In this document: positions 1-59,328 of the stretch, piece after piece
How positions within the stretch are numbered: position 1 is the stretch's first letter
Layout of the letters: the number at the start of each line of letters is the position of its first letter
Source: Planctomycetia bacterium
Lineage (GTDB): Bacteria; Planctomycetota; UBA8108; SXIK01
NCBI GenBank assembly: GCA_005772855.1
Contig: SXIK01000062.1
Location: 1-59,328, forward strand
Direction of reading: 5' to 3'
DNA: 59,328 nucleotides
Notes under the pieces: model-generated
The model's input: only the letters and a program-made list of their open reading frames with translations
What the model was told of the DNA's origin: nothing
Databases searched by the model: none
Position numbers and translations under genes: made by a program

Positions 1-41
1 CGCTCGACGCGGCGGACCCGCGCATCCCTCCGCGGGGCGTT

Positions 42-3000
42 GTGATGCCGGGAGACTCCCCGGTGCCACGGCGCGAGGGTACTCTGCTCTCCGTGGAGCC
101 GAGTGTGCAAGTCACGGCAGCACGGGTCCCTGCCGAGGCTGCGGTGAGCCGTCTCGATCCCCTGGCGGCAACGCTCAACAACGGCGAGGACAGGATTTCG
201 AGCGTGCCGGCCGCCGTGAGAGCTTCCAGGGAGCCTTCGGAACGCGGCGAGGCCTCCCCCGGGCATCTGGCCACCCTCAAGGCTCTCGGCGAGTCGTTCA
301 CGAACGCGCCTCAAATTCGCTCCGGCCCGGCGGTCGACGAAAAGGACGTGGCCTCGTCCCTCTTGAGCACGGTGACCCTCACAAAGGTTCGGCAGACCCT
401 GACGCAAGGAGCGGTCGTTCCTCTGGAGCGATCGATGGTGCCGCTGCCCGCCGAGGGTCGCCCCGAGGACACCTGGATCCTCGGGGAAGCAACTCGGTCC
501 GGCAGCCGCGAGAGGGTGCTGGCCCCGGATCTCTCGGCAATGCTTCCCGCTCCGCTGGACCTCAAGGACGAGCGTCAGATTGAGCCGCGCAGGGGAGCTG
601 GAGGCGTCACCAGGCCAGCGCCGCGGCAATCGGGCCTCAAGCTTGCGATGGCAACCCGCTCGAGGCTCACTCCCACGACGCCCCATGAGCCCACATCCGA
701 TGGGCACTCCCTGGTGAGGGCCGATCGTCGGGAAATCGCCGCTCAAACCCCGACACCACCCGCAGTGGAGCCGCCGCGTGGAGCCGATCGACTCCGGGTA
801 AAGGAACTCCCCGGGGTTTTTTTGCCTCGCTCGATGCAGATCACCGAGCCAGTTCCGGGCGCCACGCGGGTGTTCTCCATCATGGAGCCCTCGGTGCGAT
901 CACTGCCGAGTCTTCGCACCGAGATGGAGCGGGAGCGCCGCAAGCACTTGGCCTTCGAGCCGGAGTCTTCCCTGAGAGCAAGGGTTGGCGGAGCCGCCCT
1001 GCCAGGTGCGTCTCGCCCTCGCGATCGCGGCCTCGAAGACTCGGGTCTCCTGGTAACGCTCACGGCTCCCGGCTCGTCCCTCAGGATCCCGGACGCTCCT
1101 GAATCCGCAGTCTCGCTCCCCGGGTTGAATCTCGCGCTCCCGGGCCCCTCCTCACCTCTCTTGCTTTCGCTCGCCGAGTCCAGCCAGGACTCTCCTCCTC
1201 GTTACCCAACTCACAGCCGTCTCACGTCGATGACCCCGGCTCCGCTGGCGGTTTTTACCGAAGTTGTGCCGACGTTGCCGCCTGATCCGACAGGCGTGAG
1301 TCCATCGGTTGCGAGGCACGAGGTTCACTCTGTGCCACGCATGGCAAGGGTGGAACCGTCAACCGACGTCTCCGTGTCCCGGCGGGTGGAGGATACGCTG
1401 CCGTCGCTCGCACCCCAGACCCGGCCTCGTTGGCTAGCCCCCGAGGCGGTCGTACGGGAGCGACCGGTGCTTCAAGGAGCTCTGGAACAGCCATCGCCGG
1501 GGAGCACAGCCACTCATTCCGTCAGCCTCATACCATCGACTCCGCGGAGGCTGGAACGCGCCTCGCCGCGACTTGAGGTCGAGCCTGTGTCGGCCCTGGC
1601 GCCCGGGGCTGCTCCCGAAAACGCGCATTTTGTCGCTGCTCAAGTCGACCTCAGAGCCATGACCCCGAGAGGAGACTTCAGGGCCCGCGCCATCGCTGTC
1701 GATGCGAATCCACGGCTACCGCCTCGCCATCGGGTGGTGGAGATGTCGGCGGATCCACCCACACCCGGGGCTCCTGACGTCAAACAGGCAGCGCCGAAGT
1801 CTCCATCACGGGTTCCACTTGAGCTCGCCTGGCGACCGAAGGACGCTCGGCTGATTCCGGAACGGGCGCCCCATCTCTTCCCCACGAGCGATCCTCGTCG
1901 AGAGAGCACGGAGCTTGCGAGGTCGGGTGGCTCCAGCGACGTTCCTGCTCGCCCCCCGAGGCTCACCCTGCGCTTCTTGCCGTCAACGTCCCTGGCCCCT
2001 GGGAGGGAGGAGTCCAGGTCTGCCGCAAACAGGGTTCGAGAGCCAGGGGCGCTCGAGTCCGTGGAGGCGGCATCCTCCTTTGTCCCAAGGATCTACCAGC
2101 TCCGCGCGAAAACCCACCGGGAGGAGGCAGTGAGGCTGGGCGGCGGTGCCGAGGATACCGAGAAGGCCGTGGAGCTGGGACTCAAGTGGCTCGCGCTCCA
2201 TCAAAGCCCTGACGGGCGTTGGAGCCTGGATGAGTACATGGACCACCTCACAGAGGTCGCAGATCGCGACCGCTGGCACCCCGATTGGGACGGGAACGGC
2301 AAGAACGATAGTCGAGGCGGCTCGAGCAGGGCCGACAATGGAGACACGGCTGCGACGGGGCTTGCGCTGCTGGCCTTCCTGGGGCACGGCGATACACAAA
2401 CCGAGCCGGGCCCGTACCAGGAAAACGTGCGTCGGGGGCTTCAGTTTCTCAAGTCTGCTCAAAACCGAGACGGCGACCTTCGAAATGGGGGCAACCTCTA
2501 CATGCACGCGATTGCGTCCTTCGCTCTCTGCGAGGCCTACGCCCTGTCGCGAGACCCGGAATTGGGAGAGCCCGCGCGAAGAGCCATCGGTTACGCCATC
2601 CGGACGCAAAACCCGGACCTGGGCGGCTGGCGATACGAGCCGTACCCGCAGGGCCGTGACGTCGACACAAGCGTTTTTGGCTGGATGCTCATGGCGATCA
2701 AGAGCGCGCATGTGGGAGGCATCGAGGTTGACAAGCGAGCGGTCCAGCGCATGGCCAAGTACCTGGAGTCGGCTCGTATGTCGAAGGCAGGTGGGCGCTT
2801 TGCGTACCAGCCTGGCCTTCCACGCTCGTCGCTTGCCATGACTGCGCAGGGACTTTTTTGCCAGCAGATCCTCTCGGAGCTTCGTCCTGCGCAGTTGGAG
2901 GCTGAAAAAGTGCGCCTCCAAAGAGCCGCCAACGAGACAGTGAGCATCTTGCTCTCGAACCGTCCCGAGTTGCGTGACCAGGATGGCGCAAACTCGTACT

Positions 3001-3239
3001 ACTGGTACTACGCCACCCTCGCCCTCTTCCAGGAGGAGGGTGTCGCGTGGGAAACATGGAACTCGCGAATGAAAGAAGTCCTGCTCCAGCTTCAACTCCG
3101 CGAGGAAGAGGGCACGGCCGCGGGCAGTTGGGATCCTCTCGACCGCAGGGCACAGTTGGGCGGGCGTGTCTATTCGACGGCCATTTCCATACTCTCCCTT
3201 GAGGTCTACTATCGTTACGCCCCGAAGGAGCGGCGGTAG
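42..3239 (+). CDS. Prenyltransferase/squalene-cyclase-repeat protein with long disordered N-terminal region (5' partial)
   Basis: The frame is open to the window edge, so the GTG at 42 is only the first usable start seen and the true start probably lies upstream. About residues 1-690 are low-complexity and rich in Pro, Arg, Ser and Glu, with no recognisable fold. From about residue 705 to the end the protein carries an alpha/alpha-toroid type domain: repeats such as HQSPDGRW, QNRDGDL and QNPDLGGW, each followed by a helix with T-x-x-G/A-L-A-L-L, resemble the QW-like repeats of prenyltransferase and squalene oxidase/cyclase-fold proteins. Planctomycetes encode many such proteins, often as large envelope proteins of unknown function. 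The acidic catalytic DXDD motif of true squalene-hopene cyclases is not seen, so terpene cyclisation is not claimed. The domain call is fairly sure; the role is unknown. Confidence 0.7.
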   Translation: MMPGDSPVPRREGTLLSVEPSVQVTAARVPAEAAVSRLDPLAATLNNGEDRISSVPAAVRASREPSERGEASPGHLATLKALGESFTNAPQIRSGPAVDEKDVASSLLSTVTLTKVRQTLTQGAVVPLERSMVPLPAEGRPEDTWILGEATRSGSRERVLAPDLSAMLPAPLDLKDERQIEPRRGAGGVTRPAPRQSGLKLAMATRSRLTPTTPHEPTSDGHSLVRADRREIAAQTPTPPAVEPPRGADRLRVKELPGVFLPRSMQITEPVPGATRVFSIMEPSVRSLPSLRTEMERERRKHLAFEPESSLRARVGGAALPGASRPRDRGLEDSGLLVTLTAPGSSLRIPDAPESAVSLPGLNLALPGPSSPLLLSLAESSQDSPPRYPTHSRLTSMTPAPLAVFTEVVPTLPPDPTGVSPSVARHEVHSVPRMARVEPSTDVSVSRRVEDTLPSLAPQTRPRWLAPEAVVRERPVLQGALEQPSPGSTATHSVSLIPSTPRRLERASPRLEVEPVSALAPGAAPENAHFVAAQVDLRAMTPRGDFRARAIAVDANPRLPPRHRVVEMSADPPTPGAPDVKQAAPKSPSRVPLELAWRPKDARLIPERAPHLFPTSDPRRESTELARSGGSSDVPARPPRLTLRFLPSTSLAPGREESRSAANRVREPGALESVEAASSFVPRIYQLRAKTHREEAVRLGGGAEDTEKAVELGLKWLALHQSPDGRWSLDEYMDHLTEVADRDRWHPDWDGNGKNDSRGGSSRADNGDTAATGLALLAFLGHGDTQTEPGPYQENVRRGLQFLKSAQNRDGDLRNGGNLYMHAIASFALCEAYALSRDPELGEPARRAIGYAIRTQNPDLGGWRYEPYPQGRDVDTSVFGWMLMAIKSAHVGGIEVDKRAVQRMAKYLESARMSKAGGRFAYQPGLPRSSLAMTAQGLFCQQILSELRPAQLEAEKVRLQRAANETVSILLSNRPELRDQDGANSYYWYYATLALFQEEGVAWETWNSRMKEVLLQLQLREEEGTAAGSWDPLDRRAQLGGRVYSTAISILSLEVYYRYAPKERR

Positions 3240-3275
3240 GCGAAGCCCGTGGGGTCAGAAAATGTCACCCGGCCT
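3240..3275. repeat. Possible relic insertion-sequence end (GGGGTCAGAAAATG motif)
   Basis: The bases just after the first gene contain GGGGTCAGAAAATGTCACCC, at the 3' side of the transposase relic. A related arrangement with two TGACCCCGGGG copies and GAAAATGACCCC occurs at 10523-10559. Position next to a transposase relic suggests a decayed terminal repeat, but no matching opposite end was found near 4000. Confidence 0.25.
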
Positions 3276-3915
3276 CCCGCTGCGTTCAGGCTTGGGCTCC
3301 TCGCAGGAAGCTTGGGCAGGCTTCACGTCTGCGGCTCGGAGGGTGTCGTCAAAGTCGGCAGTGAATTTCCAGTCACGCTCGTCGAGGAGGTAGGCATCGC
3401 TGGCAAGGGCGATGTTGCGCGCGATCTGCACCATCCCTGTGGCGGCGGGGTTCGGTGTCATGCCGGCGATAGGGACACGCCGGGTGGCGACGTGGATGAA
3501 GAAGAGGACGTGGAATGCCGTGACGCTTGAGGACGTTGGCGACGGTGTGGTCGCTTTCGACATGGCCAAGGTGGGCGAGTGCGCCGGCGATGCGGTCGGA
3601 GCCCCGGCTCTTGTTCTCACGAACGAAGCGGAAGATCAGCTCTTCGACCTCCGGAGCAAGGGTTGGTCGATCGGGGTAACGGCGCTTCTTCGAGCCAGCG
3701 AGCTTGTGCTCCACGAGCCCTGGGTGCCAGGCGAAAATGGCCTCCGGCGAGACGATGGCCGCGACCACCGTGAGCCTCGCGACCGAACCGCTTGCCGATA
3801 TCGGCCAACTTACTGCGCTCGCCGTCGGTGAGCCGGAGATGGCCGCGGACTTGTCCACGCGGAACGCGGTTCTCCGTGGCGAGGTGCTCGTTTCAGAGGA
3901 GGATCTCCTGATCAA
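3255..3915 (-). pseudogene. Degraded rve-type (IS3/IS481-like) transposase remnant
   Basis: Two minus-strand reading frames carry successive pieces of an integrase-catalytic-domain transposase. The upstream piece (to about 3500) has VSPEAIFAWHPGLVEHK followed by ENKSRGSDRIAGALAHLGH, which matches the helix-turn-helix linker typical of this family. The downstream piece (about 3620-3255) has FHVLFFIHVATRRVPIAG and MVQIARNIA followed by DFDDTLRAADVK, matching the DDE core. The frame changes near 3500-3560, and the stretch with the first catalytic Asp and the C-terminal glutamate region are missing, so the gene cannot be functional. It is an insertion-sequence relic between the gene ending at 3239 and the M16 operon. 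Confidence 0.72.
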
Positions 3916-4094
3916 CGGTGCTGGTGATGTAGGCGACGAGGTGTTTCCAGGGCACGGTTCCGTTGCAAACCTCCTTACCCTTGGAAGCGAATGAGCTTGT
4001 TGGAGGGCGCTGTGCTCAACGCCTCAAGCCTCGACGCCGCGGGGCGTTCGATTATTTTGACCTGGCGGGGGGAGTCCACTCGGCCAGCCGGCAT
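3916..4094. other. Non-coding stretch beside the transposase relic
   Basis: About 180 bases between the transposase relic and the stop of the zinc-less M16 peptidase. No conserved coding sequence is seen. It may contain the former 5' end of the transposase and its terminal repeat, but I could not identify either. Confidence 0.3.
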
Positions 4095-5552
4095 CTATTT
4101 CCCGGCGTACTCGAGGGTTTGCGGGTCGGGGAGCGGAATTCTTTCGACCTTCCCGGCACTCAGGCCGCCCTTCAAAATCTCCTCCGCGTTGCCCACGACG
4201 AGAATCAGGAGCTTCTCCGGCCTCAGGTGCGTCTGGGCCACCCGAAGCACGTCTTCCTGGGTCACCGCCTTGATTTTCTCACGGTAGGATCGCCAAAAGT
4301 GAGGCGATCTTCCCGTAAACTCTTCGCTGGCAAGTGTTGTTGCCGTCGAGAGCGCAGTCGAAAAGGCCCGGGGAAACAGACCCACCGCGTAGTTGACGGC
4401 TGTATCGAGCTCCTCCTTCGTGACCTTCTCCCTTCGGATCCGGTCGATCTCCTCGAGCACAATCTTCGTGGCCTTGCCCACGGACTCGCTCTTCGACTGA
4501 AAGAAGGCCCGGAAGACGCCGTCGTAGTAAGTGCCGAGGTCGAGCCGGGAGGCCGCCGTGTATGCAAGGCCCTCGTCGGACCGGACGCGCGACGTGATGC
4601 GCGAGGTGAATCCACCACCTCCCAGGATCTGGTTCATGATCCCGAGAGCGTGGTAGTCGGGATGGTCCCGGGTGGGGGCCAAGTGCCCGATTGTAACTCG
4701 GCCCTGGTTCACCGAGGGCTTGTCGACAAGGTAGGCGGCTGGTCCTGGCTCGTTCGTGGGCTTCGGTATCGGGGGCACGGGGTCGAGAGGGCAGGGATCC
4801 TTTGCCCAGCCCTTCAGCAATGCCTCGAGACGGACGAGGACATCCTCGGTTCGCACGTCGCCCGCAACCGCAAGGAGAAAGTGTTTCGGGTGATAGGAGC
4901 GGTTGTGAAAGGCGACCAGGTCCGCGCGAGTAATCCCCTCAATGGAAGCCTTCGTCCTCCGATCGGTCGAAAAGAAGCCCGGGCCCCGCAGGAGCCTCTC
5001 CCATTCGCGGCTTTCGATCGAGGCCGTCTGGTCGTTGCGGCGCTGGAGGCTCTGAAGGATCTGGCTTCGCTCCAATTCGAAACGGTTCGGCTCGAATCGC
5101 GGCGTTCGGATCATGTCGAAAAAGATCTCGAGGGCTCGCGGAAGGTCCTTGGAAAGGCAGTTGAAGGACGCGGAGCCTTCCGTGTCACCAATGCCGCTCG
5201 ACATGTTGGTGGCGAGGAATGCAAGCTCCTCGTCAACTTCCTCCGGAGTCTGTTTCAAGGTACCGCCCGAACGCATCTGCGAGCCTGTGAGCGAGGCAAC
5301 GCCGGCCTTGCCCTCGGGCTCGAGGTAGCTGCCCGTGCGCACCGTCATGACGACGTCGACCAGCGGGAGGTCGTGATCCTCCACGATGTAGACGACGACC
5401 CCGCAGGGTAGCACGTGGCGATACTGGGCCCTCTCCGGGGGCGAAAAGACAATCTCCGGGAAGACCAGCTCTTTCGGATGCCTGGGAATCTCGCGGTCCG
5501 GCGCAGGGCTCAACAGGGCCGAGATTGCAAGAACAGTGAACAGTTGACTCAT
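4095..5552 (-). CDS. M16 family peptidase-like protein, zinc-motif-less (beta-type subunit)
   Basis: 485 residues with a short hydrophobic N-terminus (MSQLFTVLAISALLSPAP), probably a signal peptide. The two-lobed M16 layout is clear: an N-terminal half beginning with the LPCGVVVYIVEDHDLPLVDV strand and a C-terminal half with SFRITSRVR-type (FTSRITSRVRSDEGLAY) sequence common to M16 C domains. Where active members have HxxEH, this protein has LTGSQMRSGGT, so it lacks the zinc ligands and should act as the non-catalytic partner of the upstream M16 enzyme, as in two-subunit M16B peptidases. Its ATG overlaps the stop of that enzyme (ATGA at 5549-5552), which implies coupled translation and probably a complex. 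Likely periplasmic. Confidence 0.88.
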   Translation of the reverse strand: MSQLFTVLAISALLSPAPDREIPRHPKELVFPEIVFSPPERAQYRHVLPCGVVVYIVEDHDLPLVDVVMTVRTGSYLEPEGKAGVASLTGSQMRSGGTLKQTPEEVDEELAFLATNMSSGIGDTEGSASFNCLSKDLPRALEIFFDMIRTPRFEPNRFELERSQILQSLQRRNDQTASIESREWERLLRGPGFFSTDRRTKASIEGITRADLVAFHNRSYHPKHFLLAVAGDVRTEDVLVRLEALLKGWAKDPCPLDPVPPIPKPTNEPGPAAYLVDKPSVNQGRVTIGHLAPTRDHPDYHALGIMNQILGGGGFTSRITSRVRSDEGLAYTAASRLDLGTYYDGVFRAFFQSKSESVGKATKIVLEEIDRIRREKVTKEELDTAVNYAVGLFPRAFSTALSTATTLASEEFTGRSPHFWRSYREKIKAVTQEDVLRVAQTHLRPEKLLILVVGNAEEILKGGLSAGKVERIPLPDPQTLEYAGK

Positions 5553-7129
5553 CGTTGGGCTCCTTCCGTCTTTTTCGCTCGCCCCTCGGCAACGGGCGAC
5601 TCCTTTGTGTAGTAGATGGCGACGGTGCGATTGGCAGAGGACAAGTAAGTGCTCGCGACTCGCTGGATGTCAGCCGCCGTGACTGCCGCCACCCGGGGTG
5701 GATCGGTGTTGATGGTGTGCCAACCCCGGTGGGCGTCGCGAATGAGGAGCTGCATGAGGAGCGAGAAGTTCACGCGCAGGCGTCTGTAGTCAGCGGCAGC
5801 CTCCTGATTCTTGACCTTCTCGAGCTCACGGGCGGAGACGGGTTCCTTCGTGAGCCGTTCAATCTCGGCGTACAGGGCCTTCTCGACATCTTCAGGCGTC
5901 TTGCCAGGCTTTGCAGTGCCGTCAACCTCGAAGTAGCCTTCATGTTTCAGGCTGTCCTGATCGGCGTCGACATCATTCGCCACCTTGTGGTCCAGTACCA
6001 GGGCCTTGTAGAGGCGGCCTGTCTTCCCGCTCAGCACACTGGCGAGGAGCGTGAGCGCCGGCTCATCCACGTGTCCGTCGGGCACTGTGTGCCAGCGGAC
6101 TCTTACACGCGGCTTCGTTTCGGCGACGGCGATCATTCGGCGCTCGGCGAGCTGCGGCACTTCCCGTGTGCGAAGCCCGGGCGGTTCGCGGGGGCCGCGC
6201 TTCAGACGTCCGAAGTATCGCCGCGCGAGCTCCTTTGCCGCAGCTGGATCGAAGTCGCCCACGAGGCAGGCGGTCAGATTGTTCGGGGCATAGTAGACGC
6301 CGAAGAAATCCATGGCCTCGTCTCGGGTGATTGCCTCAATGTCGCAAGGCCAACCAATGACGGGCCAAGCGTAGGGGGAAGAGCTCCAGAAGAGGGCGTC
6401 GAACTCCTCTTCAAATCGGCCGATCGGCGTGCTGTCGATGCGGAGTCGGCGCTCCTCCCGCACCACGTCTCGTTCACTATAAAACTCGCGGAAGACCGGG
6501 TTCAGGAGACGGTCGGACTCCATCCAGAACCAGAGCTCGAGTTTGTTCGCGGGCACGTTGATGAAATAGATCGTGAAGTCATTCGTGGTGCCGGCATTCA
6601 TCCCGCTGGCACCGGCAGACGTGTAGACCTTGTCGAACTCGTCCTTGACGATGACTCCACGTTCCGCCGTCGTGAGCTTGTCGAGCTCCCGGAGAAGCTC
6701 ATTGTGGCCTCTGCTGCGGTCCTCGGGCCGCGCTGGCGTGGGAATCTCGCCGAGGCGCTGTTTCACCGCCAGGGCGGCCTCCTCCCTGGCAATGTCGTTC
6801 TTCACCCGGTCGAGGTCGGTCAAGATCTTCAGGTTCTTCTCGATGTCGCGGGTGCCGATCACTTGCGTGCCCTTGAACATCATGTGCTCGAAGAGGTGGG
6901 CGAGCCCCGTGATGCCCGGCCTCTCGTTGACCGATCCAACCCGCGCGATCCAGCCGACGGCAATGTTGGGGTCGCCCTTCTTCGGGCGCATCAGAAAACG
7001 CATCCCGTTTTCGAGAACGTACTCCTCCACGGCCACGTTCTGGGCTTGAACCGCAGCGGGCGTGAGTACCGCCACGGCCAGGGTTAACGCCAGGGCGGCG
7101 CGAGAATTCGTTGTAAAGGCCAGGGTCAC
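5549..7129 (-). CDS. M16 family zinc metallopeptidase (catalytic subunit)
   Basis: The longest frame extends into the upstream gene, but the GTG at 7129 gives a GTGA overlap with the stop of the preceding gene and is followed by a good signal peptide (ALALTLAVAVLTPAAVQAQ), so I take 526 residues. The inverted zinc motif HLFEH is present in GLAHLFEHMMFKGT, with a downstream ERDVVREERR that can supply the third zinc ligand. Between HLFEH and the MNAGTTNDFT motif there is an insertion of roughly 80 residues with coiled-coil character, longer than in mitochondrial-type M16 enzymes. A second M16 domain follows. It should be exported and pair with the zinc-less M16 protein encoded next. Confidence 0.9.
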   Translation of the reverse strand: MTLAFTTNSRAALALTLAVAVLTPAAVQAQNVAVEEYVLENGMRFLMRPKKGDPNIAVGWIARVGSVNERPGITGLAHLFEHMMFKGTQVIGTRDIEKNLKILTDLDRVKNDIAREEAALAVKQRLGEIPTPARPEDRSRGHNELLRELDKLTTAERGVIVKDEFDKVYTSAGASGMNAGTTNDFTIYFINVPANKLELWFWMESDRLLNPVFREFYSERDVVREERRLRIDSTPIGRFEEEFDALFWSSSPYAWPVIGWPCDIEAITRDEAMDFFGVYYAPNNLTACLVGDFDPAAAKELARRYFGRLKRGPREPPGLRTREVPQLAERRMIAVAETKPRVRVRWHTVPDGHVDEPALTLLASVLSGKTGRLYKALVLDHKVANDVDADQDSLKHEGYFEVDGTAKPGKTPEDVEKALYAEIERLTKEPVSARELEKVKNQEAAADYRRLRVNFSLLMQLLIRDAHRGWHTINTDPPRVAAVTAADIQRVASTYLSSANRTVAIYYTKESPVAEGRAKKTEGAQR

Positions 7130-8745
7130 TGTTCGCTCTCCTCTGCTTTGAGATTGGAAGGCTCGCCTGGAGCGCTGTCTCCAAGTTGAGCCATGTATTG
7201 CTTGAACTGGGTTTCCAGCGTGCTGATCACTCCGCTGGCACTCCCCCCTCCCTCGACCGGGATGAACCGGCCGAGCGAATCCTCCACGACCTTCCCCTCG
7301 TAGTAGGCGCTGATGAACTGAATGAACGGCTCGCGGTAGAGCTCTCCTTGCGCATGCATGAGAAAGTGACACAACGCCGCGGAGAGCGCGTAATTGAGGC
7401 CGCGGCCGTCCTTGTGGAACTCCTCGTTGTCGACGGCAAGGAAGCTCGAGAGGCTCCAGTTGGGGTTTGCGGCCAGGAACTGCCTTGCATTCTGCAGTCG
7501 TTCGGAAGCGATCTTGTGCCCCGGTTTCCATTTTCCATCGACCTTCTCCCACGTTTCCATGTAGCTGGCGATGCCCTCGACAACCCAGTTATTCCCCTTG
7601 CTGCCTTGCTGGCCAGGCTTCGTCTCGGCAAAGAGCTGGTGGGTCACCTCGTGGTAGAGCGTAAAGAGCGTCTCGGCGCGATCGGCATAGTAAAAGTAAG
7701 AGCACCGCTCGGGCGACGCATAGAAACCTGCGGACTCCACTGCAAGCTTGAGATTGTTCTTCTCCGCCTTCACGAAAGTCAGGTAGTCCTCTCTCGTGGG
7801 GAACACCTTCACGAGGTGCTTCTTCTTGTTCCTGGCTGATACGAAGAGCAAATTCGCGCCAGCGGCCTGGTCAAAAAATCCGAGGTAGAACCGGAAAAAC
7901 TCTGCGTAGAAATCCTCGAGCAACTCCGCGTACTCCCAGCCTTGCTTGCGGCCCAGGTTGGTCTCCACGCGAAAGTGCTCGCTCTCGACCGAAAACATGT
8001 TGTAGGTGTTCCGCTTCCGGATCCGCTCCTCTTCCTCCCTGGAAACCCACTTGCCCTGGTACTCGCGAAGGCCCTGGTCCCACTTCTGCTTGTCCTCCTT
8101 CTTGATCCAGCCTTCCTCCGTCAAGAAGTTCTTCCTGGCTGTCAGAGCCTCCCACTTCCGGATCCACTTCTTGCTTGCTGGATCGAGGACATAACCAAGA
8201 ATGTCACGGGCTCTCTTGTGGTCTGGATCGGCCTCGATGACCTTGTTAACGAGGTCGAAGGCCCGCGTGAAAAGCCCCAGCTTCATGCAAGCCGTCGCCA
8301 GGTCAAAGAGCCGCTTCGCGTTCTGATCACCGACAGTCTCGAGCTTCCGGGCAAACATTGCGCGCAGATCGGGCGACTGGGTCTCGTCCTTCGGGTCCCG
8401 GGTCTTCTCGACAGTACTCTTCAGCCTGGTGAGTCTCGGATACTTCGGGTCAATTCCGCGAATGGTCTCGAGGACCTTCTCCCCTTCCGCCTTGAGTCCG
8501 TTCGAGGCGGCCCAGGTCGCGAGCTTCTCGAGCTCCTTCAGGTGGGCCATCTCGACCTTCTCGGTCTGCTGGAGCAACGCTCGCTCCGTGGCCGCGTCTC
8601 GCGCAGATTGCTTGCTCGACTTGGCCTCCACCCTCTTATCGGATCTCTTTGCCTGCGCCCGGAGCTGCTCCCCGGGGGCAACAAGCCATGAAGCCAACAC
8701 GAGTACGCCGACGGCGGTGCGTGTTCTCTTGGAGGACGTGTTCAC
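7126..8745 (-). CDS. Exported HExxH metalloprotease-like protein (DUF1570/peptidase-MA-like)
   Basis: 539 residues starting at a GTG that overlaps the stop of the upstream gene (GTGA). The N-terminus has a signal peptide (VGVLVLASWLVAPGEQLRAQ), then a charged helical, TPR-like region to about residue 190. The C-terminal half contains FSVESEHFRVETN, typical of the start of peptidase-MA/DUF1570 domains, then HEVTH at residues 365-369 and WVVEGIASYME about 20 residues later, which fit an HExxH...E gluzincin zinc site. This is predicted from motifs only; no substrate is known. It lies in the same coupled operon as the two M16 proteins, which supports a joint role in processing envelope or imported proteins. 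Confidence 0.75.
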   Translation of the reverse strand: MNTSSKRTRTAVGVLVLASWLVAPGEQLRAQAKRSDKRVEAKSSKQSARDAATERALLQQTEKVEMAHLKELEKLATWAASNGLKAEGEKVLETIRGIDPKYPRLTRLKSTVEKTRDPKDETQSPDLRAMFARKLETVGDQNAKRLFDLATACMKLGLFTRAFDLVNKVIEADPDHKRARDILGYVLDPASKKWIRKWEALTARKNFLTEEGWIKKEDKQKWDQGLREYQGKWVSREEEERIRKRNTYNMFSVESEHFRVETNLGRKQGWEYAELLEDFYAEFFRFYLGFFDQAAGANLLFVSARNKKKHLVKVFPTREDYLTFVKAEKNNLKLAVESAGFYASPERCSYFYYADRAETLFTLYHEVTHQLFAETKPGQQGSKGNNWVVEGIASYMETWEKVDGKWKPGHKIASERLQNARQFLAANPNWSLSSFLAVDNEEFHKDGRGLNYALSAALCHFLMHAQGELYREPFIQFISAYYEGKVVEDSLGRFIPVEGGGSASGVISTLETQFKQYMAQLGDSAPGEPSNLKAEESEQ

Positions 8746-10433
8746 TTCTCCCTCGCCCTCGAGCCTGCCTTCGCGGAGGCTTCCGCGGGCTTGTCATCAC
8801 CGCTGGCCTCCTTGCCCGGCTTCTCCTCTGCACCGGCCTTCACCTTGGCCTTCGGTTTCGATCGGACCTTCTCTCGCAAGAGAAAAGCCATGTGCTTGTT
8901 GAAGAGCTCACTCTCCTCGGCAAAGGGCATGCACGAGGAGTTGGCATACGTGTAGAACTGGCCTCCGTAGTGTTTCGCGATCGCGCTGCAGTCTTCAATG
9001 CTTGAGAGGATGCTGTGCTTGCCGGCGATGACGATCGTCGGGATCTTCGCCTTCGGCGGCTCGGCAAAGCAGCGGAACTCGGGAATCGCCACGGACCCCA
9101 TCGGGTGGTCTTTCCTGGGGTAGAGCATGCCGATCAAGCCGTCACGGACGTCCCTGAAAAAGAGGCTCCACTCCCGACGATCGATCGCGGCCGCCTCGCC
9201 ATCGGGCTTCGGTAGCTTCTTGTCCTCGTGATGCTTGTCGTGGGTATTTTGGCCTGACTTCGTATCGAAGGTCCGCGTGAGCGCAAAGTGCTCCAGCTCG
9301 ACATCTCTTTCCTTCTCGCCCTTGTTTCGCATGCGCATCGTCGCATCGCCATAGGCCTTGTTGCTTGAGATCGGACAGATGAAGACCAGGTGCGAGACGG
9401 ACTTCGGGTAAAGGTTCGCATACCGCATGGCGATCCACGAGTTCATGCCGCAGGCCATGATCGCAAATCGTTCCTGATTCGTCTCCTTCCTGAGGTCCTC
9501 GAAAGCCTGAACCAGGCTGTCAATCGGGTAGTAGGGGATCTTGGCATCGCTCACGACCTTGAGGTCCTTGAAGGAGTTGATCCGGGGCAAATCGATGAAG
9601 AAGATCTTGTTCGTCTTCGAGAGCTTGGCGAGGAACGGCTTCATGATCTCCTTCGAGAAACCGTACTCCGGGATGACGAGGATCGGCACGCCACTCACCT
9701 TGTTGCCCCCGATCTCCTCGGTCTCCAGGCTGACACCGCCTGACACGGAAACGGTCGTGCGCTTCTTCAGCTTGTTCCCGAGCTCCTCCGCTTTCCTCTT
9801 CGCCACCTCGTCCGTCTTTCCCAGCTCGTATTCCTTGTCGGCCTTGGCCCCTTCCCACCAGGTGAACCAGCTGCTCGGATTGGGGCCCTGATAGGCCTGC
9901 GTCAGCTCGTTGAGCGAGTCCACGTAAAATGATTGAACTACCGGGTCCTCCTCCTTCTGAAAATTCGTGATGAGCGCCTCGACCGCCTCCTTCTTCTTGT
10001 GGACGCGAAGATCATGGACCACCATTCGCCTCACAGTAGGGTCCTTGTCCTTCAAGGCATCGTAGAGGTGGACATAGAACTTCTCGTCGTTCATCTTGGC
10101 GAGCGCCGCCGCCATTCCCTGCCGAACGGAAGGATCCTTGTTCTCCTTGAGGTCCCTCACCATCATCTTCAGAGTCTCCTCCGTGGCAGCCTTGGTCAAC
10201 GCGAAGATGGCACCTTCACGGTCGTACCATGGCAGCCCGCGAAGGATCTGGACAATCTGTTTGTATTGCCCATCCTTCTCGGCGTTGAGGCGTTTCCATG
10301 TGTTGTGCCGGAGGGTCGAGTCCGTCGACACAAGCGCGGCCTTGAAATCCTTCTCCGAGACTTCCTCGTCCGCCAGGAGACTTCTCGAAACGGCAAGTCC
10401 GAGAAAGAGGAACGAGCGGAGAGCCAATTTCAT
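8742..10433 (-). CDS. HEAT-repeat protein with degenerate alpha/beta-hydrolase domain
   Basis: The ATG at 10433 is preceded by AAAGGAG with good spacing and starts a signal peptide (MKLALRSFLFLGLAVSRS), giving 563 residues. Residues about 30-190 form HEAT repeats (DPSVRQGMAAALAKM, DPTVRRMVVHDLRVH). Residues about 235-525 show the order of an alpha/beta-hydrolase fold, but the catalytic triad seems lost: the nucleophile elbow reads ACGMNSW with Gly329 at the Ser position, the acid region reads IAGKHSILSS, and the His position is Cys501 in NSSCMPF. The tail is Lys/Ala/Glu-rich. First gene of a four-gene coupled operon with an HExxH protein and two M16 proteins. I infer a binding or scaffold role rather than hydrolysis. 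Confidence 0.75.
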   Translation of the reverse strand: MKLALRSFLFLGLAVSRSLLADEEVSEKDFKAALVSTDSTLRHNTWKRLNAEKDGQYKQIVQILRGLPWYDREGAIFALTKAATEETLKMMVRDLKENKDPSVRQGMAAALAKMNDEKFYVHLYDALKDKDPTVRRMVVHDLRVHKKKEAVEALITNFQKEEDPVVQSFYVDSLNELTQAYQGPNPSSWFTWWEGAKADKEYELGKTDEVAKRKAEELGNKLKKRTTVSVSGGVSLETEEIGGNKVSGVPILVIPEYGFSKEIMKPFLAKLSKTNKIFFIDLPRINSFKDLKVVSDAKIPYYPIDSLVQAFEDLRKETNQERFAIMACGMNSWIAMRYANLYPKSVSHLVFICPISSNKAYGDATMRMRNKGEKERDVELEHFALTRTFDTKSGQNTHDKHHEDKKLPKPDGEAAAIDRREWSLFFRDVRDGLIGMLYPRKDHPMGSVAIPEFRCFAEPPKAKIPTIVIAGKHSILSSIEDCSAIAKHYGGQFYTYANSSCMPFAEESELFNKHMAFLLREKVRSKPKAKVKAGAEEKPGKEASGDDKPAEASAKAGSRAREK

Positions 10434-10522
10434 GGGGTTGAGCTCCTTTGGACGGTAGTTTCCGAAGCCCAAATTGTAGGTGGCCCCAGGGAACGGGCAT
10501 AGGCAAATTTGTGGCGGGCCAG

Positions 10523-10559
10523 TGACCCCGGGGGAACGCAAGAAAATGACCCCGGGGAA
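10523..10559. repeat. Direct repeat TGACCCCGGGG, two copies
   Basis: TGACCCCGGGGGAA at 10523 and TGACCCCGGGGAA at 10547 are separated by GCAAGAAAA-type sequence, in the 5' region of the HEAT-repeat gene and just past the stop of the methyltransferase gene. The GAAAATGACCCC part resembles the GGGGTCAGAAAATG motif near the transposase relic at 3249. It may be a mobile-element footprint or a regulatory site; nothing decides between these. Confidence 0.4.
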
Positions 10560-10590
10560 GCGGCCCCTCCACGCCACAACTGATGCCGGA

Positions 10591-11445
10591 TCAGTGCTCT
10601 TCCCCACCGGGTTCCGCAACTTTTCTGAGGACCCACAGCCGAGCCTCTACTCGGTTCTTCCAGCCGGCACCGACTCGTTCAAGTCCGTGTGATCTGAGCC
10701 AGGCCTCCCGGACTCTCGCGATGATGTCCGGACCGCGGCGCCGGAGGAGCACTTGAAGCGGACCGCGATGCACGATCGCGTCGAAGAGCTCCTCGGGGCT
10801 CGCGTGCTCCATTTCCGCAAGGACTCGCTCGTTCTGAAGGACCTCCAGCCCCGAGCGGGGAAGGGACTTCAAGGCAAAGTCTTCCCACGCGGGGCGAGCT
10901 TCCTGGGTCACCTCACGCAGTGCCAGCATGAGTCGTCCAAAGGGAAGCTCCGCCGTGGGCTCTGGCCAAAAAACGGCGCTCACCACGCCCCCCAGACGGA
11001 GTGCAAGGGACCAATCCTGAAGTGCCGCCGCCGGGTCCGCTAGAAGTTGCAGAGTGAAGCACGAGAGGACTCCCGCAGCCTGGTGGATCAAGCTCGAGAG
11101 GTCCTCGGCCTTCCCCAGGGTCACATGGGCAGTCGTTGCTCTGGCGGCCCCGAGGCTCTCCCGGCAAAGAGCCATCATCTCGCTGGATGGGTCGGTGGCG
11201 AAGATCGTTCGAGCTGGAAACTTCTTCAGGAGGAGGAGGACTTCATCGCCGGGACCGCAGCCTGGCACGGCAATGGGCCCCCTTCCGGGGGGCTCCAACG
11301 ACACTATTGCCCGTTCGACCAGCGGGCGAAAGCGCGGGGTCCAGTAGTCCCGGTAGCCTCTTGCGACGAAATCCCACGAGGAAGCCACGAGGCGCGGATC
11401 CCACGCGCTCTCCTGTGGACTCCTGGAGGCACTGTCACCCGCCAT
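10591..11445 (-). CDS. Class I SAM-dependent methyltransferase
   Basis: 284 residues. The Rossmann motif I appears as VPGCGPGDEVLLLLKK (about residue 60), followed by an acidic strand end in FATDPSSEMM and a motif-II-like CFTLQLLADPAAALQDWSLALRLGG; this is the order expected of class I methyltransferases. The substrate cannot be told: the C-terminal third is helical and Arg-rich. The start is 21 bases after the rpsD stop, so it is probably the last gene of the long tsaD-to-rpsD run. No clear ribosome binding site was seen before the ATG. Confidence 0.75.
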   Translation of the reverse strand: MAGDSASRSPQESAWDPRLVASSWDFVARGYRDYWTPRFRPLVERAIVSLEPPGRGPIAVPGCGPGDEVLLLLKKFPARTIFATDPSSEMMALCRESLGAARATTAHVTLGKAEDLSSLIHQAAGVLSCFTLQLLADPAAALQDWSLALRLGGVVSAVFWPEPTAELPFGRLMLALREVTQEARPAWEDFALKSLPRSGLEVLQNERVLAEMEHASPEELFDAIVHRGPLQVLLRRRGPDIIARVREAWLRSHGLERVGAGWKNRVEARLWVLRKVAEPGGEEH

Positions 11446-11466
11446 GGCAGAGTAAAGAAATGAAGC

Positions 11467-12078
11467 TTAGCGGCTCAAGAACTCGACAACCTGATTGACC
11501 TGCACGGGCAGACCGACGTCGTCCTTGTCTGGAAGCCGAATGACCTTGACCAGGAGCTCCTTGGGCTCGATTGCGAGGAAGGCCGCTCCGGGTCTGTCGG
11601 TCTCCTCCGCCCGGGTCGCGTAGATTTTTTGAAGAGTCTCGCGCTTGCGCACCTGAATCACATCCTCCGGCGAAACGATGAAGGAAGGGATGTCCGTGCG
11701 CCGCCCGTTGACGTTGAAGTGGCCGTGGCTAACAGCCTGACGCGCCTGAGCTCGCGTTTTCGCAAAGCCAGACTTCCAGACGACGTTGTCGAGCCGGCTT
11801 TCGCAGAGCGTGAGCAAATTTTCGCCGGTGTTACCGGGGGCCTTCTTGGCCATGCCGAAAAATCTCATGAGCTGCCTGCGGCTTAGGCCGTAGTAATGGC
11901 AGATCTTTTGCTTCTCGGCGAGCGCCTTGCCGTAGTCCGTTGGACGCCGTCGTCGCTGCGCATGTTGACCGGGAGGAAAGATGCGCCGATGAGAGGCCCG
12001 AAGGGCTCCGCTCGAGTCGTAGACTTCAGTTCCCAAGCGGCGGTTTATTCTGGCTTTCGGGCCGATGTAATGTCCCAT
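11467..12078 (-). CDS. rpsD: 30S ribosomal protein S4
   Basis: 203 residues, the usual length. It binds 16S rRNA early in small-subunit assembly. The N-terminal part has MGHYIGPKARINRRLG and KQKICHYYGLSRRQLMRFF, and the S4 RNA-binding domain follows with LLTLCESRLDNVVWKSGFA, ARQAVSHGHFNVNGRR and PSFIVSPEDVIQVR. It is not beside rpsK/rpsM/rpoA as in many bacteria, but follows a metallophosphoesterase gene after 123 bases, so it may have its own promoter there. Confidence 0.97.
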   Translation of the reverse strand: MGHYIGPKARINRRLGTEVYDSSGALRASHRRIFPPGQHAQRRRRPTDYGKALAEKQKICHYYGLSRRQLMRFFGMAKKAPGNTGENLLTLCESRLDNVVWKSGFAKTRAQARQAVSHGHFNVNGRRTDIPSFIVSPEDVIQVRKRETLQKIYATRAEETDRPGAAFLAIEPKELLVKVIRLPDKDDVGLPVQVNQVVEFLSR

Positions 12079-12201
12079 GAATTCTTAGCTCCGCTAACCT
12101 TTCGGTTATTCCCTGGAGGGCCGGGTTCAGATGAAAGTCCCCCAAATAAGCTCATGAGGAGGGTGATTTCAACGAAAATTTCGCGAATATGACCTTACCG
12201 C
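12079..12201 (-). promoter_or_regulatory. Leader region upstream of rpsD
   Basis: 123 bases between the metallophosphoesterase stop and rpsD. It is less GC-rich than its surroundings (for example AACGAAAATTTCGCGAATATGACC on the plus strand near 12170-12195), compatible with a promoter for rpsD on the minus strand. A GGAG lies about 11 bases before the rpsD ATG. No S4-type pseudoknot was worked out. Confidence 0.3.
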
Positions 12202-13158
12202 TCAGTTTCCGCGGCGCAAGTTGCCAGATATCCGTCCAGCTCCCGGCGCTTCCGGCCACGGTTGGAAGCATTCGGACGTCCTGTCATACCTGCGAACCTC
12301 CAGGTTGATGTGCCCGCGGTCGACTCCGAGGACGTGGTAGGCCCTGGAGTGATGCGGCTGAAGGCTCGACACGCTTCCCGGGTTCGCAATGGCAAAGGGC
12401 CACAGGGCCGTTGGTTCAAGGACGAAGCGCCCGTGAAGGTGGCCGTGCAGGACGAGGGAGACGGAATGCCGCCGGATTACCTCGATGAGGTCCGTGGCGT
12501 CCCGCAGCCCATGGCGGCGTCGGTCGGGGCTGCGGTCGGCGCGACAGAGTCCATAATGCAACGCAAGGATTTTCGTTCGCCCTGTCGCCCTTGGATGGCG
12601 GAAGAGGGAATCAAGCGCCGCGATCTGCCGCGCGCCGACCCTGCCGGATGAGTCGTGATACCGGGTCGGCCGCACGTCCCTCAGAGAAAAGAGCGCGACC
12701 TCATCGCCCAGCAGTCGAAGGAGCGGGTATGGATGGATGTCCCGGAAACCCGTGGGGATTTCGTCCACGCTCAAGTCGGTGCGAGTCCAGGCGCCGAAGG
12801 ACTTCTCGTAGAGTTGTTCGCGTTGAGCCGAACGGACGTAGACGTCGTGGTTGCCAGGAATTCCGGTGACACGAGGGTCCTCGAGGATCGGCGAGAGAAC
12901 CTCGCGAGCGGACGCAAACTCGCTCGGAAGCGAAATGCCGGTAAGGTCGCCGGTCGAGACAATGAAGTCAGGCCGGACCGCCTCCAGGTCGCGCACGAGA
13001 GCGCGACCGATCCTCACCGACTCCGCGAAGAGCCTGTATCGCCCGAAGATTGAGAGGTTGACCCAGCCGAGGAACCGCTTCGAAAGCAGCATGCGCCAGG
13101 GGATGCGCGAAGGCTCCTCCGTCACGTGCAGGTCGGTGAAATGAGCGATGCGGATCAA
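12202..13158 (-). CDS. Calcineurin-like metallophosphoesterase
   Basis: 318 residues. All blocks of the dinuclear-metal phosphoesterase fold are present in order: DLH near residue 9, STGDLTG, GIPGNHDVYVR, LALHYGL and LHGHLHGRF. It resembles Icc/cyclic-nucleotide-phosphodiesterase-like members, but the substrate cannot be fixed from sequence. The start appears to be a TTG (13158) with no strong Shine-Dalgarno; a different start close by is possible. It follows the cyclase-family gene after 30 bases in the same operon. Confidence 0.88.
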   Translation of the reverse strand: MIRIAHFTDLHVTEEPSRIPWRMLLSKRFLGWVNLSIFGRYRLFAESVRIGRALVRDLEAVRPDFIVSTGDLTGISLPSEFASAREVLSPILEDPRVTGIPGNHDVYVRSAQREQLYEKSFGAWTRTDLSVDEIPTGFRDIHPYPLLRLLGDEVALFSLRDVRPTRYHDSSGRVGARQIAALDSLFRHPRATGRTKILALHYGLCRADRSPDRRRHGLRDATDLIEVIRRHSVSLVLHGHLHGRFVLEPTALWPFAIANPGSVSSLQPHHSRAYHVLGVDRGHINLEVRRYDRTSECFQPWPEAPGAGRISGNLRRGN

Positions 13159-13188
13159 TGTGGCGTGGAGGGCTCCGTGGGAAAAATC

Positions 13189-14220
13189 CTATCGCATCGC
13201 GATCGGGCGCATGGTGAAACCGGCGGCCGCGCCGCGAATCTTGTTCACCAGCGCAACGTAGCAAAAGCGGTAGACTCGGTCCTGCGCAAGCGCCTCGAGA
13301 TTGTGAAACTCGCCAATAGGAACGCCCTGCTCCACGAGCAGATAGAGGTGGCAAGGCATGAAGCTCTTCGAGCCTTCCGGAGGCGGCTGCACCTCGAGGC
13401 CGGAGGTGTCGCCGCCGAGGAGCACCGCTCCCTTTTCCTCCACCAGCCATTTCGCGGACTCGAGCGTGATTCCCGGAGTGTCTGCCTCCTTGAGACGTGC
13501 GTGATCGGATCCGTTCTTGCCCCAGTAGCGACCGAATCCGGTACGGACGAAGACAGCATCGCCGGGCTGGATGTGCACCCCTTCCCAGGACAGAGCAGCT
13601 TCCAGGTCCCTCGGCGTAATCGCGTAGTGGGGCGGCAGGCTCTCGAGCTTCTTCGATCCAGCCACATCGATGAGCACGCCGGAGAGAACAATCGGCGGGA
13701 TGGAGGCTGCGTCGCACTTGCGCAGGCCAAAATCGCCACCTGCCAGGGCCTCGGTGAAGCCGTTGTACCAGTGATTGTCGGCGCCCATTGTCACGTGGCC
13801 GAGCCCGTCGATCTGCGTGCCGACATTGTCGCTGATGAAGAGAGCGCAGGAATGCCAGCCGCTGCCTGAAGGATCGGTCGCCACGCCCGCCACGTCGCCT
13901 TGACGCTTCACGCCCTCGGGGGAGCGGAAGGTCATTACCTCACCGGGGCTGTGGCCCGGCCACTTGAAGGACTCGCGGTCGTAGGGCAGGCCAAGGTCAT
14001 AGACCTTTCCTTGCTTGACGAGCGAGACTGCGGCGAGCCGCGTGGCGTCCGTCATTGCATTCAGGGCTCCCACCTCGTCGTCCTTGCCCCAAATCCAACC
14101 CCAGCCTTTTCCCTTTTGCCAGCCCTTCGGCGTCGCACTGTCGCCGAGCGTGTAGCCAAGGGTGAAGCAGCCAAACAGGGCCAAGGGTACAAGACAGAGC
14201 ATCTTTTTCATGTCCATCAC
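13189..14220 (-). CDS. Cyclase-family (kynurenine-formamidase-like) hydrolase, exported
   Basis: About 343 residues; GTG at 14220 overlaps the pyrK stop (GTGA), with ATG codons immediately inside. The N-terminus MKKMLCLVPLALFGCFTLGY is hydrophobic and looks like a signal or lipoprotein-type peptide. The family core (PF04199) is seen in GTQIDGLGHV, a variant of the usual HxGTHxDxPxH metal motif, then PGDAVFVRTGFG and GGDTSGLEVQPPP. Such proteins hydrolyse cyclic or amide substrates with a divalent metal. The Gln and the absence of the first His are found in one bacterial branch, so activity is plausible but the substrate is unknown. Confidence 0.8.
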   Translation of the reverse strand: MMDMKKMLCLVPLALFGCFTLGYTLGDSATPKGWQKGKGWGWIWGKDDEVGALNAMTDATRLAAVSLVKQGKVYDLGLPYDRESFKWPGHSPGEVMTFRSPEGVKRQGDVAGVATDPSGSGWHSCALFISDNVGTQIDGLGHVTMGADNHWYNGFTEALAGGDFGLRKCDAASIPPIVLSGVLIDVAGSKKLESLPPHYAITPRDLEAALSWEGVHIQPGDAVFVRTGFGRYWGKNGSDHARLKEADTPGITLESAKWLVEEKGAVLLGGDTSGLEVQPPPEGSKSFMPCHLYLLVEQGVPIGEFHNLEALAQDRVYRFCYVALVNKIRGAAAGFTMRPIAMR

Positions 14221-15083
14221 TCAATTCCAGGGTGTAGGAGCCGGGCATCGAAGACCGGGCCCTCATAACAAGTCCGCCGATTGTAGAAATCTCCGCCGGG
14301 CTTCTTGCGGATCGGAAGCACGCAGCCAAAGCATACGCCAAAGCCACAGGCCATGAGTGACTCAACGCAGATTTCGGTCGGATAGCTTCGCTCAACGGCA
14401 ATCGCGCGCAGGCTCTCGTTCATCCCTTGAGGGCCGCAGCCGTAGACGCGGAGTGGTTCCCGGTCCCTCTCCGCGAGCGTCGCGAAGAGCTGCGTCACCC
14501 TGCCGTGAAAGCCTTCAGAGCCATCGTCAGTGGCGACCTCGCAACGGAGGGAGAGGCGGCGGAACTCATCGATGCCCTGGAGCTGCTCCCGGGTTCGTGC
14601 GCCCATGCAGAGCGTTATGCGGGGTAGCGCGGACCGAGAAGCCAGGAGCTCCCTGGCGAAAAGATAGAGCGGCGCCACGCCCACGCCACCACCAACCAGG
14701 TAGATCGAGTCCCGGTCGGTGGGGGCCGTGAAGGTGTTTCCGAACGGTCCTTCCACCTCGACCATCGTGCCCGGCGAGTCCGGGATGTCCGCCAACCAGC
14801 GCGTCCCCCGGCCCACGGCCGTATAGAGGAGGTCATAGGTTCCTCTCTCACGGTCGACGTCGTAGACACTGAAGGGTCGGCGCAGTAGCGGATCGAAGCT
14901 CGATCGGTCCGCCGTCTTCACCTGGACAAACTGGCCTGCGCGCGAAACCTGAGCGATTGTGGCCTCTTCCAGTCGAAGTGTATACCAACCCGGACCGACA
15001 CGTCGATTGAAGACGACTCGCGAGGGCCTTGTCGCGTGCGACTGGGGGGTTGGAGTGGGGGATTGCGGCGTGGAAGAGCTCAC
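14217..15083 (-). CDS. pyrK: Dihydroorotate dehydrogenase electron-transfer subunit
   Basis: 288 residues starting at a GTG that overlaps the nnrD stop (GTGA). The FAD domain contains RRPFSVYDVD, the NAD domain contains VGGGVGVAPLYLFARE, and the C-terminus has a four-cysteine [2Fe-2S] site in ACGFGVCFGCVLP plus TCYEGPVF. This is the PyrK layout: it passes electrons from dihydroorotate oxidation to NAD in pyrimidine synthesis. The catalytic partner pyrD is not in the window. The first 20 residues are Ser/Thr/Pro-rich and may be an over-long start. Confidence 0.9.
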   Translation of the reverse strand: MSSSTPQSPTPTPQSHATRPSRVVFNRRVGPGWYTLRLEEATIAQVSRAGQFVQVKTADRSSFDPLLRRPFSVYDVDRERGTYDLLYTAVGRGTRWLADIPDSPGTMVEVEGPFGNTFTAPTDRDSIYLVGGGVGVAPLYLFARELLASRSALPRITLCMGARTREQLQGIDEFRRLSLRCEVATDDGSEGFHGRVTQLFATLAERDREPLRVYGCGPQGMNESLRAIAVERSYPTEICVESLMACGFGVCFGCVLPIRKKPGGDFYNRRTCYEGPVFDARLLHPGIE

Positions 15084-15910
15084 GAGTTCCGCGTATGTTT
15101 CCGAATAGCTTCCGGGAGGTGATCGATGATGTCGCTTGCGATCAGTGAGGCCTCGCCCCTGGAATCGCGAGCCAGGTCGCCAGCGAGCCCGTGAAGGTAA
15201 ACGCTGAGCGCCGCGGCGTCAAACGGCGCAAAGCCCTGGCCAAGTAAGCTCAGGATCACGCCCGAGAGCACGTCGCCGGAGCCCGCCGTCGCCATGCCGG
15301 GGTTGCCCGTGTTGTTCACGTAGAATCTGGAGCGATCCACGACGACAGTTCGGTGCCCCTTGAGGACGAGGACTCCGCCGTAGCGGGCCTCGAAGCGCAC
15401 GGCGGCTTCCATGCGTTCGGCGTCGCTGATGGGGTGCTCACCGAGGAGTCGCTTGAATTCGCCAGGGTGCGGCGTCCAGACGCGAGTTGCGCGGGGATCT
15501 GCCCGGAGCGTTGGCGTGCTTGAGATCACGTTGAGTGCGTCAGCGTCGACAACGAGCGGGCGATCGCAGAACCCAAGAAACGCGGTGACAAGCGCGTGCG
15601 CACGGTCATCCGTCCCGAGGCCCGGCCCAATGGCGGCCGCCTGGAAGGGGCTGCGCGGGTCGACCTCTGCCGCATTGTCAGCCGGCGCCTGGATCGCCTC
15701 GGGGCACACGGCCGCCAACGCTGTCGACACGCACGTCGGTGTCGCGACGGCCACGAGACCCGAGCCGGTGCGCAGCGCGGCTCGCGCGACGAGAATGGCG
15801 GCGCCGGGAAACCATCGCGAGCCCGCCACTGCGAGGACCCGCCCGTAGGTTCCCTTGTGCGTGTTGAGGGCACGGGGCTGGATCTGAAGGGGTATCTGAA
15901 GGCGCTCCAT
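15080..15910 (-). CDS. nnrD: ADP-dependent NAD(P)H-hydrate dehydratase
   Basis: I place the start at the ATG at 15910, four bases after the larB stop; a longer frame reaches 15961 and would overlap larB. The protein (276 residues) has KGTYGRVLAVAGS, DADALN, TPHPGEFKRL and GNPGMATAGSGDVLSG, the ribokinase-like motifs of NnrD/YjeF C-terminal domains. It repairs hydrated NADH and NADPH. The epimerase partner domain (NnrE) is not fused here and not seen nearby. Confidence 0.93.
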   Translation of the reverse strand: MERLQIPLQIQPRALNTHKGTYGRVLAVAGSRWFPGAAILVARAALRTGSGLVAVATPTCVSTALAAVCPEAIQAPADNAAEVDPRSPFQAAAIGPGLGTDDRAHALVTAFLGFCDRPLVVDADALNVISSTPTLRADPRATRVWTPHPGEFKRLLGEHPISDAERMEAAVRFEARYGGVLVLKGHRTVVVDRSRFYVNNTGNPGMATAGSGDVLSGVILSLLGQGFAPFDAAALSVYLHGLAGDLARDSRGEASLIASDIIDHLPEAIRKHTRNS

Positions 15911-15914
15911 CAGG

Positions 15915-16682
15915 CTATTCAACTTTGTCCGGCTTCTTCTTCCGGGTAATGAGGGCTGCAAGGTAGCCGGCGCCGAAGCCGTTGTCGATATTCACGACGG
16001 CCACGCCCGCCGTGCACGAGTTCAACATGGTGAGGAGCGGAGCCAGTCCACCGAAGCTTGCACCGTAACCAATGCTGGTTGGAACAGCAATCACCGGGCA
16101 GTCGGCGAGCCCACCCACCACACTTGGCAGCGCTCCTTCCATGCCGGCCACGCAGATGATGCAGTCGGCCTCGTGAATCTTGTCAGCATTTGCAAGGAGT
16201 CGGTGAATCCCCGCGACTCCGACATCATAGGCCGTATTGACCACGTGGCCGAACATCTCGGCCGTCACGCGAGCTTCCTCGGCCACGGGAATGTCGGCGG
16301 TACCGGCGCAAAGCAGGAGAATGTTTCCGTCCGCGACCTCGGGCTTTCTCTTCTGGACTGTGACGCATCGGGCGAGCTTGTGGTACTCGGCCCTTGGGTG
16401 TGCATTCAGGACTGCCTCGGACGCCGCCTCGTCGGCCCGGGTGGCCAGGAGGTAGCTGGAGCGTTTCAGGATCGTGCGGGCGATCTCCGTGATGTCCTCC
16501 GGACGCTTTCCCTGGCAGAAAATGACCTCCGGGAAGCCGCACCGCAGGGATCGGTGGTGGTCCACGCGAGCGCAGGCGATGTCCTCGTAAGGCTCCATGC
16601 GAATCTGGCGCATGGCATCCTCGACGCTGATTTTTTGGGCCCACACCTTTTTCAAGATCTTGCGGAATTCGTCCTGAATCAT
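15915..16682 (-). CDS. larB: Nickel pincer cofactor biosynthesis protein LarB
   Basis: The ATG at 16682 is preceded by GAAAGGAAG and gives 255 residues; the longer frame to 16745 has no support. The C-terminal part is PurE-like: CAGTADIPVAEEA, VAGMEGALPSVVGGL and AVPTSIGYGASFGGL are hallmark sequences of LarB. LarB carboxylates and hydrolyses nicotinic acid adenine dinucleotide toward the pyridinium-biscarboxylate used in the nickel pincer cofactor of lactate racemase-type enzymes. larC and larE are absent from the window, so the complete pathway would have to lie elsewhere. It sits between tsaD and nnrD. Confidence 0.92.
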   Translation of the reverse strand: MIQDEFRKILKKVWAQKISVEDAMRQIRMEPYEDIACARVDHHRSLRCGFPEVIFCQGKRPEDITEIARTILKRSSYLLATRADEAASEAVLNAHPRAEYHKLARCVTVQKRKPEVADGNILLLCAGTADIPVAEEARVTAEMFGHVVNTAYDVGVAGIHRLLANADKIHEADCIICVAGMEGALPSVVGGLADCPVIAVPTSIGYGASFGGLAPLLTMLNSCTAGVAVVNIDNGFGAGYLAALITRKKKPDKVE

Positions 16683-16746
16683 TCCGTCTTCCTTTCGCGT
16701 GGTTCGTTCGGATTGTCTGCGTTGGCCGCCACCCGGGCGAGCCACG

Positions 16747-17832
16747 CTACCTCGCCATCATGGCGAAGGCATCGAGCCCGAGCCCGTCGCGCCGGCCTGT
16801 CTCCCAGAGCTCGAAGCCGAGGCCGGCAATCATGGCGGCGTTGTCGGTGCACAGTGGCAAATCGGGATACAGCGTCTCCACCGACTGTTCCTTCCGGAAG
16901 CTCTCGAGCCGGCTGCGGAGTCGGCGGTTGGCGGCAACTCCGCCAGCAATGATGGCAGAGCAGACACCGGCCTCCCGCCGCACTGCCCGACGCAGCTTCT
17001 CTATCATGACGTCCACGACGGCCTCCTCGAAAGCCGCTGCCACGTCGGCGACCTTCACGCCGGGCTTGAGCGACGCCTTGCGGCTCGAGTCCTGGCCCTT
17101 GGCATGGTAGAGGACTGCCGTCTTGATCCCCGAGAAGCTGAAGTCGAGCGAGCCCGGCTCGAGGAGGGTGCGCGGCAAATTGGCGCTCCTGGGGTCACCT
17201 CCCTCGGCTGCCCTCGAGATCACCGGGCCTCCCGGGTAACCGAGCCCGAGGATCTGGGCCGCCTTGTCAAAGGCCTCGCCAACGGCGTCGTCCTGCGTGG
17301 CGCCAATGAGGCGGTGCTCGGTCCAGCTGGAGGACGAATAGAGTGCGGTGTGGCCTCCCGAGACCACGAGCGCCACGGCTGGAAATATCGAGGCAGGCTC
17401 ACGCCTTGCGAAGGGCGGCTTCGCCCGCATCGCTGCCGAGTAAATGTGCGCGTGAATGTGATCCACGCCGACGAGGGGAATATCCCAGGCGAGCGCGAGC
17501 GACTTCGCTGCCGTGACGCCCACGAGGAGTGATCCGATGAGCCCTGGCCTGTTCGCCACAGTGATCAGGTCGAGGGCCGGGCGGCCGCTCCGTCGCTCGA
17601 GACCTGCCTCCTTGAGCGCACCGGCCACCATGCGAGTGATGACTTCCACGTGCGCGCGGCTCGCAAGCTCGGGCACGACTCCACCGAAGCGCTCGTGGAG
17701 CGGAATCTGGGAGAGGACGCAGTTCGAGAGGATGCGGTAGCCGTCTTCCACCACGGCCACGCCAGTCTCATCGCACGTGGATTCGATACCGAGGACGATC
17801 AACTTCGCCTGCCTTTCAGGACCGACCAACAT
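16747..17832 (-). CDS. tsaD: tRNA N6-adenosine threonylcarbamoyltransferase
   Basis: TsaD transfers the threonylcarbamoyl group to A37 of ANN-decoding tRNAs. The sequence has the family start VLGIESTCDETGVAVV, the iron-binding HIHAHIYSA, SGGHTALY, GEAFDKAAQILGL, GGVAANRRLR and CTDNAAMIA. I use the ATG at 17832 (361 residues); a TTG at 17802 with AAAGGCAGG before it is equally possible and nearer to the usual N-terminus. It heads the run of minus-strand housekeeping genes. Confidence 0.95.
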   Translation of the reverse strand: MLVGPERQAKLIVLGIESTCDETGVAVVEDGYRILSNCVLSQIPLHERFGGVVPELASRAHVEVITRMVAGALKEAGLERRSGRPALDLITVANRPGLIGSLLVGVTAAKSLALAWDIPLVGVDHIHAHIYSAAMRAKPPFARREPASIFPAVALVVSGGHTALYSSSSWTEHRLIGATQDDAVGEAFDKAAQILGLGYPGGPVISRAAEGGDPRSANLPRTLLEPGSLDFSFSGIKTAVLYHAKGQDSSRKASLKPGVKVADVAAAFEEAVVDVMIEKLRRAVRREAGVCSAIIAGGVAANRRLRSRLESFRKEQSVETLYPDLPLCTDNAAMIAGLGFELWETGRRDGLGLDAFAMMAR

Positions 17833-18042
17833 AAGGGCCGGTGGAGCAAACCACAAGACGATCTGCCTGCAAGATGAGGCGTCACCCTCCCCGTCGCGAT
17901 CCTGAAGAAGCTCCTGACCGCAAGGCTCTTCTCGACGGGCTTCCCATCGAAGGAGCCTGCATGGTTTTCCCTCGTGGGGTGACGCGTCAAGCTCCGGGTC
18001 CGATACTCCGGACAGATCGCGAGCACGGCCGTGTCCGCAGGC

Positions 18043-19089
18043 TCACGCCAGCCGGCCATTCGTGAGTGTCATGAAGGCTGTTTCGAGGTCTGCGAGCTCC
18101 TCGCGGAAGCTCGTGAAGCGGATGCGCTCGGCCACGAGGCGGTCGATGAGGCCAGCGATGTCCGGGTTGGCGGCGCTGAATCCAAATCTCACGGCACTGC
18201 CCAGCGACTCAACGACCTCTGCGCCGTCCTGCTTGCCAATCAGGTCGGCCGCACGCGGCGCGTCGCCCACCTCAAGAACATCGAGCACGAACATCCTCGT
18301 CGTGCGCAGACTCTTGAGGATTTCCTCAACGGCGCCAGCCGCCACGAGCTTGCCGGCCTCGATGATCCCGACCGTGTTGCACATCGTCGAAAGCTCCGTG
18401 AGGATGTGCGACGACACGATGATTGTCTTCCCCATGCGCTGAAGCTCCTTCAAGAGCTCCCGGAACTCGATCCGGGCTCGTGGGTCGAGGCCACTGGCGG
18501 GCTCGTCGAGGATGAGCACCTTCGGATCGTGGAGGAGCGTCTTCGCGAGGCAAGCGCGCTGCTTCATGCCACGTGAAAAGGCGCTCACCTGGTCGTCCTG
18601 CTTGGAGCCGAGGTCGGTGAGCTCGAGGACGTCGCGGATTACCATCTGCCGCTGCGTCCGGGGAATCTTGTACGCGGCGCCGAAGAAGTCGAGATACTCA
18701 AAGAGGGTCATGTTCTCGTAGACGCCGAAGGAGTCGGGCATGTAGCCGACGAGCTCCTTGATCTGCCGAGGGTTCTGGACGACGTCGATGCCAGCGATCA
18801 GTGCCTTGCCGCCCGTGGGGAGAAGGAGCGCGGAGAGGATGCGGAGCGTGGTCGTCTTGCCGGCGCCGTTGGGGCCAATGAAGCCGAAGATATCGCCTTC
18901 GTGGACTTCGAGATTGAGCTTCGAGAGCGCGGTCTTTCCCCCATAGGATTTCGAGAGTCCCTGGATGTGGACCTGCACCGGCGGCGGCGCGGCCTGGGGC
19001 GACTCGGCCCTGACATCAGCGGGAATCGGGAGCGGAACCTCACTCGACGGAGTCTCGGATGCAGACTGTTGGCTCATGACGCGGGACAT
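18043..19089 (-). CDS. ABC transporter ATP-binding protein (ABC-2 export type)
   Basis: 348 residues. Walker A is GPNGAGKTT, the signature is FSRGMKQR, Walker B is VLILDEPASGLDP and the switch His lies in IVSSHILTE. The signature differs from LSGGQ in the way usual for ABC-2/NatA-type exporters. Residues 1-40 are a Pro/Ser-rich extension, and the C-terminal 80 residues are the regulatory domain of this subfamily. No permease gene is adjacent, so its membrane partner must be encoded elsewhere. A second ATG four codons in (19077) is an alternative start. Confidence 0.9.
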   Translation of the reverse strand: MSRVMSQQSASETPSSEVPLPIPADVRAESPQAAPPPVQVHIQGLSKSYGGKTALSKLNLEVHEGDIFGFIGPNGAGKTTTLRILSALLLPTGGKALIAGIDVVQNPRQIKELVGYMPDSFGVYENMTLFEYLDFFGAAYKIPRTQRQMVIRDVLELTDLGSKQDDQVSAFSRGMKQRACLAKTLLHDPKVLILDEPASGLDPRARIEFRELLKELQRMGKTIIVSSHILTELSTMCNTVGIIEAGKLVAAGAVEEILKSLRTTRMFVLDVLEVGDAPRAADLIGKQDGAEVVESLGSAVRFGFSAANPDIAGLIDRLVAERIRFTSFREELADLETAFMTLTNGRLA

Positions 19090-19288
19090 TCTATACGCGG
19101 TCTACCCGCAGGCGAAGCCTTTCAGGCGCCAGCCAGGCGATGAAGAGGGTGCTGCGGCGGCTCAACTGCCGATCCGCCAGGAACGCCCGACGCGGCTGCG
19201 CCAATTGCCTCCCGGGCGCCCGCGAGAGTGGAGGAGGTTGTTACTGCTCCGTTGCAAAGAGCCCGGGAGCACAGTCTGATGGGGCGAC
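19090..19288. promoter_or_regulatory. Divergent intergenic region between ABC ATPase and propeller gene
   Basis: About 200 bases separate two divergent genes, so promoters for both should lie here. No convincing -35/-10 pair or operator was found by eye. A GGGGCGAC precedes the ATG at 19289. Confidence 0.3.
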
Positions 19289-20530
19289 ATGCGAATCCTC
19301 CTGTTGACGCTGTTTCTTGTACGTCTTGCTGCGACTGCGGCAGTCTTGAGGGCCGACTGGCCGCAGTTTCTCGGGCCGAGTCGGGACGGTACCGCAGCGG
19401 GCGAGAACATCGAGGACAACTGGGGCGGCTCCGGACCGCCTGTCATCTGGCGGTATGCGGTGGGCCATGGCCTCAGCGGGCCTGTAGTGTCCGCCGGACG
19501 CGTCGTCATCTCCTACCGAAGAGGCCCGGAGGAGATCATCGATCTGCTCGACTCCTCGAGCGGGAAGCGGATCTGGAGCGTCGGAGCTCCGTCAAGCTAC
19601 CGCGACTCCTTCGGCGCGGATGATGATGGACCGCGAGCGACGCCCACGATCGCGAACGGTCGAGTCTTCTCGCTTGGCGCCGAGGGCCAGGTGCTTGCGC
19701 TCGATTTTGAGTCCGGAAAAAAGATCTGGGGGCTCGACTCCCGGCAGGCTTTCAACGCTCCACTGGGCTACTTCGGCTTCGCATGCTCGCCCATCGTCGA
19801 GGGCAACAGTGTGCTCCTCAATATTGGCGGATCGAACGGTGCCGGCATCATCGCGCTCGATGTCTCGAGCGGAAAGCTCCTCTGGAAGGCGACGGACGAC
19901 GAGGCCAGCTATTCGTCGCCCGTGGTCGCGAATCTGGGCAAGTCGCGTGGTGTCCTCTTCTTTACTCGAAGCGGGCTTCGGGCTCTGGATCCCGCGACCG
20001 GATCGGTGCGCGCCAGCTTTCCCTGGCGAGCTCGTATCGCCGCGTCCGTCAATGCGGCGACGCCCATCGTCGCGAAGGAGCAGGTCTTCATCACCGCCAG
20101 CTACGGGACCGGAGCTGCACTCCTGAATTTCGAGGAGGGGACTTTGAGGCCCGCCTGGACCTCTGACGACGCGATCTCCGCCCACTACGCAACCCCGGTG
20201 CTGCGCAACGGTTTCCTCTACGGCCTCGACGGGCGTGTCGACTCGGGAAGCCCGAGCCTCAAGTGTATCGAGCTTGCGACCGGCAAGACTCGCTGGTCAA
20301 GGAAGGGGTTCGGGGGGGGATCGCTCCTCCTGGCAGGTGAGCGGATCCTGATCCTGACCGAGACGGGCGAGCTCGCAAGCGTGAAGGCCTCGCCCGACGC
20401 GTTCGAGGAAATAGCCCGGGCGAAGGTGATGGCTGGAGCGGTGCGAGCGCATCCAGCGCTCGTCGCCGGAAGACTCTACGCCCGCAACGCAAACGAGCTC
20501 GTGGTTCTCGACCTGAGCAAGAAACCGTGA
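19289..20530 (+). CDS. Exported PQQ-type beta-propeller repeat protein
   Basis: 413 residues with a signal peptide (MRILLLTLFLVRLAATAAVLRA). The mature start DWPQFLGPSRDG is very common in planctomycete PQQ-like proteins. Repeats such as GQVLALDFESGKKIWGLD, IIALDVSSGKLLWKA and CIELATGKTRWSRKG are the tryptophan-docking blades of an eight-bladed propeller. There is no dehydrogenase cofactor site that I can identify, so it is probably a scaffold or binding protein in the periplasm. It is followed 16 bases later by the EVE-domain gene. Confidence 0.88.
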   Translation: MRILLLTLFLVRLAATAAVLRADWPQFLGPSRDGTAAGENIEDNWGGSGPPVIWRYAVGHGLSGPVVSAGRVVISYRRGPEEIIDLLDSSSGKRIWSVGAPSSYRDSFGADDDGPRATPTIANGRVFSLGAEGQVLALDFESGKKIWGLDSRQAFNAPLGYFGFACSPIVEGNSVLLNIGGSNGAGIIALDVSSGKLLWKATDDEASYSSPVVANLGKSRGVLFFTRSGLRALDPATGSVRASFPWRARIAASVNAATPIVAKEQVFITASYGTGAALLNFEEGTLRPAWTSDDAISAHYATPVLRNGFLYGLDGRVDSGSPSLKCIELATGKTRWSRKGFGGGSLLLAGERILILTETGELASVKASPDAFEEIARAKVMAGAVRAHPALVAGRLYARNANELVVLDLSKKP

Positions 20531-20546
20531 GAAGGAAGCGCTGAGC

Positions 20547-20960
20547 ATGGCCCACTGGATCTTGAAGACGGACCCCGAGACCTACTCGTTCGACGATCTC
20601 CTTGGGGACAAGACGACCTACTGGGACGGGATAAGAAATCACCAGGCGCGAAACTACCTCGCCAGCATGATGCCGGGCGACGAATGCTTTATCTACCACT
20701 CGGGCCGCGATCCCGGAATCGTCGGCACGGCGCGGATCTTGAAGGCCGCATATTGTGACCCGAAGGCCGACGACCCGCGATGGCTGAATGTTGACTTGAT
20801 GGTTCTGAAACGGCTCGCCCGAGTCGTGCCCCTTGCGGAGATCCGGGAACACAAGGCACTCGCGCAGATGGCGCTCCTCAGGCAGAGTCGGCTCAGCGTA
20901 TCTCCCGTGACGGACGCCGAGTGGAAGGCCGTGCTTGAGCTCGCCTCGGAGGGCGATTGA
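20547..20960 (+). CDS. EVE domain protein (modified-base-binding PUA-like fold)
   Basis: 137 residues, a single-domain EVE protein. MAHWILKTDPETYSFDDL, TYWDGIRNHQARNYL and MMPGDECFIYHSG match the conserved blocks of the family, whose members bind modified nucleobases in DNA or RNA. A GAAGGAAG lies before the ATG. It lies between the propeller gene and the DUF455 gene, all on the plus strand. No restriction or modification gene is nearby, so a defence role is not indicated. Confidence 0.92.
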   Translation: MAHWILKTDPETYSFDDLLGDKTTYWDGIRNHQARNYLASMMPGDECFIYHSGRDPGIVGTARILKAAYCDPKADDPRWLNVDLMVLKRLARVVPLAEIREHKALAQMALLRQSRLSVSPVTDAEWKAVLELASEGD

Positions 20961-20999
20961 GTAGGCGTCCCCGGGCACGCTGATCTCGTCCAACGAGCC

Positions 21000-21809
21000 A
21001 TGGAGCTTCGCGATTTTGCGCTCGGGGTTGTTCTCGCGGAAAGTCTCGAGGGGAAACTCTCGAGACCCCGGGGCCGGATCACGGACAACCATCCTGGTGT
21101 CGCCCTTCGAATCGAGCAGCCGGGCCGACCCGAGAACCTGAGGATCTCGCCGGCCAGAGCCGTTCGAGTGCCCTCGAAGATGGGCATGGTCGATCCAAGG
21201 CAGCGCGTACGAATCCTGCACGCCTTCGCGAACCATGAGCTGCAGGCAGTGGAGCTTTTCGCCTGGGCGATCCTTGCCTTCCCGGACGCTCCAGGCGACT
21301 TTCGAGAAGGACTGAAGTTGCGGACGATCGAGGAACAGCGACACACGCTCCTGTACCAGGCGCGCCTCGGGGAGCTTGGGGTCCGGCTCGGCGAGTTTCC
21401 CGTCACCGGCTACTTCTGGAGCAAGTCGTCCACCTGGACCACGCCCCTTCGGTTCATCTGCGCGATGGGCCTCACCTTCGAGAACGCCAATCTGGACCAC
21501 ACGGCGGAGTACGCCGCGGCCGCGAGGGCCGCCGGCGATGAGCGGACAGCACGTCTCCTCGAGCGGGTGGGAGAGGACGAGATCGGCCACGTTCGCTTCG
21601 CTGTCAAATGGCTGGAGCGTTGGAAAGCGCCGGGCGAGAGCCTCTGGAGCGCCTACTCATCAAGCCTTAGCTGGCCCCTGCGCGGCGCCCTGGCTCGCGG
21701 GAAGGATTTTCGCGCCGAGGAGCGAAGGCGGGCCGGGCTGGACGAGGAGTTCATCGCGTCCCTTGCCAGGGCGGATCGAGGGGATCCGTTGAAGAGGCCG
21801 GGGTCATGA
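21000..21809 (+). CDS. DUF455 family ferritin-like protein
   Basis: 269 residues. A four-helix ferritin-like core is indicated by paired metal-ligand motifs: ANHELQAVELFAW, TIEEQRHTLLY, GLTFENANLDHTAEY and VGEDEIGHVRFAVKW, which can supply Glu and His ligands for a di-iron site. DUF455 (PF04305) proteins have no settled biochemical role. The stop overlaps the start of the next gene (ATGA at 21806-21809), which suggests a functional pair with the ATP-grasp-like protein. Confidence 0.87.
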   Translation: MELRDFALGVVLAESLEGKLSRPRGRITDNHPGVALRIEQPGRPENLRISPARAVRVPSKMGMVDPRQRVRILHAFANHELQAVELFAWAILAFPDAPGDFREGLKLRTIEEQRHTLLYQARLGELGVRLGEFPVTGYFWSKSSTWTTPLRFICAMGLTFENANLDHTAEYAAAARAAGDERTARLLERVGEDEIGHVRFAVKWLERWKAPGESLWSAYSSSLSWPLRGALARGKDFRAEERRRAGLDEEFIASLARADRGDPLKRPGS

Positions 21810-22987
21810 GCGAAACACGACGCCTGCTGGTGGGCAACCTCGGCTGCGAGGCCGAGTTCGGCGGACGACCCCTGAAGCTTGCTGTGGAGCGTACGATCTC
21901 GCTCTTTGCCACGGCGCTGCGCGCTTTTGCGGCGGACGGCGACGAATTGTGGACACCGGCCCTTGTGCCGGAGGAGCGGGTCGCCGACGTTCCCGGGCTC
22001 GCTCGGCCGAAGCTCCTCAGCGGCAGCCTCTCGCGTCTTCGCCCATCCCGGGTCCTCGCCTGGTGCTCGAGCGCGAGCGTCACCGGCCTCTGCAAGCCCT
22101 GTGGGCAGAGGGAGCCCGCCTTGAATCGGGCGGTCGCGCCTTCATCGTTACGCGCAGCGAGCCTGCTCTGGGAGATCCCCGCTGCCGCGCCGCTTGCGGC
22201 GGCCCGAGCCAACCACAGAAGCTTCGCCCTCGAGTCCGCAGAGGCGCTGGGAGTCAAGCTCGAAGGAGCTGCGCTTCTTCGCTCCGTCTCCGAGCTCGAG
22301 CGACACCTCGCCTTGACCGCCACAGGCTCTTCGCCAAGCGGAGCCTGGGTCTTGAAGGCGCCTTACTCGACCTCCGGACGCGACCGGGTGCGATCGCAGG
22401 GGGCGCTCGTTTCTGAAGCTGTTCGGGGGTCGGTCGAGCGGCTCTTCAAGGCCAGTGGCGAGGTCCTCTTTGAGCCATGGCTGGATCGCACAGCGGACTT
22501 CGGCGTCTGCGCTGTCGTCGCTCCCGGATTTCTGCATGTGTTTCCTCCGCACGAGCTGGAGGTGGACAGCCGTGGCTCGTTTCGAGGCATCCGGTTGAGG
22601 TCCACGACGCTGTCGCCAGCGGAACGGAGCCTCCTCGACTCGACCGCGAACGGCGTGGCCGGACGTCTCCGGATCATGGGTTACTCGGGTCCCTTCGGCA
22701 TCGACGCCTGGCGCCATCGCGATCGTGACGGTCGAGAACGATTCCATCCGCTTGGCGAGATCAACGCCCGCATGACGTTTGGCCTGGTTGCGAGGGCCCT
22801 TGAGGAGCGGCTTGTCGACGTGGGCCGTATCCCAGGCTCGAGTTCGTTACGGCTCCGCTTCGGGAAGGGCGCCGAGCTGGAAAGACAAACTCAAGTTTCC
22901 CCGGAGCTCATACCACTCGTGAGCCCGCTGGGGCCTGCGTCAGAGGCCGTGTGGGTCGAGATCTGTTCGCAGCGGCCCACAGGGTGA
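21806..22987 (+). CDS. ATP-grasp-like ligase of unknown substrate
   Basis: 393 residues, translationally coupled to the DUF455 gene. The centre has GAWVLKAPYSTSGRDRV, matching the ATP-grasp lysine and glycine-rich loop, then VLFEPWLDRTADFGV, and near the C-terminus HPLGEINARMTFGLVARAL, which fits the metal-binding Glu-x-Asn motif. The N-terminal 150 residues look like a pre-ATP-grasp domain. Ligases of this fold join a carboxylate to an amine or thiol. The substrate is unknown. The last 80 bases overlap the convergent gene on the other strand. Confidence 0.65.
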   Translation: MSETRRLLVGNLGCEAEFGGRPLKLAVERTISLFATALRAFAADGDELWTPALVPEERVADVPGLARPKLLSGSLSRLRPSRVLAWCSSASVTGLCKPCGQREPALNRAVAPSSLRAASLLWEIPAAAPLAAARANHRSFALESAEALGVKLEGAALLRSVSELERHLALTATGSSPSGAWVLKAPYSTSGRDRVRSQGALVSEAVRGSVERLFKASGEVLFEPWLDRTADFGVCAVVAPGFLHVFPPHELEVDSRGSFRGIRLRSTTLSPAERSLLDSTANGVAGRLRIMGYSGPFGIDAWRHRDRDGRERFHPLGEINARMTFGLVARALEERLVDVGRIPGSSSLRLRFGKGAELERQTQVSPELIPLVSPLGPASEAVWVEICSQRPTG

Positions 22988-23393
22988 CGAGGGCACGCAC
23001 GAAGTCGGCGCCGGCCAGAGCGGCGAGCACGAGCAGCGGGTGGGGAGGGCCTGGAATCCAGGCCAGCGCCGCCGATCGAAGAAAAACCAGGCTCAGGTAC
23101 TGTGGTTCGCCCAGAATGGCGAAGTAAAGGCGAAGTGGAAGCGCAAGCCAGGTGACGCGGCGCACACCCCTCGTACCACAAAAGAGCAGCCACGAGGACC
23201 CCAGAAGCGTCAAGACCAGCAAGATTCGCAAGGCCTCGGTGACCGCGACGATGCCTGGAAATTCGCCCGGCGTCCACAGGAAGCGTACCGCCTGGCGAAC
23301 CGAGGGGAGGCCATGCCAGAGGACTATCCACGCGTCGAGTGCCGCCAGGATGACAAGGATCGAGCGCCTCAAGGAGGGGGCGGGTTGTAGCAC
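22908..23393 (-). CDS. Small hypothetical membrane protein
   Basis: 161 residues with three or four hydrophobic segments: SILVILAALDAWIVLW, IVAVTEALRILLVLTLLGSS, VTWLALPLRLYFAI and LLVLAALAGADFVRALV. No family is recognised. Its start overlaps the end of the dockerin-tailed gene by 25 bases, as expected for an operon member, while its 3' end overlaps the convergent ATP-grasp-like gene by 80 bases. The membrane pattern and operon position favour a real gene, with moderate confidence. Confidence 0.5.
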   Translation of the reverse strand: MLQPAPSLRRSILVILAALDAWIVLWHGLPSVRQAVRFLWTPGEFPGIVAVTEALRILLVLTLLGSSWLLFCGTRGVRRVTWLALPLRLYFAILGEPQYLSLVFLRSAALAWIPGPPHPLLVLAALAGADFVRALVTLWAAANRSRPTRPLTQAPAGSRVV

Positions 23394-24289
23394 TTTGCGT
23401 AGAAATCACAGGTGAGATCGTCCGGCGTCCCATCGTGGCCGCAATCGGGAAACGGCGCTGCCGGGGGAGCACCGCCCACAAAGAGATATTGAGCGAGACC
23501 TATCGCATCCGTCAACTCGATCCTTCCCGAATCGTTGACGTCCGCGCTCTTGAGGCACTCCGGCTCGCCGCCCCCCCCGAAGAGATAAAGCACGATCAGT
23601 ACGCAGTCGGAAATGTCCGACTCCTCATCGCCGTTGGAATCGCCACGGATGAGGCCGCCGATGACGGGGGGGCTGAAGGTCGCAAGGCAGCTCCCCACGA
23701 TCAGCTCGGGTGCCGGCTCGGCGCTCCTGACCACACCGATCACCGTGTAGAGGTGCTCGCCGGAGAGCGGCTCCTCCTCGAAGTGCGTCGCTGTGGGTTC
23801 AAGCTCGCCGACAAGGTCTCCATCCCGCTCGATACGAATGGAGACCACTGCTGGGTTGGGCGAGAGGTGCTCCCAGGTGATGGCGACCCTGGGTGGCACG
23901 GCGACTCCCCCAAGGACATTGCAGAAGATGCCCTGCGCGCCTGGCACATCTGCCTCGCACTCAACGGCGGTAATGAGTGTCGGCTGTTCCCCGCCAGGGT
24001 CCTTCAGGAAAATCTCGAGCCGGTAGGTGTGCTTCCCGGAAGGCGCCGCGATGTCGTGGTATCGGCTGGAATCGGCCGCAAGCAGCGCCAGGAGGAGGCC
24101 ATCACGCAGGAGCGTGGCCCCGTGCACGCTCTCCGAGATTCCGAGCTCGTCCCAGGTGAGCGTGACTGCGTCGCCGCGTTGCTCGCAATGGAGGAAGTGA
24201 GGTCCAGGCAAGGGGTGGGTGGCTTCCAAATCCAGCGCGAATCCCAGGCACGAGAGAAGCACCATCGAGACTTGCAGCGATCGACTCAT
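23369..24289 (-). CDS. Secreted fibronectin-III-like protein with dockerin-like tail
   Basis: 306 residues with signal peptide MSRSLQVSMVLLSCLGFALDLEA. Two beta-sandwich repeats follow (about 27-110 and 113-205; VTLTWDELG and RVAITWEHLS mark equivalent strands). From about residue 213 comes a dockerin-like pair, RGDSNGDEESDISDCV and SADVNDSGRIELTDAI, each with Ca-binding-loop spacing and followed by an LFxGG-type helix end. A Pro-rich tail closes the protein. GAAGGAAA precedes the ATG. It is likely exported; dockerin-like tails of this kind are common in planctomycetes without known cohesins. Confidence 0.8.
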   Translation of the reverse strand: MSRSLQVSMVLLSCLGFALDLEATHPLPGPHFLHCEQRGDAVTLTWDELGISESVHGATLLRDGLLLALLAADSSRYHDIAAPSGKHTYRLEIFLKDPGGEQPTLITAVECEADVPGAQGIFCNVLGGVAVPPRVAITWEHLSPNPAVVSIRIERDGDLVGELEPTATHFEEEPLSGEHLYTVIGVVRSAEPAPELIVGSCLATFSPPVIGGLIRGDSNGDEESDISDCVLIVLYLFGGGGEPECLKSADVNDSGRIELTDAIGLAQYLFVGGAPPAAPFPDCGHDGTPDDLTCDFYAKCYNPPPP

Positions 24290-25081
24290 GGGAGGTTTCC
24301 TTCAACTTTGGCGTCATCGCCCGGCCCTGTAGGCACGATAGCACGTGGACCTGGGCCTATCCACCCCCCTCCGGGATCTCTTCCCAAAGAGTTGGGGTGA
24401 GTCCTGGCGGATCTCACCCAGGTTTCAGCTTTGAGCCCTTCAACCTGGCGCGTTCCCGCCAGGGGAACCCTGAGCTGCCTGCACGCGCTTGCCAACCCCG
24501 CGAAATCAAGAGTGCCGTGCAGAAGGCGCTGGTGTGCTTCCTCAAAAAAAACACCGGTCCCGCCAGCTCCCGGGCCTCGTGAACGAGATGGAAGGATCGC
24601 GCGATCTCAAGGGCGAGACTCCGGCGAACAATCTGCCGGCGGGCAGCAGTGGCGTCGGCCCGGGCAGACGCCTCCTCGGTCCGGGAGCGTCTCCGGCCTC
24701 CATCGTAGAGCCTGATGCTTCCCGTGAGGCCTGTCCTGAAATTCCAGGTGACGCCGGGGTCATTGAAGTCGAGCGTACTGTTAAAGCACCGTTGTTCGAA
24801 GGTGGAGCCAAAGGTCTGGGAGGGGACATTCGTTTGCGTGAACCGCTCGAGCAGCTGCAGTGCGGGCCAGTAGTGCGAGTAGGCCTTGTCGATCGCGGAA
24901 CGCGCATAGTCAAGGCGTTGCACCGCGACCTGGACGTCGGGGTTGTTCCTGAGAGCCAGTGCCAGGGCGGAATCGATCTTGAGTGGACCGCGCGGCGTTT
25001 CCGGCTCCAGAGGGAGGGGCTCCTCGACGGCACAACCGACCTTCAGGACCAGGATCAGCGCGCGACGCTGGCGCGTCTCAT
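24286..25081 (-). pseudogene. TolC-like outer-membrane efflux lipoprotein gene, frameshifted and short
   Basis: The ATG at 25081 overlaps the stop of the transporter gene (ATGA), but the frame stops after eight codons. Shifting frame gives ALILVLKVGCAVEEP, a lipoprotein signal with a cysteine, then ALALALRNNPDVQVAVQRLD and YDGGRRRSRTEEASARADA, which match outer-membrane efflux (TolC/OEP) proteins. Near 24544-24551 a run of eight A (plus strand) coincides with loss of homology; restoring frame there gives EEAHQRLLHGTLDFAGL and a frame ending in an ATGA overlap with the next gene. Even corrected it is about 265 residues, well short of the usual 400 or more. Pseudogene or sequencing error. Confidence 0.6.
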
Positions 25082-25977
25082 GGCCTGGGCCTTAGATAGA
25101 TGAACCAGTAAACGCCCCCCACGAAGAGACTTCCCCCGACGACGTTTCCAGCCGTGACGGGGAGGAGGTTCCGGGTCAGAAACTCGATCCAGCCCAGCCC
25201 TTCAGTCGGGGTTGTCGGGCCCACCTGGTCACGGAGAAACAATCCGAGAGGCACCAGAAAGAGGTTCGCGATGCTGTGCTCGAAGCCGCACGCCACGAAC
25301 GCCGTGACGGGAAAAACAATCGAAAGGATCTTGTCTGCGGTGCTGCGGGCGCTGAAGCAGAGCCAGACAGCCAGGCACACAAGCACATTGCCAAGGACTC
25401 CGCGCAGAAACGCTTCTCCCGGCGCCAGACTCACCTTGGTCAGCGCGATCTTGAAGGCACTGGCCCCGGCGGCGGCGCCCTCGAGCCTCCACTGACCGCT
25501 CAAGTGGACGAAAAACGCAGTGGAGATGGCGCCGAGCGCGTTTCCAGCAAAGACCAGGGCCCAGTTGCGGAGCAGCTCTCTCGTGGTGATCTTGCGGGAA
25601 GCCCACGCCATGCTGATCAGGTTGTTTCCGGTGAAGAGCTCGGCCCCACCCACGATCACGAGAATCAGCCCCAGCGAAAATGCCAGTGCGCCGAGAAGGC
25701 GAGAGGGTACCTGCGCCGGATCAGTTCCAAGAACAGCCATGATCGCAAAGTCCGCCCCTAGCCCAATGAAGGCTCCCCCGAGAAAGCCCAGGGCCAACGT
25801 GCTCGGAGTGTCGAGCCTTGCCTTGAGCACACCCGCGCTTTCCACCCGGGCGGCCATTTGCCGTGGGGTATAGGCCTCGTTTGAGGCGCCCTCGCCGGAG
25901 GGGGGCGGGGAGGGCGGAGTTCCTTGAGCTTCTCGAGATTCCATCAGAATTTGTCGGCTGCAAGAGGCACAACGCAT
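25078..25977 (-). CDS. Formate/nitrite transporter (FNT) family protein
   Basis: About 299 residues from the ATG at 25977; ATG codons at 25944 and upstream at 26115 are alternatives. Six membrane segments are visible, including TLALGFLGGAFIGLGADFA, LGLILVIVGGAELFTGNN, NWALVFAGNALGAIS, LGNVLVCLAVWLCFSA and LLPVTAGNVVGGSLFVGG. AELFTGNN and CGFEHSIANLFLVP are strong FNT signatures; the latter contains the central His of the pore. These pentameric channels move formate, nitrite or hydrosulfide. The upstream MRCASCSRQ start would add a small CxxC segment. It lies just outside the left border of the foreign-looking cassette. Confidence 0.88.
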   Translation of the reverse strand: MRCASCSRQILMESREAQGTPPSPPPSGEGASNEAYTPRQMAARVESAGVLKARLDTPSTLALGFLGGAFIGLGADFAIMAVLGTDPAQVPSRLLGALAFSLGLILVIVGGAELFTGNNLISMAWASRKITTRELLRNWALVFAGNALGAISTAFFVHLSGQWRLEGAAAGASAFKIALTKVSLAPGEAFLRGVLGNVLVCLAVWLCFSARSTADKILSIVFPVTAFVACGFEHSIANLFLVPLGLFLRDQVGPTTPTEGLGWIEFLTRNLLPVTAGNVVGGSLFVGGVYWFIYLRPRP

Positions 25978-26192
25978 ACGCCTGGGGGCATCCCCGCGTG
26001 GACACTGGTTGACTCCGCTCGTCCAGGCCGCCTCCTCTGTATCCGTTAATCCCCTGATGTCAACCAGCGTAAGTACAGAACCCAGCGTGGCGAGAGGCCC
26101 TGCCATGCTCCGCACCGATCAGGCCGGGCATGCGTCTTGCCCCTGGGCTGACAGGGTCTCCACCGCTTGCTTTGAGCTCGCTCCGGCGGGTG

Positions 26193-26249
26193 CCCCCGGT
26201 GTCAGTATAGTTGCCGCCTCCAGGGCGGCAACTATACTGACACCGGGGG
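26193..26249. repeat. Perfect 26-bp inverted repeat with 5-base loop
   Basis: Left arm 26193-26218 (CCCCCGGTGTCAGTATAGTT...) and right arm 26224-26249 are exact reverse complements, with TCCAG between. It lies 21 bases beyond the stop of the aminotransferase and 5' of the transporter gene. The stem could stop transcription from the aminotransferase, but no T tract follows on the minus strand. It also marks the point where base composition and gene style change, so fused ends of a mobile element are another reading. Confidence 0.9.
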
Positions 26250-26270
26250 TTATCGAAATTCGCGAAACCG

Positions 26271-27578
26271 TCACGATGGGCGGCCTTGCGCGTCGCGGAT
26301 GCTTGCCTGAATGGCCGGCAGGACGACCGCGAGTTCACCTTCGCCGTGCTGCGAACCGATGTACCAGCGTCCGTCGGGCAATAAATAAACTTCCCGCTCG
26401 AGCATCGCCTGCCGAAAACGTGAGTACTTCTCCATGTCGGTACGCAAGGTATCACGGTAGTTACGGGGTGCCGATTCAACCCCGAAGTGAACACTGAATA
26501 CCGTGTCTGCCCCGCACACCACCAATGTTTGACCGACTTCGGCGGCCGCCTGGCGGATTGTTCGAATGATCGCTTGACCGTGAGCGTGCATCCGCTCGAA
26601 GGTACCCGGCTCGGACAAGATACCGAGCGTTGCCTCGGCGGCCGCCAAACAGATCGGATTTCCGTTATAGGTCCCGGCGTGGATCGTCTTGCCACTGGTG
26701 AGCACCTCAAAGACGGCGGTCGACCCTGCCACCGCGGCAACGGGGAAACCTCCTCCCAGCGCCTTTCCATAGACGGATAGATCAGGCTGTAGCCGGTAGT
26801 ACTCGCGCGCGCCGCCCAGCGCCAATCGAAATCCGGTAATCACTTCGTCGAAGACGGAAATCGCGCCGTGTCGCTGGCAGGTTTGGATGACGAGATCCAG
26901 CCAACCCTCGGCCGGTTCACAGCAGCCGCTGTTGGCTAACAACGGTTCGCAAATCACGCAGGCGATCTGATCGCGGTATTTCGCAAAGGTCTCGAGCAGC
27001 TGATGGGGATCGTTCCATGGCAAGACGAGCGTATCGGCAAATTCGCTTGCCGGTTGACCGCCGCAGGTAGCTTGCGATACGACGGGATCCGTTGCCCGCG
27101 GACGGTAGCTAACCAGTACGTTGTTCATCCAGCCATGGTAATGGCCCTCGAATTTGACCAGTTTGTCGCGGCCTGTCCTGGCGCGGGCGATGCGGACGGC
27201 GGCTTGAACCGCTTCGGTACCCGTATTCGCAAAGATCACCTGCTCGACGCCGGGACAAAGGCTGACAATGCCACGTGCCAGACGAATCTCGCCCTCGTGC
27301 TGTGCTCCAAACGTGTAACCACGGGCCAGCTGTTGTGTGACGGCTTCATTGATTCGTGGATGATTGCTGCCGGCGATCAAGGGTCCCCAACCCAACGTGT
27401 AATCCAGCAGCTGTCTCCCGTCCACGTCGTAGAAGTTTGGTCCGCTGGCCCGTTCGAGGTAAAGCGGCGGCGAAGTAACTGCTCTCCGCATTGAGCTCGA
27501 AACGCCGGTTGCCAGCACCTCTTGCGCACTCTCGAACAGCTTGCGCGACTGATTTGCCTTGTGGAGCGTTATTGTCAT
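26271..27578 (-). CDS. Class III aminotransferase, glutamate-1-semialdehyde aminomutase-like
   Basis: 435 residues. PLP-enzyme fold type I features are clear: NTGTEAVQAAVRIARA (phosphate-binding), FEGHYHGWMNNVLVS, SVFDEVITGFRLA with Asp244 and VYGKALGGGFPVAAVAG with the PLP lysine Lys272. GSA-aminomutase-like proteins of this branch, outside tetrapyrrole operons, act as aminotransferases or mutases on diverse amino acids. No haem gene is near; instead it is divergent from an M81/deacylase/PLP-lyase/symporter run, so a catabolic role in that cassette is more likely. The codon choice is less GC-rich than in flanking host genes. Confidence 0.85.
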   Translation of the reverse strand: MTITLHKANQSRKLFESAQEVLATGVSSSMRRAVTSPPLYLERASGPNFYDVDGRQLLDYTLGWGPLIAGSNHPRINEAVTQQLARGYTFGAQHEGEIRLARGIVSLCPGVEQVIFANTGTEAVQAAVRIARARTGRDKLVKFEGHYHGWMNNVLVSYRPRATDPVVSQATCGGQPASEFADTLVLPWNDPHQLLETFAKYRDQIACVICEPLLANSGCCEPAEGWLDLVIQTCQRHGAISVFDEVITGFRLALGGAREYYRLQPDLSVYGKALGGGFPVAAVAGSTAVFEVLTSGKTIHAGTYNGNPICLAAAEATLGILSEPGTFERMHAHGQAIIRTIRQAAAEVGQTLVVCGADTVFSVHFGVESAPRNYRDTLRTDMEKYSRFRQAMLEREVYLLPDGRWYIGSQHGEGELAVVLPAIQASIRDAQGRPS

Positions 27579-27811
27579 GTTGAGTGACCGGTGCGCTAAT
27601 AGTTCTTCATGTGGTTCCTTGACCGCAAGCCATGTATCCCTGAAACTGCCACTCGGAGGTGAAGGTAACAGCTTAGCCGTGTCGAGTAAACGCTACCCCC
27701 TATCCGCCGATTCGTTCGCGAGACGGCTGAGCCCGGCACATGAGTGCCAGGTGTGAGGGGGCCATGGCGCCACGTTTCACCTACTGCTGAACGTACTTGA
27801 ATCGCACATCC
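27579..27811. promoter_or_regulatory. Divergent control region of the cassette
   Basis: 233 bases between the divergent aminotransferase and M81 genes; promoters for both should be here. A perfect palindrome GGCACATGAGTGCC at 27735-27748 could be an operator for a dimeric regulator. No regulator gene is found in the cassette. A TTGACC is present near 27622, with no confident -10 element. Confidence 0.4.
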
Positions 27812-29305
27812 ATGCGCATAGGCATCGTTTCGCTATTGCACGAATCGAACACGTTTGTTTCGCAGCAGACGGATTTGAGCCATTTTGAAGCCGACGTCCT
27901 GTTAGAGGGCGATGCCGTGCGGGAAAGGTTCGACGGTTCGAGGCACGAGCTGGGCGGCTTCCTTGCCGCTCTGCGAGCTGCTGGCGTGGAAGCGGTCCCG
28001 ATCTTTTCCGCGCGGGCCGTGCCCTGGGGGGTGATTGCCTCGAGCGCCTGGCGGGAACTGCTCCAGAGAATCGACAAGGGTCTCGATCGCGCTGGAAAGC
28101 TGGATGGGCTACTCGTCGCCGCACATGGCGCCACGGTGAGCGAGCCCGCGCCCGACGCCGATGGTCAGCTCCTCGCGCAGCTGCGCAAGCGACTGGCCAC
28201 ACCAACCCCCATCGTCTGTACGCTCGATCCGCACGCCAATCTTTCGCCGGCCATGATACAGGCCACAACCGCCATCATCGGGTATCGCACCAACCCCCAC
28301 GTCGATCAACTCGAGCGCGGCCTGGAGGCGGCCGATTTGATTTGTCGCACGTTGCGCGGTGAGATTCGGCCTGTTCATGCCGCCGCTTACCCGCCCATGG
28401 CGATCAATATCGAATGCCAGAACACCAGCGAACAGCCCGCACGGTGGTTGGTCGAAAGGGCCCGGGCGCTGCAACAGAGTCCACGCGTGTTGGCAGTTAC
28501 CGTTCTACTTGGTTTTCCCTATGCCGATGTTGAAGAACTGGGAACGTCGATCGTGGTGGTCACTGATGACGATCGCGAACTGGCGCAGCAAACGGCCGAT
28601 GGGCTGGCGCTTGAATTGTGGAACCGACGGCATGCCTTTGCCACGCTTCCGATCTCCATGGACAAAGCAGTAGCAGAGGTCGGCAAGCAAGCAGGACCAG
28701 CTTGCCTGTTGGATGTCGGCGACAATGTCGGCGGTGGCGGCCATGGCGATAGCACGCACCTGGCGCATGCCCTGATTGCCGGCGGCGTATCCAATTGTTT
28801 GATTTGCCTGGTGGACCCCGAAAGCGCGAGCCAGGCCTACGCTGCTGGCGTGGGCAAACGACTGGGCTTGTCGCTGGGCGGAAAGGCCGCCCCATCGAGT
28901 GGGCCTCCCCTGGTGGCCGAATACGAAGTGGTTTCCACGAGCGATGGTCGATTCAGTGATTCAGAAGTGCGTCACGGGGGATTCTTGCACTTCAATCAAG
29001 GACCGACGGCGATGGTTCGGGCAGTCAGTGGGCTGACGGCCGTTGTCATCTCGCGACGAACCCCGCCTTTCAGTTTGGGTCAGCTAACCAGCTGTGGCGC
29101 CGACCCACGGCAGTTTGAAGGGGTCGTGGCCAAGGGGGTTCATGCTCCCGTCGCGGCGTATCGCGAAGTGTGCCAGCGCCTCATTCGCGTGAATACACCC
29201 GGGGTCACCGCCGCCGACATGACTTCATTGGTTTTCCATCGGCGACGGCGACCCATGTTTCCGTTTGAGAAGGAAATGACTTGGTGCCCGGACAAGCCGC
29301 AATGA
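27812..29305 (+). CDS. M81 family metallopeptidase (MlrC-like)
   Basis: 497 residues from the ATG at 27812; a TTG five codons earlier is possible. The N-terminal domain starts RIGIVSLLHESNTF, typical of M81/DUF1485. The zinc ligands are visible as Asp139 and His141 in TLDPHANLS and His163 in TNPHVDQ, with spacing 2 and 22 as I recall for the ligands of microcystinase C. The C-terminal MlrC domain has DVGDNVGGGGHGDSTHL. Characterised MlrC cleaves short peptides of the microcystin pathway, but most relatives are uncharacterised amidohydrolase-like enzymes. It opens the plus-strand part of the cassette; a MITE-like element begins two bases after its stop. Confidence 0.88.
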   Translation: MRIGIVSLLHESNTFVSQQTDLSHFEADVLLEGDAVRERFDGSRHELGGFLAALRAAGVEAVPIFSARAVPWGVIASSAWRELLQRIDKGLDRAGKLDGLLVAAHGATVSEPAPDADGQLLAQLRKRLATPTPIVCTLDPHANLSPAMIQATTAIIGYRTNPHVDQLERGLEAADLICRTLRGEIRPVHAAAYPPMAINIECQNTSEQPARWLVERARALQQSPRVLAVTVLLGFPYADVEELGTSIVVVTDDDRELAQQTADGLALELWNRRHAFATLPISMDKAVAEVGKQAGPACLLDVGDNVGGGGHGDSTHLAHALIAGGVSNCLICLVDPESASQAYAAGVGKRLGLSLGGKAAPSSGPPLVAEYEVVSTSDGRFSDSEVRHGGFLHFNQGPTAMVRAVSGLTAVVISRRTPPFSLGQLTSCGADPRQFEGVVAKGVHAPVAAYREVCQRLIRVNTPGVTAADMTSLVFHRRRRPMFPFEKEMTWCPDKPQ

Positions 29306-29307
29306 TG

Positions 29308-29502
29308 TATACCGCACGCTGCCAGTGATGAGACGTTTTGCAGCCCACGAAAAGTTGCAGCTGCTCGCGCCAGAGGCGCCCGGCGCCCATCAGGCGCCGA
29401 GGAGGGGGGGCCGCCTCCCCCTCCAGCAGAAACGCGCAGCAGACTTGAGATGGTCCTCCTCTGCCCATTCGGAATTTCTCACATGGGGGCGCGCGAGGTA
29501 TA
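29308..29502. mobile_element. MITE-like palindromic element, copy A
   Basis: 195 bases from TATACC to GGTATA, located between the M81 stop and the deacylase gene. It shares its left end (about 95 bases) and right end (about 85 bases) with copy B, differing by scattered substitutions and by lacking about 30 bases in the centre. The ends are imperfect inverted repeats beginning TATACC. A conserved hairpin CGGCGCC-CATCA-GGCGCCG lies at about 29381-29399. It encodes no transposase, so it would be non-autonomous. A short open frame through it is not taken as a gene. Confidence 0.75.
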
Positions 29503-29651
29503 CCAGTTCAAGGGAGAAGATTATCGAAGTTCCTGACCGTTCAGCTGCTAGTGAAATCGAGTGCCGCGGCCCCCTCACCCCACGCGGCCCGAGTGGTACT
29601 GAAGCTCGATGATAATACGAATGTTGAAAACCCGATGATGACTGAGACCCA

Positions 29652-30563
29652 ATGGACCATTCCTCTGGTAGGCTAGACCTGCACTCGCTGGTTGGATTTC
29701 GCGGTGGACCGCACTTGTTGATCACCGCCGGTGTGCATGGCGATGAACCCGAGCCGATGGAAGCGGTTCGCCGGCTCGCGCAACAAGTGGATCCGGCCGC
29801 GCTTGCGGGATGTGTGACTCTCGTGCCAGTTGTCAATCGCGTTGCTCAAGAACTACGCCGGCGCGTTGCCGACGACGGGCTCGACCTGGCCCGCGTCTGC
29901 CCAGGTAAGCCTGATGGGACTGTGACCGAACAATCCGCCTGGCAACTGAGCCAGCTGATCCGGCAGGCGGACTACTATATCGATTTACACACCGGTGGTG
30001 CTGCTTACTTGATTTGGCCCATGGCGGGGTACATTCTCCATCCAGATGAGTCCATCCTGGCCAAACAGCGCGAAATGGCCCGGGCCTTCAACTTGCCCGT
30101 TGTATGGGGCACCTGCCCCGAACTCCAGGGACGATCGCTCTCTGTGGCAAGGGACGCGAACGTGCCTGCGATCTATTGCGAATATTTGGGCTCCGACCAG
30201 TTTCAAGCGCAGACCGTTGAGCCTCTGGTAACCGGTTGCTTGAACGTCATGGGCGCGCTCGGGATGGTGGATCGCCACCCGCCGATCTCGGCCATACGCT
30301 GGTGGGCCGAGGATCCCGCGCCAGGTTCAGGCAACATGCAGGTCGCCCATGCGGCGCCCGTCGCTGGTATCTTCTATCCATTGCGCGAGCCAGGGGATGA
30401 GATTTCCCCGGGCCAACCTATCGGAGAAATTGAAGTATCTGTTCCTGAGAAGCTTGTCCTCGTACCGGCAAGGACCAGCGGGCACGTGCTCGCCATTCAT
30501 ACGCCCGGGCCCGTTGGCGAGGGAGACGGATTGGGAGTTGTAGTGCGGTTTTCGGCAGTGTAG
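29652..30563 (+). CDS. AstE/AspA-type (M14-like) zinc deacylase
   Basis: 303 residues of the succinylglutamate desuccinylase/aspartoacylase family. Zinc ligands are His29 and Glu32 in TAGVHGDEPEPME and His113 in YIDLHTGGAAYL; the fold is carboxypeptidase-A-like. Members remove acyl groups from N-acyl amino acids (for example N-succinylglutamate, N-acetylaspartate, N-acetyl-diaminobutyrate). The C-terminal part (AAPVAGIFYPLREPGDEISPGQ) is a small beta-barrel, lipoyl-like region usual in this subgroup. In the cassette it lies between the M81 enzyme and the PLP lyase, so it probably releases an amino acid that the lyase or aminotransferase then uses. Start ATG at 29652. Confidence 0.87.
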   Translation: MDHSSGRLDLHSLVGFRGGPHLLITAGVHGDEPEPMEAVRRLAQQVDPAALAGCVTLVPVVNRVAQELRRRVADDGLDLARVCPGKPDGTVTEQSAWQLSQLIRQADYYIDLHTGGAAYLIWPMAGYILHPDESILAKQREMARAFNLPVVWGTCPELQGRSLSVARDANVPAIYCEYLGSDQFQAQTVEPLVTGCLNVMGALGMVDRHPPISAIRWWAEDPAPGSGNMQVAHAAPVAGIFYPLREPGDEISPGQPIGEIEVSVPEKLVLVPARTSGHVLAIHTPGPVGEGDGLGVVVRFSAV

Positions 30564-30579
30564 CGGGCGGTAGCAATGG

Positions 30580-30624
30580 CCAAGGACGCCAGGGACGTCA
30601 ACGACACCAACGACGAAAGGGACG
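30580..30624. repeat. Imperfect 9-bp tandem repeat, five units
   Basis: Five consecutive units read CCAAGGACG, CCAGGGACG, TCAACGACA, CCAACGACG and AAAGGGACG in the 131-base gap between the deacylase and PLP-lyase genes. Such short A/G/C-rich periodic tracts are seen in planctomycete intergenic DNA. No function is assigned. Confidence 0.6.
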
Positions 30625-30694
30625 TTTGAACTCAGGGAGAAGATGGCGATGACTGACAACACGATTCCCGGCCGGCAAGACCGCGAGACGAACC

Positions 30695-31840
30695 ATGAGC
30701 ATTTGGCAATGGAGTAGCAGGCTGCCGAACATTTCCGAGCGATCGAGATTAACCCTTGGCGAGGGCTCCACACCGCTGATCGCTTCGCGGCACATCGGTC
30801 CGAAGGCCGGTGTTGGCCGCATGATGTTCAAGGTCGAAACGGCGAATCCCACGGGCTCGTACAAGGATCGTTTTGCGGCCTGCGCTATTTCGCACATGGT
30901 CGCGCAAGGCCAGACGCGGTGCGTGGCCACCTCGAGCGGTAACACGGGCTCCGCACTGGCCGCCTATTGCACTGCCGCGGCAATCAGCTGCCACGTGGTG
31001 ATCGTCGAGTCGGCCCCGCGGGCGAAGCTCACACAGATGCTGTGCCACGGCGCTCAGCTGTTTTATGTCCGCGGCTTCGGTCTGGATCCGCAAGTGACCG
31101 AACGGACCTTCGAAAAAGTGGCCGCGCTGGCCCGTCAACCGGGCGCTGCGTTGCAGATCAGTGCCTTCAAATACAGTCCGGTTGGAATGGAGGGCGTCAA
31201 GACGATCGCATACGAACTGATGGACGGGACGAATGGCGCCATCGACGATGTGTTTGTGCCGGTCGGTGGGGGAGGGTTGGCGTTGGCTGTTGCACGCGGC
31301 TGCCTTGAGCTGGCGGCGGAAATGCGAGTCAGCCCGCCTCGAGTTCACTGTGTGCAACCGGCAGGGAACAACACCATTGCGGGGCCGCTGCGTGCTGGTT
31401 ACCCTCGTGGCGTGGAAGTTAGTTGCACCAGCCGGATCAGCGGTTTGCAAGTACCCAACCTGATGGACGGAAATGCGACGATGGATGCCTGCCGCGCGAC
31501 AGGCGGAACAGGTTTTGTCGTTTCCGATGAGGCGATCTACGTGGCCCAGCGGCGATTGGCGCGTGAAGAAGGAGTTCTGTGCGAACCAGCCGGCGCCACC
31601 CCACTGGCCGCCGCGCTCGACGCCATTCAGACCAGGCAGCTCGATCCCGATGCGACAATGGTGTGCCTCGTGACCGGTGCCGGATTCAAGGACTCCAGTT
31701 CCGTGGAAGCCATGGTCGCCGATCATCAAATCCCGCTGGTGGAACTCGATGAATTGGCAGAACGTATGGGGAGTCACCGCGAAGCTGAGGCCACCAACCA
31801 CAATCACCCACCAGACCCCCGCCAGCTTGCTGGCGGGTGA
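30695..31840 (+). CDS. Threonine-synthase-like PLP-dependent lyase
   Basis: 381 residues of fold type II. The PLP lysine is Lys57 in NPTGSYKDRF, the substrate loop is TSSGNTGSALAAY and the phosphate-binding loop is VPVGGGGLALA. The family includes threonine synthase, threonine/serine dehydratases, diaminopropionate ammonia-lyase and similar enzymes; the sequence does not decide among these. The last 20 residues are His/Asn/Pro-rich and look like a run-on tail. Its place between a deacylase and a sodium symporter suggests beta-elimination or dehydration of a hydroxy- or amino-substituted amino acid rather than threonine synthesis, as no hom or thrB gene is near. Confidence 0.85.
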   Translation: MSIWQWSSRLPNISERSRLTLGEGSTPLIASRHIGPKAGVGRMMFKVETANPTGSYKDRFAACAISHMVAQGQTRCVATSSGNTGSALAAYCTAAAISCHVVIVESAPRAKLTQMLCHGAQLFYVRGFGLDPQVTERTFEKVAALARQPGAALQISAFKYSPVGMEGVKTIAYELMDGTNGAIDDVFVPVGGGGLALAVARGCLELAAEMRVSPPRVHCVQPAGNNTIAGPLRAGYPRGVEVSCTSRISGLQVPNLMDGNATMDACRATGGTGFVVSDEAIYVAQRRLAREEGVLCEPAGATPLAAALDAIQTRQLDPDATMVCLVTGAGFKDSSSVEAMVADHQIPLVELDELAERMGSHREAEATNHNHPPDPRQLAGG

Positions 31841-32055
31841 ATCAGATTGGAAGCTTCAGAGGCCAAAGTGATTGGAGTCGCGAGGAATCTGCTCACATCC
31901 GTTGTAGCCTCCGGGTGTGATTCAGCTTCCGGGAAAGGCGGATTGAGTTACTCAAAACAATCGCTGCATTTCACCGGGACTGGCGGGACAAGGCTGATGG
32001 ATCCACGCGCCTGCGTTTGTTCCCCGGGGTCAGCGATTCCACCGAGCCAACCCCA
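31841..32055 (+). other. Intergenic gap before the symporter gene
   Basis: 215 bases between the PLP lyase and the symporter. A GGATCCACGCG-type GC-rich stretch and a CCCCGGGG palindrome (about 32022-32029) are visible. No gene or terminator is convincing. Confidence 0.25.
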
Positions 32056-33615
32056 ATGACCCTTCGCCCACTCGATATCACGGTAATCGTCGTCTATTTT
32101 CTCGGTTTGTTATGGTTGGGCCTGAGACTCTCCACCAAGCAGAAGTCGCGAGAAGACTATTTCCTCGGCGATCGGCAGGTACCGTGGTGGCTGGCCGGCA
32201 TCAGCGTGTTTGCCACGCTGCTTTCCACGGTGACGTATGTGGCCCTGCCTGGAGAAATGATCAAGAACGGAATCGGATTTTTCACACACTTGTTCGCATT
32301 TTTGTTCATCGTTCCGCTAGTCACGTGGGTCGTCATACCGGCGCTGATGCGCCTGCGTGTGACCAGCATTTATGATTACTTGGAAAAACGGTTCGGAGCC
32401 CCGGCGCGAACCGTTTGCGCTGCGGTTTTTGTTTTCATGCGATTGATCTGGCTGGGATTGATCCTCTACACCGCCGCCCTGGCGATATCCCCGGTGACGG
32501 GTGGCGACATGGACAAGGCAGCGCAGCACGACCAGATGCAGAAGCTGATCATTGTCTCCGGAATCGTGACCGTGTTTTACACGACGCTGGGAGGGATGCG
32601 GGCTGTAATTTGGTCTGACTTCGCCCAGTTTGTGATCTTGATGGGCGGCGCAATCCTGATCCCGATCCATGTTGCCTTTCAAACGTCTTCTGGGCCAGAC
32701 GTGTGGTGGGCGGCGTTTTCCGAAGCTGGCCGAACTGAGTTTGACGTTTTCAGCCATGACCCCACGCAACGCACATCTGTCTTTGGTTTGATTCTGGCGA
32801 TCTTTTTCTGGAACATCTGCACCCACAGCTCCGATCAAGTGGCCGCACAGCGCTATTTGAGCACCACCTCCACCGATTCCGCCCGCCGTGCGTTTTGGGT
32901 TTGTTCCGTGGCCAACATCGCACTCGTCTTGCTACTGATGACGACCGGCCTGGCACTGTTCTATTCGAGATTCCACCAGTCAGCCCAGAGCATTTCGGAC
33001 TTTCAGCGCAACATTGCCCCGGTGGCCGACAAGGTCTTACCGAAGTTCATCGCCGGCCTCCCCGACGGATTGTCGGGACTGATGGTCGCCGCGCTACTTG
33101 CTGCCGCGATGTCCAGCCTGGCTTCCGGCATCAACTCCATTTCCACCGTGATCGTCAGCGACCTGTTGCCCAACCGCGAAGGTTCATCGGAGGATTCAAC
33201 GAACCTGGCACATCCCAGAGTATTGGCCATGGGATCCGGCATTGTGGGTATCGCGTTCTCCCTGGTGGTCAATTACTTGATGATGCATGACTTTGAATGG
33301 AACCTGGTCGATCTGATCGAACGCGTGAATCACTTGTTCGTTGGTCCCCTGGGGGCCGTGTTCTTCAGTGGCATGTTGTGTCGCCATGTCGGCTTGGCGG
33401 CCGTGATGCTCGGCTTCGTGGCCGGTGTCGCGACCAGTAACTGGATCGCCTTCAGCAAATGGTTCTCGATCGACGAAGTCTCGTTCATGTGGATCATGCC
33501 AGCTTCGTTCGCTGTAACGATGGGCGTGGCTTTTGTCGCGGGCTGGTTCTTTTCACCACCCAATCTCAAGCAACTGGATTCGTTGTACATGGGACGTACG
33601 CGAGGACGCGACTGA
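32056..33615 (+). CDS. Sodium:solute symporter (SSS) family transporter
   Basis: 519 residues from the ATG at 32056; an upstream in-frame TTG at 32017 is less likely. The first segment is DITVIVVYFLGLLWLGLRL, followed by DYFLGDRQVPWWLAGISVFATLLSTVTYVALPG, a classical SSS helix 1-2 region, and about eleven more membrane segments; SSLASGINSISTVIVSD marks the sodium-site helix. Such carriers take up sugars, sialic acid, amino acids, nucleosides or vitamins with sodium. As last gene of the cassette it should import the substrate handled by the M81, deacylase and PLP enzymes. Confidence 0.92.
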   Translation: MTLRPLDITVIVVYFLGLLWLGLRLSTKQKSREDYFLGDRQVPWWLAGISVFATLLSTVTYVALPGEMIKNGIGFFTHLFAFLFIVPLVTWVVIPALMRLRVTSIYDYLEKRFGAPARTVCAAVFVFMRLIWLGLILYTAALAISPVTGGDMDKAAQHDQMQKLIIVSGIVTVFYTTLGGMRAVIWSDFAQFVILMGGAILIPIHVAFQTSSGPDVWWAAFSEAGRTEFDVFSHDPTQRTSVFGLILAIFFWNICTHSSDQVAAQRYLSTTSTDSARRAFWVCSVANIALVLLLMTTGLALFYSRFHQSAQSISDFQRNIAPVADKVLPKFIAGLPDGLSGLMVAALLAAAMSSLASGINSISTVIVSDLLPNREGSSEDSTNLAHPRVLAMGSGIVGIAFSLVVNYLMMHDFEWNLVDLIERVNHLFVGPLGAVFFSGMLCRHVGLAAVMLGFVAGVATSNWIAFSKWFSIDEVSFMWIMPASFAVTMGVAFVAGWFFSPPNLKQLDSLYMGRTRGRD

Positions 33616-33660
33616 AGAGTCGACACAAACTCCAGGATTCCACCGCGAAACGAGACACCG

Positions 33661-33786
33661 ATGCCACACACTTCCGCCCAGTTCATCAACCGCCACTGGC
33701 ACACCCCTGACCGGGCCAGCGAGTATCAACAAGAACCGAATCACGCGCCACAGATTGTTCCTGAAGTCGTCGAGCAAGATGGGTAG
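33661..33786 (+). other. Short open frame after the symporter, possibly a truncated gene
   Basis: A 41-residue frame (MPHTSAQFINRHWHTPDRA...) begins 45 bases after the symporter stop and ends before MITE-like copy B. It has no recognised family. It may be the remaining 5' end of a cassette gene cut at the right border, or chance. Confidence 0.2.
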
Positions 33787-33842
33787 CTTCACGGCGATGA
33801 TGAATGCCCGCGGGCCTTTACTGGCGTGTACAAGCGGTTTGT

Positions 33843-34068
33843 TATACCGCACGCGGGCAGTGATGAGACCTTTTGCAGACTGCGAAAGGTTGCGGCTGCT
33901 CGCGCCAGAGGCGCCCGGCGCCCATCAGGCGCCGAGGAGGGGGAGGCCGCGTGTCGCGGCCGTCGTGGGGGAGGGTCCGCCTCCCCCACCAGCAGAAACG
34001 AGCAGCAGACTTGAGATGGTTCTCCTCTGCCCATTCGGAATGTCTCACGTGTGGGCGCGCGAGGTATA
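33843..34068. mobile_element. MITE-like palindromic element, copy B
   Basis: 226 bases bounded by TATACC and GGTATA. The outer 29 bases of the two ends match at 21 positions as inverted repeats (TATACC, CGCG, CA and TGAGAC blocks in the same spacing). The last TATATA and first TTATA allow a TA target duplication, as used by IS630/Tc1-like transposases. Internal hairpins are CCTTTTGCAG with CTGCGAAAGG, CGGCGCC-CATCA-GGCGCCG and a G-rich/C-rich pair around 33940-33990. No transposase is encoded. It marks the right end of the foreign-looking cassette. Confidence 0.8.
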
Positions 34069-34452
34069 TACTCCTTGCGGGGGACCGAGACCTCCCCCGC
34101 ACCGGGTGCCCGACGGCGCTGTGGCCTCCTGGGCGGCGGGTCGATTCTTGCACTTTTCAGTCCAAGAGTGCCCGCAAGTGCCGGTCGCTTCTCTCCCAGC
34201 GCCGCGGCGAGGTTCCCGATAACCCCTGGCTTCAGGCGCAGGGAAGCCTCGGGCTCTTCGAGGAACAGGAGATTTTCGGGCGAAGCATGGAGGCGTCCGC
34301 GAAACAGGATCGGCTCCTTACTTCAGACGTGGTGGGTAGGTTCCATTCTTGCACGCAATGCCGAATGCTCTGCAGGCAGTAGGGTCCGGTGCCGATACTC
34401 ATGCGGGCATTGCAAAGAAGTCGGCAGGATTGGTTATACACTCGAGAGTCTC
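34069..34452. other. Gene-free gap with a possible decayed ATPase fragment on the minus strand
   Basis: 384 bases before the maltokinase gene. On the minus strand near 34130-34330 an open stretch reads LFRGRLHASPENLLFLEEPE followed by ASLRLKP, which resembles the Walker-B region of AAA/OLD-type ATPases. It has no start codon in a useful place and is only about 75 codons, so it is noted as a possible relic. The plus strand holds the upstream region of the next gene. Confidence 0.25.
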
Positions 34453-36084
34453 ATGACAACCCAAGAAGAAGATCGAGTCTCACGGAAGCTCCGGAAGCTC
34501 CTCGCCGACAAGCGCTGGTTTCGTGGAAAGGCTCGCAAGGTCGACAACATCGAACTCTTGGACCACATTCCCTTCTCGGCTCGTGAGGAGGACGGGGCCA
34601 TAGTTCTCGCCCGCATCACCTATGAAGATCTCGGCTCCGAGACCTACGCCTTGTACTTGCTTGAGTCGCGGAAGGGCCGAACGGTGACACTCAGTGAGTG
34701 CGTGAGCGAGCCCATCTCCGAGCAGGCCCTGCGGGCTCTCCTGAACCGGGGAGCGGTGTTGCATGGCGCTCTGGGTGATGTTTCGGCGGCCGCGACGCCA
34801 GCGGCCCAGCGAGATTTGGCCCCTTCCGCGGATCCACTCGCCGTCCGTCTGCTCGTCGCGGAACAGAGCAACACCTCGCTTGTGTTCGGCGACCAGTACC
34901 TCCTGAAGCTCTATCGCCGTGTGGAGCCGGGGGTACAGCCGGACCTTGAAGTCTCCCGGTTTCTCACGTCGCACGGATTCTTGAACGCACCGGAGCTTGC
35001 GGGAAACATCGTCTATCGGAAGCCCTCGGGGGAGGAGATCACGCTGGGGATGCTCCAGCACTTTGTGAAAAATCAGGGGGACGGCTGGCAGCTCGCCCTT
35101 GGGGCGCTGAAGGCCGCTTTCGTGCGGGCGACTGCAAGCTCCAGCCCTGTCCCACGTATTCCCTCGAAGGCTACCCTGCTCGAGCTGGCCCGGAGCGAGC
35201 CTCCCGATGGTGGGCTGGAGCTTCTCGGGGACCACGCAAGGTGGATAAAGCTTCTGGGTCGCAGGACCGGTGAGCTGCATCTCGTGCTTGCGTCCGACCC
35301 TTCAGATCCAGCGTTTGCTCCGGAGCCCTTCACCGAGAGGGCCCGAATGGACCTGCGTGAATCGATCGAGAGTCTTTGCATTCAAGCGATGAGCCTCATC
35401 AGGGACCGAGAGCCCAAGCTCAGGGGGCCGTCCCGGGAGGCCCTCAGACGCGTGCTGTCACTCGAGGCCGCGATTCGGTCGCGTTTCGAAGATCTCTTGC
35501 TGGGTGAGTTCGCCTCGAGCCGAATCCGTTGCCACGGCGACTATCACCTTGGGCAGGTCCTCATCGCAAACTCCGACATCGTTATTACGGACTTCGAGGG
35601 CGAGGTCACCCGGCCGATCACGGAGCGACGAGCGAAGCACTCACCCCTCAGGGACGTGGCGGGCATGCTTCGATCGTTTCACTACGCGTCGCGTGCCGCG
35701 ACGGCGGATTTCAAGGCTGCGGAAGTCAGAAGGCTTGAGCCGTGGGCCAAGCTTTGGCGTACGTCGGCGTCTGCCTTGTTCCTGGGCTCCTACCTGGAGG
35801 TGGTGAGAGCTGCGCCGTTTTTCCCCGGGAGCGATGCGGAGACGCAGAGGCTCCTCGACGCTTACCTGCTCGAGAAGACTCTCTACGAGGTGGCGTACGA
35901 GTTCAACCATCGACCGACCTGGGCGGCGATCCCGGTCGAAGGTCTGCTCGAGCTCGTTGGGGATAGTCCCCAAGGGCGGATTCCACGACCGCTTCAGTTG
36001 CACGACTGCTTGCAGGATGTCGCGTCGACTCCGGCAGAGGATCCGCACTCGGGGAAGGGTGCGACCGGTGCCGGGCCGCTCTGA
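34453..36084 (+). CDS. Maltokinase-like aminoglycoside-phosphotransferase-fold kinase
   Basis: 543 residues from the ATG at 34453; the frame is open much further upstream but that part is non-coding and overlaps the element. The kinase core contains RCHGDYHLGQVLIA with the catalytic Asp and VITDFEGEV with the metal-binding Asp, then KHSPLRDVAGMLRSFHYA, the typical maltokinase (Pep2) motif. The N-terminal KRWFRGKAR block is also typical. It should phosphorylate maltose with ATP to maltose-1-phosphate for glucan synthesis; a GH13 enzyme lies 8 kb away, but TreS and GlgE are not in the window. The last about 30 residues look like a run-on and overlap the convergent phosphatase gene. Confidence 0.87.
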   Translation: MTTQEEDRVSRKLRKLLADKRWFRGKARKVDNIELLDHIPFSAREEDGAIVLARITYEDLGSETYALYLLESRKGRTVTLSECVSEPISEQALRALLNRGAVLHGALGDVSAAATPAAQRDLAPSADPLAVRLLVAEQSNTSLVFGDQYLLKLYRRVEPGVQPDLEVSRFLTSHGFLNAPELAGNIVYRKPSGEEITLGMLQHFVKNQGDGWQLALGALKAAFVRATASSSPVPRIPSKATLLELARSEPPDGGLELLGDHARWIKLLGRRTGELHLVLASDPSDPAFAPEPFTERARMDLRESIESLCIQAMSLIRDREPKLRGPSREALRRVLSLEAAIRSRFEDLLLGEFASSRIRCHGDYHLGQVLIANSDIVITDFEGEVTRPITERRAKHSPLRDVAGMLRSFHYASRAATADFKAAEVRRLEPWAKLWRTSASALFLGSYLEVVRAAPFFPGSDAETQRLLDAYLLEKTLYEVAYEFNHRPTWAAIPVEGLLELVGDSPQGRIPRPLQLHDCLQDVASTPAEDPHSGKGATGAGPL

Positions 36085-37454
36085 AAAAGGAACGTAAGGA
36101 GTAGCACCGCGTCCGTGATCGTCATGGACGTGGAAGCATCGACGTCGCCCGCAGCCTGGCAGGATGGATCTGCGCCCGCAAAGAGGGCTTTCAAGATCGT
36201 CACGGCGTCCGTGAGGTTGACCACGGTGTCTCCGTTAAAATCTCCACGCAGGAACCGAAGCGGTGGGACGTCCCCCTGTTTGCGAATTGTGAAAGTGTCG
36301 ATGAGCGTACCCTGGGCGCTGATCGCCCTGCACTCGAGCCTTTCGGGCGTGATGCTCAGCCGGCAGAAGTGGTGCACCGACTTGAAGAACGAATTCAAGT
36401 AGGCCTCGGGACTACCCACGAAGTTGTAAAGTGGGGCCCCGCCGCCCCCTGTCACGACATAAACGGTGCCCCCGGGAGAAACGAAATCGGGGTCCTGGTA
36501 CCCGCTGCGCACCTGACCATTAAGCACCGGGTAGGTGCGTTCGTACACATGTTCGTGGCCCGCGAGTACCAGATCGACGCCATGGCTCTCAACGACGCTC
36601 GATATCGCCTTGCGGACCCTGTCCACACCGCCGTGGCGCCCGTTCGAGTAGGGCGCATGATGCAGGAAGACGACTTTCCAGCTTCGATCGCTGGCGCTCA
36701 GGTCCTTTTTGAGCCATTCGACTTGCTCGGCAGGGACATCATCCCCACAGCTATTCAAACAGACGAAGTGCGCGTCGCCTGCATCAAAGGAGTAGTAACT
36801 CTCTGACCCGGCCGGGTTGTTCGCGGGCAAGTGGAAGGCTGAGAGCCAGTACTCGGGGCTCTTTTGGCAATCGTGATTGCCGAGGGTGGGGTAGATGCAA
36901 GTCGAAGCCAGAAGCTCGGGATAGATCTTGAAGAAGTACTGATAGTAGTAGGATGGCGCCCCGTAAGGGTAAGCCATGTCGCCAACGTGGAGGAGGATGT
37001 CCGGGGAAGCCTTGGTCATGAGCGCAGCAAGAGCGACTTGTTCAGCACTACCCGTTCCGGAGTCGCCAATGACGGCCACGGTGACTTCCCCGCCAGCTTC
37101 TGGAAGCGTGCGGAAGGATCGAACGGGATAGGTTTCCCCGGTGACGTGCGAGACTTCATAGAAATAACGAGTACCCGGCTCGAGGCCCTCGATCTTGAAG
37201 ACATGGTCGTGGGCCGGCTCCTCCTCCATCAACTCCTTGCCCAACTTTTCAGTGGATCCGTACCGAAGGTTCGCCAACAATCTGTTCTTGCTCTGGGATA
37301 CGACAAGAACGCTCGTTGAGGTCAACGACTGAAGGTAAGGTCGTAGATTGTAGAGTGGGAACGGCGGCTGCTCCTGAGCGTGCCCGGACGAGACGCATGG
37401 CGCGAGCACCAAGATCCAGTTGAGGAGCCCAACAATTATCCACGGAAGCTTCAT
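35994..37454 (-). CDS. Secreted purple-acid-phosphatase-like enzyme with dockerin-like tail
   Basis: 486 residues, signal peptide ending SSGHAQ. Residues about 35-120 are the fibronectin-III-like domain of purple acid phosphatases (GLEPGTRYFYEVSH). The metal site is complete: AVIGDSGTG, VGDMAYPYG with Tyr, LGNHDCQ, VFLHHAPYSNG and LAGHEHVYERT. The C-terminus from about residue 400 has RGDFNGDTVVNLTDAVTILK and GDVDASTSMTITDAV, a dockerin-like pair. It is likely an exported phosphomonoesterase. Its last 91 bases overlap the end of the maltokinase gene. Confidence 0.9.
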   Translation of the reverse strand: MKLPWIIVGLLNWILVLAPCVSSGHAQEQPPFPLYNLRPYLQSLTSTSVLVVSQSKNRLLANLRYGSTEKLGKELMEEEPAHDHVFKIEGLEPGTRYFYEVSHVTGETYPVRSFRTLPEAGGEVTVAVIGDSGTGSAEQVALAALMTKASPDILLHVGDMAYPYGAPSYYYQYFFKIYPELLASTCIYPTLGNHDCQKSPEYWLSAFHLPANNPAGSESYYSFDAGDAHFVCLNSCGDDVPAEQVEWLKKDLSASDRSWKVVFLHHAPYSNGRHGGVDRVRKAISSVVESHGVDLVLAGHEHVYERTYPVLNGQVRSGYQDPDFVSPGGTVYVVTGGGGAPLYNFVGSPEAYLNSFFKSVHHFCRLSITPERLECRAISAQGTLIDTFTIRKQGDVPPLRFLRGDFNGDTVVNLTDAVTILKALFAGADPSCQAAGDVDASTSMTITDAVLLLTFLFQSGPAPVAPFPECGSSAGVDATSCKQSCN

Positions 37455-37614
37455 GGCAGGAACAAGCCTTCCATAATAAATACCCTAGTGAAACATACAG
37501 CTTGCGGTGGTCAAATAGACGCAGAGATTCAGACGCTCCTTGGCGATGTTCGGTGCCCAAGAGGCCCAAATTAGCTGTGTTTTGCCACTTCGGTATCTGG
37601 TAAACAAAATCGTG

Positions 37615-40600
37615 ATGTGTATCGCAACTCGGTCCAGCGCTCTTATCCTACCCAGGCGCCAACTTGCTTGCATTGGCCATCCCTTATTTTTTTGGGTCCT
37701 GATCGCCTGGCTTGCCCCACTCGCGACGGCCTCGCCGCCCCTCGACTTCAACAGCGATATCCGCCCAATCCTTTCCAACCACTGCTTTCAGTGCCATGGG
37801 CCTGACAAGAGCCACCGGAAGGCCGATCTGCGGCTCGACGTCCGTGACGAGGCGCTGCGGAAAAAAGCCTTCGTTCCAGGCAAGCCCGACGAGAGCGCAC
37901 TCGTTAGTCGTATTTTCGCCTCGAGCGCCGAGGACTTGATGCCGCCAGCAGAGCTGAACAAGCCGCTGATGGAGGGGCAAAGGCAATTGCTGCGCCGCTG
38001 GATAGCTGAGGGGGCACCCTACACGGTGCACTGGGCCTACGCACCGATCACGAAGCCCGAGCCGCCAAGGACCCGGAGGGAGGGCTGGAGGCGGAACCCC
38101 ATCGACGCCTTTGTCCTCAGTCGGCTCGAGTCGCAGAATCTCGAGCCCTCGAAGGAGGCTGATAATGAACGCCTCGCCCGGCGCGTGAGTCTTGACCTCC
38201 TCGGCGTTCTGCCGGAGCGCAGCACCCTTGAGTCCTTCCTGGCGGATTCAAGCCCGCGTGGGTACGAACGACTCGTCGACAAGCTGCTTGATTCTCCTCA
38301 CTATGGTGAGCGAATGGCGGTACCCTGGCTCGACCTCGTCCGCTTTGCGGATTCGGTCGGATACCACGGAGACCAGGGTCAGCGGATATTTCCTTACCGG
38401 GACTACGTGATCGATGCTTTCAACCAGAACCTGCCGTTTGACCGGTTCACGATCGAGCAGATCGCCGGCGATCTGGTTCCTGAGGCCACGGAGCAGAGCC
38501 GAATCGCGAGTGGTTTCAATCGCCTGAACATGATGACTCGCGAGGGTGGAGCGCAGCCCAAGGAGTACCTCGCCAAGTACTCCGCCGACCGTGTTCGTAC
38601 TGTCGCGGTGACGTGGCTTGGCTCGACGATGGGCTGTGCCGAATGCCATGACCACAAGTACGACCCGTTCACAACCCAGGATTTCTATTCATTCGCCGCC
38701 TTCTTCGCGGACGTGAAGCAGTGGGGAGTTTATCAGGATTACTCCTACACACCGAACCCAGAATTGAAGGGCTTCAGCAACGATCATCCGTGGCCGCCCG
38801 AGATCATCGTAATTTCCGATTCGCTCCTGCGCCGCAAGGCTCGGGTAGAGTCGCGGATTCTTGAAGCCGTCTCGGCGGCGGAGGCCAGATCGGTCGCCGA
38901 TCCAACCCAGAGGGATGAACTGGAGTTGTGGCGGCAAGAGAGCCTCGCATTCCTCGGCCAGTGTCCGACCGGTTGGCACGTGCCACGTGTCACTGAAACG
39001 GCCGCTGAATGCGAGCCACAGGCGGACGGAAGCGTGCTGTTCCTGGGCGAGCCCAAGGTGGTTGTAACGAAGCCGAATGAGCCCAAGCCCGGCGAGGAGC
39101 GGAAGCTTGAGTTTACGCTTGAGGCAGGTCGGATCGCTTCGATCCGTCTCGAGGCGCTGCCGCACCCGAAGCACTCTGGCAAGATTGTCAGGGGCAGTGG
39201 ATCGAGCGCATCGATTCGCCTTTCGGCGACTTTGAGGCGAGACGACGCGAAAAAAGACGAGGAAATCTCGTTCCTGTTCGCCGATGCTGACGCGAAGGAC
39301 CCCGTTTACTTCAATGGCGAGCTGCTTGCGGGGGTTCACCGAGGCTGGACGACCAGAGCGGCGCGGTCCACGGAGCCGCAGACGGCTGTCTGGCTCCTCG
39401 ATCGACCAGTCCGTGTGGTTGCAGGGGAAAAGCTGGTGGTTTCCGTCGTCAGCGATACTGTGGGTTGCGTCCGCGTCAGTGTGTCCCCCTTCGTCCCCGA
39501 ACTCCCCCGCGAGGCTGAGTTCGGCGAGACGTTCCGCCGAGCGCTCGAGGCTCGGCCCCAGGCTCGCTCGGCAGAGCATCGCCGCCTCCTCCACAAGGCG
39601 TGGCTATTCAGCACGGCGGCGAGTGCGGAAACCCACAGACAGCTCCAGGCGGGGCTCCTCGAGCTCCTCGAAATCGGAGATGCCAAGGCGTTCACGATGG
39701 TCACGCAGGCGGTGGAACCCCTCACCGTGCGCGTGCTCCCCCGCGGCAACTGGCAGGACGAGAGTGGGGCTGTCGTGGAGCCGTCGGTGCCTGCTTTCCT
39801 GGCGCAAGCGCCTGCTCAAGGTCGCAGGCTCACCCGGCTCGATCTCGCCCGCTGGATCGTGTCGTCGCAAAACCCGCTCACGGCGAGGGTCTTTGTAAAC
39901 CGGCTCTGGAAGCTCTTCATGGGCGCCGGGCTTTCAGCTTCCGTTGATGACGTCGGCGCGCAAGGCGAAGCCCCTTCGCATCCCGAGCTGCTCGATTGGC
40001 TGTCGTCGGAGTTCATCTCGAGCGGGTGGGATGTGAAACACATGGTCAAGCTCATGGTGCTTTCGTCGACGTATCGACAGGGCTCGAGTTTGAGACCATC
40101 CCTGCGGGATATCGACCCTCAAAACCGTCTCCTTTCAAGCCAGAATCCACGACGGCTCGAGGCCGAGTTCGTGCGCGACAATGCCCTTGCCATCGCCGGA
40201 CTTCTGAACCTCGACGTCGGGGGTCCCAGCGCACGGCCCTATCAACCCGCCGGTTACTATGCGAATATTCAGTTTCCCGACCGCGACTATACGCCCCAGA
40301 TGGATGATCGTCAGTACCGCAGAGGGGTGTACACCCACTGGCAGCGAACGTTTCTCCACCCCATGTTTGCCAACTTCGATGCGCCGTCCCGAGAAGAGTG
40401 CACGGCGGCTCGGGTTGTCTCGAATACGCCGCAGCAAGCGCTCACTCTTCTCAACGATCCGACGTTTGTCGAGGCCGCGCGTAGCTTCGCTGCTCACTTG
40501 CTGTCGATGAAGTCTGGAAAGCCTGGAGGGGATGGAGAGCTCCTCGACGAGGCATTCAAGCGAGCGTTGGCTCGACCGGCCAGTGGGAAGGAGCGGCCTT

Positions 40601-40782
40601 CGCTCATGGCGCTCCTCGGAGATCAACGAGCCCACTATGCCGCGAACGCCGAGGAAGCTCGAAAGCTGTTGGCCATTGGCAATGCGCCAAACCCGCCAGG
40701 GTTGGCCCCGGCCGAGCTAGCGGCCTGGACAAACGTCTGCAGAGTCATCCTGAACCTTCACGAGACCATTACCCGTTACTGA
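37615..40782 (+). CDS. Planctomycete cytochrome-type DUF1549/DUF1553 (PSCyt2/PSD1) protein
   Basis: About 1055 residues from the ATG at 37615; an upstream ATG at 37540 is less likely because the hydrophobic signal follows the later start. Order of domains: signal segment, PSCyt1 haem motif CFQCHGPDKSHRKADLRLD, DUF1549 with RRVSLDLLGVLPE and a second haem motif CAECHDHKYDP, a middle variable domain, and C-terminal DUF1553 with NRLWKLFMGAGL, WDVKHMVKLMVLSSTYRQ and NTPQQALTLLNDP. Such exported proteins are nearly confined to planctomycetes and relatives and always travel with DUF1501 genes, as here (14 bases on). Function is not established; electron transfer in polymer degradation has been suggested. 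Confidence 0.92.
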   Translation: MCIATRSSALILPRRQLACIGHPLFFWVLIAWLAPLATASPPLDFNSDIRPILSNHCFQCHGPDKSHRKADLRLDVRDEALRKKAFVPGKPDESALVSRIFASSAEDLMPPAELNKPLMEGQRQLLRRWIAEGAPYTVHWAYAPITKPEPPRTRREGWRRNPIDAFVLSRLESQNLEPSKEADNERLARRVSLDLLGVLPERSTLESFLADSSPRGYERLVDKLLDSPHYGERMAVPWLDLVRFADSVGYHGDQGQRIFPYRDYVIDAFNQNLPFDRFTIEQIAGDLVPEATEQSRIASGFNRLNMMTREGGAQPKEYLAKYSADRVRTVAVTWLGSTMGCAECHDHKYDPFTTQDFYSFAAFFADVKQWGVYQDYSYTPNPELKGFSNDHPWPPEIIVISDSLLRRKARVESRILEAVSAAEARSVADPTQRDELELWRQESLAFLGQCPTGWHVPRVTETAAECEPQADGSVLFLGEPKVVVTKPNEPKPGEERKLEFTLEAGRIASIRLEALPHPKHSGKIVRGSGSSASIRLSATLRRDDAKKDEEISFLFADADAKDPVYFNGELLAGVHRGWTTRAARSTEPQTAVWLLDRPVRVVAGEKLVVSVVSDTVGCVRVSVSPFVPELPREAEFGETFRRALEARPQARSAEHRRLLHKAWLFSTAASAETHRQLQAGLLELLEIGDAKAFTMVTQAVEPLTVRVLPRGNWQDESGAVVEPSVPAFLAQAPAQGRRLTRLDLARWIVSSQNPLTARVFVNRLWKLFMGAGLSASVDDVGAQGEAPSHPELLDWLSSEFISSGWDVKHMVKLMVLSSTYRQGSSLRPSLRDIDPQNRLLSSQNPRRLEAEFVRDNALAIAGLLNLDVGGPSARPYQPAGYYANIQFPDRDYTPQMDDRQYRRGVYTHWQRTFLHPMFANFDAPSREECTAARVVSNTPQQALTLLNDPTFVEAARSFAAHLLSMKSGKPGGDGELLDEAFKRALARPASGKERPSLMALLGDQRAHYAANAEEARKLLAIGNAPNPPGLAPAELAAWTNVCRVILNLHETITRY

Positions 40783-40795
40783 TGCCGAGAGTGCA

Positions 40796-42256
40796 ATGGA
40801 ACCCGCAAGTTTTGATCCTGAGAAATTCCGTCTGAGCATCCATCGCCGTACGTTTCTGAAGCGTTCAGCCTACGGGCTCGGCTCGATGGCCCTCTCCTCG
40901 CTCCTCAATCGGACGGGAGCTGTGGCAGCTCCGGTTGTGCCAGGTTCTGACCGCTGGCGAGGTGCCGTCAACCCCACGCACTTTCCAGCGCGCGCGAAAC
41001 ATGTGATCCACCTTTGCATGGCGGGTGGGCCGTCTCACGTTGAGATGTTCGATCCAAAGCCGGAACTGAAGCGGCTCGACGGGAAGCCGTTTCCCGCTTC
41101 GTTCACAAAGGGGCAGCAGCTTGCGCAGCTCCAGAACACGGAGCTCAAGGCGAGTGGCCCCTTCTGCGGGTTCACCCGGCATGGAAAATCGGGCCTGGAG
41201 GTGGCTGACATCTTCCCGCACATCGGCTCCATCGCCGATGACATCTGCGTGATTCGGTCTCTTCATACGGAGCAGATCAACCACGACCCCGCGCACGCGT
41301 TCATGAACTCGGGTTCGATTCAGAAGGGTCGGCCCAGCATGGGCTCCTGGCTTCTTTATGGGCTAGGTTCCGAGGCGGATGACTTGCCTGGATTTGTGGT
41401 GTTCACCTCGAAGGGCAAGAACGGGGTTCAGCCGGTGTCGGCCCGGCAGTGGTCGAGCGGATTTCTCCCTAGCAGGTTCCAGGGCATTCTGTTCCAGTCT
41501 CGTGGGGATGCGGTTCATTATGTCGGCAACCCCGAGGGTGTTTGTCAAAGCACGCAGCGACAGGTTGTGGAGGAGATCAACCGCCTCAACGGACTCCTCA
41601 GCGAAGAGCGAGTCGATCCGGAGATTGCCACGCGAATCAGCCAGTACGAGATGGCGTTTCGAATGCAGAAGTCGACCCCCCTCTTGACCGACTTCAAGAG
41701 CGAGCCAAAGCATATTCTTGACCTCTACGGGATCAAGGAGCCGGGGGACGGATCGTATGCGTCGAACTGTCTCCTGGCGCGCAGGCTTGTGGAGCGAGGT
41801 GTGAGGTTCATCCAGCTCTACCATCGCGCGTGGGACCATCACAGAAACATTTCTACCGACATGCCCGCGAGCGCCCACGACGTCGACCAAGCCACCGCGG
41901 CACTTCTGAAGGATCTGAAGCAGCGCGGCCTCCTCGACGAGACCCTGATCATCTGGGGTGGCGAGTTTGGCCGCACGCCCATGGGACAGGGGAACGGGCG
42001 TGATCATCACATTCTCGCATTCTCGATCTGGCTTGCTGGCGGCGGAGTCAAGGGCGGCATCACGTACGGGAGTACCGACGAGCTTGGCTACCGCTACCTC
42101 GAGGATGGCCAGCAAGTCCACGTTCGCGATCTTCACGCAACGCTGCTTCGTCTTACTGGCATCGACGACCGTCGACTTACCTACAAGTTTCAGGGGCTGG
42201 ATGCTCGACTCACGGGAGTCGAGCCGGCCAGGGTTTTGACGGGCATCTTTGCCTGA
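40796..42256 (+). CDS. DUF1501 family Tat-exported protein (sulfatase-fold)
   Basis: 486 residues. The N-terminus HRRTFLKRSAYGLGSMAL is a twin-arginine signal. LCMAGGPSHVEMFDPKPEL, RGVRFIQLYHRAWDHH and IWGGEFGRTPMGQGNGRDHH are the main DUF1501 blocks, which sit on an alkaline-phosphatase/sulfatase-like fold. It follows the DUF1553 gene directly, the standard pair in planctomycetes, so the two should act together outside the cytoplasm. Confidence 0.93.
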   Translation: MEPASFDPEKFRLSIHRRTFLKRSAYGLGSMALSSLLNRTGAVAAPVVPGSDRWRGAVNPTHFPARAKHVIHLCMAGGPSHVEMFDPKPELKRLDGKPFPASFTKGQQLAQLQNTELKASGPFCGFTRHGKSGLEVADIFPHIGSIADDICVIRSLHTEQINHDPAHAFMNSGSIQKGRPSMGSWLLYGLGSEADDLPGFVVFTSKGKNGVQPVSARQWSSGFLPSRFQGILFQSRGDAVHYVGNPEGVCQSTQRQVVEEINRLNGLLSEERVDPEIATRISQYEMAFRMQKSTPLLTDFKSEPKHILDLYGIKEPGDGSYASNCLLARRLVERGVRFIQLYHRAWDHHRNISTDMPASAHDVDQATAALLKDLKQRGLLDETLIIWGGEFGRTPMGQGNGRDHHILAFSIWLAGGGVKGGITYGSTDELGYRYLEDGQQVHVRDLHATLLRLTGIDDRRLTYKFQGLDARLTGVEPARVLTGIFA

Positions 42257-42586
42257 TCGACCGCACAATGCCCGGTTATCAGCCTGCGGAACAGGACCCC
42301 GCAACTTTCCTCAAGAGATGCATTCCAGGGCTGACATGACCGGCAAATTTTCGGGGAGGGCCACTTGCCGTAGATGGCAGGTTGCGAAATTTGCTCCCTC
42401 GGCCCAAGCCAGGATGGAATTTTTGGATCAGCTCCGAGTCGAACCCACGGACTTGACTGCACTCATGAACCCCAATAGCCAGGAAACACGCCGCGGGCTC
42501 CTTGAGCTCACCGGCCTTCCCCTCTGGACCGCCCGTAGCAACCGATTTCCCTGGTGTGCCAGAGCGAGGCTCTTGGAGGCAACCTC
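42257..42586. other. Intergenic region upstream of the dehydrogenase gene
   Basis: 330 bases without a gene I can support. A partial inverted repeat with GGCAAATTTTC at about 42340 and GCGAAATTTGC at about 42384 encloses CGCCACTTGCCG-like sequence. A 113-codon plus-strand frame crosses it but shows no conserved motifs. A GGAGGCAACCTC near the end is the ribosome binding site of the next gene. Confidence 0.3.
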
Positions 42587-43675
42587 GTGAGCAGTGAGTC
42601 GCGGCCAGCACCTCCGCTGAAGGTGCATTACTCCGCGCTCAAGGAGGTGGTACGCCGAATCTTCGAGAAGGCCGGCTCGAAACCTCCCGAGGATGAGCGC
42701 ATCGCCCATTACCTCGTGGAGGCAAACCTCGCCGGGCACGATTCACACGGCGTCATTCGCGTCGCTTCGTATGTCGAGTTCTTGCGAAAAGGCTTGGTGC
42801 TCCCCAACCGGTCCCTGCAGGTGGTGCTTGAGACCGAGGCACTTCTGGTGCTCGATGGACAGATCGGGTTGGGTCAGACAATCGGCGAGGCGGCCATGAG
42901 ACTCGGGATCGCAAAGGCAAGACAGCACGGCGTGGCGGTGCTTGCCCTCCGGAACTGTGGCCATCTCGGGCGGATCGGCGACTGGCCGCTCCAGGCGGCG
43001 CGAGCGGGCATGATTTCACTGCACTTCGTCAACACGAGCGGCTATGGCCTTCTTGTCGCACCCTTCGGCGGCATCGATCGTCGATTGTCTGCGAATCCAA
43101 TCTCGGTCGGCGTGCCGGTGGAAGGAGGCCAGCCGATCGTGCTCGACATCTCCACGTGCGCGATTGCGGAGGGAAAAATCAAGGTCGCGTTCAACAAGGG
43201 CGACCGGGTGCCCACGGGCTCCATCGTCGACTCCGAGGGACGCCCCACGGACGACCCGCGGGTCTTTTACGCCGATCCACCGGGGAGCATCCTCCCTTTT
43301 GGTGGCCACAAGGGTTTTGGTTTGAGCGTGATCACCGAGCTCCTCGCCGGAGCACTCACGGGAAGCGGCACCAGCTCGCCCGGAGCTCCCAGGCTTTTCA
43401 ATGGAATGCTGGCGATCATTCTGGACCCCGGACGATTTGTCGGTGCGCCCGAATTTGCTGCGGAGGTCAGGCGCTTTGTCGACTTCGTCAAGAGCTCGCG
43501 GACGGTGCTGCCGGGGGGCGAGATCTTGATGCCCGGCGAACTGGAAGAACGAACCCGGAAACTCAGGCTTCGCGATGGGATAGAGATTGACCCGACAACG
43601 TGGCAGCAGATTCTCGGGACCTGTAAGGCGTTGGGGATCGGCGAGGAGGAGATCGCGCAAATTGTGCCGGCATGA
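42587..43675 (+). CDS. Ldh2-family malate/L-lactate/ureidoglycolate-type dehydrogenase
   Basis: 362 residues from a GTG at 42587 with GGAGG before it; a GTG 11 codons earlier is possible. NAD-dependent 2-hydroxyacid dehydrogenases of this unusual fold show NLAGHDSHGVIRV, containing the conserved His, ALRNCGHLGRIGDW, RLSANPISVGVP and LPFGGHKGFGLSVITELLAG, all present here. The substrate (malate, lactate, ureidoglycolate, sulfolactate or others) cannot be told. It is convergent with the GH13 gene. Confidence 0.9.
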   Translation: MSSESRPAPPLKVHYSALKEVVRRIFEKAGSKPPEDERIAHYLVEANLAGHDSHGVIRVASYVEFLRKGLVLPNRSLQVVLETEALLVLDGQIGLGQTIGEAAMRLGIAKARQHGVAVLALRNCGHLGRIGDWPLQAARAGMISLHFVNTSGYGLLVAPFGGIDRRLSANPISVGVPVEGGQPIVLDISTCAIAEGKIKVAFNKGDRVPTGSIVDSEGRPTDDPRVFYADPPGSILPFGGHKGFGLSVITELLAGALTGSGTSSPGAPRLFNGMLAIILDPGRFVGAPEFAAEVRRFVDFVKSSRTVLPGGEILMPGELEERTRKLRLRDGIEIDPTTWQQILGTCKALGIGEEEIAQIVPA

Positions 43676-43880
43676 AGATCTGGGTCTGGCGGAACGACAG
43701 GCTTCTTCACGACAGGGTCACTCTCGATACGCGCACCGACGACCCTGGCGCGAAGACTTCGAGTTTCACCAAGGCACCATTCAAGCTTTCAGGGTGACCA
43801 CGGCAAGGTCTGGTTTGCAAGCCTATTCAGCAAGCCGTTGCCGGACCCGAGGTGCTCGGGCGACTCTGCTGCACGGGCTG

Positions 43881-46274
43881 TCAGTGTCGCAGGAAGACCA
43901 CGAAGCCGTTCGAGGGCAACACGACGTTGATTCGCCCGTTCTCGCAGAAGATTTCGGCCCCGAAATTGCCGAGGTTGGAGCCGCCGTAGACGTTTGAGTC
44001 GCTGTTGAAGATCTCCCGCCACATCCCCGATGGAAGCCGCACCGGCTGAGTCTGAAGGACGTATCCGTGAGGGAAAACAGCGTCATTGAGGCTTGCAACG
44101 ATCAGAAGCTCGTTCGTTCCGTCCCTCCGGGTAAAGGCGAGGACTCGATTGCCGTTGTGCGCGTGGATGACGTCGATGGATCGGGATCTGATGGCGGCGT
44201 GCCTGAGGCGAAGCCGGATCAGGTCTTGATAGAATCGAAAAAGCTTCGAACCATGGCTGGCTCGTTCCCCGTCGAAGTCTTCCCGTGCCTGAAGGATGTT
44301 GTTGTACCTGAAGAGTTTTCGCGCACCGATCTCCTCGCCCATGAAGAACATGGGCGTGCCCGCTGAAAGGGCCGAAAGGCCGAATACCACGCGGGATCGC
44401 GCCTCCGCGAACCAGCGCGTCGCTCCGGCCAGGTCCGCGCCGTTGACGGCGGTCTGGATGGTTCGCATCGAGCCCCTGGCGTTTCCGGCCTCGTCATGGG
44501 ACTCGTGGTAGACGATCCTGTTGAGAGCAGAAGCCTGGAGCGCTCCCGAGAAGCTGTCCATTGCAAGCGGGCGATTGTCGCCGAACCCGGCCTCGCGAAG
44601 GAGTCTCGCTGCGCTGCCGGCCGCATCGGCGTCGCCAATGAGCCCGTGGTAAAAGTCAGCGTCCCAGATTGCATTGAAGCCTAGACCCCCCATCGCCGCA
44701 GGCCGGGTCACTTCGCTCCAGCCCGAGTGATCCTCTGCGATCAGCATCACCGAGGGTCTTATCAATCTCAGCGTGCTGCTCCATTCACGCAAGAATTTCT
44801 GACCGAACAAATTGGCGCTTGTGATGCTCCAACCGGTTGCGTTGAGGGAGTTGTCCCTGTGGATCGCCTGCGTCAGATCCACGCGAAGGCCGTCAACGTG
44901 AAACTCCTCGATGAGCTGTGCCGCGCTGCTCACGAAGAGCCGCCGGACGGGTTCCTCCCAGAACCGCGGCGTGTAGCCGCTGGATCCGTTGTTGAGGTAT
45001 CCCCCCTCGGGGCGCGCATGGTCCGAACTCTTGCCCTCATACCAATAATAGATGTTCTCTTCCGGGGCCTCGGAGTCGTACTGCCACTGCGCACGTTCGG
45101 CGTTGTGGTCATAGTGGTTGTAGACGACGTCCTGGATGACGGCGATCCCGCGCCGGTGGCAGTCCCGCACGAAGTGCTTGTATTTGTCGCGGCCTCCTGC
45201 GCTGGACTCGATAACGAGCGGGTGTGTGTCTCCGTAGCCCCAGCTCAGGTCTCCCGAAAACTCGGCGGTGGGTAATAGCTCGATGGCATTGATGCCGAGA
45301 GCTACCAGGTGGTCGAGAAAGGCCATGGCGTCAGCAAGTCTGCCAGGATTTTTCGAGCCAAAGCCGAGCGAGCCCAGGTGCAGCTCGTAGATGACAAGGT
45401 CTTGAATGCTTGCGGGGACGGGTAGTCCCGGTGTGAATTCGTGGTTCCAGAACTCCTCGTCGCGCAATTGCTCGACGGGCTGGGCGGCTGGAGGCTCGAA
45501 GTACTTGCGAACTCTGTCCGGATCGATGACCACGCTGCAGCTCACGGTCCCGTCCAGGTCCTTCGGGTTGCCACGCCAGTTTCCCGTGCGTGGGTTTATC
45601 CCGCCGCGACCGAGTTGCCAGCGTGAGTAAATGTCGGTTCGATAGAGGATCTTTCCTTGCGCGTTTTGGACTTGAAACATGTACGGCGCGTTTTCGAAGG
45701 TCTTGAAGTCCGGGACGGCCTCGCTGTGCCAGAAGCCGTCGGCACCTCTCCTGAGCGCAAGGATCGGTCGCGTCGGGTCGATGCCTGTTCCATCGTCCGA
45801 GATGTAACCGCGATCCGGCAGGCCGAACACGACGTTGACCTTCTGAGCGTTGGGTGCCCAGAGCGAAAAGCGGATGTCTTTGCCCTCCCTTCCATGCTTT
45901 TGAGCGCCCAGCCGCCGGCAGTAAGTGAGGTGGTATCGCTCATGGAGCGTATGGCCCGGGGTCGGCAGGATGAACTCGCGATATCGGTGCGTCGAGCTTC
46001 CGTCCTGGATCTCGGTGGGCAGCCCCCAGACGTTCACGCCCGAAGGGCCGTCCAGAACCACTCCCCATCGAAAAGTACGTCCGGCGCCGCTCCGGTCAAA
46101 TTTTACACTCGCGCTGAAGGCGTGGCACCCGTCATCCCCCTGGGTCTCCGTCATGGGTGTTTCGCTCCAGAAGTTCGAGTGGCGGCCACCCGGGTCCCAG
46201 CTGCCCTTGAGGCGTGCGTTACGAAAGATCTTTCTTTTTAGCCCCGTCAAGTAGGTAAAGTTCACAGTGGTCAT
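43881..46274 (-). CDS. GH13 glycoside hydrolase, branching-enzyme-like
   Basis: 797 residues from the ATG at 46274; the longer frame to 46373 lacks support. N-terminal beta domains (CBM48-like, FSLWAPNAQKVNVVFG) precede the barrel. Catalytic residues are Asp466 in GLRVDLTQAI, Glu514 in LIAEDHSG and Asp594 in YHESHDEAGN. YELHLGSLGFGSKNPGR and the C-terminal REIFNSDSNVYGGSNLGN resemble 1,4-alpha-glucan branching enzymes. The extra N-terminal module (VNFTYLTGLKRKIFRNARLK) is typical of large amylase-like enzymes of planctomycetes and relatives. It should act on glycogen-like glucan, consistent with the maltokinase 8 kb upstream. Branching versus debranching activity is not certain. Confidence 0.82.
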   Translation of the reverse strand: MTTVNFTYLTGLKRKIFRNARLKGSWDPGGRHSNFWSETPMTETQGDDGCHAFSASVKFDRSGAGRTFRWGVVLDGPSGVNVWGLPTEIQDGSSTHRYREFILPTPGHTLHERYHLTYCRRLGAQKHGREGKDIRFSLWAPNAQKVNVVFGLPDRGYISDDGTGIDPTRPILALRRGADGFWHSEAVPDFKTFENAPYMFQVQNAQGKILYRTDIYSRWQLGRGGINPRTGNWRGNPKDLDGTVSCSVVIDPDRVRKYFEPPAAQPVEQLRDEEFWNHEFTPGLPVPASIQDLVIYELHLGSLGFGSKNPGRLADAMAFLDHLVALGINAIELLPTAEFSGDLSWGYGDTHPLVIESSAGGRDKYKHFVRDCHRRGIAVIQDVVYNHYDHNAERAQWQYDSEAPEENIYYWYEGKSSDHARPEGGYLNNGSSGYTPRFWEEPVRRLFVSSAAQLIEEFHVDGLRVDLTQAIHRDNSLNATGWSITSANLFGQKFLREWSSTLRLIRPSVMLIAEDHSGWSEVTRPAAMGGLGFNAIWDADFYHGLIGDADAAGSAARLLREAGFGDNRPLAMDSFSGALQASALNRIVYHESHDEAGNARGSMRTIQTAVNGADLAGATRWFAEARSRVVFGLSALSAGTPMFFMGEEIGARKLFRYNNILQAREDFDGERASHGSKLFRFYQDLIRLRLRHAAIRSRSIDVIHAHNGNRVLAFTRRDGTNELLIVASLNDAVFPHGYVLQTQPVRLPSGMWREIFNSDSNVYGGSNLGNFGAEIFCENGRINVVLPSNGFVVFLRH

Positions 46275-46490
46275 GGCGTCAAGGAGTCCTGAGTAACAGG
46301 GGAGACGATTCAGTGCGCAGGGGCGGGCTCGGCCCGCAACGGCCTTGAAAGTATGCGTCGCGAACAGCTCCAAGTCATGGATCGAATCCCGGCCGCAAGT
46401 GCAAAAAAAGTCTCATTTCAACGCATTTACTTGCAAGATGGTTCGCCAGGCCAACAACCCATGATGAACTTGAACCGAGGAGGTTGATCC
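46275..46490. promoter_or_regulatory. Divergent intergenic region, GH13 and kelch genes
   Basis: 216 bases between two divergent genes, with a relatively A-rich part (about 46395-46430) suitable for promoters. GAGGAGG precedes the kelch ATG at 46491. No operator was recognised. Confidence 0.35.
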
Positions 46491-47744
46491 ATGTCAGTGC
46501 GCCAATCCCTGTGGCTTTGCAGTCTCTGCGTTGCGCCGGGGCTCTTGCCGTCGAGCGGGGAAGCGAAGGTCGCCAGCTATTGGCAACCTCTTCCGCCGCT
46601 TCCGACTCCGCGCCAGGAAGTCGGCGTGGCCGCAGAAGGCAACTACGTCTATGTTATCGGCGGCATTCTGCAGAATGGGTCGGCCACCGGGATCGTCCAT
46701 CGGCTCGACACTCTCGAAGGGAAATGGGAAGTCGTTCCTCCCCTCCCTGAAGGTGTCCGTGTTCACCACGTCGGCGCCGCCAGTTCTGCTGGGTTTGTCT
46801 TCGCGATCGGCGGGCTCAACGCATCCTTTCGCGCCGTGAGGTCTCTCTTTGCCTACGATCCAGTGAAGGGAGCGTGGGAGCGAAGGGTTGACTTGCCGAG
46901 AGCTCGTGGCGCCATGGGAGTCGCCGCGATCGAGGACAGGATCTATGCTGCGGGAGGGCAAGACGGAGGCGCGTCGTTCAACGATTTTGCCGTCTACCAC
47001 GTGGCCGCGAATCGATGGGACTCGTTGCCTGCCATGCCCACGGCGCGTAACCACCTCGCGGCCGCCAGCTTCGATGGAGTTTTCTATGCCGTCGGGGGCC
47101 GTGCGGGACAGCTTTTCGACAAACTGGAAGCCTTCGACACGCGCTCGGGCCGTTGGGTTGAGGTCGCGCCGATGCCGACAGCCCGCGGAGGTATTGCGGG
47201 AGCCGCTGCGCGCAATTGCATCTTCGTCTTCGGGGGAGAGGGAAACGTGGCCGATCCAGACGGAATCTTCCCGCAGGTCGAGGTGTACGACATCTGCAGG
47301 AACAGCTGGGCGAGCGACGCCAACATGCCCAACCCGCGGCACGGGATTGGCGCCGCTGTTTTGGGGGATCTGATCTATATCCCCGGGGGCGCGCCAGTCG
47401 AAGGATTCTCTGTGACCGACACGAGCGACGCGTTCTTTCCGGGGAGCGAGGGTGGTGGGTTCGTCCGCGGCGACTCGAACCTTGACGGTGTGCTCGATAT
47501 TTCGGATGCGTCCTTCACGCTGGAGGCTCTTTTTCTGGGTGGGGAGGCTCCGGGGTGCCAGGATGCCGCCGACTCGAACGACGACGGGCGGATCGACATT
47601 TCGGATGCCGTCCACGGCCTCGCCTATCGTTTCCTGGGCGGCCCCCCGCCTCCTCCACCGGGCCCAGACTCTCCCGGAATGGATCCGACGCCCGACTTGC
47701 TTGACTGCGCGCGTTATCCCTCACCCATGTGCTTCAAGATGTGA
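46491..47744 (+). CDS. Secreted kelch-repeat protein with dockerin-like tail
   Basis: 417 residues with a signal peptide ending near SSGEA. Six kelch blades are visible (YVIGGILQNG, FAIGGLNASF, YAAGGQDGG, YAVGGRAGQ, FVFGGEGN, YIPGGAPVE), each with the GG doublet and a following W/F. From about residue 322 a dockerin-like pair RGDSNLDGVLDISDAS and DSNDDGRIDISDAV follows, then a Pro-rich PPPPPPGP tail. A strong GAGGAGG lies before the ATG. It is an exported binding protein of unknown ligand. Confidence 0.88.
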   Translation: MSVRQSLWLCSLCVAPGLLPSSGEAKVASYWQPLPPLPTPRQEVGVAAEGNYVYVIGGILQNGSATGIVHRLDTLEGKWEVVPPLPEGVRVHHVGAASSAGFVFAIGGLNASFRAVRSLFAYDPVKGAWERRVDLPRARGAMGVAAIEDRIYAAGGQDGGASFNDFAVYHVAANRWDSLPAMPTARNHLAAASFDGVFYAVGGRAGQLFDKLEAFDTRSGRWVEVAPMPTARGGIAGAAARNCIFVFGGEGNVADPDGIFPQVEVYDICRNSWASDANMPNPRHGIGAAVLGDLIYIPGGAPVEGFSVTDTSDAFFPGSEGGGFVRGDSNLDGVLDISDASFTLEALFLGGEAPGCQDAADSNDDGRIDISDAVHGLAYRFLGGPPPPPPGPDSPGMDPTPDLLDCARYPSPMCFKM

Positions 47745-47810
47745 GGCTCCCGCCACGGGCAACTCCTCAAGAAGGCAGATCATACTCGGTGTTGCCGGGA
47801 TGGCGGAGTG

Positions 47811-47858
47811 GGCTGTCAGCGCACCGGGCTGTCAGCGCATCAGGCTGCCAGCGCATCA
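47811..47858. repeat. 16-bp tandem repeat, three units
   Basis: Units GGCTGTCAGCGCACCG, GGCTGTCAGCGCATCA and GGCTGCCAGCGCATCA run directly in tandem just upstream of the AONS-family gene; CTGCCAGCGTATCAGG recurs at about 49066 after that gene. They may reflect slippage or a weak binding-site array. Confidence 0.6.
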
Positions 47859-47900
47859 GGACTTGCGAGATTCACCTCTGGCGTTCATCGTTTGTGGGCA

Positions 47901-49007
47901 ATGAGTGCTCCCGAAGTCCTTGAGCTTGTCGACAAGACCCACGTCGTTTGGCGCGGGCAGCGCCTGGTTTATTTTGGCGGGTGCGATTACTTGCGGCTTT
48001 CGTGGCATCCGGAGGTACGGGCGGCACTCGAGCTGGCTGCAAGGAAGCGTTGTATCAGTGTCGCTGCATCCCGCATCACGACTGGCAACGACCCTGTCTA
48101 TCCCCGGCTCGAGGCCGAGCTGGCCAGGTTCTTCCGGTTCGAGTCGGCCGTCCTGGCACCAGCGGGCTACATGGCACCTCTGGAGGTGGCGCAGGCGCTT
48201 GCGGGACGCTTCACTCACGTGCTTGTGGATGAGAAGGCCCACGGCTGCCTCCGCGATGCAGCGCTTCTGACGGAGGCTCGGGTCTTGACCTTCCACCACA
48301 ACGCACCCGCAGACCTCGCCCGCCGGGTGCGGCGTCTGGGCCGAGGGGCGCGGTTGATGGTGCTCACGGACGGCCTCTCGGCGCTTGAGGGCTCGGTTCC
48401 GCCGCTCCGGGACTACCTTGAGGTCCTTCCTGGATCCGGGACACTGCTTGTGGATGATGCGCACGGTGTTGGAGTTCTTGGCCGTACGGGCCGTGGCGTG
48501 TTGGAGCACTTCGGCGTAGATGACCCGCGTGTCGTGCTGACACTGACCCTGAGCAAGGCCTTTGGTTGTCAGGGCGGTGTGGTGGCGGGTCCTGGCTGGA
48601 TTCGCGACGCGATCTGGAAGCGCAGCCGCGTCTTTGCCTCGAGCACGCCGCTGCCATTGCCGCTGGCGGCCGCGGCTCGGGCCGCGCTGCGGATCATCCG
48701 GAGCGGTCCTGCAATGCGGCGCCAGCTTGAGACCAACGTGCGCTGCATTGGCGAGGCCTTCGTGGAGAAAGCGCCTGGCAGCAACGAACGCCCGGGCCCC
48801 ATGTTCACCATTGCCCCGCAGGGCTACCGGGAGCAGGCTTCACTCATCCGAAGCCTTCTCGCTGCTCAGATCTATCCGTCGCTTATCCGTTACGCCAATG
48901 GGCCAGCGAGCTGCTTCTTTCGCTTCGCCGTCTCGAGTGCGCATACGAAAGCTCAGGTCACTTGCTTGCGAGATGTGCTCGCAGCGTATTTTTCCAGGCA
49001 CCCTTGA
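47901..49007 (+). CDS. Alpha-oxoamine synthase family PLP enzyme (AONS/KBL-like)
   Basis: 368 residues from the ATG at 47901; the frame upstream runs through the tandem repeats. Motifs: YFGGCDYLRLSWHPEV, SVAASRITTGNDPVYPRLE, LVDDAHGVGVLGRTGRG and TLTLSKAFGCQGG with PLP Lys219. These enzymes condense an amino acid with an acyl-CoA: 8-amino-7-oxononanoate synthase, glycine C-acetyltransferase, serine palmitoyltransferase. No biotin or sphingolipid genes are adjacent and some positions are divergent (for example GCDYL in place of the usual NNYLGL), so the product is uncertain. Confidence 0.85.
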   Translation: MSAPEVLELVDKTHVVWRGQRLVYFGGCDYLRLSWHPEVRAALELAARKRCISVAASRITTGNDPVYPRLEAELARFFRFESAVLAPAGYMAPLEVAQALAGRFTHVLVDEKAHGCLRDAALLTEARVLTFHHNAPADLARRVRRLGRGARLMVLTDGLSALEGSVPPLRDYLEVLPGSGTLLVDDAHGVGVLGRTGRGVLEHFGVDDPRVVLTLTLSKAFGCQGGVVAGPGWIRDAIWKRSRVFASSTPLPLPLAAAARAALRIIRSGPAMRRQLETNVRCIGEAFVEKAPGSNERPGPMFTIAPQGYREQASLIRSLLAAQIYPSLIRYANGPASCFFRFAVSSAHTKAQVTCLRDVLAAYFSRHP

Positions 49008-49043
49008 GGCTTTGATTCGTCAGTGGAGTGGGTAAGTCGGAGC

Positions 49044-50123
49044 TCAAAGCGACGTGGAATCTACTGCCAGCGTATCAGGCGACGCGGACTTCACGGCTTC
49101 CAATCCTGCACAGACAAACTCCCATTGAAGCGCCATTTGATTTCGTACCGGCATGGGCGCGAGGCATCCGGAGTCCGAACAGGCCTGAATTCGTTCAGGT
49201 TTCTGCCCCCTCGAGAGTTGGAGACGCCAGACGTCGATTTTTCTTTTCCACTCGAGCGCCTTGAGATCGGGCGGGCCGATCTCTTCGCCCACGCCTGGTG
49301 TAATGAAGAGCGGCATCTCGCTGACAAGGGTCAACGGATCGCCGCCGAGCGATCGGATTGCCTCCATGCTGCTCGGGCGGAAGAGCCGTGCCGTCATCTC
49401 ATCGCCGAGTGACAGGAAGTGTTGTGCCATCGCCTGCGAGCTGGGGCGTGTTGCGAAGCCGCGTTCAACTCTGTGGAAACCCTTCTCGCCGCGTCGCTCG
49501 ACGTCGTGCAGCGGATAGCCAAGCCTCTGTGCTGCCTCCGCGCAGCGCCTTCGCAGCTCTCGGGTGCGATCGGTCCACGCCGGGTCGATCAGAAACCACG
49601 GCCCGCCAGCGAACGCCATGCCGTGGAGCGAAGCGTGCAGGTGGAAGGGCCCTCTTGCCGTCCTCCACCAACTCCACGCCGCCTGGTTCTCGGGCCGGGC
49701 CTCCAGGTCGTCAAGATTGCGGGGAAATCCAAACTCGATGTCGTCGCCAGGGGGTTCTCGCACCGCTTGCGTGAGATAACCGATCAAGTCACACGCGTCC
49801 TCGGCACCGCGCCACCAGCCGCGATTCCGTTCCTCGCCATCGGGGTTCAAGTGAGGGATCAGCCACCACTCCATCGCCTTGAGGAACAGGTTCTCGGGCG
49901 AAAGGCTGGCCAGAAATGCGGCCAGTCGCCGAAGCAGCAGGGGACCGACGGGCTCGTCGGCGTGGCAGCCGGCAATGAGGCTCACCCGTAGCGGCCCCTG
50001 GCCGAAGAGAAACGCCTGAATCGGGCGCCCTTCGCGCGAATGGCCGATCGTATCGGTCGCGCAAGTCGGCAAGGGCCTTGCGTCAAGAATGGATGGAAGC
50101 AGAGATGGCATTGCTTGCGCCAC
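49044..50123 (-). CDS. M14 family zinc carboxypeptidase
   Basis: 359 residues. The zinc site is seen in LIAGCHADEPVGPLLL (His and Glu of HxxE) and the third ligand in FHLHASLHGMAF. IGHSREGRPIQAF at the N-terminus and WWLIPHLNPDGEERNRGW are strong M14 blocks. No signal peptide, so cytoplasmic. It probably trims peptides or amino-acid conjugates. It lies on the minus strand, convergent with the AONS gene. Confidence 0.87.
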   Translation of the reverse strand: MAQAMPSLLPSILDARPLPTCATDTIGHSREGRPIQAFLFGQGPLRVSLIAGCHADEPVGPLLLRRLAAFLASLSPENLFLKAMEWWLIPHLNPDGEERNRGWWRGAEDACDLIGYLTQAVREPPGDDIEFGFPRNLDDLEARPENQAAWSWWRTARGPFHLHASLHGMAFAGGPWFLIDPAWTDRTRELRRRCAEAAQRLGYPLHDVERRGEKGFHRVERGFATRPSSQAMAQHFLSLGDEMTARLFRPSSMEAIRSLGGDPLTLVSEMPLFITPGVGEEIGPPDLKALEWKRKIDVWRLQLSRGQKPERIQACSDSGCLAPMPVRNQMALQWEFVCAGLEAVKSASPDTLAVDSTSL

Positions 50124-50148
50124 CCGGGAAGCATAGCCTCAACCAGAG

Positions 50149-50916
50149 TCAGTTTCCCAGCCAGCTCGCAGGATTCTTCCAGGCTTCTGGCACGCCGGCG
50201 GGGAGGGTCACGAACCGCACGAACTCGTCGCTGGCGACAATGATTCTTGCTTCGCCGCTGGGTTTCTCAACGAGCGCGGCGCGGCTGGATCCTCGGCTTG
50301 CGAGCTCGAAGCGAGTGACGTGGTCCGTATTCCACAAGGACATCTTGGCGAGGATGAGCGCCGCGTAGCGGGACCTCTCTTCCTCGTTCCAGCCGAATCG
50401 GTAGGTCTGCAAGTTTCCCCTGGCGAGTTCCTCAAGGACGCTGGCGTCCCCGAGTTGGTCAATGGTTTTTACCCCGAGGAACTGCTGCTTCTCACGGTGG
50501 ATCGAGGTCAAGAACCCGACAGGCCGGAGTTCGATTGTTACAGCATGGGACTTTACCTCGCCGCTTGCGCCGACCTCCTCCAGTTGGAGCCCGAGGGTTG
50601 TCTTGTCTCTTCGCTTCTCGAGGATTCGGCCTGGAGGAATGGGGACAATGATTCCTTCGAGAGTCTCGGCGGCCCAGGGTTCCGAGCCTGCCGGCAAGGA
50701 AGGTTGCGGCTGGAGCCAGAGCACGCCATGATCTGGCCCTCGCTCAAGTGCCAGGAGTGGTTGCTGGAACGAGACATGGAAGGCGACTGCTCCCAACCAG
50801 GTGGAAAGGTAGATGGCCATCGCGCCCATCGAAAGGAAGAGGCCCAGACGTTGCGAAGATTCTCGGCCCTTGACGCGTGGAGTTGTCGCCTGAGCGTTCG
50901 GATTGGGATCAGTCAT
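50149..50916 (-). CDS. Hypothetical protein with one membrane segment
   Basis: 255 residues. A single hydrophobic helix (LFLSMGAMAIYLSTWLGAVAF, about residues 26-47) is followed by a mainly extracytoplasmic region with no recognised family. Its stop lies 26 bases before the start of the M14 gene, so the two may be co-transcribed. Gene status rests on length, coding-like composition and spacing. Confidence 0.6.
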   Translation of the reverse strand: MTDPNPNAQATTPRVKGRESSQRLGLFLSMGAMAIYLSTWLGAVAFHVSFQQPLLALERGPDHGVLWLQPQPSLPAGSEPWAAETLEGIIVPIPPGRILEKRRDKTTLGLQLEEVGASGEVKSHAVTIELRPVGFLTSIHREKQQFLGVKTIDQLGDASVLEELARGNLQTYRFGWNEEERSRYAALILAKMSLWNTDHVTRFELASRGSSRAALVEKPSGEARIIVASDEFVRFVTLPAGVPEAWKNPASWLGN

Positions 50917-51052
50917 GTTGCTACAACGATCGGACCCCGACGATCCTCGGCTGTAGGAGGAATGTTGCTCGGTAGAGACCTGGCCACTCCCGGCCAGACC
51001 GGTAATCCCTCGCCAGAGAGAGCGTGGGCAGCTCCTCCTCAGGCTCTGAGCA

Positions 51053-52351
51053 TCAAGGCTCTAGTCTGTGCCTGTCGCGTGGGAAGAGAGTCGCTTCCTT
51101 CACGTTGGAGAGGCCGAGCACCTGCATGGTGAGTCGTTCGAGTCCGATCGCCAGCCCCCCGTGGGGAGGCATGCCATGTTTGAAGATCGAGAGGTAACTC
51201 TGGTAGAGCTCCGGGTCGAGGCCGCGCTCACGCATCTTCGCCACGAGCAGGTCATGGTCGTGAATGCGTTGGCTGCCGGTTGTGATCTCGAGACCACGGA
51301 AGAGGAGATCAAAGCTTCGGGACGTTGCCGGATCATCTTCGCGGAAGTAAGTGTACATGGGGCGGTGTGCGAGCGGGAAGCCAACCACGTACACGAGCTC
51401 GGAGCCTGTTTTCTTGAGCGTCCAGTCGCAAAGCCGACGTTCTGCTTCCGGATCAAGATCGCCAGCGGGGAGCCGGTGGCCGCTCGCCTCGACGAGCTGG
51501 ACTGCCTCCTTGAACGTGAGCTGCGGGATCGTGTCTCCGATCACGGGAACCTTGGCGCCGTGGAGCTTCAACTCCTCGGCGCAGGTGCGCGCCACCTCCT
51601 CGCTGATATGACGGAGAAGGCCCACTTGCATGGCGATGACGTCCTGTTCGTCGCGAATGAAGCCCATCTCGAAGTCGAGGGAGGTGTACTCGTTGATGTG
51701 CCTCGATGTCTCGTGCTTTTCGGCTCTGTAGACGGGACCGACCTCGAAGACGCGCTCGAAGCCGCTTCCCACCATCGTTTGCTTGTAGAACTGCGGCGAC
51801 TGGGCGAGGTAGGCCTGCCGCTCGAAGTACTCGATCTGGAAAAGATTCGCGCCGCCTTCGGTTCCCGTCGCAACAATCTTGGAGCTCTTGAATTCGGTGA
51901 AATCCTGGGATCGCAAGTATTCGGAGTAGGCCCGAATGATCTCCGCCTGCACCTTGAAAATCGCGCGGATGGGCAGCGCCCTGACCGAGATCGGGCGGTG
52001 GTCGAGGATCTTGTCGAGGTGTGTCTTGGCGAGAACCTGTGGCCGATTGATCTCGAGAGGCGGCTCGTGCGCTCTTGCAAGCACCTTGAGCGTGCCGATG
52101 TGCACCTCTGCACCTCCCGGAGCGCGAGGCTCGGGCACGACCTTGCCCTCAAGCTCCACCACGTACTCCTTCCCGATGCGCGTCATGTCGATTCTGGCGC
52201 CCGGGTCAATGACTGTCTGAACGAGGCCGCCGCGATCGCGCAGGATCAGGAATTTGACTTCACGAAAATCACGGATGTTGTGGACCCATCCTGCGAGGCG
52301 GACAGCTTCGCCGTGACGTTTGAGGGCCTCTGAGGAAAGGAGACGTTGCAT
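51053..52351 (-). CDS. aspS: Aspartyl-tRNA synthetase, archaeal type (probably non-discriminating)
   Basis: 432 residues, as in archaeal-type AspRS and far shorter than the roughly 590 of the usual bacterial enzyme, since the GAD insertion is absent. The anticodon-binding OB fold begins GWVHNIRDFREVKFLILRD; class II motif 2 is FEVGPVYRAEKHETSRHINEY-like (split here) and motif 3 is GGLAIGLERLTMQVLG. His24 in GWVHNIRD corresponds to the His reported for enzymes that also charge tRNA-Asn, which would require GatCAB. AAAGGA precedes the ATG. Confidence 0.93.
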   Translation of the reverse strand: MQRLLSSEALKRHGEAVRLAGWVHNIRDFREVKFLILRDRGGLVQTVIDPGARIDMTRIGKEYVVELEGKVVPEPRAPGGAEVHIGTLKVLARAHEPPLEINRPQVLAKTHLDKILDHRPISVRALPIRAIFKVQAEIIRAYSEYLRSQDFTEFKSSKIVATGTEGGANLFQIEYFERQAYLAQSPQFYKQTMVGSGFERVFEVGPVYRAEKHETSRHINEYTSLDFEMGFIRDEQDVIAMQVGLLRHISEEVARTCAEELKLHGAKVPVIGDTIPQLTFKEAVQLVEASGHRLPAGDLDPEAERRLCDWTLKKTGSELVYVVGFPLAHRPMYTYFREDDPATSRSFDLLFRGLEITTGSQRIHDHDLLVAKMRERGLDPELYQSYLSIFKHGMPPHGGLAIGLERLTMQVLGLSNVKEATLFPRDRHRLEP

Positions 52352-52458
52352 GCGGGGTCCTTTAATATTGGAAGGTTGTCATTGTAGCAGTCTCATGGAC
52401 CGAAATTGTAGGGGAGACACCCGGTCAGCCCGGTAGGGTTTGGCCTCTGTACTCTGTC

Positions 52459-53529
52459 TTGATAAAATCACTCAGGCTTACGATTGTTCTTGCATTGTCG
52501 ATCGCGGCCCTCGGTCTGTCCTGCACGCCGAATGTCTCGCCGACTGGTTCGTCGGTGCCAGTCGCGATTACCCACGCTCCGCCCCTGGTGGATGGCGAAA
52601 GCCCGGCTCGGTCACCGGGTGACTCCAGGCGCCTGAATACGGCCCTTCGGAGGGCCATTGAATGGTCCGCGCGGCTCGATGTGCACCCGATTCGCCTGCG
52701 CAGCGAGAGGAACATGAAGGGGGTGAAGCACTTCGTCGAGAACCTCGATTTGCTCCTTCTTGCCTATCAGAGGAAGGATGACGCCGATCTGTCGGCGAGG
52801 GCGAAAACGTTGGCGCTCGAGGCGCTTCGCGTTATCGATCTGGACGTCTACCACGGGCTGGGTTCGGTTGATCCGAAGCGCTTCCGGGAGGACAGCATGT
52901 CGTATCTGCGCGCCTCGTGGCTTGCGATCCAATTCGGAAGAGATGTCACTCGATACCGAAATGAAATCGAAAAAGTCTTGCCGGCGATCGTGCAGCATTT
53001 GCCAACGCGAGGGGTCGACCAGCGAATGGGCTTCTCGCTGCTCTTCTCGCAGCTCGGCTACCCGCCTGCGGAGACGCTGGAGAAGATCTACCCGGAGACG
53101 CTCATTGCGCGGCATCCGCCGCTCAGCTACTTCCTTGCCTCTCCGGATCGACCCTACGATATCACGCACGAGATTTTTGCCCTTACGGCGCGAGGGGCGA
53201 GACAGTTTCAGTTCCCGGGTGAGACGGACAAGGTATACACGACGGAGATGGTACGGAGGTTACTTGAGCACTCGATGCGCCAGGCGAACCTCGACTTGGC
53301 GGGTGAGCTTCTCGTGAACCTTGCGGAGCTGGGGGAAGGATCCACGGCGCTGGCGAAGGACGCCAGGGAGTGGATCTTCAAGGGACAAAACGCCGACGGA
53401 TCCTTCGGAGTCTACGACCCCGAGCATGCGAAAAAGCTCAAGGGCAACCCGATGTACGACTCGCGGATCGGCGGTAACCTGCACACGACCATGGTGTGCC
53501 TCTGGGCACTCTCGGAGACAGAGCCATGA
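52459..53529 (+). CDS. Hypothetical lipoprotein with terpenoid-cyclase-like repeat end
   Basis: 356 residues from a TTG at 52459. The N-terminus IKSLRLTIVLALSIAALGLSC ends in a lipobox Cys, so it should be a lipoprotein. The body is helical with no recognised family, but the end FKGQNADGSFGVYDPE and NLHTTMVCLWALSE resembles the last repeat of prenyltransferase/squalene-cyclase-fold proteins, as in the first gene of the window. It is convergent with the PmoA-like gene. Confidence 0.7.
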   Translation: MIKSLRLTIVLALSIAALGLSCTPNVSPTGSSVPVAITHAPPLVDGESPARSPGDSRRLNTALRRAIEWSARLDVHPIRLRSERNMKGVKHFVENLDLLLLAYQRKDDADLSARAKTLALEALRVIDLDVYHGLGSVDPKRFREDSMSYLRASWLAIQFGRDVTRYRNEIEKVLPAIVQHLPTRGVDQRMGFSLLFSQLGYPPAETLEKIYPETLIARHPPLSYFLASPDRPYDITHEIFALTARGARQFQFPGETDKVYTTEMVRRLLEHSMRQANLDLAGELLVNLAELGEGSTALAKDAREWIFKGQNADGSFGVYDPEHAKKLKGNPMYDSRIGGNLHTTMVCLWALSETEP

Positions 53530-53572
53530 TTCAGGTGTTCGCTCGGCAGGGGCACCCTGAAGGCTCACGGCC

Positions 53573-53592
53573 GGAGGCCTCGGTTTGCCTCC
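53573..53592. terminator. Possible bidirectional terminator hairpin
   Basis: GGAGGC at 53573-53578 pairs with GCCTCC at 53587-53592 around an eight-base loop, in the gap between two convergent genes. The stem is short and no T tract follows, so the call is weak. Confidence 0.25.
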
Positions 53593-53609
53593 ACCGCGAG
53601 TGAGTTTGT

Positions 53610-54839
53610 TCAAGGGGACTTGGCGAGCCAGAGTCGGAGTCCGGGCTCCTTTGCGAATCCGTTGTAGACCTCTTCGACCTTCGCCTCGGTGACGCTGCCG
53701 TGGTGTAGGTACATGCGGTACCGGAAGCTCATGGAGTTGCCCTTCTTGAGCTTGTAGGTGCCGTCCTTGCCCGGGGCCTTCTTGTAGAAGGCTTGGTAAC
53801 CAAATGGATTTGCCGCGAAGAGACCGTAGTCCCTGACATGCCAGTGCGTCGGGTGCCGGAAGCTCGTCGGGTGGTCGAGAATCGCCACACCCACCGTGTC
53901 ACCTTCAACCCGGCCGACGTAGTCCACCCACTCCGCGGGCTTGCCCCAGGCGTCCATCGTCCCATTCGTGCCACGAGATGTCACCACGACACCGCCTCGC
54001 GCCTCCTTCATCGACTCTGCGAGCCGGACGCCGAAGCTCCCCTCCTTGGTGTCTCCGAACACAATGTCATGGCCTTCTGCGGTGAGAGTCACGAAGACAT
54101 CGAGGAAGGCTTGATCACGTTCGAGTGGATAGAAGACAAGCACTCGGCGATCGTCGAGGAGCGTTTTTCCCTCCGGGGTGACCCATTCGTTGCGTGTTGC
54201 AATGCGGCCGAAGACGGGTCCGCTCTCGACTGCATCGACTCTCGTCTTACGAATCGAGCCGGTCCTGGCGCCTTCCGTCCAGAAATCAACGCCGCCAACG
54301 GCCCCGTGCGTGAACCACACCGAGCGTTGGTGAGGGTGGTCCTGATCCTCGCCGTCCACCCCTTCTTTCATGGGGAACTGGCGCGTGATCATCTTGCCGT
54401 TGGGCCCCATGAGCGGAAAGAAATACGGCTTCCGATGTGCCGGGTCGTGGTTGAGGCGTGTGAAGAGTCTGCCGCCAAAGAAGACCTCGAAGTCCTCGCC
54501 TTTCGGCTTCACCTCAACACCAGCCGGGGCTGTTGTGTCCGCGGGAACCAGCCCGATTTCCCACGTCGCCTGTTTGTCTTTCTTGAGCGCGGTCGCGACC
54601 CAGGCGATCTTTACACGGCTGGCAGTCCTCGAGAGGACCTGGCACGGAACGGCTTCGCCGCCCGGGAGACTCTTGAGTGTCACGGTTTGCGATTCGGGCA
54701 CGCCCCGGATTTCAAACGTTAACACACTGAAGGCGCAGTCGGCCTCGACCCCTTCGGCGGTGATTCTCAGCGGCTCCGCTATCGCGATCGAAGCAATCAG
54801 CCACAACAAGGAGGCTAACAAGGCCCCATGCGGCTTCAC
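53610..54839 (-). CDS. PmoA-like (DUF6807) secreted protein
   Basis: 409 residues from the GTG at 54839, chosen because it gives a GTGA overlap with the preceding stop and a clean signal peptide (LLASLLWLIASIAIA); an ATG at 54854 also exists. The conserved block DHPHQRSVWFTHGAVGGVDFW and HWHVRDYGLFAANPFG are those of the family annotated PmoA/PF14100, abundant in planctomycetes. Despite the name, no methane-oxidation role is indicated. It lies last in an operon with a DUF1501 protein and a SUMF1-like protein. Confidence 0.85.
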   Translation of the reverse strand: MKPHGALLASLLWLIASIAIAEPLRITAEGVEADCAFSVLTFEIRGVPESQTVTLKSLPGGEAVPCQVLSRTASRVKIAWVATALKKDKQATWEIGLVPADTTAPAGVEVKPKGEDFEVFFGGRLFTRLNHDPAHRKPYFFPLMGPNGKMITRQFPMKEGVDGEDQDHPHQRSVWFTHGAVGGVDFWTEGARTGSIRKTRVDAVESGPVFGRIATRNEWVTPEGKTLLDDRRVLVFYPLERDQAFLDVFVTLTAEGHDIVFGDTKEGSFGVRLAESMKEARGGVVVTSRGTNGTMDAWGKPAEWVDYVGRVEGDTVGVAILDHPTSFRHPTHWHVRDYGLFAANPFGYQAFYKKAPGKDGTYKLKKGNSMSFRYRMYLHHGSVTEAKVEEVYNGFAKEPGLRLWLAKSP

Positions 54840-55657
54840 TGCTTTTTCGTACATACGATGCGGAAGCCGTAGTCATGGTAGCGATGAACGGCTTGATCGT
54901 AGAATCGCTCACCGGATCGGCACAGGGTCGCGATGGTGTCCCAGCTTCCGCCACGGATGATGCGGAACTGCCCTCCCCGAATTATCGGCCCATCATCCGG
55001 GCCCATTGGATCCTCAAACGGCGTGTTTGCGTAGAAGTTCTCCGCGAACCAGTCGGAACACCACTCGTAAACGTTGCCGTGCATATCATGGAGGCCGAAG
55101 GCGTTGGGCTTGTAGCTCCCCACAACCGTGGGGCGCCTGTGGTAGTTTCCCCTGGGAGCTCCACCGTACGGGTGTTGTCCGTCGAAGTTCGCATCCAGGG
55201 AAGAAAGTGCGTCCCCAAACGAGAAGGGCCCCGTCGTCCCAGCGCGACACGCGTACTCCCATTCTGCTTCTGTTGGCAGACGATACTCCCTCTTGGCTTG
55301 AGTTTCCTCCTCGAGAGCCGAAAGCTTCCTTGCGAAAAGAACTGCATCTTCCCAGCTGATATTGTCCACGGGAAACCGACTGGTATCTTCCCCGGGGACT
55401 GTACTGAAAACGCTTGGGTTCTTGCCGGTGACCTTCTGGTACTCACTCTGGGTCACCTCGTACTTTCCCAGGTAGAAGTCCTTGGCGATCTTGACTCGGT
55501 GCTCGGGCCTTTCATGAAACACCGAACCCTTCTCGCTCTGAGGGCACCCCATGGTGAACTGGCCAGCCGGGATCAGGACAAAGCTCATGCCGATGGAGTT
55601 GACGAGGGTGCTGACGATCGTCTTCGGCTTTGTCTCATCCGGCGGTGGGGTGGTCAT
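54836..55657 (-). CDS. SUMF1/FGE-domain protein lacking the FGE cysteine pair
   Basis: 273 residues, a single formylglycine-generating-enzyme-type (PF03781) domain: FVLIPAGQFTMGCPQSEKG, YEVTQSEYQKVTG, FPVDNISWEDAVLFARKL, RLPTEAEWEYACRAGTTG, GLHDMHGNVYEWCSDWF and IRGGSWDTIATLCRSGER. The two active-site cysteines that bind copper in true FGE are not both in place, so sulfatase activation is not inferred; other members modify or bind diverse partners. No signal peptide is obvious. It lies between a DUF1501 and a PmoA-like gene. Confidence 0.87.
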   Translation of the reverse strand: MTTPPPDETKPKTIVSTLVNSIGMSFVLIPAGQFTMGCPQSEKGSVFHERPEHRVKIAKDFYLGKYEVTQSEYQKVTGKNPSVFSTVPGEDTSRFPVDNISWEDAVLFARKLSALEEETQAKREYRLPTEAEWEYACRAGTTGPFSFGDALSSLDANFDGQHPYGGAPRGNYHRRPTVVGSYKPNAFGLHDMHGNVYEWCSDWFAENFYANTPFEDPMGPDDGPIIRGGQFRIIRGGSWDTIATLCRSGERFYDQAVHRYHDYGFRIVCTKKQ

Positions 55658-55712
55658 GGCACGAGCGCACTATCTCAGGCCCATGAGTGGAAACGTTCCA
55701 GGAGTGTCCACT

Positions 55713-57083
55713 CTATCCAACAAGCTCGCGAACGGGCTCGCGGAAATCCAGAAGTGGCGTGGGGCGACCGCTCAGGTCCGGCAAAATCGTCTTCTCCAGA
55801 TCAATTCCAACATTGTGGTAAAGCGTCGCAAAAACTTCTTCGAAGTGTATGGGGCGGTCCTTGGCGCTGTCGCCGAGGCGGTCCGTGGAGCCGATCACCT
55901 GCCCGGTGCGCATGCCTCCCCCGGCCAGGACCGCGCTCATGACATTCGGCCAGTGGTCACGACCGCCATTTCTGTTCACTTGCGGCGTGCGTCCGAACTC
56001 GCCCCAGACAACGACTGTGACGTCCTTGTCCAGACCGCGTTCGTGCAGATCAGTGACGAGCGCAGCCACGCCAAGATCGAGCAATGGGAACGTGTACCTC
56101 GCCTCGCGGAAATTCACCGAATGCCAGTCGTATTTCCCAAAAGTCATGGTTACGCAGCGAACTCCGGCCTCCACGAGGCGCCTGGCGATGAGAAAGTGCT
56201 CGAGATCTCCGGTGGAGGGGTAATCGTCCTTACTTTCCGCGGCGAGCCGCACCCGCCCAGAGCCATATTTCGCGCGAACCTTGGGGTCCTCGCGCGACAC
56301 GTCCAGGGCTTCGACAATTTTCGTGGAGGAGAGCACACCCATTGCTTGTTGTGTGAACTTGTCCATTCCCGCCATCATGCCACTGGCGTCCACATCGCGG
56401 CGGAACTGGTCGAGGCTCGCAAGGAGTTTGCGCCGATCTCTCAGGCGATCTGTGGTGATGCCCTTGAGGACCATGTCGTCAAAGCCCGGCCCCGTCGGGC
56501 GAAAGGGCGCATAGGCCGGGCCCAGGAAGCCCGGCGAACCCGGATCTTCCCACGTATCAAGCCTCATCTTCGGCGTCAAACTCACGAACGGAGGAACGCC
56601 GGCTTCTCGGGGTCCGTGAATCTTCGAAACGACGGATCCCAGCGATGGCCAGCCACCCGAGGGCTGGGGTCCTGGCTGAGGCGCAAGGTTTCTCCGGCGG
56701 CCCGTCAGGCAATGAAAGGCGGCGTGGTCATTGGGCACGCCCACGATCGACCGAACAATTGCGAGCTTGTCCATGATTGCGGCCATTCGCGGGAAAAGCT
56801 CGCAGATCTGAATTCCGGGGACGTTAGTTTCTATGGGCTCGAATTCCCCTCGAATCTCGGAGGGCGCCTCGGATTTCGGGTCGAAGCTGTCCATGTGGGG
56901 AGGTCCGCCCGGCAGGAAAACCATGATAATCGACTTCTGCGAGGGTCTACTACCCGTCTGAGCCTCGGCCTGGAGAAGCTGTGATAGCGAGAGCCCCCCC
57001 ATGGCAAGGCCACCTATTCGAAGGAAACCCCGCCGAGAGATGCCGTCGCACAGTGAATTTGGCTGTCCATGCAATGTCAACAT
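55713..57083 (-). CDS. DUF1501 family Tat-exported protein (second copy)
   Basis: 456 residues. The twin-arginine signal is ISRRGFLRIGGLAMGGLSL. VFLPGGPPHMDSFDPKSE, CVTMTFGKYDWHSVN and VVVWGEFGRTPQVNRNGGRDHW are DUF1501 blocks. It differs from the copy at 40796 in having no DUF1553 partner gene; instead it is followed by the SUMF1-like and PmoA-like genes in one minus-strand operon. Exported, function unknown. Confidence 0.93.
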   Translation of the reverse strand: MLTLHGQPNSLCDGISRRGFLRIGGLAMGGLSLSQLLQAEAQTGSRPSQKSIIMVFLPGGPPHMDSFDPKSEAPSEIRGEFEPIETNVPGIQICELFPRMAAIMDKLAIVRSIVGVPNDHAAFHCLTGRRRNLAPQPGPQPSGGWPSLGSVVSKIHGPREAGVPPFVSLTPKMRLDTWEDPGSPGFLGPAYAPFRPTGPGFDDMVLKGITTDRLRDRRKLLASLDQFRRDVDASGMMAGMDKFTQQAMGVLSSTKIVEALDVSREDPKVRAKYGSGRVRLAAESKDDYPSTGDLEHFLIARRLVEAGVRCVTMTFGKYDWHSVNFREARYTFPLLDLGVAALVTDLHERGLDKDVTVVVWGEFGRTPQVNRNGGRDHWPNVMSAVLAGGGMRTGQVIGSTDRLGDSAKDRPIHFEEVFATLYHNVGIDLEKTILPDLSGRPTPLLDFREPVRELVG

Positions 57084-57249
57084 GATTCGCTATCTCCCTT
57101 TGGACTGGCAAGAATGAGATCCCAAACGGATGGTCCCACGAGGGCGCGGCAGTGGTCAAGATTCTTTTTGCCCGAATTCTGAGGCTGACAGTACGCAAGA
57201 ACCTGGCGAGCAAGTCCTCGTGGTTGCGCCAGGGCAGCGACACCCCACG

Positions 57250-58428
57250 TCAGAGAAGCTCAACGGCCATGGCCACGGCCTCGCCGCCGCCGACGCAGAG
57301 GCTCACCATGCCGAGGCGCTGGCGGCGAACGCGGAGGGTGTTCAGCATCGTGACCAACGTGCGGCAGCCGCTGGCGCCGATCGGGTGGCCGATCGCGATG
57401 GCGCCCCCGAAGGGGTTGACCTTCTCTGGCTTGAGGCCGAGGTCCTTCATGAGTGCGATCACAACCACCGCGAAGGCCTCGTTGACCTCCCTGACGTCGA
57501 TTTGCTCTGGCGTGAGGTGCAGCTTGGCGAGCAGCTTTCGGTTCACGTCAATGGGCGCGGTCGTGAACCATTCAGGTTCCTTCGAGAAGGTTGCGAAGCC
57601 GAGGATCCTGGCCTCGGGTCGCAGTCCCAGCTCTCGACACCGATCGCTCGAAAGCGCGGTGATCGCTGCTGCCCCGTCGTTGATGCTCGAGGCGTTGCCG
57701 GCCGTGACTGTGCCATCCGGGCCGAAGGCCGGGATGAGCTTTCGAAGCTTCTCCTCGTTGAATCGACCCGGGCCCTCGTCAGAGCAGATGACCCTGTTCG
57801 CCTTCTTGTCCGCGATTTCGACCGGCACGATCTCCGCTCCACTCCAACCCTTCTCGGCAGCCTCGATCGCCCGCTGGAAGCTACGGATCGCATATTCGTC
57901 CTGCTCCTGTCGGGAGATGTTGAGCGCGCTGGCTGTCGCGTCTCCGCAGACGCCCATGTGGCACTGGCGGTAGACGTCCCAGAGGCCGTCACGGATCATC
58001 GAGTCGATGAGTTCGCCGTTTCCCATGCGGTAGCCCATGCGGGCCCGCTCGAGCAAATAAGGCGCCCGGCTCATGCTCTCGGTCCCACCGGCGACGACGA
58101 CGCTGGCGTCTCCAAGTTGGATCGCCTGGGCCGCCATCATCACGGCCTTCAAGCCTGAGCCGCAGACGCGGTTCACGGTCGTCGCGCCCACGGAGAGCGG
58201 CAACCCCGCGCCGATTGCGCATTGACGGGCCACGTTCTGGCCAAGCCCGGCCCCGACGACATTTCCCATCACGACCTCGTCGACGCGAGCAGCGGGAACA
58301 TGGGAGCGCTCGAGGCTTGCCTGGATTGCAATGGCGCCAAGCCTTGCCGCTGGCACGTCGGCCAGGACCCCGCAGAAGGATCCGATGGGTGTGCGCACGC
58401 CACCCGCGAGGAACACGTCTCTGAGCAT
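57250..58428 (-). CDS. Thiolase (acetyl-CoA acetyltransferase family)
   Basis: 392 residues from the ATG at 58428, with GGGAGGGG before it; the frame extends upstream without support. Active-site residues are Cys89 in NRVCGSGLKA, His348 in GHPIGASG and Cys378 in SLCVGGGEA. VFLAGGVRTPIGSF and SVVVAGGTESMSRAPYLL are typical of biosynthetic and degradative type II thiolases. It condenses two acetyl-CoA or cleaves 3-ketoacyl-CoA; no beta-oxidation or PHB genes are adjacent to choose. Confidence 0.95.
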   Translation of the reverse strand: MLRDVFLAGGVRTPIGSFCGVLADVPAARLGAIAIQASLERSHVPAARVDEVVMGNVVGAGLGQNVARQCAIGAGLPLSVGATTVNRVCGSGLKAVMMAAQAIQLGDASVVVAGGTESMSRAPYLLERARMGYRMGNGELIDSMIRDGLWDVYRQCHMGVCGDATASALNISRQEQDEYAIRSFQRAIEAAEKGWSGAEIVPVEIADKKANRVICSDEGPGRFNEEKLRKLIPAFGPDGTVTAGNASSINDGAAAITALSSDRCRELGLRPEARILGFATFSKEPEWFTTAPIDVNRKLLAKLHLTPEQIDVREVNEAFAVVVIALMKDLGLKPEKVNPFGGAIAIGHPIGASGCRTLVTMLNTLRVRRQRLGMVSLCVGGGEAVAMAVELL

Positions 58429-58572
58429 GTCACGCCCCTCCCTGGGGCTTCGGGATACCCTTGTCGACTTTATTTTCCGCAATCTATGCCGAGGAGCGTC
58501 GCCCTGCAATGGTGGCCTTGCCCTTCGATCCGAGGCTCGCCCTCCTCTTTTTTTCATGATATACCCTGCGGC

Positions 58573-59052
58573 ATGATCCACCTGATAGCTCTTGCCCAGC
58601 GCTTTCGATTCAATGAAAAAGTTCTCGATCGTCTCGTCGAAGGCTTTACCGAGCGCGATTGGCGCTGTCGAGCCGCCGCGGATACCAGTCACGCTTTCTG
58701 GCTTCTGGGGCACCTTGCCGTTTCCCGCCGAAACCTTTTTCGCAATCTTGGCGGCGATCTGACGACAGCGCCTTGGGAGTCTGCGTTTACAAAGGGCTCC
58801 AGGCCTGATGACGGCGAATTCGTGATCCTGCCGGAGATCCTGAGAGCCGACTTTGCCGAAAGTGGACGGCGCCTCGAGGCTCGTCTCGGCGGGCTATCCC
58901 CGGAGGAGGCGGCATTGCCCTACGGTCGAACCTTTCCCGATGGATCCACGACCAGGGACGGCGCGGCCCATTTCCTCCTCTGGCATGAGACGTACCACCT
59001 TGGACAGCTCGGTCTGTTGCGAAGAACATGTGGCAAGTCGGGCCTCTCCTGA
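58573..59052 (+). CDS. DinB-like four-helix protein
   Basis: 159 residues from the ATG at 58573; the open frame extends upstream into the thiolase antisense. The helical bundle and metal-ligand His residues of the DinB/YfiT-like superfamily are visible in SHAFWLLGHLAVSRRNL and FLLWHETYHLGQLGLLRR. Some members are metal-dependent thiol transferases, but most are unassigned. It is divergent from the thiolase and is followed after eight bases by the third MITE-like element. Confidence 0.82.
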   Translation: MIHLIALAQRFRFNEKVLDRLVEGFTERDWRCRAAADTSHAFWLLGHLAVSRRNLFRNLGGDLTTAPWESAFTKGSRPDDGEFVILPEILRADFAESGRRLEARLGGLSPEEAALPYGRTFPDGSTTRDGAAHFLLWHETYHLGQLGLLRRTCGKSGLS

Positions 59053-59060
59053 GCCTGTGA

Positions 59061-59328
59061 TATACCGCACGCGGGCAGTGATGAGACCTTTTGCAGCCTG
59101 CGAAAGGTGGCGGCTGCTCGCGCCCGCGGCGCCCGGCGCCCATCTGGCGCCGAGGAGGGGGTTTGCGGCGAGCTGGCGGAGCCGCACACGGCTCGGAGGG
59201 AGCCGGCGCCAGCGAGAGCTGGCGGCTTCCGAGAGCCTGGCCCGGAGGCGCACGCGCAGCGTGCGACCGGAGGGGCCGCGTGTCGTTGTTGCCGCCGCCC
59301 TCGCTCCACCCTCGCTCCGCTCGGAGGC
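59061..59328. mobile_element. MITE-like palindromic element, copy C (cut by window end)
   Basis: Starts TATACCGCACGCGGGCAGTG and follows copy B closely for about 100 bases, including the CGGCGCC-CATCT-GGCGCCG hairpin with a one-base loop change. After GAGGAGGGGG the centre is replaced by at least 150 bases of new GC-rich sequence with its own nested inverted repeats (GAGCTGGCGGAGCC, GAGCCGGCGCC, GAGCTGGCGGC), and GGGGCCGCGTGTCG echoes the centre of copy B. The right end lies beyond the window. Confidence 0.72.

Follow-up and report, generated by a model that had tools for sequence, protein, structure and literature searches.

In the 59,328-nucleotide stretch analysed here (the window), which is one contig of a 5.03 Mb planctomycete draft genome in 244 contigs, the end of a gene encoding a DUF455 protein overlaps the start of a gene encoding a candidate ATP-grasp ligase. 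This arrangement raises the question of whether the two proteins act together and, if so, in what chemistry and on what kind of molecule. A preliminary description of this DNA had proposed that a diiron oxygenase and a ligase jointly make or modify an amide-linked molecule. Its coordinates for both open reading frames (ORFs), and for the ATGA that they share, were recovered as claimed:

21000..21809 (+), DUF455 (PF04305) ferritin-like protein, 269 aa
21806..22987 (+), ATP-grasp-like ligase, 393 aa
21806..21809 (+), ATGA stop/start overlap common to both genes, read from the sequence
Within the ligase (+), putative site residues K184 (nucleotide loop), E223, D300 and E318-x-N320-x-R322, from a 66-row alignment

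The literature searched, which has partial coverage, gives no function for DUF455. No publication on the DUF455-ligase pair was found in it either, an earlier mention being possible under that coverage; a 2009 survey of amidoligases might mention the pair.

Predicted diiron and ATP-grasp sites

Assignment of the first gene to DUF455 was borne out by a PF04305 match of 156 bits (E 1.7e-45; Pfam cut-off 34.3). The likely diiron ligand set noted at the outset, E80, E112xxH115, E161 and E194xxH197 (spaced E-32-ExxH-46-E-33-ExxH in the window sequence), is kept here and in orthologues too, being identical in all non-gapped rows of a 64-row alignment (62 such rows for E80, 64 each for E112 and H115, and 63 each for E161, E194 and H197). 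Bacterioferritin, a haem-containing iron-storage protein that assembles into a 24-mer cage, carries the same Glu/ExxH/Glu/ExxH ligand set. H79, N164 and W140 were also identical in all non-gapped rows, and R242, G246 and F251, which lie in the C-terminal part of the protein, were invariant across 14 rows. An AlphaFold model built from two sequences (mean pLDDT 75, pTM 0.78) predicted a four-helix bundle, comprising helices 66-93, 99-125, 149-177 and 181-208, that bears all of the ligands.

In the PDB, a sequence match below E 0.001 was obtained only for the bacterioferritin 1nf4 (E 7e-4). When a profile of 14 DUF455 relatives was compared with the PDB, the best match was EncC, a ferritin-like cargo protein (E 0.005), with toluene monooxygenase at E 0.014 and weaker matches to ribonucleotide reductase and aldehyde decarbonylase; the EncC and toluene monooxygenase matches do not tell iron storage from an oxygenase. 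Bacterioferritins headed the Foldseek list, in which all matches lay above E 0.001. VIA-align placed 5ux1 first (Z 14.9, rmsd 2.7, 167 aligned, 15% identity), with Dps, bacterioferritins and further proteins of the aldehyde-deformylating-oxygenase type at Z 13.5-14.7. Since helical bundles can reach Z 13.5-14.9 by chance, only the fold class was taken from this comparison. All Foldseek and VIA-align matches listed were ferritin-like, in a list that cannot prove a haem-oxygenase-like fold absent. The DUF455 protein of the window is a predicted ferritin-like diiron four-helix protein.

The ligase was recognised through its relatives. With E values up to 1 allowed, the window protein itself matched no Pfam family, and E 0.27 was not bettered in NCBIfam. 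When 14 relatives were combined into a profile, this matched the ATP-grasp peptide ligase 8ynd (E 2.6e-6), PGM1 (3wvq; E 3e-4) and the propargylglycine-glutamate ligase 8yi6 (E 0.011) in the PDB, the single matched stretches being short and weaker (i-Evalues of 1.1e-4, 0.47 and 0.022, respectively). One of the 14 members matched PF02222 (E 1e-5, just below the cut-off), and a PreAtp-grasp match was likewise found in only one of the 14 (E 0.015). A structural model of the ligase, built from two sequences, was too poor for its fold to be read (mean pLDDT 36). Judged by its family profile, the window protein is probably an ATP-grasp-like ligase.

In agreement with the preliminary description, the ATP-grasp lysine loop and the E-x-N motif were largely retained across the 66 ligase rows: position 184 was Lys in 55 rows and Arg in 10, position 318 was Glu in 53 and Asp in 12, and both N320 and R322 were kept in 65. 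D300 and G295 were kept in all 66 rows, and E223 was replaced by Gln in five. The substitutions at positions 184 and 318 were concentrated by lineage, with all of the Arg184 rows coming from one family (f35) and ten of the Asp318 rows from another (f29). Some groups carry conservative replacements at the putative ligase sites, which are otherwise retained, and the Arg and Asp rows suggest that certain clades may use ATP differently. Loci of f35 (e.g., L150, L152, L154 and L156) also have Asp in place of G326, the glycine that follows E-x-N-x-R, in nine rows in which the Asn and Arg of the motif are kept.

Co-occurrence, overlap and fusion in Planctomycetota

The distribution of the two genes was determined across a main sample of 392 Planctomycetota genomes, the phylum to which whole-genome searches were limited, using PF04305 (E up to 1e-8) for DUF455 and the profile of 14 ligase-like proteins (E up to 1e-10) for the ligase. 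A ligase-like protein was found in 95 of the 392 genomes and DUF455 in 119, with both in 93. DUF455 was therefore present in 93 of the 95 ligase genomes (Fisher p 5e-63, a value that ignores kinship between genomes). In 63 of these 93 genomes the DUF455 gene lay directly upstream of the ligase gene on the same strand, and in 13 of the 63 the two formed a single open frame. A smaller set made up of the window's own genome and its relatives (n = 59) held a ligase-like protein in 15 genomes and DUF455 in 19. In many Planctomycetota, the two genes occur together, usually adjoining and sometimes fused. Conservation of the pair, named beforehand (with retention of key ligands) as a point on which the proposal could fail, was found within this one phylum.

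The exceptions were few outside a single lineage. Both genes were present and non-adjacent in 30 genomes, 27 of which belong to f29, where the genes lie on different contigs or far apart; outside f29, 63 of the 66 genomes with both genes have them adjacent. The remaining three all involve contig ends, with both genes at contig ends in G168 and G354 and the DUF455 gene running into a contig end in G090. Only two genomes encode the ligase without DUF455. The locus of one, G155, is cut upstream by a contig end, and in the other, G188, DUF455 was not found in an assembly listed as 90% complete, in which 7.5 kb upstream of the ligase was read. Conversely, DUF455 occurred without the ligase in 26 genomes, 23 of them in families f15 (17), f70 (2) and f51 (4). 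In the other three (G002, G169 and G229), DUF455 stands at a contig end and scores 266-328 bits on a profile of ligase-linked DUF455 proteins, so that the ligase may simply be missing from these assemblies.

To describe the junction between the genes, 53 loci with both genes were read, the window included and start codons presumed. An ATGA overlap was found at 14 loci, a GTGA overlap at 14 and a fusion at 11; thus an ATGA or GTGA overlap was present in 28 of the 42 unfused loci. The remaining 14 loci either have possible ligase starts near the DUF455 stop or have a frame that is broken, or without a usual start, at that place. Profile searches confirmed a two-domain protein in 11 of the 13 fused frames (all except G216 and G227), with DUF455 N-terminal in all 11. 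The clearest fusion is L052:8318-10447 (-), which spans 710 aa from stop to stop and gives a fusion protein of 696 aa. In G004, by contrast, the DUF455 gene (L044:7958-9132 (+)) is divided between two frames, perhaps through a frameshift or an assembly error.

A survey for linked genes had been recommended, and it upheld the linkage of the pair while yielding no further gene that recurs widely. Neighbouring ORFs were clustered from 55 loci, namely the 53 that carry the pair together with those of G188 and G155, and from 22 loci of the unlinked family, which represent 11 of its 27 genomes. No common third partner gene emerged, as only the pair genes and ORFs antisense to them recurred widely. 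The widest other clusters covered six genomes in six families, a cluster that holds the window gene at 18043-19089, and nine genomes in three families. In the unlinked family, once ORFs antisense to the DUF455 gene are set aside, nothing else was found in more than five of the 11 loci. Likewise, no Pfam family occurred in more than three of the 132 nearest neighbour ORFs. These were drawn from 136 candidates, four long ones being omitted, and came from crude gene calling in which some ORFs may be spurious.

Descent of the linked genes

Is the DUF455 that accompanies the ligase distinct from other members of its family? A tree was built from 75 DUF455 domains, comprising 53 linked rows, 11 rows of the unlinked family f29 and 11 rows without a ligase link, the last made up of eight of the 23 f15, f70 and f51 genomes and three second copies from ligase-carrying genomes. 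The 53 linked and 11 unlinked-family rows were split from the 11 others by one branch of length 1.91 (support 95/100); G044b, among those others, forms a very long branch. The window protein belongs to the DUF455 family, within which the proteins linked to a ligase group separately from these 11 rows. The linked-DUF455 profile (14 members), which favours its own clade by construction, gave 178-421 bits for the loci read, fragments included, and 132 or less for the others tested. The unlinked family is nested within the linked group, its exact position being moderately supported (81/82), and on this basis the loss of linkage looks secondary. In the same tree, ten of the fused rows group in a single clade (support 100/97), apart from the fused G386, which implies either two or more origins of fusion or its loss.

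Pairwise distances among DUF455 proteins correlated with those among ligases (r 0.71, against a permuted maximum of 0.16; 57 of 64 pairs, seven short ones having been dropped), a correlation of which shared genome descent alone may account for much.

Relatives of the two proteins were also sought more widely. Among plasmid records, distant ligase relatives that align over most of the length were found in Parabacteroides distasonis (127 bits; L119:7527-8735 (+), adjoining a DUF349 gene), in Prevotella (105 bits; L191:4938-6101) and on two Streptomyces plasmids (111 and 101 bits; L120:7512-10556 and L192:5231-6810). A PreAtp-grasp match was obtained for both Streptomyces relatives, above the cut-off in one case (E 4.3e-21) and under it in the other (E 8.3e-4). 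Each belongs to a cluster that includes a stand-alone gene for an acyl carrier protein, and one of these clusters also holds a PLP decarboxylase. A profile search of these four stretches from Bacteroidota and Streptomyces did not find DUF455. The ligase family extends beyond the pair, and the Bacteroidota relatives, being without DUF455 in the stretches searched, indicate that it does not always need DUF455. For DUF455, plasmid records held distant members from Alphaproteobacteria and Geobacillus, and in the annotation of two such neighbourhoods no ligase was named beside them. The DUF455 protein had no match in phage records, and no relatives were found in the viral contigs searched.

Possible chemistry of the pair and known diiron-ligase systems

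Fusion, gene overlap and co-occurrence even without linkage strongly support joint action, and the two proteins very probably serve a single small pathway. As to its chemistry, the site residues and family matches suggest a two-enzyme unit that would couple ATP-dependent acyl or amide ligation to diiron oxidation of the same molecule, a reading to which we give an even chance. The ATP-grasp protein would convert a carboxylate, most likely on an amino acid or short peptide, into its acyl phosphate, and would then join the activated group to an amine (or thiol). The DUF455 diiron site, with O2, would oxidise the substrate or product of the ligase by hydroxylation, desaturation or oxidative cleavage, and overlap or fusion would keep both activities together, probably for equal dosage or channelling. 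With no third gene recurring widely, primary metabolism should supply the substrates, and the product is probably retained inside the cell. More tentatively, and with the odds somewhat against it, this oxidative amide-ligase module may produce, within the basic metabolism of many Planctomycetota, an intracellular metabolite or an aminoacyl modification that has yet to be described. What was observed is conservation within one phylum, gene overlap, fusion, preserved ligands and a linked clade; from these we infer catalysis and the sequence of its steps, oxidation as the role of DUF455, an amide linkage, the fate of the product in the cell, the substrate and, for DUF455, oxygenase rather than ferroxidase chemistry. 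Of the initial proposal, joint action gained strong support from the 13 fused frames and the overlap, and the oxygenase and the amide product stand as a fit by family resemblance.

Several other readings of the pair were weighed against this one. The ligase could modify a protein or peptide with an amino acid, following a RimK-like logic, and DUF455 could oxidise the added residue or the one beside it. The lack of a recurring transport or resistance gene near the pair would fit a housekeeping target within the cell; however, no recurring small substrate gene was found beside the pair, and the solved proteins matched by the ligase profile are named peptide or amino-acid ligases, which leaves protein modification unlikely. 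DUF455 could instead be a ferroxidase or iron-handling partner, similar to bacterioferritin, of a ligase that makes an iron-binding or antioxidant peptide. That 1nf4 was the sole PDB sequence match under E 0.001, that bacterioferritins lead the Foldseek list and that EncC was the best PDB match of the DUF455 profile all speak for such a role. We nevertheless regard it as distinctly unlikely, as the conserved H79, N164, W140, R242, G246 and F251 lie outside the ligand set and suggest a binding pocket, and fusion to a ligase would presumably hinder cage assembly.

A carrier-bound pathway, in which the ligase loads an amino acid onto the thiol of an acyl carrier protein and DUF455 oxidises the bound group, draws on the stand-alone acyl carrier protein genes beside the two Streptomyces ligase relatives. 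BtrJ is a ligase that loads an amino acid in this manner, and these Streptomyces clusters recall the BtrJ/BtrK/BtrI arrangement of butirosin. PMC11405602 names BtrJ, BtrK and BtrI as enzymes of the aminohydroxybutyrate side chain. However, PP-binding (PF00550) was not found in at least three of the 132 neighbour ORFs, and the carrier would have to come from elsewhere in the genome, which makes this pathway improbable for the pair. Finally, the two proteins might simply be co-transcribed and serve unrelated steps, as the genes lie far apart or on different contigs in the 27 genomes of one family. The 13 fused frames, and the presence of both genes even where they are unlinked, argue against this, and we consider it very improbable.

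The preferred reading, a ligase and a diiron oxidase acting on one molecule, has counterparts among known systems. The beta-ethynylserine (Bes) pathway employs a diiron oxidase together with an ATP-grasp amino-acid ligase. In mangotoxin (Mbo), likewise, a diiron enzyme is genetically linked to an ATP-grasp ligase; PMC13185094 reports 1447 haem-oxygenase-like diiron oxidases near ATP-grasp ligases, with MboA of one such cluster characterised. Predicted operons of diiron oxygenases with peptide-bond-forming (peptide-ligase) enzymes are also described in PMC2922099. Unlike the Mbo and Bes diiron enzymes, which have a haem-oxygenase-like fold and belong to multi-gene clusters, the protein described here is a ferritin-like DUF455 member, with fusions and no widely recurring third gene. 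If the proposed chemistry is correct, partnerships of diiron oxidases and ATP-grasp enzymes would extend from the haem-oxygenase-like to the ferritin-like fold, and from secondary-metabolite clusters to apparently conserved metabolism. A fixed partner, and both domains in one chain, offer a direct way to test DUF455 chemistry.

Each protein also shows partial likeness to single solved enzymes. Similarity of the pair's ligase to the Mbo/Bes type is seen in the weak match of its profile to 8yi6 (E 0.011), and 8ynd has an EINAR motif in common with it. The profile aligns with both the N-terminal and the ATP-grasp parts of PGM1 (3wvq), each weakly; unlike the PGM1-type (PreAtp-grasp) ligases, the window protein is without any Pfam match. 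Aldehyde-deformylating oxygenase resembles the DUF455 protein in its ferritin-like diiron fold, and 5ux1, a protein with this activity, was the best VIA-align match, but at 15% identity and with a Z near the helical-bundle background, tied with Dps and bacterioferritin rows.

A role in anti-phage defence was considered and set aside, PADLOC giving no match for either window protein or for the L052 fusion. Rfam gave zero matches in 19000-24500 of the window. Upstream of the pair, two adjoining genes at 15915-17856 (-) are by their motifs presumably LarB-like and TsaD-like, and we take the gene at 18043-19089, again by motif, to encode an ABC-transporter ATPase. An EVE-domain gene (20547-20960 (+); PF01878, E 1.1e-42), absent from the recurring neighbour clusters listed, has its stop 39 bases upstream of the DUF455 gene. 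Downstream, on the opposite strand, the protein encoded at 23372-24289 (-) matches the dockerin type I family (PF00404, E 5.4e-6).

Follow-up and report, generated by a model that had tools for sequence, protein, structure and literature searches.

The window analysed here is the whole of contig C29, 59,328 nucleotides in length, and belongs to a planctomycete genome (the home genome) assembled to 5.03 Mb in 244 contigs; its organism falls in the family of the groundwater MAG behind G001. It harbors three copies of a repeat bounded by TATACC and GGTATA, all of which had been recognized in a sequence-only reading: copies A and B were re-found at exactly the coordinates first given, and copy C runs from 59061 to the contig end at 59328, which truncates it. 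The features are as follows.

29308..29502, + strand: copy A, 195 bp, with a shortened centre, without hairpin 2, 41.8 bits with covariance model R1
33843..34068, + strand: copy B, full-length 226-bp short form
33843..33872, + strand: left terminal inverted repeat of copy B, TATACCGCACGCGGGCAGTGATGAGACCTT; its outer TA is the presumed target duplication
33868..33890, + strand: left subterminal hairpin ACCTTTTGCAG/CTGCGAAAGGT, present in the home-genome family
33899..33997, + strand: core conserved across phyla, the 99 positions of covariance model R1
33902..33914, + strand: core hairpin 0, GCGCC-aga-GGCGC
33916..33934, + strand: core hairpin 1, CGGCGCC-catca-GGCGCCG; the stem varies by compensatory change, the loop is CATCA in most genomes
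33935..33946, + strand: purine linker AGGAGGGGGAGG, whose GGGGGAGG recurs as the 5' arm of hairpin 3
33945..33961, + strand: core hairpin 2, GGCCGCG-tgt-CGCGGCC
33965..33989, + strand: core hairpin 3, GTGGGGGAGG-gtccg-CCTCCCCCAC; the foot pair switches between C-G and U-A among genomes
34039..34068, + strand: right terminal inverted repeat of copy B, ending in GGTATA, 70% complementary to the left one
59061..59328, + strand: copy C, long form with an additional GC-rich module plus tandem repeats of CCCTCGCTCCA, 36.2 bits with R1

Copy A is situated 2 nt 3' of the stop codon of a gene for an M81/MlrC-type peptidase, and copies C and B follow a stop codon after 8 and 226 nt, respectively. The earlier proposal that the elements insert just after stop codons does not hold in the home genome, where the best upstream ORF, by a simple ORF score, reads towards the left end in 8 instances and away from it in 14; it does hold for a form of the element in other genomes, described below as type III.

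A BLAST comparison of copy B with its own genome returned 51 matches, nine of them near full length with at least 96% identity, and the best non-self match reached 98%. Queries with the left end (64 nt) and the right end (81 nt) gave 114 and 101 first-look candidates, respectively. Forty candidates were scored per side and all 40 were real at the left as well as at the right, and it is therefore fair to estimate about 100 copies in the home genome as an order of magnitude, not as a count. Conservation stops at TATACC and GGTATA, just as expected for the family originally proposed. Most full copies are 95-99% identical to the consensus, with copies A, L020 and L022 at 91-93%. Since contig starts and ends often fall inside copies, the family itself has probably fragmented the assembly.

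Element sizes range from 193 to 390 bp, with forms of 193, 208, 226, 268, 336, 370 and 390 bp, and reflect a modular interior: the short form (226 bp) stands beside forms with a CCCTCGCTCCA-type tandem block (260-268 bp), with a long GC-rich hairpin block (336 bp) or with both (350-390 bp). The 11-bp CCCTCGCTCCA block behaves as a small VNTR whose repeat number differs among L038, L040, L041, L042 and L301. L020 (G000:C204:22010-22391) contains a tandem pair of left ends with one common right end, that is a duplicated partial copy. At the left edge of L044 the element is truncated and continues into part of its own interior in inverted orientation (GGCGGCAACAACGACACGCGGCC), which suggests inversion or template switching in the hairpins. 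Length differences from copy to copy and from genome to genome are not multiples of three and leave no conserved reading frame; the core was rejected as a coding sequence because these indels break the frame. Judged by its sequence traits (short and non-coding, terminal inverted repeats, many near-identical dispersed copies), the family is a non-coding, non-autonomous, TIR-bounded MITE, in agreement with the first interpretation.

The ends of copy B had been described as imperfect inverted repeats with 21 of 29 positions matching. Imperfect inverted repeats they are, with a length of 30 nt and 21 of 30 positions complementary (70%). TACC and GGTA are nearly invariant at the ends of the MITE. 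The dinucleotide outside TACC is TA in 20 of 24 left ends and that outside GGTA in 34 of 39 right ends; further out, these 24 left and 39 right ends share no strong consensus. As the exceptions are mostly single changes inside the outer dinucleotide, the pattern is the one that a TA duplication would leave after decay. It is this position-specific decay that makes the outer TA the best candidate for a target duplication, a possibility already seen in the flanks of the first copies.

A transposase with TATACC ends was not found in the home genome, and the expectation of an IS630-family transposase sharing the ends of the MITE failed. A DDE_3 (IS630-type) gene occurs only once (L232) and is bounded by AGTGCCGTCTTTCATAAGTTCC repeats unlike the MITE ends; it was rejected as a partner for this reason. 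This gene (L232:811-2130, G000:C126) has clean inverted ends of its own, AGTGCCGTCTTTCATAAGTTCCTGTGCAT, and the DDE domain, as far as matched, is without a reported internal stop. None of 20 further end-bearing regions shows a transposase between both ends; complete elements among them are shorter than about 410 bp and several are cut by contig ends. L291, which has a left end without a right end, was rejected as an autonomous copy: its core is interrupted after hairpin 0 by foreign sequence that, by eye, reads like an IS66-type transposase gene. The MITE was probably mobilized in trans by a cut-and-paste transposase that recognizes TACC...GGTA ends and duplicates TA, with recent amplification to roughly 100 copies. 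Such an enzyme may no longer be present or may lie outside the current assembly.

The family resembles bacterial MITEs of the IS630/Tc1 kind in being short, non-coding and TIR-bounded, with TA at both edges and many near-identical copies. It differs from them in that no matching transposase was found, the sole IS630-type gene having other ends, and in that its interior holds a hairpin core that is common to other MITEs across phyla. With REP/BIME and REPIN sequences mobilized by RAYT it shares the appearance as high-copy palindromic mosaics between genes; however, the unit there is a palindrome of 20-40 bp, whereas here a 99-nt four-hairpin core and a whole element of 190-390 bp are conserved, the home genome lacks Y1/RAYT, and carrier types I and II (see below) have terminal inverted repeats as well as duplications, presumed ones in type I. 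By the tests run, the home-genome family is a MITE, not demonstrably of IS630 type and not REP/BIME.

The conserved hairpins reported for the interior are present: the core spans about 99 nt and comprises four GC-rich hairpins connected through a purine linker, and copy B as RNA folds 5.6 SD below shuffles. When copy B is compared with relatives, strong matches are confined to query positions 60-153, with up to 94-98% identity, and the ends are unmatched. The covariance model R1 was built from 19 diverse cores. Among 79 aligned matches (alignment A2), both partners have changed in 15 of 29 pairs, as opposed to 5.3 in shuffles and 4-8 in slid controls; none of 500 shuffles reached 15, a comparison for which it has to be considered that A2 was fitted to R1, which favors the structure. 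The independent MAFFT alignment A1 exhibits the same tendency (5 pairs, reached by 4 of 500 shuffles). Departures from pairing in the stems are more often G.U than A.C (41 versus 17 events, p 0.002), an excess that may stem in part from the model-fitted alignment. The purine linker, which is conserved, and the 5' arm of hairpin 3 could compete for CCTCCCCC, with two mutually exclusive pairings as a predicted consequence. A classical intrinsic terminator was considered for the core and discarded, as no T-run lies 3' of hairpin 3 (CAGCAGAAACG in copy B, CCAACAAGA or similar elsewhere). The core shares stem conservation by compensatory changes with the structured RNAs of Rfam 15, but matches no family there at the gathering threshold, and a permissive search gave only sub-threshold chance matches. 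Plasmids, phages and viral contigs yielded no core match. A description of the core was not encountered in the literature searched, which is weak evidence as subscription papers lay outside the search.

The core occurs in other families of the Planctomycetota, among which 392 genomes were searched, and a pattern scan of named genomes detected it in several Planctomycetota MAGs, one Myxococcales MAG and one Polyangiaceae MAG. With R1, the Polyangiaceae MAG (G393) gave 67 matches (61 at a stricter limit) and three other Planctomycetota 35, 36 and 25. At 1e-5, 6 of 392 Planctomycetota genomes were positive and 5 of 379 in the phylum of the Polyangiaceae MAG (binned Myxococcota); the match-free genomes (386 of 392 and 374 of 379) serve as a negative control for the model. 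Most bearers are MAGs, such that bin assignment is insecure, but tens of copies on separate contigs and lineage-specific carriers argue against stray contigs.

Three types of carrier were distinguished. Type I is that of the home genome, with TATACC ends and the candidate TA duplication. Type II, found in G007, G689 and G563, has GGCNNNGGTCA-type ends and 8-bp duplications. In G007, which belongs to the same order as the organism studied here, the core resides in a 201-bp element with GGCGTGGTTCA ends, whose 8-bp duplications match at 7/8, 7/8 and 8/8 positions, with a further 8/8 case, agaaaaac, in L092/L062. The element of G689, from the phylum of the Polyangiaceae MAG, measures 205-208 bp and has GGCACCGGTCAA ends; its duplications match at 7.5/8 positions compared with 2.75/8 for mismatched pairs. 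G563 carries a core element with GGCYYCGGTCAYAAGACC ends and an 8/8 duplication. The ends of these three elements are alike (GGCNNNGGTCAMAA) and unlike TATACC. Furthermore, a 128-bp GGCGTGGTTCA element without the core is inserted into another palindrome in L052, with an 8/8 duplication, which indicates that such ends live independently of the core. That types I and II are transposed elements is well supported, following as it does from their anatomy. The core is common to mobile elements of two phyla whose ends are unrelated, and it gives the impression of a module that travels from one carrier to another.

Type III, in G332 (Baikal-deep-G170), G395 (SJ480) and part of G393, is without inverted ends, and no duplication was detectable. 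In G332, G393, G395 and G146 the homology is longer and adds a 5' stem and a 3' stem like CTCAGCGCGGGC...GCCCGCGCTGAG, and for most copies the length is sharply fixed (226-227 in G332, 215-216 in G393, 195-196 in G146). The elements begin with CTGA in G332, G393 and G395; those of G146 begin with TGTAC and lack the link to a stop codon. In 12 of 14 cases in G332, 7 of 9 in G393 and 4 of 4 in G395, an ORF of 100 codons or longer terminates with the TGA of the element's 5' edge, compared with 33%, 26% and 21%, respectively, of control TGAs of the same loci; in G393, a coding-like base pattern is apparent in just four or five of these seven ORFs. Several upstream proteins retain whole Pfam domains that reach close to the C-terminus: DUF4440, for instance, is matched at 107/107 positions up to residue 304 of 314, and HTH_8 at 42/42 positions up to residue 305 of 314. 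The upstream genes are therefore intact and the stop codon is native. Repeats that supply the stop codon have a precedent in the REP literature (PMC3733652). In G394 the upstream gene is sense to the core in 10 of 11 copies; neither the home genome nor G146 exhibits a sense bias with respect to genes.

Several neighbors of the core deserve mention. Directly downstream of core elements in G332 (L083, L169, L181, L184) comes another, longer hairpin repeat (GAGAGCGTGAGCAAGAATCCCGCG...), and G394 has a similar sequence behind a stop codon (L102); several hairpin modules thus form mosaics at gene ends. In four loci of G393 (L150, L151, L155, L163) the 3' stem of the element is swapped for another palindrome, GCAGCAATCAGGTTGATTGCTGC. 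In G394, a core copy directly adjoins an apparent tRNA gene on the opposite strand (L097, L213).

Taken together, we consider it probable that the elements in the window belong to a MITE family moved in trans, the interior of which carries a separate core found in unrelated carriers. The core may be an old structured single-strand element, either RNA or ssDNA, that is at home behind stop codons and was repeatedly picked up by local MITEs, which would then multiply it; the direction of capture is part of this proposal. Its likeliest effect would be exerted at the RNA level, as a compactly folded 3' terminus that withstands exonucleases or prevents read-through and makes the carrier tolerable between genes. 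A folded RNA 3' end fits best; the preponderance of G.U over A.C, subject to the alignment effect noted above, is what folding of the + strand would give, and the stop-codon form is placed in sense. More tentatively, and well short of a probable conclusion, the core could represent an undescribed selfish or functional module that folds as a single strand and is carried across phyla by transposons of differing mechanism, and whose ancestral form installs itself in sense precisely behind native TGA stop codons.

We regard it as rather unlikely that the core is simply the inert interior of a transposon, such that one ancient MITE lineage spread across phyla, its ends diverging or being replaced to suit new transposases, and the hairpins had no role beyond DNA folding. 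The patchy distribution, the many near-identical copies, the duplications in two kinds of carrier, clear in type II and presumed in type I, and the likeness of the type II ends among G007, G689 and G563 are all consistent with such a history. However, types I and II differ not only in their ends but also in duplication length (a presumed 2 versus 8 bp), which is outside normal drift in a single transposase family; compensatory changes accompany the conservation of the core across phyla, a conservation not shared by its neighbors; and the GGCGTGGTTCA MITE exists without the core.

A structured RNA had been named as a second possibility by the sequence-only reading and gains from the compensatory changes in the core and from its sense position behind native stops in relatives. 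In its full form, a functional 3'-UTR RNA (terminator, mRNA stabilizer or sRNA source) under selection, with the carriers merely incidental, it is nevertheless doubtful. The elements are placed in sense and exactly behind native stops in G332, G395 and part of G393, almost all G394 copies have a sense upstream gene, and the G.U excess is as expected if the + strand folds. On the other hand, occurrence in only about 1.5% of the sampled genomes per phylum is too patchy for a conserved regulator, the sense bias is absent from the home genome and G146, and the G.U excess is open to the alignment effect mentioned above.

Mobilization of the core elements by a single-strand (HUH, Y1) system of IS200/IS605 or RAYT type, with the CTGA of type III as cleavage or target motif, appears improbable. 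Type III elements do resemble palindrome-associated elements derived from IS200/IS605 in lacking inverted ends and duplications and in having a constant edge motif, a fixed length and subterminal hairpins, and Y1 proteins are encoded in G332, G146 and G393. However, PF01797 (Y1) is without a match in the home genome, G001, G007, G160, G394, G395 and G392, that is in most bearers, no core copy was found beside Y1 genes, and types I and II move differently, with inverted ends and with duplications, presumed ones in type I. A HUH/Y1 transposase was therefore rejected as the mover, being absent from the home genome and not adjoining core copies, and the terminal inverted repeats exclude the home-genome family from the IS200/IS605 type. 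Finally, chance likeness of GC-rich hairpins or an assembly or binning artefact is scarcely credible: such palindromes are common in these genomes, bearers are mostly MAGs and first-look candidates run to thousands per genome, but core matches reach E values of 1e-13 to 1e-17 over the whole 99-nt model, the comparable genomes of the negative control have none at 1e-5, 60-70 copies are spread over many separate contigs of one Polyangiaceae MAG, and each genome has its lineage-specific carriers.

A MITE is commonly regarded as what is left of one particular transposon, and its interior as dispensable. In the present elements, it is the interior that is conserved, and the ends are what changes over two phyla and two or more duplication lengths. 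If the interior is indeed retained while the ends are swapped, the core would be a selected passenger. Its carriers would then offer a clean system for learning what a short array of hairpins does for the element that bears it, and the stop-codon-exact form would be a natural case of gene-sparing insertion.
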